DNA of 64,000 nt, taken from assembly GCF_003412455.1 (NCBI RefSeq), contig NZ_QTJU01000001.1, positions 1,116,001-1,180,000 on the forward strand. The letters run 5' to 3'. The notes beneath the pieces were generated by a model, which was not told where the DNA came from, did no database searches, and saw only the letters and a program-made list of their open reading frames with translations. Shown here one piece after another: positions 1 through 64,000 of the stretch; positions within the stretch are counted from its first letter, which is position 1, and the number at the start of each line of letters is the position of its first letter. The translations under genes were made by a program, and so were the position numbers. The stretch is from Deminuibacter soli (GTDB lineage: Bacteria > Bacteroidota > Bacteroidia > Chitinophagales > Chitinophagaceae).

Positions 1-120
1 TAATATCTTGTAAATAAGTTCCTGTTTATCCAGCTTTTTGGCATTGGAAATGCGCAGCTGTTCTGCTATGTCCAGCAATTCAGGAACTAACATATCGTTC
101 AATTGCAAAATGTCGTACAT
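1..120 (-). CDS. rho: Transcription termination factor Rho (5' end only)
   Basis: The first 40 codons of a minus-strand gene whose ATG lies at 118-120; the rest is outside the window. The translation begins MYDILQLNDMLVPELLDIAE and continues with a short helical SAP-like segment ending in KKLDKQELIYKIL. This is the typical start of the Rho N-terminal domain in Bacteroidota. Rho is the hexameric RNA-dependent ATPase that terminates transcription. The RNA-binding and ATPase domains are not visible, so the call rests on the N-terminus alone. It is divergent from asnS. Confidence 0.85.
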   Translation of the reverse strand, partial: MYDILQLNDMLVPELLDIAEQLRISNAKKLDKQELIYKIL

Positions 121-450
121 AAAAAACTAAAGGAGGTAAGGTTTAACGTTAAGATCCAGTCTTATTAATTGAAGAAAAATTCGGTTGATTACTGGAAAAC
201 AAGAATGCTGAGAGGTATGATTGAAAAACGAATCAGCTTGCTTCCGGTTGCAATGTTACTGCAAAATGTTCATATCAAAGCAAAAAATGGCTGTTCATTT
301 GTTTTTTTGGGCTTTTTTCTAAAAAAATTAACGTATTTAGGCGTTTCTGCTGTAACACTGGGTGAATGCGCCGCTAAATGCGGTTTTTGACTGAAAAATG
401 CAATTGACCAGCGCCTTCATTTATATTTGCCCCGCTTTATTTAATTCAAC
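121..450. other. Intergenic region rho-asnS, no convincing gene
   Basis: This AT-rich stretch separates divergent rho and asnS. A 73-codon frame at 169-390 has only a TTG start, no recognisable domain and biased composition, so I do not call it. A small GC hairpin followed by five T lies at about 374-389 (CCGC, loop, GCGG, TTTTT) and could end a short transcript. The asnS attenuator candidate occupies the right-hand end. Confidence 0.5.
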
Positions 451-475
451 AACCCGGCAAGCGGGTTTCTTTTTT
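430..475 (+). promoter_or_regulatory. Candidate transcription attenuator of asnS
   Basis: A terminator-type hairpin (AACCCG 451-456, loop, CGGGTT 462-467, then TCTTTTTT) sits 18 bases before the asnS start codon, inside its presumed leader. Just upstream, CCCGCTT (431-437) is perfectly complementary to AAGCGGG (459-465), which includes part of the terminator's 3' arm. The two structures are therefore mutually exclusive, as in classical antiterminator/terminator switches. No Asn-rich leader peptide is evident. Regulation is inferred from base pairing only. Confidence 0.5.
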
Positions 476-493
476 ATTCAAATTTATTGTGCC

Positions 494-1933
494 ATGTTCA
501 ACAACAGGATTAAGATTAAAACACTGCTGTCTGGCGATGCAGCCGGCCAGCAGGTAACCGTTATGGGATGGGTTCGCAGCTTTAGGAACAACCAGTTTAT
601 AGCCCTGAATGATGGCAGCACCAATAATAATCTGCAGGTGGTTGTTGAACTTGGCCAGCTCGATGAGCCAACACTGAAACGCATTACCACAGGCGCTTCC
701 CTTAAAATTACCGGCCAGGTAGTGGAAAGCCTGGGCAAGGGACAAAAACTGGAAGTAAAGGCAACAACCCTCGAAATACTGGGCGATTGTGATGCAGAAA
801 AATATCCGCTGCAGTTAAAAAACAGGCCCAGCCTCGAATACCTGCGCGAAATAGCACACCTGCGTTTCCGCACCAACACCTTCGGCGCTATTTTCCGCGT
901 ACGCCATGCACTTGCATTCGCGATACACGAGTTTTTCAACAAACAGGGCTTTGTATACCTGCATACACCCATCATCACCGCAAGTGATGCAGAAGGCGCC
1001 GGCGAAACTTTCCGCGTTACCACCCTGCCTTTTGATAACCCGCCGCGCACTGCTGCAGGTGAAATAGATTTTGCAGAAGACTTCTTCGGCAAAAGCACCA
1101 ACCTCACTGTAAGCGGCCAGCTCGAAGGAGAACTCGGTGCTATGGCGTTTAGTGAGGTATACACATTCGGCCCAACGTTCAGGGCCGAAAATTCAAATAC
1201 AACACGCCACCTGGCTGAGTTCTGGATGATTGAACCGGAAATGGCTTTCTATGACCTGGAAGACAACATGAACCTCGCAGAAGCGTTCATTAAATACCTT
1301 ATCGGGTATGTAATGACCAACAACCGGGAAGACCTTGAATTTCTTGATCAGCGCCTGGCCGAAGAAGAAAAGCAAAAGCCGCAGGCCGAACGCAGCGAAA
1401 TGGGTTTAATTGAAAAGCTGGAATTTGTACTCAACAATAACTTTGAACGCATTACCTATACCGAAGCCATCCGGATATTACTCGATTCGCCTGCTTATAA
1501 AAAGAAAAAGTTTAAATACGATGTAAGCTGGGGCATTGATATGCAAAGTGAACACGAACGTTACCTTGTTGAAAAACACTTTAAAAAACCGGTGATTGTA
1601 ACCAATTATCCCAAAGACATCAAGGCCTTTTACATGCGCCTGAACGACGATGGCAAAACCGTTGCTGCCATGGATATACTGGCACCGGGTATTGGTGAAA
1701 TTGTAGGTGGCTCACAACGTGAAGAAAGACTGGAAAAACTGGAAGGCCGTATGCACGATATGCATATACCAACAGAAGAACTGAACTGGTACCTCGATAC
1801 CCGCCGCTATGGCGCTGTGCCGCATGCAGGCTTTGGCCTGGGCTTTGAGCGCATAGTACTGTTTGTAACCGGAATGACAAATATCCGTGATGTAATTCCG
1901 TTTGCGCGAACACCGAAAAACTGTGAATTTTAA
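494..1933 (+). CDS. asnS: Asparaginyl-tRNA synthetase
   Basis: Class II aminoacyl-tRNA synthetase of 479 residues that charges tRNA-Asn with asparagine in the cytoplasm. An N-terminal OB-fold anticodon-binding domain (residues about 1-110) is followed by the class II catalytic core. Motif 2 is seen around [20 protein letters not shown] and motif 3 around [12 protein letters not shown] near the C-terminus. The start at 494 gives the usual MFNNRIKIK opening. The frame is open upstream to an ATG at 398, which would add 32 non-conserved residues and run through the attenuator hairpin. A terminator follows the stop. Confidence 0.95.
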
Positions 1934-1946
1934 TAGCACAACTTTT

Positions 1947-1979
1947 AAGAAGCGGGTAAATTTGCCTGCTTCTTTTTTT
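1947..1979 (+). terminator. Rho-independent terminator of asnS
   Basis: GAAGCGGG (1949-1956) pairs with CCTGCTTC (1965-1972) with one G-U wobble, followed by seven T. It starts 16 bases after the asnS stop. Confidence 0.8.
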
Positions 1980-2004
1980 AATCATTGGCCAATCAAATAT
2001 CCGT

Positions 2005-2796
2005 ATGCATCAGTCCAACATCAACCAGCTTAAACAAACCCTTCAGCCGGTACGCGATACACTGGTAGCGCACCCGCTTTACACGCGTCTTCACTCGTTA
2101 CAGCACATTCAAACTTTTACACAGTTTCATGTGTACGCTGTATGGGATTTTATGTCGCTGTTAAAATCACTGCAGCAGCAGCTTACCTGTGTGCGCGTGC
2201 CCTGGGTACCTGCAGGAAGCGGCAATACCCGTTATCTCATCAATGAAATTGTACTCGGCGAAGAAAGCGATATAGACGCAAACGGTGTTCGCCAAAGCCA
2301 CTTTGAATTATACCTCAGCGCTATGCAACAGCTCGGTGCAGATACCAGTGCCATCAACAACCTGCTTGCACAACTCGCTGCCGGGCAAACCATACAGCAG
2401 GCCATACAGCAAAACGGCCTGCCACAGGGTGTTGTTGATTTTGTGCATTTCACTTTCCAGATCATCGAAAACACACCTGCACATGTACAGGCTGCCGTGT
2501 TCACCTTTGGCCGCGAAGACCTTATTCCCGATATGTTCCTGGGCATGGTAAAAGAACTGTCTGAAACCTTTCCGCAGCTCGCTATTTTCCGCTATTATCT
2601 CGAGCGCCACATTGAAGTAGACGGAGACCATCACAGCCACCTGGCCATGGAAATGGTAAGCGAATTATGCGGCACCGATACCCAAAAATGGGTAGAAGCC
2701 ACACAAGCTTCTTTACAGGCATTGGAGAGCCGCAAAAAACTGTGGGATGCCGTACTTGCTGCAGTTGAAGAACACCAGCCGGAAGTAAAAGCATAG
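2005..2796 (+). CDS. DUF3050 family protein (haem-oxygenase-like fold)
   Basis: 263 residues matching the DUF3050 family, recognised from the segment HVYAVWDFMSLLK near residue 42, the PWVP motif, and the C-terminal HIEVDGDHHSHLAMEM stretch. The family is all-helical and related to haem-oxygenase/PqqC-like folds. The conserved His/Glu residues suggest a metal or cofactor pocket, but no reaction is established. It has no signal peptide, so it is probably cytoplasmic. It follows asnS but is separated from it by a terminator, so it is likely transcribed alone. Confidence 0.75.
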   Translation: MHQSNINQLKQTLQPVRDTLVAHPLYTRLHSLQHIQTFTQFHVYAVWDFMSLLKSLQQQLTCVRVPWVPAGSGNTRYLINEIVLGEESDIDANGVRQSHFELYLSAMQQLGADTSAINNLLAQLAAGQTIQQAIQQNGLPQGVVDFVHFTFQIIENTPAHVQAAVFTFGREDLIPDMFLGMVKELSETFPQLAIFRYYLERHIEVDGDHHSHLAMEMVSELCGTDTQKWVEATQASLQALESRKKLWDAVLAAVEEHQPEVKA

Positions 2797-2931
2797 AAAA
2801 TTATTTGTTGTATAAAGGCTTGAAACCCTTTACCACACTGTGTTTCAGCAAGTAGTGCGGATGATTGCAAAAATAAATTCAGAAAAACTGTGTATTTTAT
2901 TGGTGGTTTAAATAGAAATCCTATTTTTGCA

Positions 2932-2939
2932 ACCCCAAC
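2932..2939 (+). promoter_or_regulatory. Promoter -7 element for tRNA-Phe
   Basis: TATTTTTG matches the Bacteroidota -7 consensus TAnnTTTG and lies 21 bases before the first tRNA base. No clear -33 TTG was found at the usual spacing. Confidence 0.5.
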
Positions 2940-2960
2940 GGAATAATATCCGCCACGGAT

Positions 2961-3033
2961 GGTGCGGTAGCTCAGTCGGTAGAGCAAAGGACTGAAAATC
3001 CTTGTGTCGCCGGTTCGATCCCGGCCCACACCA
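2961..3033 (+). tRNA. tRNA-Phe (anticodon GAA)
   Basis: The cloverleaf folds as follows: acceptor GGTGCGG/CCACACC, D-arm GCTC...GAGC, anticodon arm AGGACTGAAAATCCT with GAA at the centre, and T-arm GCCGG TTCGATC CCGGC, with discriminator A. The 3' CCA is not encoded. One acceptor pair, C5-A68, is mismatched, whereas a T at position 5 would pair. A terminator follows immediately. Confidence 0.93.
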
Positions 3034-3039
3034 CGAAAG

Positions 3040-3063
3040 CCTCAACAATGTTGAGGTTTTTTT
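3040..3063 (+). terminator. Rho-independent terminator of tRNA-Phe
   Basis: CCTCAA (3040-3045) pairs with TTGAGG (3051-3056) around a CAATG loop, followed by seven T. It begins seven bases after the tRNA and marks the left edge of the AT-rich island. Confidence 0.85.
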
Positions 3064-3109
3064 ATTTAGGGTAACATTACATCTTCAAAGCTATAATAAG
3101 CTATGCCCT

Positions 3110-3775
3110 TTAAAGTTTATAAACATTTAGTATGTCTTCCGGAAGTTTTTCTATCGGCTCGCATTCTGTAATGGAATAGTGAAATTTATCAATAACACCC
3201 ATTAACTTGCCATTGACGAAGTCTCCCTGCCCAATTTGCCGGCGAAAGCTCCTCAAGGCACCTTTCGCGTCATAAATTCTGCGAAGCTCATTCACTTCTT
3301 GATATATGCAGATTCCACCAACGTCAGCACAAGGACGATCATATTTCCATACAACGAAAATCGGAATCTCTCTTTTGCATTTTTCCTTATCCCTTACCTT
3401 GCATTCAAAATAGCTTTTCAATTTGGGCTTGTCGATGACAAGGGTTTCTTTTGGATTAAGCGGATCTTTAATCATTTGCGCGACTTTCATGAAGGCCTTG
3501 CCTTCTAGATACTTGGCTTCCACCCTGGCTATCAAATTATTTTTATCATCAACGACAATGATATCCGGGTTTTGATAAACATCTGTATCCAAACATTTTA
3601 GCCCAGTGTTATCAGTTATAAATTTCTTCAGCTCATCTACAAGCATTTTAGAATTTATAAGGTCCCGCTCAAATGGATATCGTAATACAGATTGAGGCTG
3701 ACAAATATTACATGCCCCGCATGGTTTTGACCAATTAGACAAATTTTTTAAATCTGTCCGACATTGAAGTGCCAT
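3110..3775 (-). CDS. Putative PD-(D/E)XK nuclease with N-terminal cysteine cluster
   Basis: 221 residues, not assigned to a named family. A likely nuclease core reads NPDIIVVDDKNNLIARVEAK: Pro70-Asp71, 14 residues, then Glu86-Ala-Lys88. This fits the PD-(D/E)XK pattern and is followed by a predicted strand IPIFVVWKYDRP. The N-terminus carries Cys5, Cys19, Cys22 and Cys25 (CGACNIC), which suggests a zinc or iron-sulphur site. It is divergent from the methyltransferase across 171 bp and shares the island's low G+C. It may be a second nuclease, a repair protein paired with the modification enzyme, or an accessory specificity factor. Function is inferred. Confidence 0.5.
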   Translation of the reverse strand: MALQCRTDLKNLSNWSKPCGACNICQPQSVLRYPFERDLINSKMLVDELKKFITDNTGLKCLDTDVYQNPDIIVVDDKNNLIARVEAKYLEGKAFMKVAQMIKDPLNPKETLVIDKPKLKSYFECKVRDKEKCKREIPIFVVWKYDRPCADVGGICIYQEVNELRRIYDAKGALRSFRRQIGQGDFVNGKLMGVIDKFHYSITECEPIEKLPEDILNVYKL

Positions 3776-3920
3776 ACGTGTATAATTTAAAAATAAGTTT
3801 TTGATTGAACATTAATTTAATGCTTTTTTCCGGCATAAATTAGAGAATAGTCAGTCCGTCGAGAAATTAATACAAAGAACAAAAATTCAATGGGTTAAAA
3901 CGGCCTGCTATATTTTTTAG

Positions 3921-3928
3921 TAATTTTG
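3921..3928 (+). promoter_or_regulatory. Promoter -7 element of the methyltransferase-AlwI operon
   Basis: TAATTTTG fits the Bacteroidota TAnnTTTG element, 18 bases before the methyltransferase ATG. No clear -33 element was seen. Confidence 0.4.
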
Positions 3929-3946
3929 CAACGAGAATTCTAACCC

Positions 3947-4954
3947 ATGATTTATTCTATACGTGCGATCCAAGACAAGCATTCTATTGTTCCCGAAGAA
4001 ATGAACAAATTGATCCAACTTCACAAAGTGAAGGTTGGAAAAAGCGGAATGCTTTCAAAAAATGCTTATGAATTACTGATCAGCCATCTTGGAAAAGAGA
4101 CCGATAGTGATTCAAAACCGATTTATATTTTAAATGGCAATAAAGTTCCTGTTAAGAACAAACCTTATTATGAAACACCTGATGGCCGCATTTCTATTTT
4201 CCAAGATGATGTTATCAGCTTTTTGCAAGGCCTTCCGCCTAATAGCGTTGATCTAATTGTCACCGACCCCGCCTATTCCGGCATGAATCAAAAGCTTAAG
4301 CTTGGGCGTGGGAAAATTATCGGCAAGTATAACGAAGCAGGAAAAGAAGGAGCAAAATGGTTTGAAGAATTCCACGATACGGAAGAAAACTATAAAGCTT
4401 TTCTTGAAGCATGCTTCCGTGTTCTTAAAAAAGACAGGCACATCTACTTGATGTTCGATTCTTTTTCGCTTTTGTCTCTCGCGCCAATTGCAAGAGAAGT
4501 ATTCGAGGTGAAAAATGTGCTTTGTTGGGATAAGGCAAATATTGGCCTTGGACATTATTTCCGACGCAGGCATGAATTCATTCTATTTGCTAGTAAGGGC
4601 AAAAGAAATTTAAACTCCAAAAACATTCCAGATGTGTGGAAGATCAAACGTGTAACCTCTTCTGCTTATCCAACACAAAAGCCTGTCGAAGTTTTTGAAT
4701 TGATGCTGAAGGGTAGCGCTAGTAAGGACTTTGTCGTTTGTGATCCTTTCCTTGGTAGCGGATCGGCGGCTATTGCTGCGCTCAAACAGAATTGTAAATT
4801 TTTAGGATGTGATATCTCAAGCAAATCTGTTTCCCTGTCCAAAGATCGTATCTCCCAATTCTTGAAAACAAGGATTGACCCTTATCAAAAGGCATCTTTA
4901 TTAGGTGATGACGACGCAATGACAAAATTATTTTTCAATGGCAAACTTAAGTAG
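3947..4954 (+). CDS. DNA methyltransferase (beta-class, N4/N6 type)
   Basis: 335 residues. The catalytic motif DPAY is at about 107-110 (VDLIVTDPAYSG), before the AdoMet-binding motif FLGSG at about 268-272, preceded by YPTQKP. The order IV then I is that of beta-class amino-methyltransferases, which methylate adenine N6 or cytosine N4. The first 80 residues have no clear match and may help target recognition. It overlaps the downstream AlwI-family gene by 17 bp, so the two are surely cotranscribed. It presumably protects the host from that enzyme. Confidence 0.88.
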   Translation: MIYSIRAIQDKHSIVPEEMNKLIQLHKVKVGKSGMLSKNAYELLISHLGKETDSDSKPIYILNGNKVPVKNKPYYETPDGRISIFQDDVISFLQGLPPNSVDLIVTDPAYSGMNQKLKLGRGKIIGKYNEAGKEGAKWFEEFHDTEENYKAFLEACFRVLKKDRHIYLMFDSFSLLSLAPIAREVFEVKNVLCWDKANIGLGHYFRRRHEFILFASKGKRNLNSKNIPDVWKIKRVTSSAYPTQKPVEVFELMLKGSASKDFVVCDPFLGSGSAAIAALKQNCKFLGCDISSKSVSLSKDRISQFLKTRIDPYQKASLLGDDDAMTKLFFNGKLK

Positions 4955-6611
4955 AACACGAACGGTTTTCTCCTTCACTTCTCCACGCACGATAGAAAAA
5001 ATAATTCCTGAAATTCAAGTCTTGATCGATTTCTTTAACGGCAAAGAATGGAATACAAAAACGCAGATCGCTTTCTTTGAAAAACTATTTGCTTCTCAAT
5101 TTTACGAAGGCAGCAAAATGCCGGGTGACGCTGCTTTTGCAGCAAGAGACAGGATTACACGAGCTCCAAAAGCTTTGGGATTTGTTGATCTTAACCCAAA
5201 GATTGCTTTAACGAAGCCAGGTGCGCAACTTTTAAGCGGAAAAAGAATTCATGAGGTCATAGCAAGGCAGTTATTCAAATTTCAGCTACCGTCACCCTTT
5301 CACAAGATACCGGATGACAGAAACTTTAATATACGTCCATATCTGGAATTTCTTCGATTAGTAAAGGAGCTTGATATGATTTCTAAAACAGAAATTGCCA
5401 TTTTTTTTGTTCAACTTACACACTATAAGAAATTCAATGAGACTGTCGAAGCCATCAAAAAATTTAGGAACGATGTAACAGAGAATAAAGGCAATAGGCG
5501 CGCTTTTATTGATGAAGTATTTACAAGAGAGATATTGAAAATTTACGCCGATGACATAGGAGCTGAAAGATTTAAGACAAGAGAAAGCCGTGAAGAAACA
5601 TTGGCAAAATTTGTTCGAACCAAAAAAAGCAATCATTTCGACTATGCCGATGCTTTTATGCGTTATTTAAGAGCTACTCAGCTTATCACTTTTGATAAAA
5701 AGACTTTCAGGGCGATTGTTGCTCCAGCCCGCGCAGAAGAAGTGGCTTATATTTTAAAGAATGTTCCAAGACAGATTTCAAATTTTAAAACAGCTGGCGA
5801 ATTCAAGAATTACTTATATGATCCTACCTCATTGCCCTTGCTGACCGATAACAGAGGCTATCTTGAACATCACCTTTCAAAGTTGAGAGTTCCCTTTAAT
5901 GAAAGATTGACTATTGAGCAATTAAAAGACAAACTTGAACAGGAGGAGGGAAAGATTATTACCCATGCAATCGAAAAAACGACAATCTCCTTAAAAGAAT
6001 ATAGACAGTTTGATGATATCATTTCTGTCTTTAGAAAAGTTCAATTGCGCGAAGTTCCCGATCCGCCACTATATTTTGAATGGAATGTCTGGCGTGCATT
6101 GGTAATGATGAATTATGCAAAAGATATCAAAGGCAATTTCACAATTGATCTTGATGGAGTGCCATTGAATTCCGCCGTTGCTAACAAACCCGATATTGAA
6201 GCTGACTATGGTGAATTCAAAATGATTGTCGAAGTCACAATGTCCAGTGGTAGTAAACAATATGAAATGGAAGGAGAGCCTGTTGCTCGCCATTACGGAC
6301 GTGCCCAACTGTCTTCTGATATTCCTGTATATTGTTTATTTATCGCACCCAAAATTAATGAAAACACCCTCGCTCATTTCTTTAATACCAATAGGTTTAA
6401 CACGAAGGCTTATGGTGGCAAAACAAAAATCATTCCTATGAGCCTTACACATTTCATTGATTTTATGACGATTGCCCGAGATAAAGGATTTACCGATTCC
6501 CAAATATTAAAAAGTTATCTTGACAAAATTATTGCCAGAAATGCCACCGCCGAAGATGAAGCAGTCTGGTTTCAGCAAATAGAGAATTCCATTCCCACCT
6601 GGGTTGCGTAA
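4938..6611 (+). CDS. AlwI-family type II restriction endonuclease
   Basis: 557 residues with AlwI-family features: the N-terminal FSFTSPRTIEKIIPEIQVLI, the block ARDRITRAPKALGFVDLNPK, and FQLPSPFH. The probable PD-(D/E)XK catalytic region lies at about residues 417-432 (NKPDIEADYGEFKMIVEVT), followed by conserved RHYGR near 450. Characterised relatives (AlwI, and more distantly BstNBI, MlyI and PleI) cut beside short asymmetric sites; the target here cannot be read from sequence. The ATG at 4938 lies inside the 3' end of the methyltransferase gene. There is no signal peptide. Confidence 0.8.
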   Translation: MANLSRTRTVFSFTSPRTIEKIIPEIQVLIDFFNGKEWNTKTQIAFFEKLFASQFYEGSKMPGDAAFAARDRITRAPKALGFVDLNPKIALTKPGAQLLSGKRIHEVIARQLFKFQLPSPFHKIPDDRNFNIRPYLEFLRLVKELDMISKTEIAIFFVQLTHYKKFNETVEAIKKFRNDVTENKGNRRAFIDEVFTREILKIYADDIGAERFKTRESREETLAKFVRTKKSNHFDYADAFMRYLRATQLITFDKKTFRAIVAPARAEEVAYILKNVPRQISNFKTAGEFKNYLYDPTSLPLLTDNRGYLEHHLSKLRVPFNERLTIEQLKDKLEQEEGKIITHAIEKTTISLKEYRQFDDIISVFRKVQLREVPDPPLYFEWNVWRALVMMNYAKDIKGNFTIDLDGVPLNSAVANKPDIEADYGEFKMIVEVTMSSGSKQYEMEGEPVARHYGRAQLSSDIPVYCLFIAPKINENTLAHFFNTNRFNTKAYGGKTKIIPMSLTHFIDFMTIARDKGFTDSQILKSYLDKIIARNATAEDEAVWFQQIENSIPTWVA

Positions 6612-6738
6612 TTCCGCTATTAAATATTACGTTGTTTTTAACTATCATTTCAACAATACCCTGCTAAAAACTGACGTTACCTTAGGTGTAAAATTATATC
6701 GATACTATACCCTTACTTTATTCTACTTTTAGTACAAC

Positions 6739-6777
6739 AAAAAGGCTGTTACCCCTTACCGGTGTAACAGCCTTTTT
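6739..6777. terminator. Bidirectional terminator between island and lipoprotein gene
   Basis: AAAAAGGCTGTTAC (6739-6752) and GTAACAGCCTTTTT (6764-6777) form a perfect 14-bp stem with A/T tails on both sides. It serves the convergent AlwI-family gene and the lipoprotein gene. Confidence 0.88.
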
Positions 6778-6796
6778 AATCTATTGCAAAGCAGCC

Positions 6797-7570
6797 TTAA
6801 CGTTGTATATAGTTGTAGCGCAGTGTTCCAACATCCGAGCCGGTAATGCCCGCATTAAGCGGAAAACCATCCGATCCATATACATAACTATACGATGAAG
6901 AATAGCTGATGCCATATGCCGCGCTGGATTCCGTTTCCTTTGTCAGGTTTGATGCAGATATCGCCTGCGGAAAAGAGTTAATCAGGTAGTACACCAAACG
7001 CGCCTGCCCATTGATTGAGGCGTAAGGTGTAGGGCTGTTATCGTAAGTATAGTTATCCACATACTGATCGGTAGCAAACAGGGACTGCGAATACACAGCT
7101 GTCACATTTCCTTTTGCATCCCATACCAGGGAATCAACCCTGCTGTTATTCAGCTGACCAGGATTAACAGTATACACTTTAACCGGGTTTCCTTGTGGGT
7201 TATATACCAGTGTATCGTAGATGCCCTGGTTGCGTTTTATAACTTTTACAATTTTGCCGCCATTGTCATACACAATGTCCGTTGTATCCGAAGTCCGGTT
7301 AATGTCTGTATTGCCATCAGAGCTTGTTACCATGGTCAGCTTTCCGCTATTATACTGGTAAAAATTTGCACTTTGGTAACTGCCTTCAAAATATTCATCA
7401 GCTAGCAGTGTACCGTCTGTATTATACACGTAAGCAATAGAATCAGTACTGTTTGCAGAGGCAAAGATCACTGAGCTGATCATTTTTTGTGCAGGCGTGT
7501 CACTGTTCTTTTTACAAGCTACTGTTGTAGTCAGCAGCGCAAGGCTTAAATAAAGCAGGTTCTTTTTCAT
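6797..7570 (-). CDS. Lipoprotein with YD-like repeats
   Basis: 257 residues. A lipoprotein signal peptide ends at ALLTTTVAC, so Cys19 is the likely lipidated residue and the protein sits in the outer or inner membrane facing the periplasm. The body has repeated short strands of the form Y-x-(D/N)-x-x-G-x-(V/L): YNTDGTLL, YDNGGKIV, YNPQGNPV and WDAKGNVT. This resembles the YD-type beta repeats common in Bacteroidota lipoproteins. No enzymatic motif is seen. It ends at a strong bidirectional terminator and appears monocistronic. Confidence 0.7.
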   Translation of the reverse strand: MKKNLLYLSLALLTTTVACKKNSDTPAQKMISSVIFASANSTDSIAYVYNTDGTLLADEYFEGSYQSANFYQYNSGKLTMVTSSDGNTDINRTSDTTDIVYDNGGKIVKVIKRNQGIYDTLVYNPQGNPVKVYTVNPGQLNNSRVDSLVWDAKGNVTAVYSQSLFATDQYVDNYTYDNSPTPYASINGQARLVYYLINSFPQAISASNLTKETESSAAYGISYSSSYSYVYGSDGFPLNAGITGSDVGTLRYNYIQR

Positions 7571-7649
7571 GAATGTTGTTTTTAAAGGTGTGGTTGTTTG
7601 TGTTTATTAATACAATAGGTTTTGCGAATTACGCGAGCCGGATAGTTTA

Positions 7650-7680
7650 CATAAAAGCCTCCCGCAATAACGGGAGGCTT
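7650..7680 (-). terminator. Hairpin terminator candidate (minus strand)
   Basis: AAGCCTCCCG (7655-7664) pairs perfectly with CGGGAGGCTT (7671-7680). On the minus strand it is followed by TTAT, giving a run of four T with the stem end. It would end any transcript arriving from the micro-gene at 7916-8044. Confidence 0.55.
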
Positions 7681-7915
7681 GGGGGTTGTGTACTATGTAA
7701 GGGGTTAGGGTTGATACAAGTTGTTTTTGATGCGCATGAAAATTATATCTGCCGGTTACAACAATACACATGACAACACCGGTTAAGCTAAACTTGGATT
7801 TAAAAGAAATTGGTTTTTCATCGAAAAGGATTTAGGGTGTTGTTGGTTTTTCTTTCAATTGGATATATAAAATGGGAATCGACATTTTCAGGCATACTTA
7901 GCCATACAACCAGGC

Positions 7916-8044
7916 TCATATGCGGCAGTTGAAATTCTTATGAATTTCCATTGATATTATAATAGGGAAACTGGTTTCCAGCAGATTGGAGAGAATAGCA
8001 AACAGGCACACGGCCGCGCTGCAGAAAAAAAACACTTTTTTCAT
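7916..8044 (-). CDS. Possible small secreted peptide (42 aa)
   Basis: The ATG at 8042-8044 opens a 42-codon frame starting MKKVFFFCSAAVCLFAILSN. It has a positively charged start and a hydrophobic stretch like a signal peptide, followed by about 20 residues with no known motif. A terminator-like hairpin lies downstream on the same strand. It could equally be the decayed start of a larger gene or a chance frame. Confidence 0.3.
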   Translation of the reverse strand: MKKVFFFCSAAVCLFAILSNLLETSFPIIISMEIHKNFNCRI

Positions 8045-8300
8045 GTTTCTGATAAAGGTTTAGGGTAAAAGCAACAACGGTGTTTAACAGGCAGCGATGT
8101 CTGCGATGCATTTACATTGCAGAAAAAATTTTATAATGACAAACAAGCGTGGATAAGGTAACGGCTAAAATTGCTTCCGGGGCAGTAATAAAGTATATTA
8201 CTGAAAGGGTATAGATTAGATCAATGAAGAGTTACTATGTAACCGGTTTCATACCGAAACCATAATACGCCGGCAAGATAATAAAGTTTTGACAACCCAA

Positions 8301-8837
8301 CTAAACATTTTCTGATTTTTTCGCATATGAAACTACTTTGGCTGTTACAAGTAGTTGACCTGTATGTCGTTGTGTATGCTCTGCCGCATGTACCAGTAAC
8401 CCCAGCACATTGCTTGGCAGCTGTTTCCGGCCTACACCTCTTGGCTGCAGTAAATCGCTTTCGCCGGTTGTATGCAGTTGCGTAATCGCAGCGTCTACCT
8501 GTTTATTGAACAGCTGTAAAAGCGTTTGGGTAGTGCATGTTTCTCCCTCCTGCTGTTTGCCCTCCTGTGCCAGCTCCAGCAACTGTTGTTTAGTGAGCAC
8601 ATCACCTGTTGCATAGGTAAACAACCTGGAAAGTACGCCACGCAGGTGCTGTAAATGAAAACCAACCGAGGCTGTGCCCGCCGGTTTTTCCCACAACAGG
8701 CTGTCGTCAAAACCCTGTAATGCAGCATTTATTTCTTCCCGCGCCTGCAATAAGGCGTGTACTACCGGTTGCAACAATGGAATAATGCCTTCCACCGGAC
8801 CGCGTAACCATACTTCTTCTGTATTATTCGTTGTCAT
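8301..8837 (-). CDS. DinB family protein
   Basis: 178 residues from an ATG at 8835-8837; an in-frame extension upstream looks non-coding. It has the helical DinB/YfiT-like arrangement, including HLQHLRGVLSRLF near the middle and HAAEHTQRHTGQLL near the end. The spaced histidines (one in the first segment, two in the last) are the metal ligands of the superfamily. Family members are often thiol-dependent transferases or stress-induced proteins; the substrate is unknown. It is divergent from the small membrane protein at 8893. Confidence 0.75.
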   Translation of the reverse strand: MTTNNTEEVWLRGPVEGIIPLLQPVVHALLQAREEINAALQGFDDSLLWEKPAGTASVGFHLQHLRGVLSRLFTYATGDVLTKQQLLELAQEGKQQEGETCTTQTLLQLFNKQVDAAITQLHTTGESDLLQPRGVGRKQLPSNVLGLLVHAAEHTQRHTGQLLVTAKVVSYAKKSENV

Positions 8838-8892
8838 CAATATATTTATTACTGGCATGGAATTTATACTGTTTATACTATAACGCAAGCAT

Positions 8893-9105
8893 ATGAAAAC
8901 ATTCGGCCTCATTTTAATCATCGCTGGTATAGCCATGATTGTAATACGCGGTTTCTCCGTTCAGACAGAAAAAAAAGTGGTGGATGTTGGTCCTGTCGAA
9001 ATCAATAAAAAAGAGAACAAATGGATTGGCTGGCCTACCTACGCAGGCGCGGTCGTTGCCGTTGTGGGCGTGGTACTTGTTGCCACCAACCGCAACCGCA
9101 CCTGA
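8893..9105 (+). CDS. Small two-helix membrane protein (DUF3185-like)
   Basis: 70 residues with two hydrophobic helices at about 4-21 (TFGLILIIAGIAMIVIRG) and 47-65 (TYAGAVVAVVGVVLVA), joined by a charged loop. The layout resembles DUF3185-type inner-membrane proteins, but the match is by look only. Its stop codon (9103-9105) directly abuts the stop of the convergent amidohydrolase gene. Confidence 0.6.
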   Translation: MKTFGLILIIAGIAMIVIRGFSVQTEKKVVDVGPVEINKKENKWIGWPTYAGAVVAVVGVVLVATNRNRT

Positions 9106-10434
9106 TTATTTTTGCAGCACGCCGTTTTTCCAGACAGCTGCAATATTCCTGGTTTGCCTGATATCGTTTAACGGGTTGCCATTCAGCACCAGCAAATCGG
9201 CTTTTTTACCAATGGCGATATTGCCCCTGTTGGTTACCTGCAGCATACGCGCAGCATTAATGGTTGCTGCCTGTATTACATGCATAGGCGAAACACCTGC
9301 TGCTTCCATCAATTCCAGCTCCAGGTGCTCTGAAAACCCCTGCGCACGAACGGGCTGTGCACCGGAATCTGTACCCAGTACAATGGTTACACCGGCGCTG
9401 TCTAATTTATGCAGGTTGGTCACTGCATTTTTAAATGCCGTTATCTTCTTTTGCCTGGTTGAATCTTTCAGCTGTTTTTCTTTAAAGGCCGCGCTGCTCA
9501 GTCTTTCCCACACACCTGGCTCCAGTGATCTTTTAAAAAATGCATCATTCAGCCAGTAGGCATCCCCACCGTAGGCAAAATTGTATTCATCCAGGGTTAA
9601 AGTGGGAATATAAAAAACACCTTTCTGTTTAATGGCCAGTACCAGCGAATCGCTGATCACTGTGTCGCGTATACTATGTGCCAGCACGCTAACACCGGCA
9701 TTCACCAGCCGGCGCGCATCTTCCTGGTAAAACACATGCGCTGCCACCCGCAAATGCTGGTTGTGCGCTTCCTGTATAATGGCATCGTATATATCTTCTT
9801 TCATTTTAGGGGCGGTATGACTAAAATCATCCACCCAAACCTTCACCAGGTCAGGGTGCAGTGCCGCCAGTTGCTGTATATCCTTTATGGCTTCGGGTAT
9901 CCCTTGCGGACGCATTACTTTATCTGCAAACCCGGGTGGCGGGCCGCCGCCATTTACTCCCAGCCCGTAACCAGCTGTGAATATGGTAGCGCCGGGAATC
10001 AGTCCTTTCTGCGATGAATCGCGCAGCGGGAAAATAAGCGCATGATCGGTTCCCATGCTCATTACACTGCCAACACCAAACGATGCATATTTTTTCAGTT
10101 GCCTGATAATATTTTCTCTTGTGTAATTACCCGATACTGCACTATCGCCCTGCAGCAAGCCCAGGTGGCCATGCCCGTTTATCAGCATCGGCATAATGGT
10201 TTTACCTGTGTAGTCTATCACGGTTGCATCCGGTGCTATCGGGTCACCTGCAGAAAAAATACCCGCAATGGTATCATCCTGTATGGCCAGCGAAGCCTGT
10301 TGCAAAACACTGTCGACGGTGATAATGGTGGCGCCTTTGAATATGGTAATGGTATGATTACGTTTCATTCCCTTGCAAGCCCCAACTGCAGTCAATACCA
10401 GGCCTATCCATAAAAGCTGTGTGTGTGTTTTCAT
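9106..10434 (-). CDS. Secreted metal-dependent amidohydrolase (imidazolonepropionase-like)
   Basis: 442 residues. A lipoprotein-type signal (VLTAVGAC) is followed by an amidohydrolase TIM barrel. Metal ligands are visible as HGH in LINGHGHLG, His in RVAAHVF and LAHS, and Asp in VLGTDSG near residue 355. The C-terminal IGKKADLLVLNGNPL motif belongs to the beta-sandwich. Related enzymes include Xaa-Pro dipeptidases and other periplasmic amidases; the substrate is not predictable. It lies 13 bp downstream of the beta-propeller gene, and both follow an AraC regulator on the same strand. Confidence 0.8.
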   Translation of the reverse strand: MKTHTQLLWIGLVLTAVGACKGMKRNHTITIFKGATIITVDSVLQQASLAIQDDTIAGIFSAGDPIAPDATVIDYTGKTIMPMLINGHGHLGLLQGDSAVSGNYTRENIIRQLKKYASFGVGSVMSMGTDHALIFPLRDSSQKGLIPGATIFTAGYGLGVNGGGPPPGFADKVMRPQGIPEAIKDIQQLAALHPDLVKVWVDDFSHTAPKMKEDIYDAIIQEAHNQHLRVAAHVFYQEDARRLVNAGVSVLAHSIRDTVISDSLVLAIKQKGVFYIPTLTLDEYNFAYGGDAYWLNDAFFKRSLEPGVWERLSSAAFKEKQLKDSTRQKKITAFKNAVTNLHKLDSAGVTIVLGTDSGAQPVRAQGFSEHLELELMEAAGVSPMHVIQAATINAARMLQVTNRGNIAIGKKADLLVLNGNPLNDIRQTRNIAAVWKNGVLQK

Positions 10435-10447
10435 GTGTTGTGTTTTA

Positions 10448-11956
10448 TTATTGCAGGCGTCCCGAATTACTTACAAAAGCAATGTGCCTGCTGTCGGGCG
10501 ACCAGCCCGGTGTATTCATTGAGCCCTGCCCGCCATATACATAAGCCAGCACTTTGGGTGCTCCGCCACTTACCGGCATTACACGTATATATACCCTTTT
10601 ATAAAACGGGTGATCGCCCGGTGCCACATCTTTATTAAAAGAAAGAAATACGATCTGTTTTCCATCAGGTGAAACATGCGGAAACCAGTTATTAAAACCA
10701 TCATCGGTTAATTGGGTTTGCCCGCTGCCATCGGGTCGCATACGCCATAACTGCATGGTACCGCTTCGCACAGAGTTGAAATAGATGTATTGCCCGTCAG
10801 GACTGTATTCGCTGCCATCATCCAGGCCCGGTGTATTCGTCAGTTGCTTTTCTTCTCCGCCAGCTGCCGGCACGCTGTAAATATCAAAATCACCCTTTCG
10901 CTGTCCGGTAAATAACAAGGTCTTTCCATCGGGCGACCAGCCGTGTAAATAACTGGGGCCAACCGGTGTTATTTGTTTGGGTTCACCACCTGTTACCGGT
11001 ACTGTAAACACCAGCGAACCGGAAACTGCATTGTTGCCATTGCTGCTTAAACCCAGCCAACGCCCGTCAAAAGAAAGCACATGATCGTTATTGTTTTGTT
11101 TAACTGCGCCTGTATTCAGCGGTTCTATTTTTTTAGTGGCAAGATCAAAGTGATAGATCAATCCCTTGCTGTTGTATAATAATGCCTTGCCATCGTGTGT
11201 CCAGTTAGGCGCCTGTAAAGAGGTGGTGCTATCCGTATAAATAATTTTGCGGTTGCCCGAATGTACATCCAGCAACTCTATGTGGCTGCCCAGGTATTGT
11301 TTATAAGCCAGCAAACTATCCGGTGCAGGCACAATAATACGTACATTGCTGAACTGTGCCTTTTCTGTAACCTGTGCATTGTGTGCACAAACAAATAAAC
11401 CGGCGTATACTTTTTCACCCAGCTGTACATCCGATACCGCAATGGTATCAAATGGCTCACCAAATACAGCTGCGGAAAGAATAAATTTATTGCCCTTACG
11501 CTCCAGCTGCAGCACATCAGGTGCCTTCACCGTCATTCTTTGTTCTTCTATATTGGCTGTTGCTGCTGTGCGGTATTGCAGGGCGGCAAGGCCATCGCCA
11601 TGTACAGCACCGCATACCATGGCCGATGTGCTGTCTAATGTTGTACGCACCATCCATCCTGCCTTGCGGTGTGCTTCTTTTCCTTTGCCCACCCATGAAA
11701 CCCTTGCCTGCAAAATAAAATCACCGGTCAGCTGCCGCCATGCATAATAAAATGCATCGTGGTTAAACCAGATATTGTTGCCAGACCCGGTGATGCCATA
11801 TTGCTGCAGCGCATTATTGTAAGTAAGGGAACCCTTCAACTGTATATTCCCTACATCGGTGCCGCCTTCGAAAATACCTTTTCCGCCTTGCGGCAAAACC
11901 CTGTTGAGTTGTAACAGCAATGCCATGCAAAGCAAACTGATTTTTACTTTCTGCAT
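10448..11956 (-). CDS. Exported TolB-like beta-propeller protein with DUF1349-like N-domain
   Basis: 502 residues. After an N-terminal signal peptide comes a jelly-roll-like region (about 30-210, with FNHDAFYYAWRQLTGDF), then at least five PD40/WD40-like repeats of the type W-(S/T)-x-D-G-K, such as PNWTHDGKALLYN, HGWSPDGKTLLFT and YSPDGQYIYFN. Such proteins act as binding or hydrolase-associated propellers in the periplasm. It probably shares a transcript with the downstream amidohydrolase (13-bp gap) and lies 33 bp after the AraC-family gene. Confidence 0.78.
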   Translation of the reverse strand: MQKVKISLLCMALLLQLNRVLPQGGKGIFEGGTDVGNIQLKGSLTYNNALQQYGITGSGNNIWFNHDAFYYAWRQLTGDFILQARVSWVGKGKEAHRKAGWMVRTTLDSTSAMVCGAVHGDGLAALQYRTAATANIEEQRMTVKAPDVLQLERKGNKFILSAAVFGEPFDTIAVSDVQLGEKVYAGLFVCAHNAQVTEKAQFSNVRIIVPAPDSLLAYKQYLGSHIELLDVHSGNRKIIYTDSTTSLQAPNWTHDGKALLYNSKGLIYHFDLATKKIEPLNTGAVKQNNNDHVLSFDGRWLGLSSNGNNAVSGSLVFTVPVTGGEPKQITPVGPSYLHGWSPDGKTLLFTGQRKGDFDIYSVPAAGGEEKQLTNTPGLDDGSEYSPDGQYIYFNSVRSGTMQLWRMRPDGSGQTQLTDDGFNNWFPHVSPDGKQIVFLSFNKDVAPGDHPFYKRVYIRVMPVSGGAPKVLAYVYGGQGSMNTPGWSPDSRHIAFVSNSGRLQ

Positions 11957-11989
11957 ATAGTAAATTTTTACAAAACATGCTATTGCTGC

Positions 11990-12844
11990 CTACCTGCCCG
12001 GTTGCCACTGTGTTCTGAACTCGTTTGGAGACAGTCCTTTCATTTTGCGGAAAAATTTATTGAAATGGCTGAGGTCTGTAAAGCCCATTTCATAACTGAT
12101 TTCCTTAATGGTAAACCCGCTGTATTTTAACCTGTTTTCTGCCAGGCTTAGTTTATAATTGTTGATATACTCACGCAGTGTTATGCCCAGCTGCTCTTTT
12201 AAATAAATACCCAGGTAATTACGTGAATAACCAAATAAATCGGCCAGTTGTTCAACATGCAGCAATTCGGGGGAGTAAATATTGTTGTGGATATATTGTA
12301 TGATAGCCGTGAGCTTTTCATCGCCCTGCCGGGTTTGCTCCGGGTACTGGTTGCTTACCAGGTTGCGTTTAATAACCGACAATACGGTTTGTATCAGGAA
12401 AAATAAGGTTTCGTTGTTTTCATTTTTCGATTCCAGCCATTCTTTTGCCACCAGCCGCATCAGGTTGTCCATGGTAGCGGCATCACCTTCCCGGTTCAGG
12501 GCTACGGCATCTTTTTTACCCGCGTGCATCAGCAGTTCGTCCATGTACTGGTTCCAGTTGCTTTGCACGGTAATGCTGCCAATACCGTTCAGGTAAATAT
12601 TGGTGAATTTGATAAAGGTGAACTGCGTTTTTTCTTCTATTTCAAAAGAATGATAGTCTGAAGGACCCAGCACAAAAATACTGTTGGCTGCGTAGGCGTA
12701 AGAAACGCCATTCAATTTATGCAGCCCTTTGCCCTCATGTACAAAAATAATTTCAATATGGTTGTGGTTGTGCTCCGGATGCGGCCATTCGTGCACAGCA
12801 AAATGCGACACTTTCAGAAAATTATGCTGGATATATCGCTTCAT
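11990..12844 (-). CDS. AraC family transcriptional regulator
   Basis: 284 residues. An N-terminal cupin sensor domain (EWPHPEHNHNHIEIIFVHEG near residue 18) is joined to a C-terminal AraC double helix-turn-helix. The signature GFTDLSHFNKFFRKMKGLSP sits at about 255-274. The cupin most often binds a sugar or small ligand. Its position just upstream of the propeller and amidohydrolase genes on the same strand suggests it controls them and may be cotranscribed. Confidence 0.88.
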   Translation of the reverse strand: MKRYIQHNFLKVSHFAVHEWPHPEHNHNHIEIIFVHEGKGLHKLNGVSYAYAANSIFVLGPSDYHSFEIEEKTQFTFIKFTNIYLNGIGSITVQSNWNQYMDELLMHAGKKDAVALNREGDAATMDNLMRLVAKEWLESKNENNETLFFLIQTVLSVIKRNLVSNQYPEQTRQGDEKLTAIIQYIHNNIYSPELLHVEQLADLFGYSRNYLGIYLKEQLGITLREYINNYKLSLAENRLKYSGFTIKEISYEMGFTDLSHFNKFFRKMKGLSPNEFRTQWQPGR

Positions 12845-13237
12845 ATATAAAAGTACCGGTTTTCCATTGAACTATGCAACAGCTCTCCCTCAATCCGTAA
12901 ATAGCTTTGCCCTATCAAATTTACAAGGATGATTTTATTGAAATGAGCAGCCTTGCCAGTGCGGCAGGGATGGCTTACACCGGCACGGTCTTCGCAGCAA
13001 CACCCAGGCCCGCCCCCCAACTTCTGGCCGGATAATGCCAGACTTGTTATTTCCTTTTCCATGCAGTTTGAAGCAGGCGGCGCACCTGAAATTGGTGCCG
13101 ACAGCCCTTCCCGCCCACTATGCTATTGACAATTTAAGCCGCGACGAACGGCCAGGTAATAGAAATACACTAGTGCACACAACCAGGCAGGCGAATTACC
13201 CCCTGCCTGGTTTGCCTTGCTTTATTATCTTCGCGGC
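12845..13237. other. Intergenic region between AraC gene and ndpA
   Basis: 393 bp separating divergent genes. No credible coding frame or RNA was recognised. A TATCTTCG element at 13226-13233 resembles the -7 box and ends four bases before the ndpA ATG, suggesting a nearly leaderless transcript. Confidence 0.45.
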
Positions 13238-14284
13238 ATGACAGGTATTGACAGTGTACAATTGAAAGAGGTGATCGTTCACAAAGTAGGCAACCCTACA
13301 CGCAGCGAAATATTGAAGCTTTCTGCCAACCCGCTCACGCTGAACGATGAAATTGTAAGCGGTTTGCTTACCAAATATTTTCTCGGTGCTTTTAATGAAA
13401 ACGAGCAGTACCGTTTTACCCATATCAGCGACCTCCAGCTCAACGAGGTGTACCACTATATTTTCCAGATATTCGAAGACGCTAAAAACTTTCTTCCCAA
13501 CTCAGCACTGCTGGCCAATTTTCTTTACTCAAAAAGTACCCACGTAAAAGTAAAGGAAGGGGAATTTTATGTAGCCCATTTCGATAATGTACCCTTCGAT
13601 GGAGATTATGTGCAGGCCATCGGCATGTTCAAATCAGAAACCAAAGAAACCTTTCTCAGGGTATTCCCCCACGGCCAAAGTCTCGAAGTAATTCACGAAG
13701 AAGGTGTCAACATCAATAAACTCGATAAAGGCTGCCTGGTATTTAAAAAGAATACGACCGAAGGCTATGTGGCCTGTGTGGTTGACAATACCAACAAGCA
13801 AAGCGATGCCCAATACTGGATCAAAGATTTTTTACAGGTAGAGCCGTATGCAGACAGCTATCACAATACCAACAACACATTGGGTATGTGCAAGCAGTTT
13901 ATCACAAAAGAATACGCGGAGAAATTCGATGTTTCCAAAAGCGACCAGATCGATTTGCTCAACCGGTCGATGGACTATTTCAAAAACAACGAATCGTTTA
14001 CGCTCGAATCGTTTGCGCAGGAAGTTATTCACCACGAAGAAGTGGTAGATGCTTTCAGGGATTACAAGCAAACCTACGAATCGGCTAAAAATGTGGTAAT
14101 AGAAGACGAGTTTGATATTCACCTTTCCGCCGTGCAAAAACAGGCCAAACAATTTAAAACCGTACTCAAACTCGACAAAAATTTCCACGTATACATTCAC
14201 GGCCGCCGCGATTTAATTGAGCGTGGTTATGATGAGCTGAGCGATAAGAAATTCTATAAGCTGTACTACGACGAGGAAAACTAA
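13238..14284 (+). CDS. ndpA: Nucleoid-associated protein, NdpA family
   Basis: 348 residues from ATG 13238; seven upstream in-frame codons lack conservation. It matches the 37-kDa nucleoid-associated NdpA/YejK family over its length, for example YVAHFDNVPFDGDYVQAIGMFKSE and the C-terminal VYIHGRRDLIERGYD. The family binds DNA and is loosely linked to nucleoid structure; its exact role is unclear. There is no signal peptide. It is divergent from the AraC gene. Confidence 0.85.
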   Translation: MTGIDSVQLKEVIVHKVGNPTRSEILKLSANPLTLNDEIVSGLLTKYFLGAFNENEQYRFTHISDLQLNEVYHYIFQIFEDAKNFLPNSALLANFLYSKSTHVKVKEGEFYVAHFDNVPFDGDYVQAIGMFKSETKETFLRVFPHGQSLEVIHEEGVNINKLDKGCLVFKKNTTEGYVACVVDNTNKQSDAQYWIKDFLQVEPYADSYHNTNNTLGMCKQFITKEYAEKFDVSKSDQIDLLNRSMDYFKNNESFTLESFAQEVIHHEEVVDAFRDYKQTYESAKNVVIEDEFDIHLSAVQKQAKQFKTVLKLDKNFHVYIHGRRDLIERGYDELSDKKFYKLYYDEEN

Positions 14285-14383
14285 TTGCCGCAGGCGTTAC
14301 ACTAACCTGGGCCTGCATGCTTTGGCATATTTTATGGGTGCATATGGGGTAGTCTCTTATTCCTTACCTTAAAATACTGTATT

Positions 14384-14539
14384 ATGCTGCGCTGGACGAT
14401 TACTTTCCTGATCATCGCTATTATAGCTGCCATTTTTGGTTTTACCGGAATTGCTTCCGGGGCCGCACAGATAGCCAAAATATTGTTTTTCATTTTTATC
14501 GTATTGTTCCTGCTTTCGCTTATCCGCGGCAGGGGCTAA
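14384..14539 (+). CDS. Small DUF1328/YtjA membrane protein (51 aa)
   Basis: ATG 14384 to TAA 14539 gives [20 protein letters not shown] followed by [20 protein letters not shown] and a short basic tail LIRGRG. Two transmembrane helices around a GIASGAA turn are diagnostic of the DUF1328 (YtjA-like) family, usually 50-60 residues. The inner-membrane function is unknown. It is followed by a bidirectional terminator shared with the convergent DUF72 gene. Confidence 0.88.
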
Positions 14540-14550
14540 ACAAAATAGAA

Positions 14551-14579
14551 AAAGACCGCTCCTTTCCGGGAGCGGCCTT
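14551..14579. terminator. Bidirectional terminator
   Basis: CCGCTCC (14556-14562) pairs with GGAGCGG (14569-14575). On the minus strand a TCTTTTT tail follows, so it chiefly ends the DUF72 transcript and also faces the DUF1328 gene. Confidence 0.75.
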
Positions 14580-14608
14580 ACAATATTTTTTACAGAAAGG
14601 TTTGTTGC

Positions 14609-15514
14609 TTAAAATAACCCAGGTTGTATAAACTTCGGTCGCTTTAACTGCAGCCCGCATTTCTTTTCCAGCGCATCTACCAGGTACACGGTCAACTCAG
14701 GTGACAATGCTTCATCATGCATATGCATAAAAAAGTACAGTTCTTCCAGCCCGTGTTTAAGCCAGTACTGAATGCGTTTTACCCATTCATCAATCCTGGT
14801 GTAATCTGTTGGGTGCAGGCTATTACCCACATAACGGATAAAGGCTTTGGGAATAGTAAGGTGCATGTGTGCACAGTCCCTGCGGCCTGCTGTATCCGTG
14901 ATAATTAAACCGATATTGCCTGCATGCAGTGTTTCCAGTAATGTTTTAAAAGCCCCTTTATCCGAAAACCAATCCGGGTGCCGTACTTCCAGGAAAAACT
15001 GCAGGTCTTTCGGAAGCGATAGCAGGTAATTGAACAAATTGTCTTTCCGCGTGGGCGCGTATTTATCACTTACCTGTAAAAATATCGGCCCAAGGTGGTC
15101 TTTAAATGCCAGTACGCCTTCCAGGAATTTATCGGTGGTAGCATCTACATTTACAAACGAGCTGTAATGACTGATGCTCTGCGGAATTTTGGGGCAGAAT
15201 TTAAAATCCATCCCCTTTGCCTTTGCCGCCCACTTCGAAATCGTATCCGTACCGTACACCTGGTAATGTGTGGCATTCAGTTCTATTGAATTGTAATGAT
15301 CCACATAATGATCCAGGAACTGCGCGTCTTTTGTGCCCTTCGGATAAATTTTACCCAGCCATTCCTTCCTGCCCCATTTGGCGCAGCCAATGTACACCTG
15401 CGGGTGCGCCACCGGCTTACCTGCAGGTAATATTTTTTTATTCCATGCAGATTCTGCCGGCAGGGCAAAATTTACTTCTTCCAGCTCGGCTGGTGTTAAT
15501 TTTCCAAAATCCAT
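14609..15514 (-). CDS. DUF72 family protein
   Basis: 301 residues with the DUF72 TIM-barrel-like pattern: YIGCAKWGRKEWLGKIYP near residue 42, YNSIELNATHY, FCPKIPQSISH, FFLEVRHPDWF, and a C-terminal LEELYFFMHMHDE. The family is widespread and uncharacterised, with possible nucleic-acid or sugar binding. It is longer than the second copy at 41745-42485 because of an extra N-terminal segment. It follows the guanylyltransferase gene by 36 bp on the same strand, so it may be cotranscribed. Confidence 0.85.
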   Translation of the reverse strand: MDFGKLTPAELEEVNFALPAESAWNKKILPAGKPVAHPQVYIGCAKWGRKEWLGKIYPKGTKDAQFLDHYVDHYNSIELNATHYQVYGTDTISKWAAKAKGMDFKFCPKIPQSISHYSSFVNVDATTDKFLEGVLAFKDHLGPIFLQVSDKYAPTRKDNLFNYLLSLPKDLQFFLEVRHPDWFSDKGAFKTLLETLHAGNIGLIITDTAGRRDCAHMHLTIPKAFIRYVGNSLHPTDYTRIDEWVKRIQYWLKHGLEELYFFMHMHDEALSPELTVYLVDALEKKCGLQLKRPKFIQPGLF

Positions 15515-15550
15515 ATCGAATGTCTGCAGTTACGCGGCAGACTGTACTTG

Positions 15551-16633
15551 TTATAAATGTTTCTCGCCCTTGTTGCGTTTTACTTCTGCAACATATTCTT
15601 TGATTTCCTGCTCTTTTTCTTTCTTGCAAATAAGCAGTACGTCTTTGGTATCTACTACAATAAAATCGTCCAGCCCCTGCAGTACCAGCAGTTTTTCGTG
15701 CGGTGCGCTGATCATGCATTTGCTGGCATCTACCACCATTACGTTTTCACCTGCAATGGCATTGCCCAGGTAATCTTTTTCAAGATTGTCGTAAGCGCTG
15801 TTCCATGTACCCAGGTCGCTCCAGCCAAAAGAAGCAGGGATCACAAATACATTGCTCGCCTTTTCCATAATAGCATAGTCAATAGAAATGCTCGAGCACA
15901 GCGGGTAAATACGGTCAATAGCCTCCTGCTCGCCAGGTGTATTGAAATGCTCTTTTTCCGACGCAAACAAATCATACATTTCCGGCTGAAACTGCTCAAA
16001 CGCTTTTACCACGTGTTTAGCCTGCCAGATGAAAATACCGGCGTTCCATAAAAAGTCGCCGCTGGCCAGGAAAGTCTGCGCCATTTCAAGCTTAGGCTTT
16101 TCTGTAAACAGTTTTACTTTATACACATCTTCGGCCGCAGCAGCAGTTTCATGCTGAATATAACCGTAACCGGTATTGGGGTAAGTTGGTTTAATGCCAA
16201 GCGTTACAAACGACTGGTGCGTGGCTGCAAAATCAAGCGCCTGTTTCGACACCTTTTCAAATGCTTCAATATCAATAATCATGTGATCGCTGGGTGCAAC
16301 TATCAAAGAAGCCTCAGGATCTTTCTGCAATAATTTAAAAGAAATATAAGCCACGCAGGGCGCCGTGTTTTTGCGGCTGGGCTCACTCAAAATGTTTTCA
16401 GTAGGGATGGCAGGCAACTGCTCTTTTACAATACCTGCATATTCTGCGGATGTTACCACATAAATATTTTCTTCAGGAATAAAGCGCTTGTACCGGTCAT
16501 AGGTCCATTGAATTAAGGTTTTGCCGGTGTTTAAAATATCGAGAAACTGCTTTGGATAACTGGTTCTGCTTTTAGGCCAGAACCGGCTGCCAATGCCACC
16601 GGCCATGATTGCCACGTAGTGATGTTTATTCAT
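15551..16633 (-). CDS. manC: Mannose-1-phosphate guanylyltransferase
   Basis: 360 residues. It makes GDP-mannose from mannose-1-phosphate and GTP in the cytoplasm, supplying surface glycans. The nucleotidyltransferase signature GGIGSRFWPKSRTSYPKQF sits at residues 12-30, followed by SEPSRKNTAPC, VAPSDHMI and FTEKPK; FLWNAGIFIW is also typical. There is no C-terminal cupin isomerase domain, so this is the single-function form. It lies between the KDO-precursor isomerase gene and DUF72 on the minus strand. Confidence 0.92.
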   Translation of the reverse strand: MNKHHYVAIMAGGIGSRFWPKSRTSYPKQFLDILNTGKTLIQWTYDRYKRFIPEENIYVVTSAEYAGIVKEQLPAIPTENILSEPSRKNTAPCVAYISFKLLQKDPEASLIVAPSDHMIIDIEAFEKVSKQALDFAATHQSFVTLGIKPTYPNTGYGYIQHETAAAAEDVYKVKLFTEKPKLEMAQTFLASGDFLWNAGIFIWQAKHVVKAFEQFQPEMYDLFASEKEHFNTPGEQEAIDRIYPLCSSISIDYAIMEKASNVFVIPASFGWSDLGTWNSAYDNLEKDYLGNAIAGENVMVVDASKCMISAPHEKLLVLQGLDDFIVVDTKDVLLICKKEKEQEIKEYVAEVKRNKGEKHL

Positions 16634-16706
16634 ACAATATTTATTCTGTCAAATATAGGCTGTTGTACTTAGCAAGCAAGAGGGTATCTGGTTGAAAACA
16701 AACGTA

Positions 16707-17669
16707 TTAAATTATTCCTTCACGCACCAGGTCGTGCAGGTGCAATATACCCAGGTAACCGTTGTTATCATCTGTTACCACCAGCTGGCTGATATCGTGC
16801 CGGCGCAATACATCCAGCGCTTCTACCGCCAGCATATCAGGGGCAATGGTTACCGGTTTGTTGTGCTGCATATCTCCGGCTTTTATACCCGTCAGGTTAT
16901 CTACATGCTCCAGCATCCTGCGCACATCGCCATCGGTAATAATACCCAGCACCTGCCCTTCGTCACTTACCACCACTGCCGCACCAAGCCTGCTTTTCGA
17001 AATGGTTACAATGACTTCTTTCAGCGATGCGCCGGTTACAACGGCCGGTTTTGCATTGTTGCGGTAAATGTCCGCTACACGCAGGTAAAGCCGTTTGCCC
17101 AGGTTGCCGCCGGGATGGTATTTGGCAAAATCCTGGCCCGTAAAACCCGATAATTCCATCAGGCATATGGCCAGTGCATCGCCCATTACCATCTGCGCGG
17201 TTGTGCTGGTGGTTGGCGCCAGGTTATTAATACAGGCTTCCTGTTTTACGGTGGTGTTTAATACCATATCACAGTTCGCCGCCAGAAACGATTGTGTGTT
17301 GCCCACCATGCCAATCAACACATTGCCGAAATGTTTAATCAGCGGAACAAGCACTTTAATCTCCGGGCTTTCACCGCTTTTGCTGATGATCATCACCACG
17401 TCATCGCGCTGAATCATCCCCAGGTCGCCGTGAATGGCATCTCCTGCGTGCATAAATAGTGCCGGGGTTCCCGTTGAATTGAGCGTAGCCACAATTTTTT
17501 GTGCAACCAGGGCACTTTTGCCAATACCGCTGATTACCAGGCGCCCTTTACAGGTGCTCACGGTTTTAACCGCTTTTTCAAACGAATCGCTTAAAAATCC
17601 GGCCATTTCCTGTATACATCCGGCTTCCTGCTGTATTACTTCCCGGGCTTTAGCTATTATTGGTGTCAT
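16707..17669 (-). CDS. kdsD: Arabinose-5-phosphate isomerase (KpsF/GutQ family)
   Basis: 320 residues from ATG 17669. An N-terminal SIS domain (GIGKSALVAQKIVATLNSTG, SKSGESPEI) is followed by KYHPGGNLGKRL and two C-terminal CBS domains. It converts ribulose-5-phosphate to arabinose-5-phosphate, the first step toward KDO in lipopolysaccharide. It lies 73 bp upstream of manC on the same strand, fitting an envelope-sugar unit. It is divergent from recQ. Confidence 0.92.
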   Translation of the reverse strand: MTPIIAKAREVIQQEAGCIQEMAGFLSDSFEKAVKTVSTCKGRLVISGIGKSALVAQKIVATLNSTGTPALFMHAGDAIHGDLGMIQRDDVVMIISKSGESPEIKVLVPLIKHFGNVLIGMVGNTQSFLAANCDMVLNTTVKQEACINNLAPTTSTTAQMVMGDALAICLMELSGFTGQDFAKYHPGGNLGKRLYLRVADIYRNNAKPAVVTGASLKEVIVTISKSRLGAAVVVSDEGQVLGIITDGDVRRMLEHVDNLTGIKAGDMQHNKPVTIAPDMLAVEALDVLRRHDISQLVVTDDNNGYLGILHLHDLVREGII

Positions 17670-17863
17670 ACCCAACAAAATTAAACTTTAACACCAAACT
17701 CTTCCTGATTATCCTTATCGTTAGTAACTTCGCTACCCTTTCAAAAAAATGAGTTGTCCTGAAAGGAATTACACCACACGATTAGCGATTGGCTTGTATT
17801 ATACACCGGCATTAAGTATCTTATCATTGACATCCCGTACTGTGGGAAGGAAATCTTTGAGAA

Positions 17864-20185
17864 ATGGCAACAAGTACTAAAAAAGCATCCCCCCGCGCCG
17901 CCAAGGCAACGGATGAGGTTGTAACCCCAAAAAAAAGCGCGTCTAAACGCGCTAAACCTGTAACTGCTAACGCTATCACCCAACAACACCGGCACGACAT
18001 CGAAAAAGGCATCCAGGAACACTTTGGATTTGAACAATTCAAAGGCCGCCAGCAGGAAGCCATTCACAGCCTGTTAAACGGCCACGATACTTTCGTAATT
18101 ATGCCCACCGGCGGCGGCAAAAGCCTTTGCTACCAGTTACCGGCCATGATGCTCGAAGGCTGCGCCATTGTGGTTAGCCCGCTTATTGCACTCATGAAAA
18201 ACCAGGTTGACCTGGTACGCAGCTACAGCGAAAAAGACGATGTGGCGCATTTTCTCAACTCCTCACTCAGTAAGAGCCAGCAACGCGAGGTAAAAGAAGA
18301 TTTGCTCAGCGGCAAAACCAAACTGCTCTACGTTGCACCTGAAACACTTACCAAACAGGAAAACCTCGAGTTTTTCAGTGACCTGCACATTTCCTTCTTT
18401 GCTGTTGACGAAGCACACTGTATTTCAGAATGGGGCCACGATTTCCGTCCCGAATACCGCCGCCTTCGTGAAATGATGGATGAAATAAATCCGGGCGTTC
18501 CCGTTATTGCCTTAACCGCTACCGCCACACCAAAAGTGCAGAGCGATATCGTTAAAAACCTCGGCTTACGCAATCCCAATATATTCATCTCCTCTTTTAA
18601 CCGCGGTAACCTGTATTATGAAATACTGCCCAAGGTTAAAAAAGACCAGACGGTTAAAAGCATTGTTCGCTTTATTTCGCAGAACAAGGGCAAAAGCGGT
18701 ATTATTTATACCCTTAACCGCAAAACCACCGAAGAACTGGCCGAAATACTCGTAGCCAACGGTATTAAAGCCGTGGCCTACCATGCAGGGCTCGATGCCA
18801 AATTGCGCGCCGAACGCCAGGATCAGTTCCTGAACGAAGACATGCAGGTGATTGTAGCTACCATCGCATTCGGTATGGGTATCGATAAACCCGATATCCG
18901 TTTCGTTATTCACTACAATATCCCCAAATCAATCGAGAACTATTACCAGGAAACAGGCCGCGCAGGCCGTGATGGTCTCGAAGGCAAATGTTTGCTGTAC
19001 TACAGCCATAAAGACGTAGCCAAGCTGGAACACCTGATGCGTGATAAGCCTTTGAGCGAACGCGAAGTGGGTGCACAGTTAATCAACGAAACAGTATCGT
19101 ACGCCGAAAGCAGTGTTTGCCGCCGTAAAATTCTGCTCCACTACTTTGGTGAAGAATGGGATACGGTTAACTGCGGTAACTGCGACAACTGTCTTAACCC
19201 CAAAGAAAAAATTGAAGCAAAAGACGAAGCCGTGAAAGTGCTGAAAGTAGTTCAGTCGCTTGACGAACGTTTTGCTGCCGATTATATCGTTAACATCCTG
19301 CTGGGTAAATTAACGCCCCAGATCAATATGTTCCGCCACGAAAGCTTACCGGTTTTTGGTATCGGTAAAGACAAGGACGAACATTTCTGGAACAGCCTTA
19401 TCCGCCAGCTGCTGCTCGAAAATCTGTTAAGAAAAGACATTGAAGAATACGGCCTGCTGAAGTTTACCCCACAGGGCGAGAAATTCCTGAAAAAACCTGC
19501 TTCTTTCCAGATTGTACTGAACAACCTGTTCGAAGATGCCAATGCCGAGGATGATGAAGAAGGTGACACCGGCTCTGGCGGTAATGCTGCTGCAGACGAA
19601 CGCCTGTTTACCATGCTCAAGGAAATGCGCCAAAAGGAAGCCAAGAAAAAAGGCCTGCCTCCTTTCGTGATCTTCCTCGAATCGTCGCTCCAGGATATGG
19701 CTACCCTGTTCCCTACCACTTTGCAGGAACTGGAAAAATGCCAGGGTGTAAGCAAGGGCAAGGCCCTGCGGTATGGCAAACCTTTTATTGAGGTGATCGC
19801 CAAATTTGTAGAAGAAAACAATATTGAAAAACCGGATGATTTTGTAATGAAAAGTGTTGCCAATAAAAGCAACAACAAGATTTACATTATCCAGAACGTT
19901 GACAAAAAGATACCGCTCGAAACCATCGCCCGCAACAAGGATCTCCGTTTGGATGCCTTGCTCGAAGAAATGGAAACCATTGTTGCCAGCGGTACCAGGC
20001 TTAATCTCGATTACGCCATCGATGACCTGCTCGATGAAGATGAACAGGATGAAATTATCGACTACTTCCGCAACTGTGAAACCTCTTCTTTACAGCTTGC
20101 ACAGGAAGAAATGGCCGAAAGCGATTATAACTGGGAACAGCTGAAAATTATGCGTATCAAGTTCCTTTGCGAATACGGTATTTAG
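17864..20185 (+). CDS. recQ: ATP-dependent DNA helicase RecQ
   Basis: 773 residues; a 3'-5' superfamily 2 helicase in recombination and replication-fork repair. A Lys/Ala-rich N-terminal tail (about 45 residues) precedes the helicase core, which has Walker [13 protein letters not shown] box [15 protein letters not shown], and motif [12 protein letters not shown]. The RQC zinc site shows CRRK and CGNCDNC. A probable HRDC domain follows at about 580-655, then an extra C-terminal region. It is divergent from kdsD. Confidence 0.95.
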
Positions 20186-20219
20186 GTAAACTGATAGCGA
20201 TAATCCGTTTAATATAACC

Positions 20220-20248
20220 AGTGCCGGAACAGCTGTTCCGGCACTTTC
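20220..20248 (+). terminator. recQ terminator
   Basis: The perfect palindrome AGTGCCGGAACA/TGTTCCGGCACT (20220-20245, centre GC) is followed by only TTCG, so termination may be partial. Confidence 0.55.
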
Positions 20249-20321
20249 GTATATCCCCAATTCTGTTCCTCATTTTGTGGAAACTTTTATCCATAGCATC
20301 TCAATTACAAAACATACAGCT

Positions 20322-20798
20322 ATGGCAGAAATAATCTCAACCCAAAATAACAGGCATGTACACGGAAAAAAAGGTAAAAAATTATCAACCCGTGTTGACC
20401 TCACACCCATGGTAGACCTGGGTTTCCTGCTCATCACCTTCTTTATATTCACAACTACTTTAACCACGCCAAAGGCATTGGATATGGTGATGCCCGATGA
20501 CAAACCAACCCAATCTCCTACAGAAGTGGGCAACGATAAAACATTACAGCTACAGCTGAACGGGGATCATGTTGTTTATTACAACGGCAACGACAGCCTC
20601 CACACCTACAAAACCGATTATGCAATCGGTGTCAGAAACGTAATTCAGCAAAAAATGAATACCGTTCAACATCAGTTCGGCAACGCACGCGAAACAGTTA
20701 TACTAATTAAGCCAACAGATGCAGCCAGTTTGCAGCAGTTGGTGTCTGTACTGGACGAGATGCGTATCAACGGGGTACAGCATTACGTACTGCTATAG
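20322..20798 (+). CDS. ExbD/TolR family biopolymer transport protein
   Basis: 158 residues from ATG 20322. A short cytoplasmic N-terminus is followed by one membrane helix containing the family motif around VDLTPMVDLGFLLITFFIF (about 31-49). Its Asp is the proton-relay residue of ExbD. The periplasmic remainder is typical in length. ExbD works with ExbB to energise TonB-dependent outer-membrane transport. No exbB or tonB gene is adjacent, so this is a lone copy. Confidence 0.87.
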   Translation: MAEIISTQNNRHVHGKKGKKLSTRVDLTPMVDLGFLLITFFIFTTTLTTPKALDMVMPDDKPTQSPTEVGNDKTLQLQLNGDHVVYYNGNDSLHTYKTDYAIGVRNVIQQKMNTVQHQFGNARETVILIKPTDAASLQQLVSVLDEMRINGVQHYVLL

Positions 20799-20956
20799 AA
20801 AGCTTATAAACTGGTAAAAAAATACTGGATTTGGTTAAAAAACCATTTAAATGCAATTCTCTACGCAGCGTTTTGTTTTTCGTTGGCATCATATTTGGGT
20901 AGCCTACTATATAACCTTGAATAAGTCAGTTAAAAACACTATTTAATTTCGCTACT

Positions 20957-21214
20957 ATGCGCGCCACCGGAAATATACAATTTACTGTACAGGAAGGCTT
21001 AAGTCTTCTCGAAGTAGCTGCTAGCAAGTCCGGCGATCTTATCTTAAAGTTCCTGGATGTTCAGGGCAGAATCGCGAAAACCATCATCGAAAAAGTAGAG
21101 CAAGGGGCACAACAATTGCATATCAATGTGAGTGACCTCAGTGACGGGAATTATGTGATGAACGCGTTTCTGGGTGAGCACTTTATTAAAGCGGTTCGCT
21201 TTATCAAGAATTAG
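20957..21214 (+). CDS. Orphan T9SS C-terminal-domain-like protein (85 aa)
   Basis: 85 residues that resemble an isolated type A sorting domain: alternating strands with LILKFLDVQGRIAKTI, then VSDLSDGNYVMNAF, and a basic end VRFIKN. These parallel the real C-terminal domain of the 539-aa protein at 28712-30331 (IGIYDYLGRKL, YASGIYLVLI, LKVIKEN). There is no signal peptide and no cargo domain. The ATG at 20957 is preceded by TAATTTCG, a weak -7 match. It could be a cytoplasmic relic or a real small beta-sandwich protein. Confidence 0.55.
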   Translation: MRATGNIQFTVQEGLSLLEVAASKSGDLILKFLDVQGRIAKTIIEKVEQGAQQLHINVSDLSDGNYVMNAFLGEHFIKAVRFIKN

Positions 21215-21391
21215 TCTTTCAATTGGGGGTATGTATACTATCGTCCTGCCTATTTGGGTGGGACTTTTTTTTGCCCGTAACTCTGGAAAAGCTCACCATT
21301 CACCTAAAAGTTATTCAGATACACACCGGCTAAAAGATAGTTTTGTACTTTGCCCCGGGCACCAATTATTTTATTTTAAAATTTGTTTGCC

Positions 21392-22336
21392 ATGGCTATA
21401 CCAGTTGTAGACCTTTCCCGCTTTACCAATGGAACAGAGGCAGAGAAAAAAGCTTTCGTTCAGGAACTCGGGAAAGCTTATGAAGAAGTAGGATTTGTTG
21501 CTGTAAAAAATCACGGCATCCCCGATGAACTGATTGCTGCGTTATACGAATACGTGCAGCAGTTCTTCTCCCTGCCGCTTGAGAAAAAACTGCATTACGA
21601 AATTGAGGGACTGGCAGGCCAGCGTGGGTATACCAGCTTTGGCCGCGAACACGCCAAAGGCAGTGAAGCACCTGATTTAAAAGAATTTTTCCAGTACGGT
21701 CAAACCGTTGAAGACGATGACCCCATTGAATCGGAATATCCCGACAATGTGCATGTACCCGAAATTCCACCATTCGATAAAACACTGTTCTCGGCTTACC
21801 GCCATTTTGAAAAAAGCGGCTATGCCTTGTTACAGGCCATTTCCCTTTACCTTGGGCTGGATGAGGATTATTTTAAACCGCACCTGCACAATGGCAACTC
21901 CATTTTACGCGCCATTCACTACCCGCCCATTACACACGAACCAAAATCAGCCATCCGCGCTGAACAGCATGAAGACATTAACCTCATCACTTTACTGGTA
22001 GGTGCTTCTGCAGATGGTTTACAGATTTTAACCAAACAGGGCGATTGGGTAAACGTGACTTCTTTACCTGAACAAATTGTAGTAAACGTAGGCGATATGC
22101 TGCAAAGGCTTACCAATAACAAGCTGCGCAGCACCACCCACCGCGTGGTAAATCCTGCCCGGGAACTATGGCATACCAGCCGTTTCTCCATGCCTTTTTT
22201 TATGCACCCGCGCAGTGAAATGAGCCTGGCCTGTTTGCCATCGTGTATTGATGCGGCGCATCCCAAAGCTTACCCCGATGCTACTGCAGGTGAATACCTT
22301 GATGAAAGGCTCAGGGAAATAGGACTGAAGAAATAG
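21392..22336 (+). CDS. 2-oxoglutarate/Fe(II) oxygenase, isopenicillin-N-synthase-like
   Basis: 314 residues from ATG 21392. The N-terminal DIOX_N region starts PVVDLSRF and contains GFVAVKNHGI. The catalytic double-stranded beta-helix shows the iron ligands His and Asp in EQHEDINLITLL and the distal His in RSTTHRVVNP, with RFSMPFF carrying the 2-oxoglutarate-binding Arg. Relatives oxidise diverse small molecules; the substrate is not predictable. It appears to be transcribed alone or with the chromate-family gene 33 bp downstream. Confidence 0.87.
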   Translation: MAIPVVDLSRFTNGTEAEKKAFVQELGKAYEEVGFVAVKNHGIPDELIAALYEYVQQFFSLPLEKKLHYEIEGLAGQRGYTSFGREHAKGSEAPDLKEFFQYGQTVEDDDPIESEYPDNVHVPEIPPFDKTLFSAYRHFEKSGYALLQAISLYLGLDEDYFKPHLHNGNSILRAIHYPPITHEPKSAIRAEQHEDINLITLLVGASADGLQILTKQGDWVNVTSLPEQIVVNVGDMLQRLTNNKLRSTTHRVVNPARELWHTSRFSMPFFMHPRSEMSLACLPSCIDAAHPKAYPDATAGEYLDERLREIGLKK

Positions 22337-22369
22337 ATTATGCAGTAATATCATCCCCCCTGAACAAAC

Positions 22370-23632
22370 TTGTTTGTAACACGACATATACCTTTCCTCA
22401 GAGCTGTTTTTTTACACAGCATCACAGCATTCGGTGGCCCGCAGGGTCACCTGGGAATGATGCTGAAGACTTTTGTTCAGCAACGCAATGATATTACAGA
22501 AGAAGAACTAATGGAGTACAACGGCTTTTGCCAGATGCTGCCAGGCGCTTCTTCTACACAAACGCTTACTTTAATCGGGTATAAACGTGGTGGCATACCA
22601 TTGGCCATACTCACACTCATTATCTGGATATTGCCGGCCTGTACCATCATGGGTGCCTTGTCTTTCCTGCTGGATTACATGGCAGACAAGTCGTTGAATG
22701 TACAAACCCTGCGCTTTATACAACCCATGGCGGTTGGCTTTATTGCCTATTCGGCCTACCGGTTGTTTGGCAAGTCGGTACACAACCCCATTACCCGCAT
22801 TATCATGGCATCTTCGGTGCTGCTCACCTATTTCCTGTTTAAAACCCCCTGGATATTCCCCGGTGTAATCATAGCAGCAGGTATCGCCACCAATTTTAGT
22901 GATAAACGTATTCCGCAAAAGGGTATCCCGCCTAAAAAGATCAAATGGGGAAATATTCTCATCTTTTTCGCCCTGTTTATGCTGGCCGGCTTTCTCAGTG
23001 AAACTGCCCGTAAACAGGAATGGAAAAGTCGCGGTGTATACAACCTTTTCGAAAACTTTTACCGTTTTGGCAGCCTGGTATTTGGCGGTGGTGATGTATT
23101 GATGCCCATGATGTACGAACAGTACGTGGTACGCCCTGAAACCAAACAGGTAGAAATAAATAACCCCGGCGTACTGCAGATGTCGCACAGCGATTTTCTC
23201 ACCGGCTCAGGCATTGTACGTGCTATACCCGGGCCTGTTTTTTCCATTGGTGCATTTACAGGAGGCATGTTATTCAGGGAAAAAGGCCCGGCCATGCAGG
23301 TCCTCGGCTGTGTTATAGGCGCCATTGCCCTGTTTTTGCCGAGCGCCTTACTGGTATTATTCTTTTTCCCGGTGTGGAATAACCTGAAGAAGTATGCAGT
23401 GATTTACCGTTCGCTGGAAGGCATTAATGCCGCTGTGGTAGGTATTATGTGCGGTGCTACCCTGTACTTAACCAAAAACATATCGATGGATATCATGAAT
23501 GGCTTTGTGGAGCATTCATTGAACATTGCAGTAATTGTAACTACCTTTCTACTACTGGGTTTTACCAAAATACGTCCGCCCTTTATTGTAATAGGATGTT
23601 TATTGCTGGGATGGCTGGTTACTTTCTCCTGA
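22370..23632 (+). CDS. chrA: Chromate (CHR) family transporter
   Basis: 420 residues, mostly hydrophobic, with two CHR domains in tandem (long-chain type). The N-terminal motif [11 protein letters not shown] and the second-half [15 protein letters not shown] are the family signatures. Family members export chromate, but many have other anion substrates. The start must be the TTG at 22370, because a stop lies nine bases upstream and the first ATG is inside the first conserved motif. It ends three bases from the convergent nadD. Confidence 0.85.
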
Positions 23633-23635
23633 CCA

Positions 23636-24217
23636 CTATCCTTGTTTTTTGCTGTAGTATCCGTTGGCTGCAATCTCTTCCTGCACTTTATCCGGAACAA
23701 TATATCTCACCGAACGTCCGTCCCGTATCATTTGCCTCACCTGCGTAGCTGATATTTCCAGCAAAGGTGCATCTACAATGGTATGTTTTGTTCCGAAAGT
23801 ATCTGTAACCGGATAACCGGGACGGTTGTAAATGATAAAAGAGTAATCCCTTTTTAGCAAATCAAAGTTCTTCCATTTGGGCAGGTTCTGAAAACTATCT
23901 GAGCCCATAATGATCACAAACTCGTGGCCGGGATATTTTTCATGCAGGTAAGTAAGGGTATCAATGGTGTAGGATGGCTTGGGGAGTTTAAATTCTACAT
24001 CAGTAACCTTCAGGTTGGGTGCACCATCAATAGCCAGCCTGGTCAGGTGTAAACGGTGGTACTCATTCAGCAAACCTGCAGAAGGCTTCAGCGGATTTTG
24101 CGGCGATACCACCAGCCATACCTGCTGCACAATATCCAAACCTGCCACATAATTGGCAATAATGAGGTGACCAACATGGATGGGATTAAAGGAACCGAAG
24201 TAAAGACCTACTTTCAT
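23636..24217 (-). CDS. nadD: Nicotinate-nucleotide adenylyltransferase
   Basis: 193 residues. It forms deamido-NAD from nicotinate mononucleotide and ATP in NAD synthesis. The nucleotidyltransferase HxGH motif is seen in GSFNPIHVGHLIIAN at residues 8-22, and the C-terminal ISATQVRQMIRDGRSVRYIVP matches the ISSTxIR motif of the family. It lies 24 bp downstream of the FeoA-domain gene on the minus strand. Confidence 0.93.
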   Translation of the reverse strand: MKVGLYFGSFNPIHVGHLIIANYVAGLDIVQQVWLVVSPQNPLKPSAGLLNEYHRLHLTRLAIDGAPNLKVTDVEFKLPKPSYTIDTLTYLHEKYPGHEFVIIMGSDSFQNLPKWKNFDLLKRDYSFIIYNRPGYPVTDTFGTKHTIVDAPLLEISATQVRQMIRDGRSVRYIVPDKVQEEIAANGYYSKKQG

Positions 24218-24241
24218 GTGGGGTTGTACGGCGAAGTTTGG

Positions 24242-24469
24242 TTAAACAATCTCTTCTACAAAAATATGATCTGCTTCATTTAACCGCAGGCTCAGGTTAT
24301 ACCCTGCAACCGAGATAGAAATGGGATCACCCAGCGGTGCCACCTGTTCTACCCTGATGAGTTCACCCGGTATACAACCCATTTCCATCAGCTTGATAAA
24401 TATATCGTCATTTTCAAAAGAATGAATCACCACCTTTTTACCTATGCCTATTTCGGATAAACGCTTCAT
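24242..24469 (-). CDS. FeoA domain protein
   Basis: 75 residues from ATG 24469, forming a single SH3-like FeoA domain: RLSEIGIGKKVVI, then LMEMGCIPGELIRVEQVAP, and ISVAGYNLSLRL. FeoA proteins assist the FeoB ferrous-iron transporter. No feoB is adjacent, so this copy may work at a distance or have another role. It probably shares a transcript with nadD. Confidence 0.87.
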   Translation of the reverse strand: MKRLSEIGIGKKVVIHSFENDDIFIKLMEMGCIPGELIRVEQVAPLGDPISISVAGYNLSLRLNEADHIFVEEIV

Positions 24470-24550
24470 GTTCACTAAATATATTTACAAAAGTAAGCTC
24501 GCAGATCGTGTATTTGTTACGAATTTTGGAGAGACAAAAATACATTAACA

Positions 24551-24988
24551 TTGACTAAGGTATATTTCCATTCTGCCGACCGGCAACTGACCATCCCTAA
24601 CAAAACAGCACTCAAGCAATTTGTAGAAACCATCTTTAAGAAGGAGAAACACCCATTGCAGGAGATCCGTTATATCTTTTGTTCAGACGACTATTTACTG
24701 CAGATTAACCGGGATCACCTGCAGCACGATTATTACACAGACATTATCACCTTTGACCTGAGTGAGGGTAATGGAACCATTGGGGAAGTATATATTAGCC
24801 TAGACCGGGTAAAAGACAACGCCAAAACCCATGAGACCACCTACCCTACAGAAGCCCGGCGCGTTATTTTTCACGGAGCGCTGCATTTGTGCGGATACAA
24901 GGATAAGAGTAAGGCCGACGCTGTAAACATGCGCAAAATGGAAGATCTCTATTTAAAAAAATACCTGGTATTCCTTGACAAACAATAA
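24551..24988 (+). CDS. ybeY: Endoribonuclease YbeY
   Basis: 145 residues; an rRNA-maturation and quality-control metalloprotein. The metal motif reads HGALHLCGYKD: the first two zinc His are present, but the third position is Asp instead of His, which I recall as a common variant in Bacteroidota. Only a TTG (24551) is available as start in frame before the conserved KVYFHS. It is divergent from the FeoA gene. A parS site lies nine bases after the stop. Confidence 0.9.
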   Translation: MTKVYFHSADRQLTIPNKTALKQFVETIFKKEKHPLQEIRYIFCSDDYLLQINRDHLQHDYYTDIITFDLSEGNGTIGEVYISLDRVKDNAKTHETTYPTEARRVIFHGALHLCGYKDKSKADAVNMRKMEDLYLKKYLVFLDKQ

Positions 24989-24996
24989 TGTGAAAC

Positions 24997-25010
24997 GTTC
25001 CACGTGGAAC
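24997..25010. promoter_or_regulatory. parS site 1 (ParB binding)
   Basis: A perfect 14-bp palindrome GTTCCACGTGGAAC. It equals the central part of chromosomal parS in the form known from Pseudomonas (TGTTCCACGTGGAACA) and is a close relative of the Bacillus consensus. Confidence 0.8.
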
Positions 25011-25065
25011 AAAAGCTAGGTATATACAATTCAATGTTGTTTAGTTAAGTGTATTTGATATTTTA

Positions 25066-25222
25066 ACCGCAAAGAACACAAAGGAAAACCCCGCCAAGTT
25101 CACAAAGGAACCCATTATGTTTATTTTCATTATGTCTTGATTGGTAATACCGGCACCTAATATCGTTTAAATAATACCTTTTTGTGATCTCTGTGGGTTT
25201 TCCCTTTGTGTTTCTCTGTGGT
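25066..25222. repeat. Long imperfect inverted repeat (about 45-bp arms)
   Basis: The left arm 25066-25110 (ACCGCAAAGAACACAAAGG...) matches the reverse complement of the right arm 25178-25222 (ACCACAGAGAAACACAAAGG...) over about 45 bases with scattered mismatches, around a 67-bp spacer. The arms consist of CACAAAG-like blocks. No open frame lies inside. It resembles a small non-coding intergenic repeat or a transposon derivative; copy number cannot be judged from one window. Confidence 0.6.
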
Positions 25223-25302
25223 AGAAAATCAATCATCTTCGGTTATTCTGCCATCCAACTTCAAACCTTAAACTTTAAACTTTTAACATTAAACACCCCA
25301 AC

Positions 25303-25316
25303 GTTCCACGTGGAAC
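25303..25316. promoter_or_regulatory. parS site 2 (ParB binding)
   Basis: A second perfect copy of GTTCCACGTGGAAC, 292 bp to the right of site 1. Confidence 0.8.
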
Positions 25317-25360
25317 ATAGTAATCAATTTGTAAAATAACTAGTCTGCCTGCCATCTCAC

Positions 25361-25374
25361 GTTCCACGTGGAAC
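25361..25374. promoter_or_regulatory. parS site 3 (ParB binding)
   Basis: A third perfect copy of GTTCCACGTGGAAC, extended to an 18-bp palindrome ACGTTCCACGTGGAACGT (25359-25376). It lies 20 bases before the mnmG -7 element, so it covers or adjoins the -33 region. Confidence 0.8.
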
Positions 25375-25394
25375 GTAGGCTATTGTAGGAACTG

Positions 25395-25402
25395 TATCTT
25401 TG
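25395..25402 (+). promoter_or_regulatory. mnmG promoter -7 element
   Basis: TATCTTTG fits TAnnTTTG, 17 bases before the mnmG ATG. No TTG was found at the usual -33 spacing; parS site 3 occupies that area. Confidence 0.55.
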
Positions 25403-25419
25403 CAAAAATTATTAGAGGA

Positions 25420-27288
25420 ATGTTTCCAGAATACGATGTAATAGTAGTAGGTGCAGGTCATGCCGGGTCTGAGGCTGCCGCTGCTGCTGCTAACCTGGGT
25501 AGTAAGGTATTACTGATTACGATGAATATGCAAACCATTGGACAAATGAGTTGTAACCCCGCCATGGGTGGTATTGCAAAAGGACAAATTGTACGGGAGA
25601 TAGACGCCTTAGGTGGTTACAGTGGCATTGTCACAGATGAAAGCATGATCCAATTCAGGATGCTGAATAAGAGTAAAGGTCCTGCCATGTGGAGCCCCAG
25701 GGCTCAAAACGACCGTATGCTCTTCGCTTCCAAATGGAGGGAGATGCTGGAAAATACCCCCAATGTAGATTTCTACCAGGATATGGTGAAGTCAATCATT
25801 ATTAAAAACAACCGGGCCTGCGGTGTGGTTACAGGTCTGGGTAACGAAATAAAGGCAAAAAGTGTCGTTGTAACCAGTGGTACCTTTCTCAATGGTATCA
25901 TCCATATAGGTGAAAAGAAATTGGGTGGTGGCCGTGCCGGTGAAAATGCCGCAACCGGTATTACGGAGCAGCTGGTGACTTTTGGTTTCGAAGCCGATCG
26001 CCTCAAAACCGGCACCCCACCAAGGGTAGATGGCCGCAGTCTAGACTACACGAAAATGGAAGAGCAGCGAGGTGATGAAGAAATTACCGGGTTCTCTTAC
26101 CTGGATGTAAAGAAGATTACACCGGCAGAACAGCGCAGTTGTTACATTACCTATACCAGCGAGCAGGTACATGATATGCTGAAAACAGGGTTCGATCGCA
26201 GTCCCATGTACACCGGACGTATTGAAGGGGTGGGTCCAAGGTATTGCCCCAGCATTGAAGACAAGATTAATCGCTTCGCCGACAGGGACAGGCATCAGCT
26301 GTTTGTAGAGCCGGAAGGTTTTAATACCGTAGAGATTTACGTAAATGGCTTTTCAACTTCCCTGCCCGATGAGGTGCAGTATAAAGCATTGAGCATGGTG
26401 CCCGGCTTTGAGAATGTACGTTTCTTTCGCCCGGGTTATGCCATTGAATATGACTACTTCCCCCCTACACAGTTAACCTATTCACTGGAAACCAAAATCA
26501 TCAGCCATCTTTTCTTTGCAGGCCAGATCAACGGAACCACCGGTTACGAAGAAGCTGCCTGCCAGGGATTAATTGCAGGGATTAATGCGCACCAGAAGGC
26601 AAAGGAACTGGAACCCTTCATCCTGAAAAGAAGTGATGCTTACGTTGGTGTGCTCATCGATGATTTGATCAGCAAGGGAACCGAAGAACCTTACCGTATG
26701 TTTACCAGCCGCGCCGAATACCGCACGTTGTTAAGGCAGGATAATGCCGACCTCCGTTTAACGCCGATGAGCTACCGCTTAGGTTTGGCCAAACAGGAAA
26801 GAATGGAGAATGTATTGGCTAAGGAAGATGCTGTAAAAAGAATCAGGAAAACCCTGAATGAATTTGCCATTGATCCGTCAGAGGCTAACCAGTACCTTGA
26901 ATCAATTGGCTCTGCAGTGCTCACCGAAAAACAACGTGCCAATAAACTGCTGTTGCGCCCGAATATCGACCTGGCTGCTATGATCAACGCCATGCCTTCC
27001 CTGGCTGCAGCACTGGCAAATGAAACAGCTGATTCACTGGAGCAAACAGAGATACAGGTAAAATATGAACGATATATTGAGAAGGAGCAGGAACTGGTAA
27101 CCAAGTTGTCACAAATGGAAGAAGCCATTATCCCTGACAGTTTTGATTACAGCAAGGTAGGTTCACTGAGTAATGAAGCCTTACAAAAGTTCAATAAAAT
27201 AAAGCCGCGCACATTGGGGCAAGCCAGCAGGATAAGTGGTGTAAACCCAAGTGATGTACAGATACTGATGGTATATATGGGCAGGTAA
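25420..27288 (+). CDS. mnmG: tRNA uridine-5-carboxymethylaminomethyl modification enzyme MnmG
   Basis: 622 residues; the FAD-dependent partner of MnmE that modifies U34 of several tRNAs in the cytoplasm. The FAD-binding VVGAGHAGSEAA is at about residues 8-19, followed by CNPAMGGIAKG, LKTGTPPR, and the late GQINGTTGYEEAACQGL. The C-terminal helical domain ends with QASRISGVNPSDVQILMVY. Full family length. Three parS sites lie upstream and a strong terminator downstream, so it is a single-gene unit. Confidence 0.96.
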   Translation: MFPEYDVIVVGAGHAGSEAAAAAANLGSKVLLITMNMQTIGQMSCNPAMGGIAKGQIVREIDALGGYSGIVTDESMIQFRMLNKSKGPAMWSPRAQNDRMLFASKWREMLENTPNVDFYQDMVKSIIIKNNRACGVVTGLGNEIKAKSVVVTSGTFLNGIIHIGEKKLGGGRAGENAATGITEQLVTFGFEADRLKTGTPPRVDGRSLDYTKMEEQRGDEEITGFSYLDVKKITPAEQRSCYITYTSEQVHDMLKTGFDRSPMYTGRIEGVGPRYCPSIEDKINRFADRDRHQLFVEPEGFNTVEIYVNGFSTSLPDEVQYKALSMVPGFENVRFFRPGYAIEYDYFPPTQLTYSLETKIISHLFFAGQINGTTGYEEAACQGLIAGINAHQKAKELEPFILKRSDAYVGVLIDDLISKGTEEPYRMFTSRAEYRTLLRQDNADLRLTPMSYRLGLAKQERMENVLAKEDAVKRIRKTLNEFAIDPSEANQYLESIGSAVLTEKQRANKLLLRPNIDLAAMINAMPSLAAALANETADSLEQTEIQVKYERYIEKEQELVTKLSQMEEAIIPDSFDYSKVGSLSNEALQKFNKIKPRTLGQASRISGVNPSDVQILMVYMGR

Positions 27289-27310
27289 GAACTCCTTACA
27301 TGATATATTC

Positions 27311-27354
27311 AGCAGGCCGGGTAAGCTTAATCGCTTCACCCGGCCTGCTTTTTT
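27311..27354 (+). terminator. mnmG terminator
   Basis: AGCAGGCCGGGT (27311-27322) pairs with ACCCGGCCTGCT (27338-27349), followed by six T. Confidence 0.88.
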
Positions 27355-27486
27355 AGCTACACTACTTGACCCTGCAATGCGTAGCCCTTCTCCTTTTGAA
27401 TAAAATGAACGCTCTCTTTATCTCCTATTCAATTTAACTTTTACTTATAGAATCCCTGTTTACGTAACCAAGCTAAAACTTCTCTT

Positions 27487-28686
27487 ATGAGATTTTTCTA
27501 CCTTCTAAAAAAAAACGCGCTAACCGTTCTGTCGTTGGTGCTGTTGTCTCTGATTACATCAACGGGCGTTAAGGCGCAGTTGAAAATTGGTGACAACCCA
27601 ACTACCATTACCAAGTCGGCCCTGCTCGAATTACAAAGCACCAGGCAAGGTTTCCTGTTGCCACGTTTGGCCGATACACTTGACATCAATGCGCTCGTTC
27701 CCCCGGATGGTATGATGATTTACCTGGATCCTGCCGCAGGAACCGGCCGCGGTTTGTACATCCGCAAATCAGGTGTATGGCAGCGCATTACTACCGATTC
27801 TTCTACTGCAACTACAAGCTGGAATCTCAAAGGAAACAATCTTGCTACCACCAATGCATTTTTAGGAACCCTCGATCAGCGGGCCCTCCGTATTGTGACC
27901 AACAGCCTGGAAAGAATGGTGATCGACAGCGTAACTGGTGATGTATCAATTGCCAATAAACTTACTGTTACAAAATCCATTACAGGGGCAGATAGCATTA
28001 CCGGTCAGCATGTATTTGCACTGGATACAGTAAAAGCGCCTAACCTGGTTTCAACAGACAGTTTGTATTTAACCAACCTGCAAGCGAACAGTGCCTTTAA
28101 TGAAGTACTGGTGATTAATACGGCAACCGGTGCAGTGTCTCGCAGAACACTGGATTCGGCTACGTTCAAGGGATTCATCATAGGCAATTTTGATACAACC
28201 GGTTTTGTAACCGGCCTGGAAAAAAGAGCAGGTGTTGGCAGCGCGAAAGATTCTCTGATATTACATGCAGCCACAGAAACTTTACCTGGTGGTGTATCAG
28301 TGGTATCACAAAGATTTGCCGGTACAAAATCATACAGGGATTCTGTGATGGTAAGCGGCACCGGTACTCCCAACTCAAACCTGCAGGTCGCGGGCAGTCT
28401 TTCGCTGAACATACGAACAACCACCAGTTCTGAAACCATACACAGTGATGATTACACGGTACTCGCAAACCCCGCTGCCACTATTACCCTAACGCTGCCT
28501 GACCCCACGGGATTAAAAGGGCGTACCTATATTATCAAGAAAATCGGTGGTGGTTTGGACAATGCAGTAAACGTACAGGGCAATATTGAAGGGCTGGTAA
28601 ATACCACCTATGTTATTTATAACGACTACTCGTTTATAAAAATACAAACCGACGGAACCAGCTGGTATATTATAGACAAACAGTAA
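27487..28686 (+). CDS. Secreted repetitive surface protein, function unknown
   Basis: 399 residues with a signal peptide ending near VKAQ (about 31). The body begins with a segment common in Bacteroidota surface proteins (SALLELQSTRQGFLLPRL, then MMIYLDPAAGTGRGLYI), followed by Ser/Thr/Asn-rich beta-type sequence (RMVIDSVTGDVSI). Near the end, NPAATITLTLPDPTGLKGRTYIIKK resembles phage tail or adhesin trimerisation-type regions. There is no C-terminal sorting domain. It is 25 bp upstream of a T9SS-sorted protein, so the two are likely cotranscribed. Confidence 0.6.
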   Translation: MRFFYLLKKNALTVLSLVLLSLITSTGVKAQLKIGDNPTTITKSALLELQSTRQGFLLPRLADTLDINALVPPDGMMIYLDPAAGTGRGLYIRKSGVWQRITTDSSTATTSWNLKGNNLATTNAFLGTLDQRALRIVTNSLERMVIDSVTGDVSIANKLTVTKSITGADSITGQHVFALDTVKAPNLVSTDSLYLTNLQANSAFNEVLVINTATGAVSRRTLDSATFKGFIIGNFDTTGFVTGLEKRAGVGSAKDSLILHAATETLPGGVSVVSQRFAGTKSYRDSVMVSGTGTPNSNLQVAGSLSLNIRTTTSSETIHSDDYTVLANPAATITLTLPDPTGLKGRTYIIKKIGGGLDNAVNVQGNIEGLVNTTYVIYNDYSFIKIQTDGTSWYIIDKQ

Positions 28687-28711
28687 TCACCTGTTATTCT
28701 ATGTTCAGCCC

Positions 28712-30331
28712 ATGACAGGTATAAGCATATTGAAAAGCATTCTGAAAAAGACAATTATATTAAATATAATTTTAATATATTTTCAACCTGTTATTGCGCA
28801 AACTGAAGACATTTACCTGCACAATAACACCAGTATGTTTTTTTTTAATAAGGATACTGCCGCCCTGTATGGTAATATATTCATTAACGGCAGCCTTGCA
28901 CAGGAAACAGGCAGTTATTTGTATTTCTTTGGAAAGAAGTGGATCAATACCAAAAGCGCCACGCTTGTTGATGAATCCCCCACAGGATTTTTAAACAATG
29001 GTGGCGTTGTTAATTTCCAGCAACCAAGCACACGTTACGGTGATCTTGGCCGGCAAAACATTATCGGCAGTTATGACGCGATAAACCTGAAAGGCCCCAG
29101 TTTTGCTTCCCTTGCATTAAACAACGCGGCAGGTTTACAACTGGATGACAGCAGCGACCTCGCTGTGCGCAGGCAACTGTACCTGCGTAACGGGAATATC
29201 TATCTTAACGGATCGAGCCTGGTGATTGGCACGGATATCAACCGCGGGTCAATTGAAGGATTTACAGATAAACGGTATGTGGTTACCGGCACACAACCCA
29301 TGGGTGGCTTTATCCATTTCAGAAGTGTGAATAAAAGTACCGACAGCCTCATCTTTCCTATTGGCAGCACAGATACATCCTACACACCTATGTCTGTAAA
29401 CAACACCGGTGTTACCAACCATTTCAAGGGCCGTGTATTTGATAAAACTTTTGACCAGGGATTAAGCGGTACCGATATCAGTCACCGTTCCATCAACAAA
29501 ACCTGGCTGCTGGCTGCGGTAGACAACCCGCTGCAGGGAAGCGTGGCATTACAGCACAATATACCGGAAGAACCTTTTATCTTTTTTGATAACAGGGACG
29601 GGGCGTATGTTGCGCACAATATAAATGGCAGCTGGGACGCCGGGGAAATTTACGGGCCGCCAAAAAATCCCGGTTTGTTAACCACGGGTGCACCCATTAC
29701 CATTGCCGGCACCAACACACGGATATTTGCCAATGACCCGGCCAATACCCTGTACATACTTACCAAGCTTACAAAAGATACCACGCATTACCAATATCCA
29801 CGTGAGCTGATTGATTTCACAGCAACCAGGTTAAGCCCGGTTGCTGCAAGGCTCGACTGGCACGCCTTATTCACCAATCGTATTGTACGGTTCGATATCC
29901 AGAAAAGAAAAACCAATGAGCTGGACTGGACAACCATTGGCAGCGTAAATGCCACCAGCGAAGTGGGTTATACTTTTCCTGACAATGATGTGTATTATCC
30001 TGACCCGATTTATTACCGTTTGAACGTGATTTATAAAATCGGCGTCAGCAAATATTCAGAAGTCCGCTCTATCCCGGGTGTGGGCAACAACTTTGCCATT
30101 GCTTATCCCAACCCCACTGTTGGCGAGTTTACCGTTACAGTGGCCGACTATACCCAGGTGGCCAGCATCGGCATTTACGACTACCTCGGCAGAAAACTGG
30201 AAGAGCAGCGTGTGCCTGGGCCTAACACCAGGTTCAACATACACCATTACGCATCGGGCATCTATCTCGTGCTCATTGTTTCAAAAGACAAAAAGCTGAT
30301 TACTTCATTGAAAGTGATTAAAGAAAACTAG
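28712..30331 (+). CDS. T9SS type A sorting-domain surface protein
   Basis: 539 residues. A signal peptide (ends near VIAQ, about 30) is followed by a beta-rich body, and a C-terminal type A secretion domain occupies the last 75 residues: FAIAYPNPTVGEFTVTV, IGIYDYLGRKLEEQRV, YASGIYLVLI, LKVIKEN. It is thus exported through the type IX system and anchored or released at the cell surface. No catalytic motif is seen; it may be an adhesin or matrix protein acting with the preceding gene. Confidence 0.82.
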   Translation: MTGISILKSILKKTIILNIILIYFQPVIAQTEDIYLHNNTSMFFFNKDTAALYGNIFINGSLAQETGSYLYFFGKKWINTKSATLVDESPTGFLNNGGVVNFQQPSTRYGDLGRQNIIGSYDAINLKGPSFASLALNNAAGLQLDDSSDLAVRRQLYLRNGNIYLNGSSLVIGTDINRGSIEGFTDKRYVVTGTQPMGGFIHFRSVNKSTDSLIFPIGSTDTSYTPMSVNNTGVTNHFKGRVFDKTFDQGLSGTDISHRSINKTWLLAAVDNPLQGSVALQHNIPEEPFIFFDNRDGAYVAHNINGSWDAGEIYGPPKNPGLLTTGAPITIAGTNTRIFANDPANTLYILTKLTKDTTHYQYPRELIDFTATRLSPVAARLDWHALFTNRIVRFDIQKRKTNELDWTTIGSVNATSEVGYTFPDNDVYYPDPIYYRLNVIYKIGVSKYSEVRSIPGVGNNFAIAYPNPTVGEFTVTVADYTQVASIGIYDYLGRKLEEQRVPGPNTRFNIHHYASGIYLVLIVSKDKKLITSLKVIKEN

Positions 30332-30434
30332 GCTTGCGCGTGATTGTAGATAAGTGTAAAATCCTCGTTAAATGAACGGAATACAAACAGTAATCCTGTA
30401 GTTTCGTAGTATTCCAAAATTCAACAGTAAGCCT

Positions 30435-31217
30435 TTGCGCAGGAACTTTACACAACTGTTTATTTGTTTGTTTTGCTGTTGCTGTATGGCACAGTCGTAT
30501 GCCCAGTTGCAACGCTGGGACATCCAGGGCACTGTATACGATTACACCAACAAACGCCCGGTTGAAGCCGTTACAGTTTTAAGTACCAGCGGCGGTGTAG
30601 CCATTACCGATACCCTGGGTAAATACCGTGTTCCGGTAAGGCAGGGAGATTCTATCTGGTTTTCGTACCTCGGGAAAAATACCATGAAGTACAGGGTGGA
30701 TACTATTGAAAATACTGCGGCTTTTGAAATAGCCCTGCATGTGGATATTCACCTGCTGCCTGAAGTAAGGGTTAGATCGAGCAACTACAAATTCGATTCC
30801 GTACAAAACAGGCTCGACTATGCCAAAATATTCAATTACCGCAAACCGCGGTTAACCACCAGCAGCAATCCGCCTTCTACTTATACACCGGGCAGTTTAA
30901 CCGTAGGTTTAGATCTTGATGCTATTATTGACATGTTCCGCGTAAAGAAAATGCGCTCGATGATGGCACTGCAAAAAAGATTACTGCAACAGGAACAGGA
31001 TAAATATATCGACCACCGTTTTACCAAACGCCTGGTACGCCAGCTCACCAATGCAGACAGTACGAATGTTGACATCTTTATGAACACTTACCGTCCTTCC
31101 TACGAATTGCTGCAATTGTTCAACGACCTGGAACTGGGTTATTATATCCAGCAATCATACAAAAACTACATCGCCACCAAGCGAAGAAGACCAGTTTACC
31201 CACAACTACGCTTTTAA
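30435..31217 (+). CDS. Exported protein with carboxypeptidase-like regulatory domain
   Basis: 260 residues. A Cys-rich signal peptide (LFICLFCCCCMAQSYAQ) precedes a carboxypeptidase-D regulatory-like beta-sandwich: IQGTVYDYTNKRPVEAVTVL through GDSIWFSYLGKNTMKYRV (about 30-85). A basic, helical C-terminal half follows, with no known domain. The start is a TTG at 30435; the first ATG would truncate the signal peptide. It lies 103 bp after the T9SS protein on the same strand. Such domains also occur at the N-terminus of TonB-dependent receptors, but no barrel is present here. Confidence 0.65.
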   Translation: MRRNFTQLFICLFCCCCMAQSYAQLQRWDIQGTVYDYTNKRPVEAVTVLSTSGGVAITDTLGKYRVPVRQGDSIWFSYLGKNTMKYRVDTIENTAAFEIALHVDIHLLPEVRVRSSNYKFDSVQNRLDYAKIFNYRKPRLTTSSNPPSTYTPGSLTVGLDLDAIIDMFRVKKMRSMMALQKRLLQQEQDKYIDHRFTKRLVRQLTNADSTNVDIFMNTYRPSYELLQLFNDLELGYYIQQSYKNYIATKRRRPVYPQLRF

Positions 31218-31233
31218 ATGCATCAGAAATAAA

Positions 31234-31259
31234 AATGCCGTATCTGTGGATACGGCATT
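31234..31259 (-). terminator. nadA terminator
   Basis: AATGCCGTATC (31234-31244) pairs with GATACGGCATT (31249-31259) around TGTG. On the minus strand it runs into TTTTTA. It separates nadA from the convergent 30435 gene. Confidence 0.8.
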
Positions 31260-31292
31260 CGTTTATGTGGATAACCCAATGTGTGTTGTTAA

Positions 31293-32306
31293 TTATCCAA
31301 TAAGTCCGGCGGCACGGCTAATCTCCAACATGCGTTCAATGGGCTTCAGCGCTGCCACGCGCAGCTGTTCGTTCATCGTAATTTCCGGCAGCTCATGTTC
31401 CATGCACAGGTACAGTTTTTCCAGCGTATTCAGTTTCATGTGCGGGCAGTCATTACACGCACAGGCGTTATTGGGTGGTGCAGGAATAAATGTTTTATGC
31501 GGCGCATCTTTCTGCATCTGGTGCAGGATACCTGTTTCTGTGGCCACGATATACTCCTGTGCATCGTCTTTTACCGCGAACTTCAGCAGCTGGGTGGTGC
31601 TGCCCACAAATTCGGCTTCACGCAGAATCGGGTCTTCACACTCCGGGTGAGCAATAAGCTTTGCCTTCGGGTGACGCATTTTAAGGCGCGTAATCTTCTC
31701 CAAACTAAAAATCTCATGCACCATACAGGCGCCATTCCAGAGGAGCATGTTGCGCCCCGTTTTCTTGTTTAGATAGGCACCGAGGTTTTTGTCGGGTGCA
31801 AAAATGATAGGCTGATCTTCCGGAATGCTTTCAATGATCTTTTCTGCATTGCCGCTGGTGCAGATAATATCACTCAGTGCTTTGATCTCGGCCGAGCAGT
31901 TGATGTACGATACCACAATATGATCCGGGTGCTGCTCCTTAAACTTTTTGAACAGCGGTGCAGGTGCACTGTCGGCCAGGGAGCAGCCTGCCTTTAAATC
32001 GGGCAGCAGCACCTTTTTATGCGGGTTGAGGATCTTCGCTGTTTCGGCCATAAAATGCACGCCGGCGAAAACAATGATGTCTGCGTCGGTTTTGGCAGCC
32101 TGCTGGGCCAGGCCCAGGCTGTCGCCAATATAATCGGCCACATCCTGGATATCGGGCTCCTGGTAATAGTGCGCGAGCAGGATGGCATTTTTTTCTTTTT
32201 TCAACCGTTCTATTTCCGCGAACAGATCAATGGTGGGATCCACATCCACATCGAGGAAGCCGTTTTTTTCCAAATTCAATTTTGCTGTTGAAATGTTGAT
32301 ATCCAT
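31293..32306 (-). CDS. nadA: Quinolinate synthase NadA
   Basis: 337 residues. It makes quinolinate from iminoaspartate and dihydroxyacetone phosphate for NAD synthesis and needs a [4Fe-4S] cluster. Signatures are [34 protein letters not shown], and the cluster cysteines in [21 protein letters not shown] and the C-terminal [12 protein letters not shown] region. The minus-strand ATG at 32306 faces the putative oriC. It stands alone, without nadB or nadC nearby. Confidence 0.96.
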
Positions 32307-32705
32307 CGTATTATTATGTATTAATACATTATTTATATAAAAACCCTATTACTATTACGGGTGTGTATAACGGGATAACTTACTTATCCCCACAGAACAA
32401 AGTTAACTTTTACGGCATTATCCACCGTAATTCACAATTAGCTCACAATCAATAATTCAATAGGCAAAAGGATTTGCGGCATTTTTTAACAACGGGGGAT
32501 ATTTCAATGCGGGTTTTTACACAATACCCAATTCACAGGATATGCACTGTTAGTTAACTGGTGGAAATTCGTGTGCAAAAACCGGTATTCCGGCAATTTC
32601 TTAAAATTGGCTGAAATTGTTCCACCTGTATGCACTTTCGCAAAAGTCAAAAACCGGGTTTATCCACAGGAATATACCCTTGTTAACAGGTTGATGTTGA
32701 AAGGT

Positions 32706-32728
32706 GTTCCACGCTACCGGCGTGGAAC
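32706..32728. repeat. Split parS-like palindrome
   Basis: GTTCCAC (32706-32712) and GTGGAAC (32722-32728) are the exact halves of the parS palindrome, held apart by nine bases (GCTACCGGC). As a hairpin the stem is nine pairs, GTTCCACGC/GCGTGGAAC. Confidence 0.5.
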
Positions 32729-32840
32729 CGGAATTTTTCCCCGGGCATGGCGGATGGCCTTAATGACGGCTTAAAAATCCGGCGGAACGGAAAAATCGGG
32801 AAAAGCAGCGGCCTGCTTAAATTTTAGCTGTTATCCACAA

Positions 32841-32871
32841 TTTGTTCAAATGCCAGATTCCCCTATTTTTG
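32841..32871 (+). promoter_or_regulatory. Promoter of the PpiC-type foldase gene
   Basis: A TTTG -33 element (32841-32844) and TATTTTTG -7 element (32864-32871) are 19 bases apart, a good Bacteroidota promoter. The DnaA box at 32831-32839 ends one base before the -33 element. Confidence 0.6.
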
Positions 32872-32900
32872 CCATCTTCTTATAAACCTTATACTATAAT

Positions 32901-35012
32901 ATGTCACTAATCCAAAGGATTCAGGATAAGCAAAAATGGGTGTTCGGCACGATTGCAGCTGCACTGGTCATTTTTATTGTACAGGATGCTTCTGTTCACA
33001 GAGGCTCACTGTTTTCCAACGGCACTACTGTTGGTAAAGTAAACGGCGAAAAAATCGACAAGAAAGATTTTGAAGCCAAGATGGATATGATTACACAGAT
33101 GCAGGGCCAGCAGGCACCGCCCCGTGAACAACTGATGCCAAACGTTTGGCAGTTCATGGTGGAAGAAACTATCCTGAAACAGGAAGAAGATAAACTGGGT
33201 CTTGTGTTTAACGGCAAAGAATTAAACGACATATTATTTGGTGATAATCCTCCTGCCTGGATGAAACAGCAGTTCACCGATCCGCAGACCGGTGAATATA
33301 AAATAGATGTTGCGAAATCAACTTTTGCGCAGATTAAAAAACAGAAGAACAACCCACAGGTTGCTGCTTTTTATGAAGCGTACATCCAGCCTACTATCGA
33401 CCAGACGGTGCGTATGAAATATACCAGCCTTATTTCACAGGCAGTATATGTTCCGAAATGGATGTCACAGAAATTAAATGTGGATAACAGCTCTATTGCC
33501 AACATATCTTATGTATATGTCCCTTACAGCTCAGTAAGCGACAGCACTGTTAAAGTAAGCGACGATGAAATCAGCGCTTATGTAAAAAAGAACGCCAGCC
33601 AGTTTGAGCAGGAAGAAGAAACAAGAACGATTGCTTTTGTTAGCTTCGATGCTTCTGCGAATGGTGCAGACAGCGCTGCAGTGATCAGCCAGCTGAATAC
33701 ACTGAAACCTGAATTTGCTGCAACCGCAGATGCCAAATCTTTTATTGCCGCCAAAGGTTCTGAACTGCCTTACTACGATGGTTTTGTAACAAAGGTTAAT
33801 ATGAAAATGCCAAACGCCGATACGCTGATGCATTTAGGCGATGGCCAGGTATTTGGTCCTTATGCAGACGGCCAGAACTTTGTAATTGCTAAAATGGTTG
33901 CACGCCGTGTTATTCCCGATTCTGTAAAAGTGCGCCACATATTAGTGAAGGTAGCTGACCAGGGTGGCCAGCAGGTACTGAGCGATAGCATTGCCAAGAA
34001 AAGAATTGACAGCATTGAACTGGCTGTAAGAAACGGTGCTGACTTTGATGCCATGGTACAGAAATATTCTGATGACCCGGGAAGCAAAAGCACCAAAGGT
34101 GAATACACATTCAGCTCTACACAATACGGCAACCTGTCAAAAGAATTTGCTGATGTTGCTTTTTATGGCAACACGGGCGACAGGAAAGTGGTGAAAGTTG
34201 AAAACGCTTCTTATTCAGGTTACCATTATATAGAAGTACTCGAACAGAAAAATAAACAGGAAGCCTACCAGATTGCTTACATCGCAAAACCGATTGTTGC
34301 CAGCCAGGAAACAGTCAGCGCAGCAAACACAGCTGCCCAGCAATTTGCCGCCAGTGTAAAAGACAAAAAGCAATTTGAAGAAGCGGCCACCAAACTGGGT
34401 AAATCTCCTGCCCTTTCTCCTGAGATCAGGGAAAATGATTTCCAGGTAGCTACATTGGGTAACAACCGCTCTTTTGTAAAATGGATTTTTGAAAATAACC
34501 AGGGTGATATTTCTGCTCCTACCGAAATTGGCGAGCGCTATGTTGTAGCCATGGTTAATAATGTGAATAAAGCCGGCCTGCTTTCTGCAAGCGCAGCACG
34601 TCCGCTGGTGGAAAACATCCTGAAAAACGAGAAAAAAGCCAAACAGCTGATTGATAGCAAATTTAAAGGCAGTACCCTGGAGGCTTATGCACAGAGTGCA
34701 GGTACAACTGTACAGCGTGCAGATAGCGTTTCTTTCAGAACACCATTTATTGCAGGTTTGGGCAGCGAGCCTAAAATTGTGGGCGCAGCTTTCAACAAAG
34801 CACTGAGTGCGAAAGCTTCTGAACCAATTGCAGGTTCAACCGGTGTATTTGCTGTGAAAAGCGAAGGTATCAGCGCAAGCCAGTCTGGCGGCACCCCTGA
34901 AGATCAGCGCCGTTCACTGGAAGCCAACATGAAAGCGCAGATCGGTTACCGCGCACTGGACGCACTGCGTAAAGCGGCTGACGTAAAAGACAACCGTTCT
35001 AAATTCTATTAG
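32901..35012 (+). CDS. Membrane-anchored peptidyl-prolyl isomerase, SurA/PpiD type
   Basis: 703 residues. An N-terminal inner-membrane helix (WVFGTIAAALVIFIVQDA, about 13-30) anchors a periplasmic chaperone. A SurA_N-like helical region follows (about 40-200). The PpiC-type parvulin domain begins at VKVRHILVKVADQGG near residue 343 and includes DFDAMVQKYSDDPGSKSTKGEY. The C-terminal region is helical and low in complexity. It assists folding of outer-membrane and secreted proteins. A strong promoter and terminator bracket it as a single gene. Confidence 0.88.
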   Translation: MSLIQRIQDKQKWVFGTIAAALVIFIVQDASVHRGSLFSNGTTVGKVNGEKIDKKDFEAKMDMITQMQGQQAPPREQLMPNVWQFMVEETILKQEEDKLGLVFNGKELNDILFGDNPPAWMKQQFTDPQTGEYKIDVAKSTFAQIKKQKNNPQVAAFYEAYIQPTIDQTVRMKYTSLISQAVYVPKWMSQKLNVDNSSIANISYVYVPYSSVSDSTVKVSDDEISAYVKKNASQFEQEEETRTIAFVSFDASANGADSAAVISQLNTLKPEFAATADAKSFIAAKGSELPYYDGFVTKVNMKMPNADTLMHLGDGQVFGPYADGQNFVIAKMVARRVIPDSVKVRHILVKVADQGGQQVLSDSIAKKRIDSIELAVRNGADFDAMVQKYSDDPGSKSTKGEYTFSSTQYGNLSKEFADVAFYGNTGDRKVVKVENASYSGYHYIEVLEQKNKQEAYQIAYIAKPIVASQETVSAANTAAQQFAASVKDKKQFEEAATKLGKSPALSPEIRENDFQVATLGNNRSFVKWIFENNQGDISAPTEIGERYVVAMVNNVNKAGLLSASAARPLVENILKNEKKAKQLIDSKFKGSTLEAYAQSAGTTVQRADSVSFRTPFIAGLGSEPKIVGAAFNKALSAKASEPIAGSTGVFAVKSEGISASQSGGTPEDQRRSLEANMKAQIGYRALDALRKAADVKDNRSKFY

Positions 35013-35036
35013 TCGTTTTACCAGCATATTTGAAAA

Positions 35037-35064
35037 GGCCGCCCCGCAAGGGCGGTCTTTTTGT
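35037..35064 (+). terminator. Terminator of the foldase gene
   Basis: GGCCGCCC (35037-35044) pairs with GGGCGGTC (35050-35057) around CGCAA, followed by a T-rich tail. Confidence 0.85.
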
Positions 35065-35152
35065 TTACCCCCTGTTTTTTCGGATTGCGGAAAATTAACA
35101 GTACTGCTGCTTAACCCGGCATGCCGGGGTGGCCGGGGTTGAAAATAGTTGG

Positions 35153-35160
35153 TAAATTTG
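35153..35160 (+). promoter_or_regulatory. -7 element of DUF2480 gene
   Basis: TAAATTTG fits TAnnTTTG and ends three bases before the ATG, implying a leaderless or near-leaderless transcript. Confidence 0.45.
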
Positions 35161-35163
35161 CGT

Positions 35164-35676
35164 ATGCAGGAACAGATTGTAAATAAAATAGCAGAAAGCG
35201 GGTTAATTACCCTTGACCTGGAGGAATATTACCCGAAAGAAGAGATTGTGGTGTTTGATATTAAAGACCACCTGTTTATGGGTATGATGCTGAAGGAAAA
35301 AGATTTCAGGGCATCATTGCAGGGGCTTGACTGGGAAGTATACCGCGGCAAAAATGTGGCAGTAACCTGCAGTGCCCAGGGAGCCATTGTTCCGCTGTGG
35401 TCGTACATGCTGGTAACCACTTACCTGCAGCCTGTTGCGAAATATGTAGCGTACGGCGATGCGAAAAGCCTGCTGAATACGCTATTTGTCAAAAATCTTT
35501 CGGTGCTGAAAGGTGAAGACTATACCGACAAACGCATTGTGGTAAAAGGCTGTGCCGATGTGCAGGTGCCAGAAGCCGCGTATCTTGAAATAACCAATAT
35601 ACTGCGCCCCTTTGCCAAAAGCATTATGTATGGCGAACCTTGCAGCACAGTGCCCATTTTTAAAAAGAAGCCTTAA
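35164..35676 (+). CDS. DUF2480 family protein
   Basis: 170 residues from ATG 35164. It matches DUF2480, a family nearly restricted to Bacteroidota, through ITLDLEEYYPKEEIVVFDIK, GAIVPLWSYMLV and VVKGCADVQVPEAAY. It is cytoplasmic, without a known reaction. The stop codon overlaps the stop of convergent corA by two bases. Confidence 0.85.
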   Translation: MQEQIVNKIAESGLITLDLEEYYPKEEIVVFDIKDHLFMGMMLKEKDFRASLQGLDWEVYRGKNVAVTCSAQGAIVPLWSYMLVTTYLQPVAKYVAYGDAKSLLNTLFVKNLSVLKGEDYTDKRIVVKGCADVQVPEAAYLEITNILRPFAKSIMYGEPCSTVPIFKKKP

Positions 35677-36782
35677 ACAGACTGTTTAAACCAGCCGCGT
35701 TTTTTAAACATTACCAGCATACCAATGGGGATAATGATCATTAAGATAACAGCGATGTAAAAACCCTTTCGCTGGTGCGTGAGCGGAATGATGTCGAAAT
35801 TCATACCGAAGATGCCACCGATAACTGTTGCGGGCGCGAGCAGACAAGTAACAATGGCAAGCACCTTCATTACCTCGTTCATTTTGAGGTTCACCTTATT
35901 CAGGTAAAGATCCTGCAGGCTGGTCATCATATCGCGGTAGCTTTCTACCAGTTCATTCGCCTGCATAATGTGATCGTACACATCTTTAAAATATTTTGTG
36001 GTACTCTCCTGCAACAGTTCACTTTCACTGCGTATAATATTGCTGACCATATCGCGAACCGGCGCCACATTGCGTTTCAGCACAATCATTTCCTTGCGCA
36101 TGTTATTAATACGGGCCAGCGAACGGCTGTCGTTGAAACGTGCAATGTCTTCTTCAAGCAATTCAATACGTTCTCCCAGTTTTTCGAGTACCAGGTAATA
36201 ATGGTCAACAATCATATCGAGCAGCGAGTAACAGAGATAATCTGCACCGCTTTGCCGCAGCTTGGTATTTGCCACACGCAGTCTTGCACGCAGCGTATCG
36301 AACACATCGCGGTCTGCATCTTCCTGGAAGCTGATTAAAAAACCTTTGCCGAGCGCAATGCTTATCTGCTCTGTTTCTACCGAACTGGTTTCTTCATTAA
36401 AGTATAACATATTGAGCAGGCAGAACAATATGCCGTCAATCTCGTCTACTTTGGGGCGTTGGCCAATGCTCAGTATATCTTCTACCAGCAGGTAGTGAAT
36501 GCCAAAATGCTGGCCAATGCTTTCCACATCCTGCTTGCGTAAGCCTTCAATGTTTATCCAGGTAATGTGATTGTTGTCTTTACATTCGAAGCAGTCAACA
36601 ATGTGCTGAACAGCAAATTCTTTCAGTTCTGTTCCGTTATAATCAAAAATGGAGATAACGGTTTTTTCCGCTTCCTGCCTTACCGGGATAATGGTAGGGT
36701 TAACCAGCAGAATTTCCTTGGTTCGTTTGGTATTAATTAACGGACGAATCAGATTAAGATACTTGTTAACAGGCATGTTCAT
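35673..36782 (-). CDS. corA: Magnesium/cobalt transporter CorA
   Basis: 369 residues. A long cytoplasmic N-terminal domain and helical stalk lead to two C-terminal membrane helices; the signature GMN occurs in GIFGMNFDIIP near residue 325. CorA is a pentameric channel for magnesium and cobalt. It follows yccF-like and antiporter genes on the minus strand with gaps of 65 and 42 bp, which suggests an ion-homeostasis operon. No magnesium riboswitch was recognised upstream. Confidence 0.93.
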   Translation of the reverse strand: MNMPVNKYLNLIRPLINTKRTKEILLVNPTIIPVRQEAEKTVISIFDYNGTELKEFAVQHIVDCFECKDNNHITWINIEGLRKQDVESIGQHFGIHYLLVEDILSIGQRPKVDEIDGILFCLLNMLYFNEETSSVETEQISIALGKGFLISFQEDADRDVFDTLRARLRVANTKLRQSGADYLCYSLLDMIVDHYYLVLEKLGERIELLEEDIARFNDSRSLARINNMRKEMIVLKRNVAPVRDMVSNIIRSESELLQESTTKYFKDVYDHIMQANELVESYRDMMTSLQDLYLNKVNLKMNEVMKVLAIVTCLLAPATVIGGIFGMNFDIIPLTHQRKGFYIAVILMIIIPIGMLVMFKKRGWFKQSV

Positions 36783-36847
36783 AACTGCATACTGTTTTTA
36801 AAACTGCTGCCGGCAGGCAGTTACCGTAAAATTAAGACAGCTTGGTA

Positions 36848-37222
36848 TTACTCGTACCGGATATCTTTTCCAAACGGCATCAGCGACAGTTCTACCAGTT
36901 TCAGGTGCTGCATGGCAAAGGGAATACCGATAATAGTGATCGCGAGCAAAAACGCAAAAAGCAGGTGAATTATTGCTGTATAAAACCCGCCGCAAAAAAG
37001 CCAGATAATATTAAACAGCAAACTGAGACAACCGCCGCTACCATTGGTTGTGACAACTTTTTTGCCGAAAGGCCATAATACCAGGCCCGCAATTTTAAAG
37101 CATTGCAAACCGAAGGGAATACCGATAATGGTGATGCACAAAACAAGTCCGCCCACCACATAACCCAGTGCCGACCACAATCCCCCGAAGATGAGCCAGA
37201 TTAAATTGCCGAGAATTTTCAT
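36848..37222 (-). CDS. YccF family membrane protein
   Basis: 124 residues with a duplicated membrane unit: NLIWLIFGGLWSALGYVVGG and NIIWLFCGGFYTAIIHLLF, each followed by ITIIGIPF. This is the hallmark of the YccF (DUF307) family of inner-membrane proteins with unknown function. It lies between the antiporter and corA genes in the same orientation. Confidence 0.88.
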   Translation of the reverse strand: MKILGNLIWLIFGGLWSALGYVVGGLVLCITIIGIPFGLQCFKIAGLVLWPFGKKVVTTNGSGGCLSLLFNIIWLFCGGFYTAIIHLLFAFLLAITIIGIPFAMQHLKLVELSLMPFGKDIRYE

Positions 37223-37264
37223 AGTAACAGTAGTTTTGGTATGTTGGTTTTTAAATGGTTTTGA

Positions 37265-38863
37265 TTACCTGCGCAGCCTGGCTTCTTCCAGGTCAAGCTC
37301 CAATTCTGTATTGCGTAGCAATTCATCTGAATATCTTTTTTCGTGGCGCATGCTATCGAGTTCTTTCCTGCGAATGGCTACAATTTCTAACAAAAAAGTA
37401 CGGTAACGGGGCAGGAACGCGGGTGTGTTATCCTTGTTTTCATCGTCGAGTAAATTTTTGTTGGCTATTTCAATCATACGCGCGTAGCGGCCTTTCACAC
37501 GGTTAAAAGCATCAATCTTGGCAACATCATCCGCATATTCCGATTCAATAAAATCCATTACAGCTGTGGCCATGCGCAGGCGGATGGCTTTCTGCTGCTG
37601 GCTTTCACTATCGCCGGCTTCTTCTTCCACATTCATCAACTTTACCAGGAAGGAAAGACTTAAGCCCTGCAGTACCAGTGTAACCAGTATCACGATAAAA
37701 GTAATAAACAGTATCAGGTTGCGGTGTGGAAAACTCTGGCCATTGTTCAGGGTAAGTGGTATAGATAAAGCCGAAGCCAGTGATACCACGCCACGCATGC
37801 CACTCCATGCAACAATGAAAACCGATTTCCAGGATGGCCGCTCTTCTACAGCGCGAACGCGTTTGCTGAATATTCTTGGTAAATAGGCGCCGGGGAATAC
37901 CCAGATAATGCGGATAACAATAGTAAGCAAACTGATAATTACTGCATAGCCGATAACAGCTGTAATAGAATAACCTTCGAGGCTTTTGATGATATCGGGC
38001 AGCTGTAACCCAATTAGGATAAACACAATACCATTGAGCAAAAACACCAGTGTGCTCCATACACTGGTAGACTGTAAACGGGTACTATAGTTGAATACAC
38101 GGTGTGAACAGAAAGAAGAAAACAAACCGCCGGCCACTACGGCAAGCACACCCGAACAATGAAAATGCTCGGCAGCGATATACATTAAATAAGGCGATAT
38201 TAAAGTAATGGCCGTATCAATTGCGGGTGTGGTGGGTAAAAACCGGTGAACAAGATAAATAACATTACCCAGCAGTAACCCTGCAGCAATACCGCCAAGC
38301 GATACCGTAAAGAAATTCACTTCTGCCTGCCACAATACAAACTGCCCTGTAAAAACGGTGGCCAGTGCAAAACGGAAAACGATCAGGCTGGATGCATCAT
38401 TAATAAGGCTTTCGCCTTCAAGTATGGTGGTAATTCTTTTCGGAATTTTTAAACCCTGCAAAACAGTTGTGGCTGCAATAGCATCGGGCGGTGAAACAAT
38501 GCCACCAAGCAAAAAGCCAAGTGCCAGTGAAAAGTCGGGAATAATGGCATGCGCTACAAACGCGATGGTTGTGGCAGTAAATAATACCAGCACAAATGCC
38601 AGCATAAAGATGGGCCGCTTGTATCGCCAGAAATCATTCCAGGAAGTATTCCATGCAGCGGCATATAACAAGGGTGGTAAAAAGATAATAAATACAATAT
38701 CAGGACTTAAAGATACGTGCGGGATATTGGGAATTAAGCTAATGCCCAGCCCTGCAAGTACCAGTAAAATAGGATATGAAATACGCAGCTTTTCACTGAG
38801 CATCGCCAGCATGGATACTACAAAAAGTAATGAAATGATGAGTAACAGCGTGTTTTCGAGCAT
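37265..38863 (-). CDS. Na+/H+ antiporter, CPA1 family
   Basis: 532 residues with 11-12 predicted membrane helices (the first LLLIISLLFVVSMLAML) and a cytoplasmic, charged C-terminal tail (about 420-532). Motifs include FLPPLLYAAAWNTSW, GGIVSPPDAIAATTVLQ with the ion-binding Asp, and GESLINDASSLIVFRFA. It exports sodium in exchange for protons and so supports pH and salt tolerance. It heads the minus-strand run antiporter-yccF-corA. Confidence 0.9.
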   Translation of the reverse strand: MLENTLLLIISLLFVVSMLAMLSEKLRISYPILLVLAGLGISLIPNIPHVSLSPDIVFIIFLPPLLYAAAWNTSWNDFWRYKRPIFMLAFVLVLFTATTIAFVAHAIIPDFSLALGFLLGGIVSPPDAIAATTVLQGLKIPKRITTILEGESLINDASSLIVFRFALATVFTGQFVLWQAEVNFFTVSLGGIAAGLLLGNVIYLVHRFLPTTPAIDTAITLISPYLMYIAAEHFHCSGVLAVVAGGLFSSFCSHRVFNYSTRLQSTSVWSTLVFLLNGIVFILIGLQLPDIIKSLEGYSITAVIGYAVIISLLTIVIRIIWVFPGAYLPRIFSKRVRAVEERPSWKSVFIVAWSGMRGVVSLASALSIPLTLNNGQSFPHRNLILFITFIVILVTLVLQGLSLSFLVKLMNVEEEAGDSESQQQKAIRLRMATAVMDFIESEYADDVAKIDAFNRVKGRYARMIEIANKNLLDDENKDNTPAFLPRYRTFLLEIVAIRRKELDSMRHEKRYSDELLRNTELELDLEEARLRR

Positions 38864-39126
38864 GGCGGAAAGATAAAAACAAAGGTGAATAAATGAATTT
38901 AAATTAATGTATTTAAAACGCGCAGACTACTGAATTTCTATTTCATAAATAAGGATTTACAGATAATAAAAATAAAATATTTTGTTAACCCGCCACATTG
39001 TCTGTGATGCAGGTGCAATGGATAATTAAAAAAATTGGCACAATTATTCTATAGATACCTACAACCATATATAAGGTACAGCGGTTTAACCGTTGAAATA
39101 CTTTTTTGTAAGTAAATTCAGTAAAT

Positions 39127-40038
39127 ATGAAACAACAGCTCATTCTGGCGGCACTATCTTCAACCCTTTTATTTGCATGTGTCAGCCCTAAAAAATTACA
39201 TGAAGCAGAAGCAAGGTATGGCCAGCTAAACGGCGCCTATCTTGAGCTTCAGGGTAAACTTCGCAAATGCGAGCAAGATTCAAAAGATTCTGCCGATGCC
39301 TATGCACGCAGGGCATCTTCATACCAGCACAAAGTTGAAAGCATGAACGACCAGGTTGACATGCTGAAACAAAACAACAACCAGATATTGGGTCAGTTAA
39401 AAGATCTGTCAGTTATTTCAGGATCGCAGGCTGCCAGCATCCAGAAATCTCTGGAAAATATCGGTGCAAAGGATGCCTATATCAAAGATTTGCAAGGTGC
39501 CATTGCACGTAAAGATTCATTGAACATGGCACTGGTGATGAACCTGAAAGGCGCTATTGGTAACCTGAACGACCAGGACATTAACATCAAAGTGGATAAA
39601 GGTGTTGTTTACATTGATATATCTGACAAGCTTTTGTTTAAAAGCGGCAGCTACGATATAACCGATGCGGCTAAAAATGTATTGGGTAAGGTAGCAGCAG
39701 TACTGAACAACCAGCCCAACATTGAATTTATGGTAGAAGGCCATACAGACAATGTTCCGTTTAGCCGCGGTGTACTGGTTGACAACTGGGACCTGAGTGT
39801 GAAACGTGCAACAGCAGTAGTACGTGAGCTGCAGAACCATTATGGCATTACACCTGCACGCATGACAGCAGCAGGCCGCAGCGAGTTTGTACCCGTTAGC
39901 GCTAACGATACACCGGAAGGTAAAGCAGCCAACCGCAGAACAAGAATTGTTATTCTGCCTGAACTTGACCAGTTCTTTAAGCTGCTTGAAAAACCGGAAG
40001 CCGGCGGATCACAGCCCGTACCCCCACCGCAGAAATAA
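39127..40038 (+). CDS. OmpA family lipoprotein
   Basis: 303 residues. A lipobox at STLLFAC places the lipidated Cys near residue 18. A long coiled-coil segment (about 25-135) precedes the C-terminal OmpA peptidoglycan-binding domain, with EFMVEGHTDNVPFSRG and ANRRTRIVI. Such proteins tether the outer membrane to peptidoglycan. It has its own terminator and a 263-bp AT-rich upstream region, in which I saw no other gene. Confidence 0.9.
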   Translation: MKQQLILAALSSTLLFACVSPKKLHEAEARYGQLNGAYLELQGKLRKCEQDSKDSADAYARRASSYQHKVESMNDQVDMLKQNNNQILGQLKDLSVISGSQAASIQKSLENIGAKDAYIKDLQGAIARKDSLNMALVMNLKGAIGNLNDQDINIKVDKGVVYIDISDKLLFKSGSYDITDAAKNVLGKVAAVLNNQPNIEFMVEGHTDNVPFSRGVLVDNWDLSVKRATAVVRELQNHYGITPARMTAAGRSEFVPVSANDTPEGKAANRRTRIVILPELDQFFKLLEKPEAGGSQPVPPPQK

Positions 40039-40060
40039 TTTCAAGGGTTATATTATAATG

Positions 40061-40093
40061 AAAGTCCCCCGGCCTGGCCGCGGGACTTTTTTT
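40061..40093 (+). terminator. Terminator of the OmpA lipoprotein gene
   Basis: AAAGTCCC (40061-40068) pairs with GGGACTTT (40082-40089), with inner G/C pairs and a seven-T tail. Confidence 0.88.
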
Positions 40094-40133
40094 GTTTGGA
40101 CAACAGCACTTACATTTAGGAAAATTTGTATTC

Positions 40134-41129
40134 ATGTATCAAGCAAACGCTGACCGTTATAACCAGATAGCATACCGCCGCTGCGGACGAAGCGGCCTGA
40201 AGCTGCCGGCTATTTCACTGGGCCTGTGGCATAATTTCGGCGATGTGGATGTGCAGGAGAACTGCCGCAACATGCTGCGCCTTGCATTTGACAATGGCAT
40301 TACGCATTTTGACCTTGCAAACAACTATGGCCCCCCTCCCGGCTCTGCCGAAGAAAATTTTGGCCGCATACTGCACCAGGATTTCAGCAGCTACCGCGAT
40401 GAGCTGATTATTTCTACCAAGGCGGGTTATACTATGTGGGATGGTCCGTATGGCGACTGGGGTTCAAAAAAATACCTCGTATCAAGTCTTGACCAGAGCC
40501 TGAAACGCATGAAGCTGGAATACGTGGATATTTTTTATCATCACCGCCCTGACCCTGAAACACCGCTGGAAGAAACCATGACAGCACTGGATTTAATTGT
40601 GCGGCAGGGAAAGGCACTGTATGTCGGTTTATCCAACTACCGCACGGCCGAAGCCACCAAAGCCCTGCAGATACTGCGTTCATTAGGTACACCCTGTTTA
40701 ATACACCAGCCCAAATATTCCATGTTTGAGCGTTGGATAGAAGATGACGGTTTACTTGACCTGCTGGAAAAAGAAGGTGTAGGTTGTATTCCTTTTTCAC
40801 CACTGGCACAAGGCATGCTTACCGACAAATACCTGAAAGGCATTCCGGCCGATTCGAGGGCAGCCAAAAGCCATGGGTTTTTACAGGAAAGCCAGATTAC
40901 GCCTGAGAAACTGCAGCAGATACAGGAGCTGAACAAGCTGGCACAGCAACGTGGCCAAACACTGGCACAAATGGCACTGGCCTGGATATTAAAAGACAAG
41001 CGGATTACCTCTGTGCTGATTGGTGTGAGCAAAACACAGCAACTGGCAGATTGCCTGGATAGCCTGAAAAAAACAGATTTCAGCGAATCTGAACTGGCAG
41101 CAATTGAAAAAATTCTGCTGGCAGCTTAA
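40134..41129 (+). CDS. Aldo/keto reductase, YghZ type
   Basis: 331 residues from ATG 40134. It is very close to L-glyceraldehyde-3-phosphate reductase YghZ: YRRCGRSGLKLPAISLGLWH, THFDLANNYGPPPGSAEENF (the Asp and Tyr of the catalytic tetrad), ELIISTKAGYTMW (Lys) and the conserved His in DIFYHHRP. NADPH-dependent carbonyl reduction in the cytoplasm, probably methylglyoxal or triose detoxification. A terminator separates it from the OmpA gene. Confidence 0.92.
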   Translation: MYQANADRYNQIAYRRCGRSGLKLPAISLGLWHNFGDVDVQENCRNMLRLAFDNGITHFDLANNYGPPPGSAEENFGRILHQDFSSYRDELIISTKAGYTMWDGPYGDWGSKKYLVSSLDQSLKRMKLEYVDIFYHHRPDPETPLEETMTALDLIVRQGKALYVGLSNYRTAEATKALQILRSLGTPCLIHQPKYSMFERWIEDDGLLDLLEKEGVGCIPFSPLAQGMLTDKYLKGIPADSRAAKSHGFLQESQITPEKLQQIQELNKLAQQRGQTLAQMALAWILKDKRITSVLIGVSKTQQLADCLDSLKKTDFSESELAAIEKILLAA

Positions 41130-41196
41130 TCAATACCGGTAAAAGCAGGGAGTGGCAGGGAAATTGAACCGGTTTCCTTAGCCAAAAACAAGATCT

Positions 41197-41691
41197 ATGA
41201 AATATATCATTGTAATAGGTTGCCTTATACTGGCAACCGCCTGCCATAATGCTTCGCCGGGAAGTAAATCGCCCGTTGCAGGGCAGGCAACAGCTGCAAC
41301 ACCAACATCAGGACAAATGAAAGATACCGCCGCAGCAACAGATACCTCTATTGCAGGTGAATGGTACCTGGTTCCGCAACTGGCATCAGACAGTGCTGCG
41401 GGCAAGCTGCCTGCCATTCGGTTTGATGTGGCAGTAAATGCATTTTCAGGTAACACAGGTTGTAACGTTATGCGCGGCACCTATGTAAAAGCCGGTGACA
41501 GCATCGTTTTTAACAAACAGGTGATTACCACGCGTATGGCTTGCATTGGTTACAACGAAAAAGCATTCCTGGATAATTTGTTCAGGGTAAACCGGTTTAA
41601 ATTATCGGGTACCGAGTTGTGGTTGTATGAAAATGATGCCGTGTTGTTTAAATGGAGCAGGAAAATAACAACGCCGCTTAAAAAAGCATAG
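41197..41691 (+). CDS. META domain lipoprotein
   Basis: 164 residues. The lipobox LILATAC gives Cys16. After a Thr/Ala-rich linker, a META/HslJ-like domain runs from about residue 45: GEWYLVPQL, IRFDVAVNAFSGNTGCNVM, TTRMACIGYNEKAFLDNL. META-domain proteins are envelope proteins linked to heat or antibiotic tolerance in other bacteria; the function here is unknown. It follows the aldo/keto reductase by 67 bp. Confidence 0.82.
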   Translation: MKYIIVIGCLILATACHNASPGSKSPVAGQATAATPTSGQMKDTAAATDTSIAGEWYLVPQLASDSAAGKLPAIRFDVAVNAFSGNTGCNVMRGTYVKAGDSIVFNKQVITTRMACIGYNEKAFLDNLFRVNRFKLSGTELWLYENDAVLFKWSRKITTPLKKA

Positions 41692-41744
41692 TACAACATG
41701 ATTGTACTAAAAGCTATTCTGTGCCTTAGGGCCGGAATAGCTTT

Positions 41745-42485
41745 TTATTGCAATAGGGTGAGCAGTTGCCTGGCATTTTCAATAGCGTAACCGGAAATGT
41801 CGTTGTTGAAAAATGCCCACACGTTATGCCCGCTATTACGCCATTCTTTTATGTGTGCTGCAAAATACTGCAGCTGCTTACCGGTGTAAGCAGAATTATA
41901 CAAGCCTTCGGGCCCATGAAACCGGATATACATGTGTTTGGCTGTGCTATATTCCGCATAGGGAAACCCTTTGCCAGACTGCGCTACCACGAAAGCGATA
42001 TGGTAGTGCTTCATTAAACTGATACTCTCCTGCTGCAACCAGCTTTCGTGCCTTACTTCCAGGGCAAAATCGTATTGGTGATATTGTTTTTTAAGGAGGG
42101 AAAACAGGTTCTCGCATATGGCTGGATTGAAGCGTAGAGACGGCGGTAACTGGAGCAGTACCGGCCCCATTTTAGATTGCATCCTGTCAAACACATCAAA
42201 GAAACGCTGCAGGGGTACTTCGGGATCGTGCAGGTGTTTCATGTGTGTGAGATAACGGCTCATTTTGGGGCAAAATAAAAAGTGCGCTGGTGTTTTGTTT
42301 AGCCAGCCGTCTACTGCCGCTGGTTTTGGCAGGCTGTAAAAGCTGGTATTGATTTCCGTAACACCAAAGGTTTGCGCGTAAAACAACAGCCAGTCTGTGG
42401 GCTTCATTTTATCGGGATAGAATAATCCTTTCCAGTGTTTATAACTCCACCCCGATGTACCGATATGTAGATTGCCCTTGCGCAT
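41745..42485 (-). CDS. DUF72 family protein (second copy)
   Basis: 246 residues from ATG 42485; the longer in-frame extension runs through a terminator and is not coding. DUF72 motifs are present: LHIGTSGWSYKHWKGLFYP at the start, TEINTSFYSLP, FLFCPKMSRYLTH, FALEVRHESWL and YIRFHGPEGLY. The C-terminal WAFFNNDISGYAIENARQL is typical. It is shorter and closer to the standard family length than the copy at 14609-15514. Confidence 0.88.
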   Translation of the reverse strand: MRKGNLHIGTSGWSYKHWKGLFYPDKMKPTDWLLFYAQTFGVTEINTSFYSLPKPAAVDGWLNKTPAHFLFCPKMSRYLTHMKHLHDPEVPLQRFFDVFDRMQSKMGPVLLQLPPSLRFNPAICENLFSLLKKQYHQYDFALEVRHESWLQQESISLMKHYHIAFVVAQSGKGFPYAEYSTAKHMYIRFHGPEGLYNSAYTGKQLQYFAAHIKEWRNSGHNVWAFFNNDISGYAIENARQLLTLLQ

Positions 42486-42517
42486 AAAGAAGCAGATACA
42501 ATATGCCTGCCACGCAT

Positions 42518-42551
42518 AAAAAAAGGGCAACTGCTGCAACAGCCGCCCTTT
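42518..42551 (-). terminator. Terminator of the DMT transporter gene
   Basis: On the minus strand AAAGGGC pairs with GCCCTTT around an internal hairpin, and a T run follows. It lies between the transporter and the second DUF72 gene. Confidence 0.75.
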
Positions 42552-42573
42552 AAATAAAGCACCATAATTTGTT

Positions 42574-43545
42574 TTATGCCTTGGCCAAACTTCCCTGCCG
42601 CACTGATTTACGTGCCGCAGCTGCCTGGCGGTATTTGTTGAGATTAATAAGCAGCACACTCACCAAAATAATTACGAGGCCGGCAAGTTGTACCAGGCTC
42701 ATGTGTTCATCTGCGAAAAATATACCCAGCAATACAGCCACAACCGGGTTAACATACGCATAGGTACTTACCTGTGTGGAAGGGCGTACCTGCAGCAGCC
42801 AAACATAAGCGCTGTATGCAGCGAGAGAGCCCATTACAATAAGGTAGGTTACCGCCAGCCATGCTTTTGCAGGAACAGCCTGCCAGTCGAAGTGTTTGGT
42901 TTCGCCCGAAAATGCTGCGCATATAATAAAAGCAATACCTGCGGCAAGCATTTGCCATGCAGTGTTTACTGTGCCGGGGCCTTTGGAAAAATAACGCGAG
43001 TACAGTGAGCCGCCGCTCCAGCTCATGGTGCTGAACAATAAGATAATTAAACAGGGAACCTGGTAAGGTGTTGCCGTGCCGTCTGAATGCAGCAGGCGTT
43101 CGCCAAACAACAACAGCACACCCACAAAACCAACCAGCAGGCCGCTGATGGTAAAACGGTTGGAGAAATTTTCTTTCCACAAAGGCTTATCAAGCAGTAC
43201 AAACCAGAGCGGACAGGCCGATACCAGTACTGCTACCAGTGAACTGGTTAAATATTGCTCAACCCATACCACGGCACCGTTACCAATAAACAATAACAGC
43301 AGGCCGCTTATGATAGCAGGTTTAATGTTTTCTGCAACAAATAATTTTTCTCCCTTAATGGCGCACCAGCCCAGCAGCAGCAGGCCGGCAGTGGTAAAAC
43401 GCATGGCTGCCATAAGCATAGCGGGAATGTGTGCTACCGCTATACGGATAAAGAAATAGGTAGAGCCCCAAACAATGTACACGGTGGCAAATGCCAGTAT
43501 TACCAGCAGTTTGGGTGCAACAGGACGTGGATTTTCTGTAAGCAT
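42574..43545 (-). CDS. EamA/DMT family transporter
   Basis: 323 residues with ten predicted membrane helices in two EamA repeats (VYIVWGSTYFFIRIAV near residue 18; YSAYVWLLQVRPSTQVSTYAYVNPVVAVLLG near 250). The family exports amino acids and other metabolites. It lies six bases downstream of an Lrp-type regulator on the same strand, a common regulator-exporter pair, which suggests amino-acid efflux. Confidence 0.87.
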   Translation of the reverse strand: MLTENPRPVAPKLLVILAFATVYIVWGSTYFFIRIAVAHIPAMLMAAMRFTTAGLLLLGWCAIKGEKLFVAENIKPAIISGLLLLFIGNGAVVWVEQYLTSSLVAVLVSACPLWFVLLDKPLWKENFSNRFTISGLLVGFVGVLLLFGERLLHSDGTATPYQVPCLIILLFSTMSWSGGSLYSRYFSKGPGTVNTAWQMLAAGIAFIICAAFSGETKHFDWQAVPAKAWLAVTYLIVMGSLAAYSAYVWLLQVRPSTQVSTYAYVNPVVAVLLGIFFADEHMSLVQLAGLVIILVSVLLINLNKYRQAAAARKSVRQGSLAKA

Positions 43546-43551
43546 GAAGTG

Positions 43552-44019
43552 TTAAGTTTTAGGAATAACCAATTGTGTTTCTTCTTTCACTGTTTCCAAT
43601 ACAATCGTTGTTTTGGTAGATACAATGTCCTTTATCTGTGCCATGGAATTACGCATGAGGTGCATCAATGCTGCCGCATCGGCCACGCGTACTTTGGCGA
43701 GAAAACAATCTTCCCCGGCAATGCTGTGCACTTCCTGCACTTCGGGTATTTTGGCAAGCTCTTTACCGGTTTGGCCACAACCCATACCTTCCGATGTTTT
43801 GATATAGATGAACGCCAGCAGTTTTAGTTGCAGGGCCTGTGCATTAAGCCGGGTATTGTATTGAAGGATGACCTGTTTTTGTTCCAGCTTTTTTACCCGC
43901 TCGAGCACGGCAGACGGTGCCATGCTTAATTCCCTTGCCAGGTCGGCATTCGACATGCGTGCATTGCATTGCATCAGGTCAAGAATCTGGAGATCTGTTT
44001 TGTCAAGCACCAATTCCAT
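43552..44019 (-). CDS. Lrp/AsnC family transcriptional regulator
   Basis: 155 residues. The N-terminal winged HTH (DKTDLQILDLMQCNARMSNADLARELSMAPSAV) joins a C-terminal RAM/AsnC ligand-binding domain (about 70-145, with VHSIAGEDCFLAKVRVADAAALMHLM). Members sense amino acids. It is immediately upstream of the DMT exporter, so it likely controls it and is cotranscribed. Confidence 0.92.
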   Translation of the reverse strand: MELVLDKTDLQILDLMQCNARMSNADLARELSMAPSAVLERVKKLEQKQVILQYNTRLNAQALQLKLLAFIYIKTSEGMGCGQTGKELAKIPEVQEVHSIAGEDCFLAKVRVADAAALMHLMRNSMAQIKDIVSTKTTIVLETVKEETQLVIPKT

Positions 44020-44341
44020 GCCGTTGAATTTTCTGTAAAACTAGTGGGAAACGAATGAAAATTCTAAAAAAATGGATGAACGGCGAACATTGTTCAGTAA
44101 AAGCGGGTGAAAAAAGACAGTTGTGCGGTAGAAAAGGTGAATAGTGAAGCGTGGGGATCTTCTTTGAGGAAAGAAGGGGAACGAAAATTTTTTGGAGAAG
44201 GAAATGTATTATTTGCGTTCATTTATTTTTCTGACGTTACAAATGGTGGTTTAATGCAGTGACTGGGCTTTTAGCAGGAATGATAAACAGTGTTGTTAAG
44301 TGATTTTAACAACGGCAGGGAAAAAAGAAAGTACAAAGTGA
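44020..44341. other. Intergenic region upstream of tRNA-Gln
   Basis: AT-rich and without a credible gene. The one structure noted is an inverted repeat, GTTGTTAA (44292-44299) and TTAACAAC (44306-44313), with a six-base loop and no T run. Confidence 0.5.
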
Positions 44342-44370
44342 TTGTGGAATTTAAAGAGTTGCTATATTTG
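44342..44370 (+). promoter_or_regulatory. tRNA-Gln promoter
   Basis: TTG at 44342-44344 and TATATTTG at 44363-44370, 18 bases apart. Both match the Bacteroidota -33/-7 pattern, 19 bases upstream of the tRNA. Confidence 0.7.
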
Positions 44371-44388
44371 TGCCCCACAAAAAAGGAT

Positions 44389-44459
44389 TGCCTGATAGTA
44401 TAAGGGTAGTACATCAGTCTCTGGATCTGAGTGTCTTGGTTCGAATCCAGGTCAGGCAA
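44389..44459 (+). tRNA. tRNA-Gln (anticodon CTG)
   Basis: Acceptor TGCCTGA/TCAGGCA, D-arm GTAT...GTAC, anticodon loop CTCTGGA with CTG at its centre, T-arm CTTGG TTCGAAT CCAGG and discriminator A. The T1-A72 pair is characteristic of tRNA-Gln. One anticodon-stem pair (31-39) is T-T. The 3' CCA is not encoded. Confidence 0.9.
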
Positions 44460-44470
44460 CAGAAAATAAG

Positions 44471-44500
44471 AATCCCGTCAATAATACTGACGGGATTTTT
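44471..44500 (+). terminator. tRNA-Gln terminator
   Basis: AATCCCGTCA (44471-44480) pairs with TGACGGGATT (44488-44497), then TTT. It starts 12 bases after the tRNA. Confidence 0.88.
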
Positions 44501-44580
44501 CATTACAATTATTCAATGTGTGGCACACGCCATTTGGTAAAACAAACGGGTAACTGTTGTAAAGTGGTTACCCGTTTTAT

Positions 44581-45135
44581 TTATAGCGTAGCATACCTGT
44601 CTTCTGAAGGCATGTATCCTTTTTGCTGTAAAATGTTTGCAAGGCGATGATAAAAGGCTGGTTCTTCGGGGGTAACCGTTGCAAGCCCATCAACATACCG
44701 GTTGTACAAACTAAAAAGAGCGGCAATAAGCACGGTATCGTGCAGCTCTTTATCTGTGGCACCTTCATTTTTTGCAGTTTGCACCATGGCAGGTGTTACT
44801 TCCCTCCCGCTTTTTTGAACGGCTGCTGCAATGGTGAGCAATGCTTTCATTTTGTCGCTTACAGAAGCTGTGGCAATATTGTTTTTCACCTGCCGGGCAA
44901 TAGCAGCATCTTCGAGGTACAGATCAGCTGCAGCCGTATGCGCTGCAGTACAAAACCTGCAGGCATTGCCATTGGATACAACAGTTGCAATGAGTTCCCG
45001 CTCTCCTTCTGACAAGGTAGATTCACCGCGCAATAAAATCTGTGTAAGCTGGCGGATAGGCAGTGCAGTATCTTGCCTGTAATCGAGCAGGCCGGTGATG
45101 CCGGGCAGGTTTTCTTTCAAAGTAATGTATGGCAT
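44581..45135 (-). CDS. Carboxymuconolactone decarboxylase-like (AhpD fold) protein, copy 1
   Basis: 184 residues with the AhpD-like helical fold. The redox motif CRFCTAAH (CxxC plus His) occurs near residue 58, after LSEGERELIATVVS. The C-terminal half carries GATDKELHDTVLIAALFSLYNRYVDGLA. Related peroxidase-like proteins reduce hydroperoxides or maintain thiol partners. It is a tandem paralogue of the upstream gene at 45145 (nine bases apart), so the two are cotranscribed. Confidence 0.82.
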   Translation of the reverse strand: MPYITLKENLPGITGLLDYRQDTALPIRQLTQILLRGESTLSEGERELIATVVSNGNACRFCTAAHTAAADLYLEDAAIARQVKNNIATASVSDKMKALLTIAAAVQKSGREVTPAMVQTAKNEGATDKELHDTVLIAALFSLYNRYVDGLATVTPEEPAFYHRLANILQQKGYMPSEDRYATL

Positions 45136-45144
45136 AGCGCTGCA

Positions 45145-45714
45145 TTAAACTTGTTCACCTTGTACTTTGAATGGTTTGGTATGATAACCTTCTGTGGCGC
45201 GCTGTTTGCCGATGGCATCGTACACGGCAGCATCATCGGGCGCCCAGGTGGCCAGCCCGTCAACATAACGGTTAAACATACAAAAAGCGGCTGCAATTAA
45301 AACCGTGTCGTGAATTTCGCGGTCGGTAGCGCCCTGCCCGCGTGCCAGTGCAATGTCTGCTTCTGTTACACTTTTACCATTGTGCTGTACTTTGGCAGCA
45401 ATTTTCAACAGCGCTTTCATTTTGTCGCTTATGTGGGCAGTGGAAGGGTCGTTTATAACCTCCTGCACCAGCTGTGCATTACCACCCAGCTGGTATTTGG
45501 CAATTGCGCCATGGGTAGAGGCGCAGTATGTACATTCGTTCAGGCTGGATGTGTAGGTGGCAATGAGTTCGCGCTCGCCGGGTGTGAGTGTAGAGGTAGC
45601 TACCTCGTGTAACAAGGTTTGTACAAGGTCGTTGAGTGGCTTGGCTGTTTCGGGATTGTACATAAACAGGCTGCGGATACCGGGATATCCTTCGGGCAAG
45701 GCAATGTGTGGCAT
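45145..45714 (-). CDS. Carboxymuconolactone decarboxylase-like (AhpD fold) protein, copy 2
   Basis: 189 residues from ATG 45714; the open frame extends further but the paralogue starts with the same MP-x-I pattern. The CxxC-His motif is CTYCASTH, preceded by LTPGERELIATYTS, and GATDREIHDTVLIAAAFCMFNRYVDGLA matches copy 1 closely. Probably a thiol-disulphide antioxidant protein. It is the first gene of the tandem pair. Confidence 0.82.
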   Translation of the reverse strand: MPHIALPEGYPGIRSLFMYNPETAKPLNDLVQTLLHEVATSTLTPGERELIATYTSSLNECTYCASTHGAIAKYQLGGNAQLVQEVINDPSTAHISDKMKALLKIAAKVQHNGKSVTEADIALARGQGATDREIHDTVLIAAAFCMFNRYVDGLATWAPDDAAVYDAIGKQRATEGYHTKPFKVQGEQV

Positions 45715-45774
45715 AATCGTGTGGTTTGTTAGCAAAAAAATGCTTAACAATATAAACAAATAGGGTGGTAAAAC

Positions 45775-45804
45775 AAAAACGCCTCCCCTGCGGGGAGACG
45801 TTTT
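45775..45804 (-). terminator. Esterase gene terminator
   Basis: CTCCCC (45783-45788) pairs with GGGGAG (45792-45797), extended by AAAACG/CGTTTT across one mismatch. On the minus strand a TTTTTG tail follows. Confidence 0.75.
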
Positions 45805-45847
45805 ACTTACCTTACACTTCTCAAATTCAAACAAACGGATTCTTTAT

Positions 45848-46885
45848 TTAGAATAAAAATTTTTTGAGCTGTGCACCTGCCTGCAGCATGGCAGATTGTA
45901 CGGCAGGTACGGTAGCAATGGGGTTCAGCAGACCGTAATCGTGTATTAAACCTTTGTAATCGGAGATGGTAACATCCACACCGGCTGCATCCATTTTACG
46001 GCCATAGGCTACGCCTTCATCGTGCAGTACATCGTTTTCAGCAACCTGTACCAGGGCTGGTGGCAAGCCTGCCAGCTGTTCTTTGGTAGCCTGTAAAGGC
46101 GATGCATAAATATCGCTGCGTTTGCTGGCATCGGGCAGGTAGCTGTTCCAGAACCAGATCATCATGTTCCTGGTTAAAAAGCGGTCGCTGGCAAACTTGA
46201 GGTAAGATTCAGTATCGAAGTTTGCATTGGTAACAGGCCATAACAATACCTGGAGTTTTATTTCCGGTCCTTTTTTATCTTTTGCCATCAATGCAACAAC
46301 GGCTGCCATGTTACCGCCAACGCTGTTACCGGCTACTGCAAGGCGTTTGCTGTCTGCATTAATTTCTTTACCATGTTCGGCTACCCATTTGGTTGCTGCA
46401 TAAGCCTGGTTAATGGCAACAGGATATTGTGCTTCTGGTGAGGGTGTGTAGTTTACAAACACGGCTTCTGCTCCTGAATTTACAACCAGGTCGCGCACCA
46501 GGCGTTCATGTGTAAAAAAATCACCCAGTATCCATCCGCCACCGTGGAAGTACATAAACACGGGCAGTGCACCTTTTACACCTGCGGGGCGAACGATATT
46601 TAATTTTATAGTAAGACCATCCTGTGTGATGGTTTTTTCTGATTCTTCTATACCGGAAAGGTCAACCTTAACGGAAGACTGTGCGCCGGTTAATACTGCT
46701 CGTGCATCTTTGGGAGACAATGTTTCGAGCGGCTTTGCACCTGATGAATTTAAAACATGCAGGAATGATTTTATGCGTGTGTGTAAATTGGGATCACTGT
46801 CAGTAGACGCCTGTGCATTACCTGTAGTAAGCGAAAAAACGAGGGCTGAGAGAATGGTAGCTGATTTTAAGATTGCAGTTTTCAT
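45848..46885 (-). CDS. Exported alpha/beta hydrolase (HSL-like esterase)
   Basis: 345 residues with a signal peptide ending near GNAQA (about 25). Oxyanion-hole motif YFHGGGWILGD, nucleophile elbow GNSVGGN, acid Asp in VAENDVLHDEG and catalytic His in GLIHDYG place it in the hormone-sensitive-lipase family of carboxylesterases. It is probably periplasmic. It appears to be a single-gene unit bracketed by terminators. Confidence 0.88.
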   Translation of the reverse strand: MKTAILKSATILSALVFSLTTGNAQASTDSDPNLHTRIKSFLHVLNSSGAKPLETLSPKDARAVLTGAQSSVKVDLSGIEESEKTITQDGLTIKLNIVRPAGVKGALPVFMYFHGGGWILGDFFTHERLVRDLVVNSGAEAVFVNYTPSPEAQYPVAINQAYAATKWVAEHGKEINADSKRLAVAGNSVGGNMAAVVALMAKDKKGPEIKLQVLLWPVTNANFDTESYLKFASDRFLTRNMMIWFWNSYLPDASKRSDIYASPLQATKEQLAGLPPALVQVAENDVLHDEGVAYGRKMDAAGVDVTISDYKGLIHDYGLLNPIATVPAVQSAMLQAGAQLKKFLF

Positions 46886-47025
46886 CTTGTTATCTTTTTG
46901 ATGTTCCGATCATTTTGATAACACAAAGCTATACCTGTTAGAACGCGCGTTCAATGCACATCCCTGCCTTTGTATTGTACTTTTTACCACTACAGGCGCA
47001 TTGTGCAGGGATTATTACCAACAGC

Positions 47026-47058
47026 AAAAAGGCCACCCGTTACCGGATGGCCTTTGTA
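47026..47058 (-). terminator. Terminator of the membrane-protein gene
   Basis: AAAGGCCA (47028-47035) pairs with TGGCCTTT (47048-47055). On the minus strand a five-T tail follows the stem. Confidence 0.75.
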
Positions 47059-47077
47059 TTTTTTTCGGAGAAATAAA

Positions 47078-47590
47078 CTAAGCTGTTACCTGCAGGTTGG
47101 TTTCAAAGCCTGCCTGCTGGGTTTTGTTAAGCCGGTATAATCGGATAAAAAACTGTGAACCCGCACCAACGGTGTTCATGGGTAAAAGGAAATATAAAAA
47201 GGCCTTGCCCAGTGTAACGGAGAAGAGCTGGCCGGATTGTACTTCATGAATATAAGCAAGCACATTTTCCTGTCCTTTGCCGGTAACAATAAAAACGGAC
47301 ATAATAAGCTGCACACCGAAGAGGATAAGCGCTACAAACATAAAAATGCTGGAAAGATGGGCTTCTTCCTGGTCTTTATTACCAAAGGCGAAATGGCGCA
47401 GGCTTTTTTTGAATTTGTAAAAAAATACAACCAGGAAAACGAGTACCATGGCATACATAAGTGCAGGTGTGTTGGAGCCGTTGTTCATTAATTCGGCGAA
47501 CATCCATACCAGGTAAATGCTTTGGGAAAATATCAGCCAATTGCAGGTAGTGGTTAACCGGCGTACCTTGTTGAGTAAGGGGGCGTTCAT
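47078..47590 (-). CDS. Four-helix membrane protein, function unknown
   Basis: 170 residues from ATG 47590. Four hydrophobic segments are visible: WLIFSQSIYLVWMFAELM, ALMYAMVLVFLVVFFY, IFMFVALILFGVQLIMSVFI and TLGKAFLYFLLPMNTVG. I do not recognise a family. It is divergent from the UvrD/PcrA helicase gene. Confidence 0.6.
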   Translation of the reverse strand: MNAPLLNKVRRLTTTCNWLIFSQSIYLVWMFAELMNNGSNTPALMYAMVLVFLVVFFYKFKKSLRHFAFGNKDQEEAHLSSIFMFVALILFGVQLIMSVFIVTGKGQENVLAYIHEVQSGQLFSVTLGKAFLYFLLPMNTVGAGSQFFIRLYRLNKTQQAGFETNLQVTA

Positions 47591-47809
47591 ATATATTGGA
47601 TTTAGTGGTTGCGTTTGAGCCCGCAGGTTGAAATCTGCAACAAGATAGGTAAAAAACACATATGGTGAAAAAACCGGATTGATAAGCGCACATTAACCTG
47701 ACTATCAATTTTATATACAGCATTGATTTTGAACAGCCTGCCGCAATGTTGAAAACTTCCGCAGGGGCAGCCGGGGTATTGAAAACGGAAACTTGTGTAA
47801 ATTGCGGCC

Positions 47810-50161
47810 ATGCAAGATTACCTGAAGGGATTGAATGAACAGCAAATGGCTGCGGCCATGCATATGAAAGGCCCGTTGATGATTGTAGCCGGCGCAGGCA
47901 GTGGCAAAACCAAAGTACTCACCACCCGCATTGCTTACCTGTTGGCCAATGGCGTTGATGCCTTTAATATACTCGCGCTTACGTTTACGAATAAGGCTGC
48001 GGCAGAAATGAAAGAGCGTATTACCAAAATGCTCGGCAACAATGAAGCACGCAACCTGTATATCGGTACTTTTCACAGTGTGTTTGCACGCATTCTGCGT
48101 GGAGAAGCACACCGTATCGGGTATCCCAACAGCTTTACCATTTATGACGGGGATGACAGCCGTTCGGTCATTAAAACCGTGATCAACGAACTGAACCTCG
48201 ACGATAAACATTATAAACCCAACGTGGTGCAAAGCCGTATTTCACAGGCGAAGAACGCATTGGTTGGTCCGGCAGAGTATGCAATGGACAGTGCCATTCA
48301 GCAGGAAGACATGCGCTCTAACCGCCCGGCCATTGCACAGATATACCAGGCTTATGCAGCGCGCTGCTTTAAAAACGGCGCGATGGATTTTGATGACCTG
48401 CTGCTGAAAATGCACGACCTGCTTAAAAACTTTCCTGAAGTACTGCACCGCTTTCAACACAAGTTTAAGTACATTATGATTGATGAGTACCAGGATACCA
48501 ACCCGGTACAGTACGAGATCACCAAACTGCTGGCAGCAGCCAATGAAAATATTTGTGTGGTGGGTGATGATGCGCAGAGTATTTACAGCTTCCGCGGGGC
48601 TACCATTGAAAACATCCTGCAGTTTCAGAAAGACTATGATGATGTAAAGGTGATTAAGCTGGAGCAGAATTACCGCAGCACCAAAAGCATTCTGCATGTA
48701 GCCAACGAGGTAATCAAGAATAACAAGGGGCAGATACCAAAAGACCTGTGGACTGAAAATGACGGCGGCGATAAAATTCGCCTGGTGCGCACAATGACCG
48801 ATAACGAGGAAGGCCGTTTTGTGGCAGACACCATCCAGGAGCAGAAACTGCGCTATCATTATTATAACAGGGACTTCGCTATTTTATACCGTACCAATGC
48901 CCAGAGCCGCGCGTTCGAGGAAAGCCTGCGCCGTATGGGAATTGCCTACAAAATTTACGGGGGTCTCAGCTTCTACCAGCGTAAGGAGATCAAAGACATG
49001 ATCGCTTACCTGCGTGTAACTGCCAATACGCGTGATGAAGAAGCGCTGAAACGTATTATCAACTACCCTGTTCGCGGCATTGGTAAAACAACCATTGAGC
49101 GTGCCGTGATTGTTGCCAACGAGCAGCAGATTACGTTATGGGAAGTGCTGAACCGGGCTGCTGAATTTGGCTATAAAGCCGGAACGCTGGAAGCCATCCA
49201 GAATTTTGTTACCATGATACGCTATTTCCAGAGCATGCTGGCAGATAAAAATGCATACGATGTAGCGGTGCAGGTAGGCAAACACACCAACCTGGTAAAA
49301 GAGCTGTTCAGTGATAAAACTACCGAAGGACTTGCGCGATACGAGAACGTGCAGGAGTTGCTGAACTCTATTAAAGAATGGACGGAAAGCCCCAGCAACG
49401 ATGATGGCGAAGTAGGCGATAAAACGCTGGGTGTTTACCTGCAGCAAATTACCCTGCTTACCGATGCAGACAATGAAAAGGAAGACGCCGATGTGGTAAA
49501 ACTGATGACCATTCACGCAGCAAAAGGACTGGAGTTCCCGGTTGTATTTGTTGGTGGTGTGGAAGAATCAATTTTCCCCAGCGGCATGAGTATTAATACA
49601 CGGGAAGAACTGGAAGAAGAACGCAGGTTGTTTTATGTAGCGGTAACACGTGCCAAACACAAGCTGTGGCTGAGTTATGCCAATGCACGTTACCGTTTTG
49701 GCAACCTGGTGCAAAATGAGCCCAGCCGCTTTTTGGATGAAATGCCGGAAGAGTACATTGATAAAAGTTATGCCGGTGGCGGTGCACGCAACCAGGGTGG
49801 CATGAGTAACCAGGGTTCTGCATTTGAACGCATGCACCGTGGGTTTGGTAACGATGCCGCTGCTGCGGAAAGAATGTATGGTCCGCCGCCGTCAAAGAAA
49901 AAGGAAACTGCAAAACCCACCTACCTGCCGGTTCAGCCGCCTGCATCAAAAGTGGTGGAGCATAAACCTTCTGCCGATTTTATACCGAGCGATACCAGCA
50001 ACCTGCAGGCTGGCCAGAAAGTAGAACACCAGAAGTTTGGTTTTGGCGAAGTGGTAAAAATGGAGGGATCATCGCACAACCCTATTGCCACAGTGCTGTT
50101 TAAAACAAACGGTGAAAAGAAAATCATGCTTAATTACGCGAAGCTGCGTATTGTTGAATAG
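47810..50161 (+). CDS. UvrD/PcrA/Rep-type DNA helicase
   Basis: 783 residues; a 3'-5' superfamily 1A helicase acting in excision repair and replication. Q-motif LNEQQMAAAMH, Walker A GAGSGKTKVLTTR, motif II DEYQDTNPVQYE, SIYSFRGATIENIL, and motif VI VAVTRAKHKLWLSYA. The low-complexity C-terminus (about 650-783) ends in a Tudor-like VEHQKFGFGEVVKMEG segment typical of PcrA. The start ATG follows TAAATTG, a weak -7. Confidence 0.94.
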   Translation: MQDYLKGLNEQQMAAAMHMKGPLMIVAGAGSGKTKVLTTRIAYLLANGVDAFNILALTFTNKAAAEMKERITKMLGNNEARNLYIGTFHSVFARILRGEAHRIGYPNSFTIYDGDDSRSVIKTVINELNLDDKHYKPNVVQSRISQAKNALVGPAEYAMDSAIQQEDMRSNRPAIAQIYQAYAARCFKNGAMDFDDLLLKMHDLLKNFPEVLHRFQHKFKYIMIDEYQDTNPVQYEITKLLAAANENICVVGDDAQSIYSFRGATIENILQFQKDYDDVKVIKLEQNYRSTKSILHVANEVIKNNKGQIPKDLWTENDGGDKIRLVRTMTDNEEGRFVADTIQEQKLRYHYYNRDFAILYRTNAQSRAFEESLRRMGIAYKIYGGLSFYQRKEIKDMIAYLRVTANTRDEEALKRIINYPVRGIGKTTIERAVIVANEQQITLWEVLNRAAEFGYKAGTLEAIQNFVTMIRYFQSMLADKNAYDVAVQVGKHTNLVKELFSDKTTEGLARYENVQELLNSIKEWTESPSNDDGEVGDKTLGVYLQQITLLTDADNEKEDADVVKLMTIHAAKGLEFPVVFVGGVEESIFPSGMSINTREELEEERRLFYVAVTRAKHKLWLSYANARYRFGNLVQNEPSRFLDEMPEEYIDKSYAGGGARNQGGMSNQGSAFERMHRGFGNDAAAAERMYGPPPSKKKETAKPTYLPVQPPASKVVEHKPSADFIPSDTSNLQAGQKVEHQKFGFGEVVKMEGSSHNPIATVLFKTNGEKKIMLNYAKLRIVE

Positions 50162-50168
50162 AGCTGGC

Positions 50169-50200
50169 AGCCCCGGAAATATTTCCGGGGCTTTCCTTTT
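50169..50200 (+). terminator. Helicase gene terminator
   Basis: The perfect palindrome AGCCCCGGAAAT/ATTTCCGGGGCT (50169-50192), followed by T-rich sequence. Confidence 0.85.
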
Positions 50201-50319
50201 TAAGATGTAACCGTTACATAGGTATTTATTTTATTCTTTCATGCATAAGTATGCGCCAGGATACGCAGTGGGCTTGCTTTTCCCTTAAATAGTTGTATAT
50301 TAAAGGAAAACTTATTTCT

Positions 50320-50943
50320 ATGAAATGGTACACCCTGGTAGCCGCGCTTTTGTTGTGCGGAAGGTTGTTTGCACAGCAGACGGCATCTTCAACCTGTAAT
50401 TTCAGTTTACTTTTTTCCGTTCACCCGGGCGAGGATAAAAACACGGTTATCGGGGAATTAAAGCAAGCATACCGGGTGACGCTGGTAAACACAGTATCGA
50501 ACAGTATTAAGCCCGAGTATATACCGGCCACGCAGGATTCCATTTTAGTTGAAACGATGACCTATACACTTGATTCAAGTGCCTGCTTCCAGGGACATAC
50601 AAGAACATTACGTATCAGTTTTGCAGACAACAAGCTGTTTAAAGTATATGTATCTGCCGAGTTTTCGAAAGACCAGTTTGATGAATTAAATACCAATCTT
50701 GAAGCACTGCGCAAAAACATCCAGCAAACGTATCCCTACGAGCGCGGTATAAAAATAAAGAGCAACGACATCAGCGGTTTTGGTTATACCTATACCAAGC
50801 AGAAAAACGGGAAAGGCAAGCTGGAAGCGGTTACCGTGCAATATGTATTGCAGAACCTGCCCGGTACACCACGCCAGTTTTACCTGCTTGAATTAACATG
50901 GAGCAACCTCAACAATACACGCATGCAGCGCTGGAATTATTGA
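50320..50943 (+). CDS. Exported protein of unknown function
   Basis: 207 residues from ATG 50320 with a signal peptide ending near LFAQ (about 18). The mature part is a mixed alpha/beta domain without recognised motif. A Lys/Glu-rich stretch and a C-terminal LLELTWSNLNNTRMQRW are its visible features. It stands alone between helicase and ahpC genes. Confidence 0.55.
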   Translation: MKWYTLVAALLLCGRLFAQQTASSTCNFSLLFSVHPGEDKNTVIGELKQAYRVTLVNTVSNSIKPEYIPATQDSILVETMTYTLDSSACFQGHTRTLRISFADNKLFKVYVSAEFSKDQFDELNTNLEALRKNIQQTYPYERGIKIKSNDISGFGYTYTKQKNGKGKLEAVTVQYVLQNLPGTPRQFYLLELTWSNLNNTRMQRWNY

Positions 50944-51070
50944 TAATGGTTTTTAAAATCTGATAGGTAAAATCTATCACGGCATAGATAAATGCGATTT
51001 TTTAAATGTTGATTATAATGCACTTTTGCACTGCCTCTGTTATTAATCAATATTGTAAAAACAATCACAT

Positions 51071-51640
51071 ATGAGCAACCGAGTATTATCAATTGGAAAC
51101 GCGTTTCCTGCATTCAAAAAGAAAGCAGTAGTATCTATCGAAAAAGGCAAAGAGTTTATCGACATCACAAACGAGTACGCAGCAGCTAAAGGCAAATGGA
51201 CGGTAATGTTCTGGTGGCCTAAAGATTTCACCTTCGTATGTCCTACGGAAATTGCTGAATTCAACAAAAAACACAGCGACTTTGTAGACCGTGATGCGGT
51301 TTTAATTGGCGCTTCTACCGATTCTGAATTTGTACACGCTGCATGGAGAAGGGATCACGCTGACCTGCGCGACCTGAAATTCCCTATGCTGGCCGATACT
51401 TCAAAATCACTGGCTGAAGAACTGGGCATTCTTGACGCAGAAGAAAAAATTGCTTACCGTGCAACCTTCATCATCGATCCACAGGGTATTGTACGTTGGG
51501 TAAGCGTGTATGACCTGAACGTAGGCCGCAGCGTACAGGAAGTTATCCGTGTACTGGATGCCCTGCAAACAGATGAGCTTTGCCCCTGTAACTGGAGCAA
51601 AGGTGAAGAAACCCTCACCAGCCAGCTCGCACTGAACTAA
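51071..51640 (+). CDS. ahpC: Alkyl hydroperoxide reductase AhpC (peroxiredoxin)
   Basis: 189 residues; a 2-Cys peroxiredoxin. The peroxidatic Cys is in FTFVCPTEIAEF (about residue 57) and the resolving Cys pair in ELCPCNWSKGEE near the C-terminus. It closely resembles the actinobacterial AhpC that uses AhpD instead of AhpF as electron donor (WWPKDFTFVCPTE, DELCPCNW). The next gene is indeed ahpD, 74 bp away across a hairpin, so the two form a peroxide-reducing pair. Confidence 0.92.
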   Translation: MSNRVLSIGNAFPAFKKKAVVSIEKGKEFIDITNEYAAAKGKWTVMFWWPKDFTFVCPTEIAEFNKKHSDFVDRDAVLIGASTDSEFVHAAWRRDHADLRDLKFPMLADTSKSLAEELGILDAEEKIAYRATFIIDPQGIVRWVSVYDLNVGRSVQEVIRVLDALQTDELCPCNWSKGEETLTSQLALN

Positions 51641-51669
51641 GCCATCAGTTTATATTTTGCATTATACAA

Positions 51670-51697
51670 CAACGGCAGGGTTTTACTCCTGCCGTTG
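51670..51697 (+). promoter_or_regulatory. ahpC-ahpD intercistronic hairpin
   Basis: CAACGGCAGG (51670-51679) pairs perfectly with CCTGCCGTTG (51688-51697), with no T run after it. It may stabilise or partly attenuate the transcript, setting the ahpC:ahpD ratio. Confidence 0.55.
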
Positions 51698-51714
51698 TGC
51701 TAAATACCATTATC

Positions 51715-52314
51715 ATGAGTGAATCTGTAGCAATACAAAATGAAACCTTTGTTAACCTGGTCAATGACCTGAAGTTAACAGACTACACACCTTCTGCCAA
51801 TGCACAGGCTTTACTGGCAGTAGATGCGCGTTATATTAAAGACCTCAAAATAAATGTGGGTAATGTGCTTAACAACGCGCAATACCTTAACCGCAAAGAA
51901 TCTTTACTGCTGGCTTTATCGGTTGCAGTAAACGAAAAATTCGATGTGCTGAAAGAGGCGTTTACCACCCTGGCTACCGAAGCAGGCGCTACCGCAGCAG
52001 AAATTGCCGAAGTAATTGCCGCCACTTCGCTGATGAACACCAACAATGTGTTTTACCGTTTCCGCCATTTTATGCAGAAAGATTTTTATACCAACCAGCC
52101 GGCAGGTATTAAAATGAGCATTATGATGAACCCGGTGCTGGGGAAAGAGTTTTTTGAACTGCTGAGCCTGGTAGTTTCATCGATCAATGGCTGCGAAATG
52201 TGCGTAACCTCGCACGAACAGTCTGTTTTACAACACAACAGCAGTGAAAGCCGCGTATTTGAAGCGGTAAAACTGGGTGCGGTGATAAAAGGACTGATCA
52301 CTGTATTGAGTTAA
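51715..52314 (+). CDS. ahpD: Alkyl hydroperoxide reductase partner AhpD
   Basis: 199 residues from ATG 51715, with an AhpD fold. The redox motif INGCEMCVTSHE near residue 162 has the CxxC and His of AhpD. IKMSIMMNPVLGKEFFEL and MNTNNVFYRFRHFM match the family. AhpD passes electrons to AhpC, in characterised systems via lipoamide. It is paired with ahpC upstream and followed by a terminator. Confidence 0.9.
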   Translation: MSESVAIQNETFVNLVNDLKLTDYTPSANAQALLAVDARYIKDLKINVGNVLNNAQYLNRKESLLLALSVAVNEKFDVLKEAFTTLATEAGATAAEIAEVIAATSLMNTNNVFYRFRHFMQKDFYTNQPAGIKMSIMMNPVLGKEFFELLSLVVSSINGCEMCVTSHEQSVLQHNSSESRVFEAVKLGAVIKGLITVLS

Positions 52315-52335
52315 TCATTGTTTGTTAACAATAGT

Positions 52336-52364
52336 AAAAGCCGCCTGTGAAGACGGCTTTTTTG
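52336..52364 (+). terminator. ahpD terminator
   Basis: AAAGCCG (52337-52343) pairs with CGGCTTT (52354-52360), followed by T. Confidence 0.8.
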
Positions 52365-52504
52365 TTTTGCAGCTACCGGCCATTGCATTAGTAATATATA
52401 CAATATGATAACCGTGACAAACGTTCCACGGGGTTTCAGGAAGGGAAGGGTTTCGATTAGCGAAAAAATTGCAATTGGATGGCAGATGCAGTTATTCTTA
52501 CGCA

Positions 52505-52533
52505 TTGCTATTTCGCCGGGATTGTTACCTTTG
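52505..52533 (+). promoter_or_regulatory. Promoter of the NifU-type gene
   Basis: TTG (52505-52507) and TACCTTTG (52526-52533) are 18 bases apart, the same spacing as at tRNA-Gln. Confidence 0.6.
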
Positions 52534-52555
52534 TAATAAGGTAAATTGTTGTGTT

Positions 52556-53155
52556 ATGATTCAAACAGGAAATCCCGTTATCAGCATTTATACAGAAATG
52601 ACGCCCAATCCAGAAACCATGAAGTTTGTGGCGAATAAATTACTGTACCCGGGTAAAAGCATTGATTTTGCAGATGAAACACTGGCCGGCCCTTCTCCCC
52701 TTGCGAAAGAGCTGTTCAGTTTCCCTTTTATAAAAAGCGTGTTTATTGCCAGCAACTTTGTAACGCTTACCAAAACCAGCGATACAGAAGACTGGCAGGA
52801 CGTGATACCCACCATTAAGCAGTTTTTGAAAGATTACCTCGAAAACGGCGGTGTGGTAGTGAATGAAGATGAAGTTGCCAAAGTAAAACAGGAAGCAACA
52901 AACACAGTTGCGGCAGATGATGATGATGTGGTTAAACGCATTAAAGAACTGCTCGACAATTATGTAAAACCTGCAGTTGAAATGGATGGCGGCGCTATCC
53001 AGTTCAAAAGCTACGACGATGGTGTGGTAAATCTGATGTTACAGGGCAGCTGCAGCGGATGTCCTTCTTCCATGATCACTTTGAAAGCAGGTATTGAAGG
53101 CATGATGAAACGCATGATACCTGAAGTAAAAGAAGTTGTGGCAGAAGCAGAATAA
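52556..53155 (+). CDS. NifU/Nfu-type iron-sulphur cluster carrier
   Basis: 199 residues from ATG 52556. An N-terminal Nfu_N domain (ISIYTEMTPNPETMKFVAN, about 9-27) is followed by an acidic linker and the C-terminal NifU domain (about 125-199) with EMDGGAIQFKSYDDGVVNLMLQGSCSGCPSS; the CxxC binds the transferred [4Fe-4S] cluster. It acts in cytoplasmic iron-sulphur assembly and delivery. The gene ends at a terminator shared with the convergent AsmA-like gene. Confidence 0.9.
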   Translation: MIQTGNPVISIYTEMTPNPETMKFVANKLLYPGKSIDFADETLAGPSPLAKELFSFPFIKSVFIASNFVTLTKTSDTEDWQDVIPTIKQFLKDYLENGGVVVNEDEVAKVKQEATNTVAADDDDVVKRIKELLDNYVKPAVEMDGGAIQFKSYDDGVVNLMLQGSCSGCPSSMITLKAGIEGMMKRMIPEVKEVVAEAE

Positions 53156-53187
53156 GTAGTATCTCACCTGAATACAACAATAACAGC

Positions 53188-53222
53188 AAAACCTGACGGC
53201 CTCCCGGTTGTCAGGTTTTATT
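53188..53222. terminator. Bidirectional terminator overlapping an AsmA stop codon
   Basis: AAAACCTGAC (53188-53197) pairs with GTCAGGTTTT (53210-53219), with T tails on both strands. The TGA stop of the minus-strand AsmA-like gene (53211-53213) lies inside the stem. Confidence 0.8.
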
Positions 53223-55697
53223 TTTGTCCCTGTCTTTCCTGCGGAGTTTCTTGAACAGGTCGAGCCCGATTTTGATATTTCCCTTGAGATCGGTTTTTGC
53301 GCGCAGGTATACACTGGGGCCCACCTTACGGTCTACTCCCTGGTTTTTGGGTTTTTCATGTAAATCTTTCTGTTCCACAAAATTGCTGAGCGGCACCTGG
53401 ATGCTGATATCAGTATTGCCTTTCATGCTGTACAAGCCTTCTACAAACAGGGTTAGTGCAGTGGATTGTACTTCCATGCGTTTGATGGTTATCTCGTCTT
53501 CTTTAATCAGCAGGCTGTCGGTTAATTCAGCAAAATGAATATTGCGCAGGTCACGGTCTTTAAACACATACTGCTGAATACGCCGTATAGGCTCGAAATT
53601 GATGAGTGCGCCGTCTTTCAGTGAAAAAAAGATGTTGCCGTTCACTGAATTGGGGATAAGTGCACTTTTGTAATTCACACCCAGGCTAACATTGGCAGTC
53701 ATATCCATGGTGCCTTGCAGGTTTTGATAGCTCAGGCCAGACAATCCGAAGTTTTCAAATGCATAAAACAGTTTGCGCACGTCTACATTCTGCAGGCGTG
53801 TATTAATGTCGAGCACATGCTCTGCATTACCGGTTTGCCGAACATTTCCTTTTAAAGAAACATTGCCACCCGCATGCTGCACGGTTGCATTTTGCATTTG
53901 CCAGAAATTGTGTTTAAACGACATGGTGCCGTCCAGGTTGGTTGCGGTAAACTGGTTCAGCCTGATATAGGCGGCTTTTATGTTCAGCAGGAAAGTGCCT
54001 CTTTCGAGCAACTGATCGAACCGGAAAGCTGCCCTGGCCAGGTTTTGCTTGCTTTTTTTGCGTTCAATACCGCCCTGTGGTTTGCCGAACAGCGATTTAA
54101 AATCTTTGAGGTTCAGCGAATCGGAATATACATAACACAGCAGGCTCGATTTACCGGGGTCTGAAGAAGCCATGCGCCCGATATCGTTGCCCTGTATGGC
54201 CACTGTGAATTTGCTGGAACCAATATTGCATTGCAGCTTTTTTACTTCCACATCATTATCAGAGAAAGTGATTTCGCCATTGCAGTTGCTGAAAGTGAGG
54301 TTGCGTGGTTCGTAATGCACTTCGCCGTTTTGCAGCACCAGCTTACCGCTCAGGTTTTCCATGGCAGAAGCATCGGCTACCAGCGGGCCATTATACTGGA
54401 GTTGCAACCGGGCATTACCTTTTACAAAACGCAGGGTGCGGAGGCCGAACTTGTCGTCGAGTGCAGGAAAGCTGCATGAAGATGCGAAATCAAATACCAG
54501 GTTTGGATGTTCCAGGTTGCGTACGATGGTATTGTTGCCTTTCAGTAAAATACCACCCCAGTCGCCGGTGAATGTGTGCAGGGTTATGATGGAGTTGCCG
54601 TCTGTGCGCGGCTGCCCCAGTGTATCTTCATTAAAAAAGGTACCGGTAAAGCTGCAGGTATTGAAAGCAATGGCCGGTGTTACCAGCGTATTATTGGTAG
54701 TAGCCCAGTCTACCTTTACCAGCGGCGTAGTGCCCGATGCCATAGAACCTTCGATGTGTGCAGTTACATCTACGGGCTGCAGCAGGTTAACCCTGAATAA
54801 GGCACGCTGTATATTGGCCGTAAGCAGTTCACCTGCCTGCCGGTAACCCACCTGTTTTGTTTTTACGAGCAGGTTGAAATGCGATTGTGCGGTATCGAGT
54901 GTAAATGAACCCTGCAGCTCAAAAGGATGTTTGTCAATATCAATTTTAGAAGCAGGAAAGCTGATGGTTTTAGTGGCCGTGTTTACGTGCAGATCCCACC
55001 GGCCTTCAATAGATTTATTAAGGAGGTATTGCCCTTTTGCAAGGTTAAAACCCAGCCCTTTTAAAATGGCTCTTTCGCGCAGGCGAATATCAATTACCGT
55101 ATCTCTCTTATGCAGTGAAGCCGTTGCATGCTGAAAGAGTATTTCAAAATGTTTTTGCTTTACGGCATCTTCCGAAATGGCAGTGATATTATTGAGCTCA
55201 ACCTCTTTTACAAATACTTCCTTTTTCCTGTTGCCTGCATTATTGCTTTTAACAGGCATTAATGCGTATTTGTTGCTGTAGCCGGTACTGTCTGTTGCAA
55301 TATGCACAAAGCCGTTGCTCAGTGTTACTGCCCGCACGTTAATGCGTTTGCCCAGTACATCGGTTAATGCAACGCGTGTAAAAATCTTTTCAATGCTCAC
55401 CAGGGGTACGTGGTGCAGGGTATCGGTAATGGTAAAGTTTTCCAGTGTTATTTCTACCTGGGGAAAATGCGCCCAAACATTTACCCGCACATTCTGCAGG
55501 TGTACATCACCTTTTAGGCCGGTAGTGAGTTTCTGGTTAAGCTCAGCAAGCAGTTTTTCCTTATTGCCTGAGATGTACAGCTGCAAACCCAGCAACAGCA
55601 AGGCATACAGCCCCATTAATGCCAGCAGTGCAATAGCAGTCACGCGCACAATTTTATGATGAAGCCAATCTCTCATATTGCTGGTTATCGACGCCAT
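53211..55697 (-). CDS. Large AsmA-like outer-membrane-assembly protein
   Basis: 828 residues from an ATG that overlaps the upstream stop (TAATG at 55695-55699). An N-terminal membrane helix (VTAIALLALMGLYALLLLGL) is followed by a long beta-rich periplasmic body and an AsmA_2-like C-terminal region (FENFGLSGLSYQNLQGTMDM, then LKDGALINFEPIRRIQQYVF). AsmA-type proteins are thought to move lipids or aid outer-membrane assembly. It is translationally coupled to the ParA-like ATPase, an unusual partner. Confidence 0.82.
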   Translation of the reverse strand: MASITSNMRDWLHHKIVRVTAIALLALMGLYALLLLGLQLYISGNKEKLLAELNQKLTTGLKGDVHLQNVRVNVWAHFPQVEITLENFTITDTLHHVPLVSIEKIFTRVALTDVLGKRINVRAVTLSNGFVHIATDSTGYSNKYALMPVKSNNAGNRKKEVFVKEVELNNITAISEDAVKQKHFEILFQHATASLHKRDTVIDIRLRERAILKGLGFNLAKGQYLLNKSIEGRWDLHVNTATKTISFPASKIDIDKHPFELQGSFTLDTAQSHFNLLVKTKQVGYRQAGELLTANIQRALFRVNLLQPVDVTAHIEGSMASGTTPLVKVDWATTNNTLVTPAIAFNTCSFTGTFFNEDTLGQPRTDGNSIITLHTFTGDWGGILLKGNNTIVRNLEHPNLVFDFASSCSFPALDDKFGLRTLRFVKGNARLQLQYNGPLVADASAMENLSGKLVLQNGEVHYEPRNLTFSNCNGEITFSDNDVEVKKLQCNIGSSKFTVAIQGNDIGRMASSDPGKSSLLCYVYSDSLNLKDFKSLFGKPQGGIERKKSKQNLARAAFRFDQLLERGTFLLNIKAAYIRLNQFTATNLDGTMSFKHNFWQMQNATVQHAGGNVSLKGNVRQTGNAEHVLDINTRLQNVDVRKLFYAFENFGLSGLSYQNLQGTMDMTANVSLGVNYKSALIPNSVNGNIFFSLKDGALINFEPIRRIQQYVFKDRDLRNIHFAELTDSLLIKEDEITIKRMEVQSTALTLFVEGLYSMKGNTDISIQVPLSNFVEQKDLHEKPKNQGVDRKVGPSVYLRAKTDLKGNIKIGLDLFKKLRRKDRDKNKT

Positions 55698-56434
55698 TAC
55701 AGGCAGGTACGTTTTATTTCGGTCCAAAGATCGCGGTAGCATTGAGCAGCATAACTGCTGTTCGCATATTCAAACAGCGGTTGCTGGTGTACGCCCATTT
55801 TTTCCACATCGCTGAGGTAGGGAATATAGTTTTTAAAGAACACATTGTTTTTATAAAACTGCTGCACGGTTTCGTGGTGCAGGTTTTTACGGTGATCTAC
55901 CATGCTGAAGAAACATTTGATCTTCTCGGTATGCAGGTCATTGTCTTTAAAATATTCGAGAATAGTATCGTACGAGCGGATAGATAAAGTGGTGGGTATG
56001 TTGGGCATCAGCACCCAGTCTGCCGCATGAAATATGTTTTCGTGCAACAGTGATATGCCGGGCGGACAATCAAGAAATATAACGTCGTAAGATTTTAAAC
56101 CCGCGAGCAGGTTCCTGAGCCTTTTCTTGCTTTGTTTGGCTTCGTCCAGTATAATATCTGCATGCCTTGCAGAAAGATCTGCGGGTATCACCCAAAGGTT
56201 CTCAAATTCAGATCCATGAGCAGCTTCCTGGATATCGAGTTCTTCTGTAAAAATTTTGCGGGTTGCATTTTTCACAGCTGTTTCCGTATGAAAATAGAAG
56301 CTTGCTGCACCCTGCGGATCAAGATCCCATACCAGCGTCTTCATCCCATCTGCAGCAGCAAGATAAGCCAGGTTAACGGTGGCTGCGGTTTTTCCTACGC
56401 CACCCTTCAAATTATACAAGGCGAGAGAGGTCAT
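55697..56434 (-). CDS. ParA/MinD-type ATPase
   Basis: 245 residues from ATG 56434. A deviant Walker A KGGVGKT at residues 10-16, then LVWDLDPQGAASFYF, and Walker B YDVIFLDCPPGIS. This is the ParA family, which positions DNA or protein cargo. No parB or centromere-like site is adjacent (the parS cluster is 30 kb away), so it is an orphan. The stop overlaps the AsmA-like start. It might place or regulate the envelope protein rather than segregate DNA; this is inference. Confidence 0.87.
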   Translation of the reverse strand: MTSLALYNLKGGVGKTAATVNLAYLAAADGMKTLVWDLDPQGAASFYFHTETAVKNATRKIFTEELDIQEAAHGSEFENLWVIPADLSARHADIILDEAKQSKKRLRNLLAGLKSYDVIFLDCPPGISLLHENIFHAADWVLMPNIPTTLSIRSYDTILEYFKDNDLHTEKIKCFFSMVDHRKNLHHETVQQFYKNNVFFKNYIPYLSDVEKMGVHQQPLFEYANSSYAAQCYRDLWTEIKRTCL

Positions 56435-56559
56435 ATCCGATTTTTTATAATGGAATATACGAAAAGCAGGCCGAAGCACCTTATAACCAGGGCTTAAATA
56501 AAAAACCGGGCAAACGGTTTAAAGCCATTTGCCCGGTTTAAGGAAGCATACAAATGCGG

Positions 56560-57861
56560 TTATTGCCGCAAACCGGCCTTGTACCCTTTCACTGCATAAA
56601 ACAGGATAAACAGGTAACAGGGCAGCAGCAAAACATACGCGTGGCGTGTATCCCAAACCTCGGCCAGTTTGCCGTACAACAGTGGCAACACGGCGCCGCC
56701 GGCTATGGCCATAATCAGCAAAGCCGAACCTGTTTTGGTAAACCTGCCCAAACCATGAATGGCCAGCGGAAAAATAGCTGGCCACATTAATGAATTGGCG
56801 AGACCGAGTAAGGCGATAAACGCCACAGACAAATAACCCTGCGTAACAATGGCCAATACAGCAAATGCCACACCTGCTATGGAACAATACTGCAAAGCTT
56901 TTTGCTGGCTCAGGTACCTGGGAATGGCAACAATGCCAATCACATAACCCACCAGCATACAGGCCAGTGTGCCCTGTGTAAAAAAGCGCGCATTTGAAAG
57001 CGGTATGCCCAGTGATTTGCCGTAGTTGATAATGGTATCGCCTGCCATTACTTCAACCCCTACATACAAAAACAAAGTAATAACGCCCAGCACCAGGTGC
57101 GGGAACTGGAATACACTCGTTTTACCGGTGTTGTGATCGGGCACTGCGGCATCCGCACCATCATCATTGATATCGGGAAGTGAGGAGCGCAATACGGCAA
57201 CGGCCAGTATTACCAAAGCAATGGTGATAATGATATAAGGATTGATCACCCTCCCGGCCAGCTCGCTGAGTGTGGCTTCGCGGGTAGCGGCGTCCATTTG
57301 CAGCAATTTTTTCTCCAGTCCGTCGGCATCACTTAAAGCGATGTAACCGAATATTAAACCGGCGAGTATGCCTGCCACTTTATTACAGATGCCCATAATG
57401 CTGATGCGGGTGGCAGCACTTTCGTGCGGGCCAAGTATAGCAACATACGGATTGGAAGCGGTTTGCAACAGGGCAAGACCAGTGCCTATAATGAACAGGC
57501 CAACGAGAAAAAGATCGAAGCTTCTTGCTTTGGCAGCAGGGATAAAGATAGCGGCGCCAAGGGCCATTACCAGCAAACCCAGGGCCATGCCTTTTTTGTA
57601 ACCTGTTTTTCTTAAAACCAGTGAAGAAGGGACTGCCATAACAGTATAGGCAATAAAAAATGCGGTGGCAACCAGGTACGACTGTACATCAGACTGTAGC
57701 TGGCAGGCAATTTTGAGGTAGGGAATCAGTGTTCCGTTCACCCAGGTAATAAACCCGAAAATAAAGAACAGTGCGCCGATAATCAGCAGTGGTCCCAGCT
57801 GTGTTTTCTTTGCTGTTGTGTTTTTCAATACGTCTTGTTGCAGTTCAATAGTTGTAGACAT
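56560..57861 (-). CDS. FHS-family sugar permease (fucose/glucose/galactose type)
   Basis: 433 residues from ATG 57861 with 12 membrane helices; MFS superfamily, FHS branch. Motifs include FFIFGFITWVNGTLIPYLK near residue 31, FFIAYTVMAVPSSLVLRKTGYKKGM, LLQTASNPYVAILG and LMWPAIFPLAIHGLG. These resemble L-fucose permease and Brucella-type glucose/galactose transporters, which are proton symporters in the inner membrane. Two inverted repeats lie upstream. Confidence 0.87.
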   Translation of the reverse strand: MSTTIELQQDVLKNTTAKKTQLGPLLIIGALFFIFGFITWVNGTLIPYLKIACQLQSDVQSYLVATAFFIAYTVMAVPSSLVLRKTGYKKGMALGLLVMALGAAIFIPAAKARSFDLFLVGLFIIGTGLALLQTASNPYVAILGPHESAATRISIMGICNKVAGILAGLIFGYIALSDADGLEKKLLQMDAATREATLSELAGRVINPYIIITIALVILAVAVLRSSLPDINDDGADAAVPDHNTGKTSVFQFPHLVLGVITLFLYVGVEVMAGDTIINYGKSLGIPLSNARFFTQGTLACMLVGYVIGIVAIPRYLSQQKALQYCSIAGVAFAVLAIVTQGYLSVAFIALLGLANSLMWPAIFPLAIHGLGRFTKTGSALLIMAIAGGAVLPLLYGKLAEVWDTRHAYVLLLPCYLFILFYAVKGYKAGLRQ

Positions 57862-58165
57862 TGGCTCGTTTGGTTTTGGCTTGTAGAAAATTGGGCAGGG
57901 CGAACATTTAACAGTAGTATCTGCCGGGGGCAAATTGTAATGAAGATAATTGCCGCGGAGCAAGCGGCCAATAAAAAAAGAATAACTAATATTTGTTAGT
58001 CTGAAAAAATGCCCTTTTCTTTGCCATCCGTTAACGAAACATTAACGGAATGATTGCCGCCGAAACTAACGATTGCTTGTATTGTTTGCTTGCCTGAAAA
58101 ATGAACGATCCGACTGATTACCGGACGTTCGTATTCAAAGTTCCTTATGGTTTTTTAAAAAGTAT
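57862..58165. other. Intergenic region upstream of the sugar permease
   Basis: About 300 bp between the permease start and the uvrB-side terminator, without a gene. It holds two inverted repeats that could be operators: ACTAA(TATTTG)TTAGT at 57985-58000 and CCGTTAA(CGAAACA)TTAACGG at 58028-58048. No other structure was seen. Confidence 0.5.
58028..58048. promoter_or_regulatory. Inverted repeat, possible operator
   Basis: CCGTTAA and TTAACGG, perfect seven-base arms around seven bases, about 170 bp upstream of the permease start. Confidence 0.4.
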
Positions 58166-58197
58166 AAAGGGAGCCTGGGTCAACCGGCTCCCTTTTT
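58166..58197. terminator. uvrB terminator
   Basis: AAAGGGAGCC (58166-58175) pairs perfectly with GGCTCCCTTT (58186-58195). It lies 27 bases downstream of the minus-strand uvrB stop and has T tails on both sides. Confidence 0.82.
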
Positions 58198-58223
58198 ATT
58201 GGGGGAAGTGTGTAGTATGCTGT

Positions 58224-60266
58224 TTATGCTTTCATACCCTCCAGCTCTTTCTGCATCCGGAACATCTCATCGCGCAAACGCGCTGCTTCAATAAAATCGA
58301 GATCACGCGCTGCTTTTTCCATTTCCTTTTTCACTTTGCTGATGGCTTTTTCCATTTGCGGAATGGTTTTGTACACCACCTGTTCTTCAGCGGCCTGCGA
58401 GGTAACAATATCGCGATCTGCAGGGATGGCATATGCACTTTTTTCGTCAAAGCCCTTAATATCCAGAACAGAAGTTTGTTTCATAATCTGTTCAATAGAT
58501 TTTTTCACGGTTTTGGGAACAATACCATGTGCGAGGTTGTGGGCAATTTGTTTTTCACGGCGGCGATCTGTTTCATCTATGGTACGCTGCATGCTTTCAG
58601 TCATGGTATCGGCGTAGAATATTACCAGCCCATCTGCATTACGCGCTGCACGGCCTGCCGTTTGCGTTAATGATTTTTCATTGCGCAGAAAACCTTCCTT
58701 GTCTGCATCAAGAATAGCCACCAGTGACACTTCCGGTAAATCCAACCCTTCGCGCAGCAGGTTTACGCCCACCAGCACATCAATTTCGCCCAGGCGCAGC
58801 TGACGCAGTATTTCCACCCTTTCCAGGGTATCTACATCGCTGTGTATGTACTTTGATTTGATGTTGATGCGGTGCAGGTATTTATCCATTTCTTCGGCCA
58901 TGCGTTTGGTAAGGGTAGTCACCAGCACGCGGTCGCCTTTTTTTACCCGTTTGTCAATTTCATCGAGCAGGTCATCAATCTGGTTAATACTGGGGCGTAT
59001 TTCAATGGGCGGCTCCAGCAGGCCTGTGGGGCGAACCACCTGTTCTACCACCACACCGCCGGTTGATTCCAGCTCGTAATCGCCTGGTGTGGCGCTCACA
59101 AATACCGTTTGGCCAACCATGCTTTCAAACTCATGAAAGTTAAGCGGACGGTTATCGAGTGCGCTGGGCAGCCTGAATCCGTAATCTACCAGTACCAGTT
59201 TGCGGCTGCGGTCACCGCCGTACATGCCTGCAATCTGCGGAACAGTCTGGTGGCTTTCATCAATCATACACACAAAATCCTTCGGGAAATAATCCAGCAA
59301 ACAGAATGGCCTGGCACCGGGGTTACGCCTGTCGAAAAACCGGGAATAGTTTTCGATGCCGTTGCAATACCCCAGCTCGCGGATCATTTCAAGGTCGTAC
59401 TGTACACGTTCTTTGATGCGCTGGGCTTCAATGAGCTTGCCCATGCGGGTAAAGTATTCGGTTTGCTGCATCATTTCATCCTGTATCTCGTACATAATCT
59501 GCTGCTGCATATTTTTTGGTGCGAGGTACAGGTTGGCCGGGAAGATGGCGGCATTGTCCAGCGGACTGATGCGTTTGGACGTGTTGATCTCAATACTTTC
59601 CAGCTCTTCAATTTCATCGCCGAAGAATGTTATGCGGTAACCATAGTCGGCATACGGCAGGTTAATATCCACAGTGTCACCTTTTACGCGGAAGGTGCCG
59701 CGTTTAAAATCTACCTGTGTGCGTGAGTACAAACTGTTCACGAGTGCATGCAGGAAAGCCTGGCGTGAAATAACCTGCCCGCGCTGAATACGGATAATGC
59801 CGTTTTCAAACTCGGTGGGGTTACCCATACCGTAAATACAGCTCACGCTCGCCACCACCACAATATCGCGGCGGCCGGTAAGCAGCTGGCTGGTAGCCTG
59901 CAGGCGCAGCTTGTCCAGCTCTTCGTTAATGCTTAAGTCTTTTTCTATGTAAGTATCACTCACCGGCATATAGGCTTCCGGCTGGTAATAATCGTAGTAG
60001 CTTACAAAATAGCCTACGGCATTTTCAGGGAAAAACTGTTTAAACTCACCATACAGCTGCGCCACCAGCGTTTTGTTGTGTGTGAGTACCAGTGTGGGCC
60101 TTTGAATATTGGCAATCACATTGGCCATGGTAAAGGTTTTTCCTGAACCTGTAACACCCAGCAGGGTTTGAAATCGCTCACCATTTTGTAAACCCTCGGT
60201 GAGCTGTGCAATGGCGGCAGGCTGATCACCGGATGGCTGGTAAGCAGAATGTAATTTAAATGGCAT
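58224..60266 (-). CDS. uvrB: Excinuclease ABC subunit B
   Basis: 680 residues from ATG 60266; a long in-frame extension upstream is not part of the family. UvrB takes damaged DNA from UvrA and recruits UvrC. Walker A GVTGSGKTFTMANV at about 39-52, the beta-hairpin YYDYYQPEAYMP, DESHQTVPQ, helicase motif VI QTAGRAARN and a C-terminal UVR domain (KEMEKAARDLDFIEAARLRDEM). Full length. It is divergent from treZ. Confidence 0.96.
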   Translation of the reverse strand: MPFKLHSAYQPSGDQPAAIAQLTEGLQNGERFQTLLGVTGSGKTFTMANVIANIQRPTLVLTHNKTLVAQLYGEFKQFFPENAVGYFVSYYDYYQPEAYMPVSDTYIEKDLSINEELDKLRLQATSQLLTGRRDIVVVASVSCIYGMGNPTEFENGIIRIQRGQVISRQAFLHALVNSLYSRTQVDFKRGTFRVKGDTVDINLPYADYGYRITFFGDEIEELESIEINTSKRISPLDNAAIFPANLYLAPKNMQQQIMYEIQDEMMQQTEYFTRMGKLIEAQRIKERVQYDLEMIRELGYCNGIENYSRFFDRRNPGARPFCLLDYFPKDFVCMIDESHQTVPQIAGMYGGDRSRKLVLVDYGFRLPSALDNRPLNFHEFESMVGQTVFVSATPGDYELESTGGVVVEQVVRPTGLLEPPIEIRPSINQIDDLLDEIDKRVKKGDRVLVTTLTKRMAEEMDKYLHRINIKSKYIHSDVDTLERVEILRQLRLGEIDVLVGVNLLREGLDLPEVSLVAILDADKEGFLRNEKSLTQTAGRAARNADGLVIFYADTMTESMQRTIDETDRRREKQIAHNLAHGIVPKTVKKSIEQIMKQTSVLDIKGFDEKSAYAIPADRDIVTSQAAEEQVVYKTIPQMEKAISKVKKEMEKAARDLDFIEAARLRDEMFRMQKELEGMKA

Positions 60267-60431
60267 GTGTTTTCTCCTAGCTGATAAAATTACTAAAAAT
60301 AATAGCAACGCGGAAGGGATTAACAAAATTGATAACGCCCCGTTTGTAGCAAAACTTCCGCAACGGCTGCCTGGTATTTTCGGGTATTCATCTAAAACAC
60401 AGTTTGCACAGAGTTTGTTGCGTTTCGCAAC

Positions 60432-62270
60432 ATGAGCCACCATTCCCTTTATCAGCGCACCGGCGCATTTTATAACCAGAACGGCGATTGTGATTTTGTT
60501 GTATGGGCACCGTTTCGCAAAAAAGTGGATGTGTGTATTACGCATCCGCAACCGCAAACCTGGCCCATGCAGCAGGATGATTTCGGTTATTGGTCAGTTA
60601 CCCTTCCCATTGCACCGGGTGCACGGTATGTGTTTATACTGGATGGCGAATTGCAAAGGCCAGATCCCGCATCATTATCGCAGCCCGATAGTGTGCACGG
60701 TGCGTCGGAAGTCGTGAGCCGTGATTTTGAGTGGCATGATGCAGACTGGGCCGGCATTGAAAAGCGCGACCTGGTTATTTACGAATTGCATACCGGCACT
60801 TTTTCTCCTGAACATACTTTTGAGGGCATTATCAATAAGCTTGATTACCTGCAACAGCTGGGCATTACTGCCATTGAATTAATGCCGGTGAACCAGTTTC
60901 CCGGTAAGCGCAACTGGGGATACGATGGCGCATACCCCTTTGCGGTGCAGCACAACTACGGTGGCGTGCAAGGTTTAAAACGGCTGGTTGATGCGGCGCA
61001 CCTGGCAGGCATTGCCGTAATACTCGATGTGGTGTACAATCACCTGGGGCCAGATGGCAATTACCTGAACGATTTCGGCCCGTATTTTACCGATAAATAC
61101 AAAACACCCTGGGGTGCTGCATTGAACTACGATAGTGCCTGGTGCGATGGTGTGCGTAATTACTATCTGCAAAATGCATTGCAGTGGCTGGATGAATTTC
61201 ATATTGACGGGCTGCGAATGGATGCGGTGCATGCCATCTGGGATTTCAGTGCACATCATTTTATGCAGCAACTGAAAGAAGCTGTGCAGGCGCTGGAGCA
61301 GCAAACCGGGAGCAAAAAAATACTGATCGCAGAAATAGACTTAAACAATACCCGCTACATCAACCCTGCAGAAAAAGGCGGCTACAACCTCGATGCGCAG
61401 TGGATAGATGAGTTTCACCATGCAGTGCACAGTGTATTAACCGGTGAAGTGAATGGGTATTATGAAGACTTTGGTAAAATGCTGCATATTGAAAAGGCCT
61501 TTCGCGATACCTATGTGTACAATGGCAACTACTCTGTGCACCGCAAAAAAAACTTCGGCTCCTCAGTTGTTGAAAACCCCTATGACCAGTTTGTGGTGTT
61601 TACACAAAATCATGATCAAACAGGCAACCGGTTAATGGGCGACAGGCTGGGCACACTGGTTTCATACGAGGCACTGAAACTGGCAGCTGCCGCTACGCTT
61701 TTATCGCCTTATATTCCGTTGCTGTTTATGGGAGAAGAGTATGGTGAAAAAAATCCGTTCCTGTTTTTTGTAGATCACGAAAATGAGCAGCTTGCTGAAA
61801 TTGTGCGCAAGGGGCGCAGGGAAGAGTTTGCCTATTTTAAGTTCGAGGGTGATTTTCCTGATCCGCAGGATGTAAGCAGTTTTGACAGATCTGTATTGTC
61901 GTGGAATATACAGGAGAACCCTGCAGCTACAATGCTGGCGTATTACCAAACATTGATACAGCTGCGCAAAACGCATACTGCCTTGCAGGGCCGCGGGCGA
62001 AACAGTATGCAGGTACAGGGCTTTGGCGATAGCAAACTGCTGGTACTACAACGAACACATCAGCACAGTGAGTTGCTGATCTGTTTCAACTTTGACAAAG
62101 CGGCTGCCGACTGGGAGCCTGGTGTAAATTTCGCCTTAACCAAATTATTTGATTCCGCTGCAACGGAATGGAACGGTCCCGGCAGTGCAGCTGCATCGCT
62201 GGTGCAACCGGGAGAGCGCATTGAGGTGCAGCCCGAATCTGTTGTGGTATTTGAAAAACACAATCACTAA
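60432..62270 (+). CDS. treZ: Malto-oligosyltrehalose trehalohydrolase
   Basis: 612 residues, GH13. An N-terminal E-set domain (ending near residue 100) is followed by an alpha-amylase barrel with VVYNHLGPDGN, the nucleophile Asp in DGLRMDAVHAI, the Glu in LIAEIDLNN and the NHDQTGNR motif. It releases trehalose from maltooligosyl trehalose. Its partner treY starts three bases after the stop, so the two form the TreYZ route from glycogen or maltodextrin to trehalose. Confidence 0.95.
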   Translation: MSHHSLYQRTGAFYNQNGDCDFVVWAPFRKKVDVCITHPQPQTWPMQQDDFGYWSVTLPIAPGARYVFILDGELQRPDPASLSQPDSVHGASEVVSRDFEWHDADWAGIEKRDLVIYELHTGTFSPEHTFEGIINKLDYLQQLGITAIELMPVNQFPGKRNWGYDGAYPFAVQHNYGGVQGLKRLVDAAHLAGIAVILDVVYNHLGPDGNYLNDFGPYFTDKYKTPWGAALNYDSAWCDGVRNYYLQNALQWLDEFHIDGLRMDAVHAIWDFSAHHFMQQLKEAVQALEQQTGSKKILIAEIDLNNTRYINPAEKGGYNLDAQWIDEFHHAVHSVLTGEVNGYYEDFGKMLHIEKAFRDTYVYNGNYSVHRKKNFGSSVVENPYDQFVVFTQNHDQTGNRLMGDRLGTLVSYEALKLAAAATLLSPYIPLLFMGEEYGEKNPFLFFVDHENEQLAEIVRKGRREEFAYFKFEGDFPDPQDVSSFDRSVLSWNIQENPAATMLAYYQTLIQLRKTHTALQGRGRNSMQVQGFGDSKLLVLQRTHQHSELLICFNFDKAAADWEPGVNFALTKLFDSAATEWNGPGSAAASLVQPGERIEVQPESVVVFEKHNH

Positions 62271-62273
62271 TCT

Positions 62274-64000
62274 ATGAAAGTTCCCATTGCTACATATCGC
62301 GTTCAGCTGCACAGTGGTTTTACGTTCCGCGACCTGAAGCAAATATTGCCTTATCTCAAACAGCTCGGCATCAGCACTATTTATGCATCGCCCATTACCA
62401 CCGCGGTAAAAGGCAGTATGCACGGCTATGATGTTACAGACCCGCTGGTGATTAATCCTGAAATAGGTACCAGGCAAGAGCTGGAAGAAATCAACGGGCA
62501 GCTGAAGGCATACAATATGAGCTGGCTGCAGGATATTGTGCCCAACCACATGGCGTTCAGTAGTGACAATGCCCGCCTTAATGATGTGCTGGAAAGGGGC
62601 GGTCATTCTGCCTATCACCGCTTTTTCGATATCAACTGGCACCACCCCAACCCTGAAATCTGCGGTAAGCTGATGGTACCATTTCTTGGCTCGAATGCAG
62701 AAGAGGCTGTTGATAAAAAAGAAATACAATTGCAATGGCTGCATAATAAATGCGTGGTAAAGTATTTCGACAATGTGTACCCGCTCTCCTTTCCTGCCTA
62801 CCGCATTTTGCAATCCTATGCTTCCTCCGGTCCGCAGCAGGGCATCGATTATTTAAACAGCCACCCGGATGCACTGAAACATTTGCTGCAGCAACAGTTT
62901 TACCTGTTAAGCTGGTGGAAAAAAGCTGAGTTGCAGATGAATTACCGGCGCTTTTTTACCGTGAACAGTTTAATATGCCTGCGCATGGAAGACAAAGCCG
63001 TATTTGATGAATACCACCCGCTGATTATTGATTTGTATAAAAAAGGACTGATACAGGGCGTGCGCATTGATCATATCGACGGGCTGTATAACCCCGCTGC
63101 ATACGTAGAGCAATTGCGTAAGGCATTGGGTGATGATGCCTATATTATTGCTGAGAAAATATTGGAGTACAGTGAACAGTTGCCGCGCAATTGGGCATTA
63201 CAGGGCACCAGCGGGTACGAATTCCTGGCATTTACAGCACAACTGCTTACCAACAAAAAAGGAAGTGCGGAACTGTGTACATTTTACCAGTCGCTGGTGC
63301 CTGCTACACCAGCCTACAACGATATGGTGTTTGAAAAAAAGCATCATTTCCTGCTCGATCAGATGAATGGGGAGCTGGATAACCTGTTAGGCCTGGCCGC
63401 AACATTGCAATTGGTGAAAGAAGAGGATGATACCGAGGAGCTGAAAGAAGCGTTGGGCATGTGGATGGCAGCTTTCCCGGTGTACCGTATTTACCCGGAT
63501 GCATTTCCGCTTGATGCTGCCTCGCAACAACTGATGGATATAGCTATGGAACGTGCGCAACCCAAGGCGCCCTCCCTGCAGCACGGGTGGAAATTACTGC
63601 AAGCCATTCTTACACCGGAAGGTAATGCGCAGGATGGCCCAAAGCTGCTGTTCCTGAAAAGACTGATGCAGTTTACCGGTCCGCTGGCTGCAAAGGGAGT
63701 GGAAGACACCACGTTTTATGTGTACAACCCATTGATCGCGCACAATGAAGTAGGCGATAGTCCTGCGCAGCTGGGCATCAGTATAGAAGATTTTCACAGC
63801 AAAATGAAGGCGCGCCAGCAGCATACGCCGCTTTCCATTAACACGAGTTCTACCCATGATACCAAGCGTGGTGAAGATGCGCGTATGCGTATTGCCGTGT
63901 TAAGTGAACATGCAGCTGAATGGATAAAGGCCGTTACGCATTGGCAACAGGTAAATGAACCGTTGTTGCAGGTGGTAAATGGTAAACGTGCACCATCGGC
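62274..64000 (+). CDS. treY: Maltooligosyl trehalose synthase (3' end cut off)
   Basis: The frame opens at ATG 62274 and stays open to the window end, giving 575 full codons. GH13 signatures include ATYRVQLHSGFTFRDL at the start, STIYASPI, LQDIVPNHMAF, VRIDHIDGLYNP with the nucleophile Asp, and the late NTSSTHDTKRGEDARMR. It isomerises the reducing-end bond of maltodextrins to an alpha,alpha-1,1 link. It is cotranscribed with treZ. Confidence 0.95.
   Translation, partial: MKVPIATYRVQLHSGFTFRDLKQILPYLKQLGISTIYASPITTAVKGSMHGYDVTDPLVINPEIGTRQELEEINGQLKAYNMSWLQDIVPNHMAFSSDNARLNDVLERGGHSAYHRFFDINWHHPNPEICGKLMVPFLGSNAEEAVDKKEIQLQWLHNKCVVKYFDNVYPLSFPAYRILQSYASSGPQQGIDYLNSHPDALKHLLQQQFYLLSWWKKAELQMNYRRFFTVNSLICLRMEDKAVFDEYHPLIIDLYKKGLIQGVRIDHIDGLYNPAAYVEQLRKALGDDAYIIAEKILEYSEQLPRNWALQGTSGYEFLAFTAQLLTNKKGSAELCTFYQSLVPATPAYNDMVFEKKHHFLLDQMNGELDNLLGLAATLQLVKEEDDTEELKEALGMWMAAFPVYRIYPDAFPLDAASQQLMDIAMERAQPKAPSLQHGWKLLQAILTPEGNAQDGPKLLFLKRLMQFTGPLAAKGVEDTTFYVYNPLIAHNEVGDSPAQLGISIEDFHSKMKARQQHTPLSINTSSTHDTKRGEDARMRIAVLSEHAAEWIKAVTHWQQVNEPLLQVVNGKRAPS

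Follow-up and report, generated by a model that had tools for sequence, protein, structure and literature searches.

Gene context and DnaA boxes of the nadA–ppiC intergene

The window analysed here, a stretch of 64,000 bases from Deminuibacter soli, corresponds to positions 1,116,001–1,180,000 of contig C11 (1,448,020 bases) in a genome of 24 contigs and 5.83 Mb; coordinates given without a contig name refer to the window. It contains a non-coding intergene of 594 bases between two divergent genes, nadA on the minus strand (start at 32306) and ppiC on the plus strand (start at 32901). The genes and the more distant features of the locus are:

24996–25375, plus strand: three parS-like sites upstream of mnmG, at 24996, 25302 and 25360 (exact matches)
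31266–31274, minus strand: perfect DnaA box, outlying, past the end of nadA (box search)
31293–32306, minus strand: nadA, coding for quinolinate synthase and usually found beside the opening element described below (family scan with NadA over the cut-off; conserved-neighbour counts)
32660–32668, plus strand: perfect DnaA box, central in the intergene (box search; alignment with relatives)
32901–35012, plus strand: ppiC, PpiC/SurA-like foldase, a less stable neighbour of the opening element (family scans; neighbour counts)

The first-pass annotation had placed a likely replication origin between nadA and a PpiC-type foldase gene, and both gene names are borne out by the family scans. The foldase protein carries SurA-like and PpiC-type domains over the Pfam cut-offs, its NCBIfam matches being weak, and among the matches listed its closest named homologue is that of a Filimonas (67%). 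The mnmG gene, noted at about 5 kb from the candidate origin, was located by family scan at 25420–27288, and the parS sites noted at about 7 kb are the three given above. They are the only exact parS-like sites in the 1.18 of 1.45 Mb of C11 that were scanned. Among the corresponding loci of eight relatives, two exact sites near mnmG are present in four and a one-mismatch site in one, and no parS-like site was found in the other three.

The DnaA boxes that had drawn attention to the intergene were all recovered. Three perfect TTATNCACA boxes occupy 32362–32370 (minus strand), 32660–32668 and 32831–32839 (both plus strand); two one-mismatch boxes start at 32384 and 32418, an inverted GGGATAA/TTATCCC pair lies at 32372–32378 and 32384–32390, and the outlying perfect box is found beyond the end of nadA. 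At the place of the box at 32660, seven aligned relatives have TTATCCAC in three cases and TTTTCCAC in three. Three further perfect boxes are located within the ppiC coding sequence (33479–33487, 34562–34570 and 34685–34693), which brings the total between 31266 and 34693 to seven.

The annotation's expectation of about 0.02 boxes in 594 bases is right for even base composition. In the shuffled window, 3.72 perfect boxes were found per 64 kb, corresponding to about 0.035 per 594 bases, and the boxes in this non-coding DNA are clustered above chance. The whole genome contains 210 perfect boxes compared to 206 matches of the reversed control pattern, and a Poisson estimate predicts about 0.05 chance occurrences of three boxes in 594 bases per genome; taken by itself, the box count is moderately unusual and suggestive, but not decisive. 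These two figures are what a chance cluster of DnaA boxes could appeal to. Such an explanation is nevertheless practically excluded, as it is refuted by the conservation of the site in the family and opposed by the GC skew (see below).

A candidate opening element at the nadA end of the intergene

Work of 2019 (PMC6669920) reportedly described a basal unwinding system (BUS) in oriC of Bacillus subtilis and in predicted relatives. A layout of this type, overlooked by the first-pass annotation, is present on the minus strand at 32346–32378 and consists of two tandem DnaA boxes, a spacer and four DnaA-trios, followed by an AT-rich tract of 39 bp. Read on the minus strand from 32378 downwards, the sequence is TTATCCCGTTATACACA, CCCG, TAA TAG TAA TAG and GG, after which A/T predominates as far as the nadA start. 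From the nadA side to the ppiC side, the intergene comprises:

32307–32345, minus strand: AT-rich tract (putative DNA unwinding element) from the trios to the nadA start codon, holding the palindrome 32316–32329 (composition)
32346–32357, minus strand: four DnaA-trios, TAA TAG TAA TAG (sequence; conserved beside nadA)
32358–32361, minus strand: GC spacer CCCG, separating the trios from box B (sequence; similar in 70 related origins, at positions partly selected by the search pattern)
32362–32370, minus strand: DnaA box B, TTATACACA, adjoining the spacer (box search; its CACA is part of the search pattern)
32370–32378, minus strand: DnaA box A, TTATCCCGT, in tandem with box B and sharing one base with it (three mismatches to TTATCCACA)
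32384–32392, plus strand: DnaA box C, TTATCCCCA, in opposite orientation to A and B (one-mismatch box)
32398–32405, minus strand: conserved block TAACTTTG, possible nadA promoter inside the probable origin (conserved in 70 related origins; presumed function)
32418–32447, plus strand: box-like sites in a row, spaced by 10–11 bp: D (32418, TTATCCACC), E (about 32428), F (about 32439) (conservation)
32831–32868, plus strand: DnaA box and adjoining ppiC promoter-like block, TTATCCACAATTTGTTC ... TATTTTTG, probably outside the origin core

The published search rule for BUS elements, as worded in the text of PMC8287927 (2021), requires three or more trios (3'-NAN-5') no farther than 16 bp from a DnaA box. 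The intergene has four trios, separated from box B by 4 bp and from the end of box A by 12 bp. The adjoining DNA (32307–32346) has an A+T content of 82.5% and qualifies, by composition only, as an AT-rich unwinding element. The palindrome of 14 bp reported from this flank (ATGTATTAATACAT, 32316–32329) is indeed present. In the 70 related origins it is not conserved as such, the corresponding positions mostly keeping A/T but no fixed sequence, and the palindrome was dropped as a conserved element. We judge the core of the origin to be the BUS at the nadA end of the intergene.

Conservation of the element in Chitinophagaceae

A search pattern composed of the end of box B, the spacer and the trios (CACANCYSTARTARTARTA) was applied with at most one mismatch to 117 genomes of the family and found in 79 of them. 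Of its exact places, 43 in number, 39 are situated within 20 kb of a ppiC homologue, 33 of these being 0.4–1.0 kb upstream and divergent; among the 67 one-mismatch places, 21 lie within 20 kb of ppiC and 46 are not near it. The backwards control gave 52 matches in the same genomes compared to 110 for the pattern (hand count). Given this background, single one-mismatch matches mean little, and it is the exact ones near ppiC that count. The ppiC places, of which the best one per genome was used, are available for 111 of the 117 genomes (none in G030; partial or weak in G033, G042, G091, G094 and G114). With respect to them, the BUS is positioned 416–1025 bp upstream and divergent in 49 genomes and 2.7–3.5 kb upstream in nine. 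The D. soli genome contains the pattern once, as an exact match, and no other at one mismatch or less, the backwards control also matching once at this threshold. A stricter pattern matched exactly in six of nine family genomes and in one of 386 others of the class, the backwards control in one of 395.

Two further sets of loci were compared. Scanning the genome contigs with the ppiC protein alone yielded no relatives; a ppiC alignment query kept 80 of 385. Of these 80 named loci, 71 extend far enough upstream: 67 contain nadA and 56 the BUS (at most one mismatch), and nadA accompanies the BUS in all 56. The named and unnamed sets overlap partly and are thus not independent. In the 38 family genomes devoid of a pattern match, a NadA place was found in 30 and none in eight; 26 of the 30 are usable, having a nadA start and upstream DNA. 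A diverged BUS with up to three mismatches precedes nadA in 18 of these 26, as against four of 900 shuffled 380-base stretches, and is absent at this threshold in the other eight. The BUS is accordingly conserved in related origins, with these eight of 26 as exceptions.

For a closer view of the conserved architecture, 70 distinct origins were used from the 77 of 130 loci that passed a nadA-motif plus two-mismatch filter. They contain 280 DnaA-box sites at one mismatch or less compared to 16.6 in dinucleotide shuffles (17 times), and 70 perfect boxes compared to 3.4, both ratios being somewhat inflated because the pattern itself selects in part for box B. Beyond the positions covered by the search pattern, the blocks that are conserved comprise box A, the inverted box C, the TAACTTTG block and the box-like sites. 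The first five positions of box A are T (0.99), T (1.00), A (0.80), T (0.97) and C (0.96), and in 43 of the 70 origins the place of box C holds a site that differs from TTATCCACA by one base or none. One-mismatch sites occur at D in 29 and at E in 13 origins (at distances of 61 and 71 bases, respectively, from the reference position), and F, near 82 bases, is a weak consensus block only; the three are spaced by about one helical turn.

nadA and ppiC as neighbours of the element

Around pattern matches, nadA adjoins the BUS in 17 of 20 fetched loci, 18 of which had been selected for having no ppiC in the nearest 2 kb or so upstream, and is absent in three (G100, G001 and G020). In another set, taken from the 117-genome pattern search, nadA is present in 25 of 30 loci. 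The element often precedes nadA by about 40 bp. From the genomes compared, the nadA-side arrangement is common in the family. Two of the loci devoid of nadA (L134 of G100 and L136 of G001) belong to two species of one genus and carry the BUS pattern (an exact match in one, a one-mismatch match in the other), but no nadA was found in the 7–10 kb inspected; a relocation either of nadA or of the origin is possible. The gene ppiC had also been considered as the anchor of the origin and was dropped, since in some genomes it lies elsewhere and the BUS is still accompanied by nadA and by the skew minimum.

Both flanking genes have promoter-like sequences close to DnaA boxes. We take the TAACTTTG block to fit the Bacteroidota –7 promoter element TAnnTTTG; no clear –33 element was found upstream of it in the 70 origins. 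On the opposite side, the TTTG...TATTTTTG block by the box at 32831 presumably fits a Bacteroidota promoter as well. Of the 80 loci, 55 were usable, and in 40 of these the motif TCCACA[AG]TTTGTTC (at most three mismatches) lies no more than 200 bp from the ATG of ppiC; in the nine loci with ppiC 2.7–3.5 kb from the BUS the block is still at ppiC in four and was not found in five. As the block accompanies ppiC, the box at 32831 was no longer counted with the origin core and probably belongs, though with less certainty, to the ppiC promoter. The position of TCCACA directly upstream of the promoter-like block suggests that ppiC may be under DnaA control.

GC skew and position of dnaA

The skew of the host contig was calculated in 10-kb bins over 1.18 of its 1.45 Mb (complete from 550 kb to the end, half-sampled before). 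To the left of the site, 73 of 88 bins have less G than C, and to the right 28 of 30 have more, which turns the earlier impression of more C on the left and mostly equal or more G on the right, gained from spot counts, into a change of sign at the site. The cumulative GC-skew plot that had been proposed as a check was drawn for this contig, one of 24, and has its minimum in the bin 1,140,001–1,150,000, which includes the site and ends just past it; the remaining 23 contigs are not orderable and the own-genome skew is that of this contig. Within the window, the minimum is reached at base 31738, 0.6 kb from the trios.

Four single-contig relatives behave similarly. The local skew turns at the BUS in G113 (80-kb stretch) and in G022 (120-kb stretch, BUS and ppiC being 28 kb apart). 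In G018 (200-kb stretch), where 105 kb separate the BUS from ppiC, it turns no more than 10 kb from the BUS. Twenty samples round the circle of G113 place the minimum between 6.85 and 7.22 Mb, the BUS being at 7.075 Mb, and whole-circle samples of G055, in which the skew is noisy, place it at 4.21–4.55 Mb, the BUS being at 4.371 Mb. Hence, the element is found at the skew minimum in D. soli and in four other genomes, to within 10 kb in D. soli, G113, G018 and G022 and to only about 370 kb in G055.

The dnaA gene does lie elsewhere, a point that the first-pass annotation had wished to see checked, namely on another contig (C2:117867–119252). No perfect DnaA box was found within 8 kb of it, the nearest being 8.2 kb away, and no skew reversal is seen around it over 108–128 kb of C2. 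Among the first 100 of the 210 genomic boxes listed, no stronger cluster than that of the intergene was found. The contig of dnaA also carries two perfect boxes in tandem, 2 bases apart (C2:154537–154556), possibly a DnaA titration or regulatory site. Thus, the origin candidate of D. soli is not adjacent to dnaA, and the same applies to all eight single-contig relatives searched, where dnaA is 0.7–3.0 Mb from the BUS, as worked out by hand with the contigs taken as circular (in G105, which has no BUS match at one mismatch or less, the distance was measured from nadA).

These data bear on two other readings of the locus. In E. coli, datA and DARS are DnaA-titrating and DnaA-reactivating sites, respectively, and the intergene might be a site of this kind or a DnaA-controlled divergent promoter, the true origin lying elsewhere nearby. 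Boxes in front of both flanking genes, the box-like block that accompanies ppiC and the perfect boxes inside ppiC (at 33479, 34562 and 34685) would suit this explanation. It is, however, hard to reconcile with the skew reversal at the element in the own and the relatives' genomes, with the lack of a second pattern match (at most one mismatch) in the own genome, and with a fixed order of box, trios and AT-rich tract, which is needed for an opening site but not for titration; we consider it very improbable. The second reading regards the conserved architecture as that of a nadA promoter which is near the origin by accident, the trio tract being the nadA leader or a regulator site. It could explain why the element often stands about 40 bp before nadA, why it stays with nadA when ppiC is elsewhere, and why TAACTTTG resembles a Bacteroidota promoter element. 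Yet, the skew turns within 10 kb of the element in D. soli, G113, G018 and G022, in two of which ppiC is far away, and a box density 17 times that of shuffles in the 70 related regions is not accounted for, so that this reading appears scarcely tenable.

Supported by the skew minimum, the BUS layout and the conservation in the family, the replication origin postulated between nadA and ppiC is with great confidence assigned as the chromosomal oriC of this member of the Chitinophagaceae, equipped with a canonical BUS. The sequence elements, their conservation and the position at the skew minimum in five genomes are direct observations.

Proposed mechanism of origin opening

DnaA binding, the direction of unwinding and helicase loading are deduced by analogy with the published BUS. 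DnaA would bind to the tandem boxes A and B (32362–32378), helped by box C and the row D–F, and the resulting DnaA filament would be directed leftward across the CCCG spacer onto the single-stranded trios (32346–32357). Engagement of the trios might then open the AT-rich tract, whose 39 bp extend to the nadA start codon. The opened tract would let the helicase load, upon which two forks could leave in opposite directions.

The proximity of nadA invites the speculation that NAD synthesis is physically coupled to initiation in the family. In such a scenario, the nadA promoter (the TAACTTTG block) would fire through the boxes, the trios and the unwinding tract into nadA; DnaA assembly might switch nadA off or, conversely, nadA transcription might help to open the origin. 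If this were true, nadA would be kept at the opening element more than ppiC by selection and not incidentally. We regard the coupling as speculative and rather doubtful.

Irrespective of this speculation, the assignment as oriC places the probable origin of many family members to within tens of bases, at a site far from dnaA, and the signature of boxes, spacer, trios and nadA may serve for locating origins in Chitinophagaceae draft genomes. Growth-rate estimates from sequencing depth depend on knowing the origin position. The element could also serve to test the BUS model, as the species tested in vitro according to the text of PMC8287927 include no Bacteroidota, and its main text contains no word beginning with “bacteroid”. 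A tie between opening element and nadA, or a description of this origin, was not found in the literature searched by title and start of abstract, subscription journals, supplements and the DoriC tables being outside this search; computed origins of Chitinophagaceae with names may well be catalogued in DoriC.

Comparison with known origins

In E. coli, oriC is located between gidA (mnmG) and mioC. The D. soli origin region resembles it in having mnmG nearby (5 kb) and in lying away from dnaA, and differs from it in its immediate neighbours and in its trio-type opening element.

With the BUS of B. subtilis and of PMC8287927 it shares tandem boxes, a spacer and repeated 5'-TAG/TAA-3' trios, followed by AT-rich DNA. 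According to the text of that study, which predicted a BUS in 1755 of 2070 origins, the spacing between upstream box and trios peaks at 10–13 bp, and the 12 bp between box A and the trios fall within this peak. Of the two boxes, the upstream one is reported there as tending to match the consensus more closely, whereas in D. soli the better-matching box is B, beside the trios. Unlike the B. subtilis BUS, the origin described here is far from dnaA and abuts nadA.

A parallel in the phylum is Elizabethkingia meningoseptica, for which an Ori-Finder oriC at 740,720–741,368 and dnaA at 2,613,273 are given in the text of PMC8994065. There, too, an origin without dnaA was found by skew and three boxes. 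Since computed origins far from dnaA have already been reported in Bacteroidota in this way, the nadA-side origin of D. soli represents a site of a known kind.
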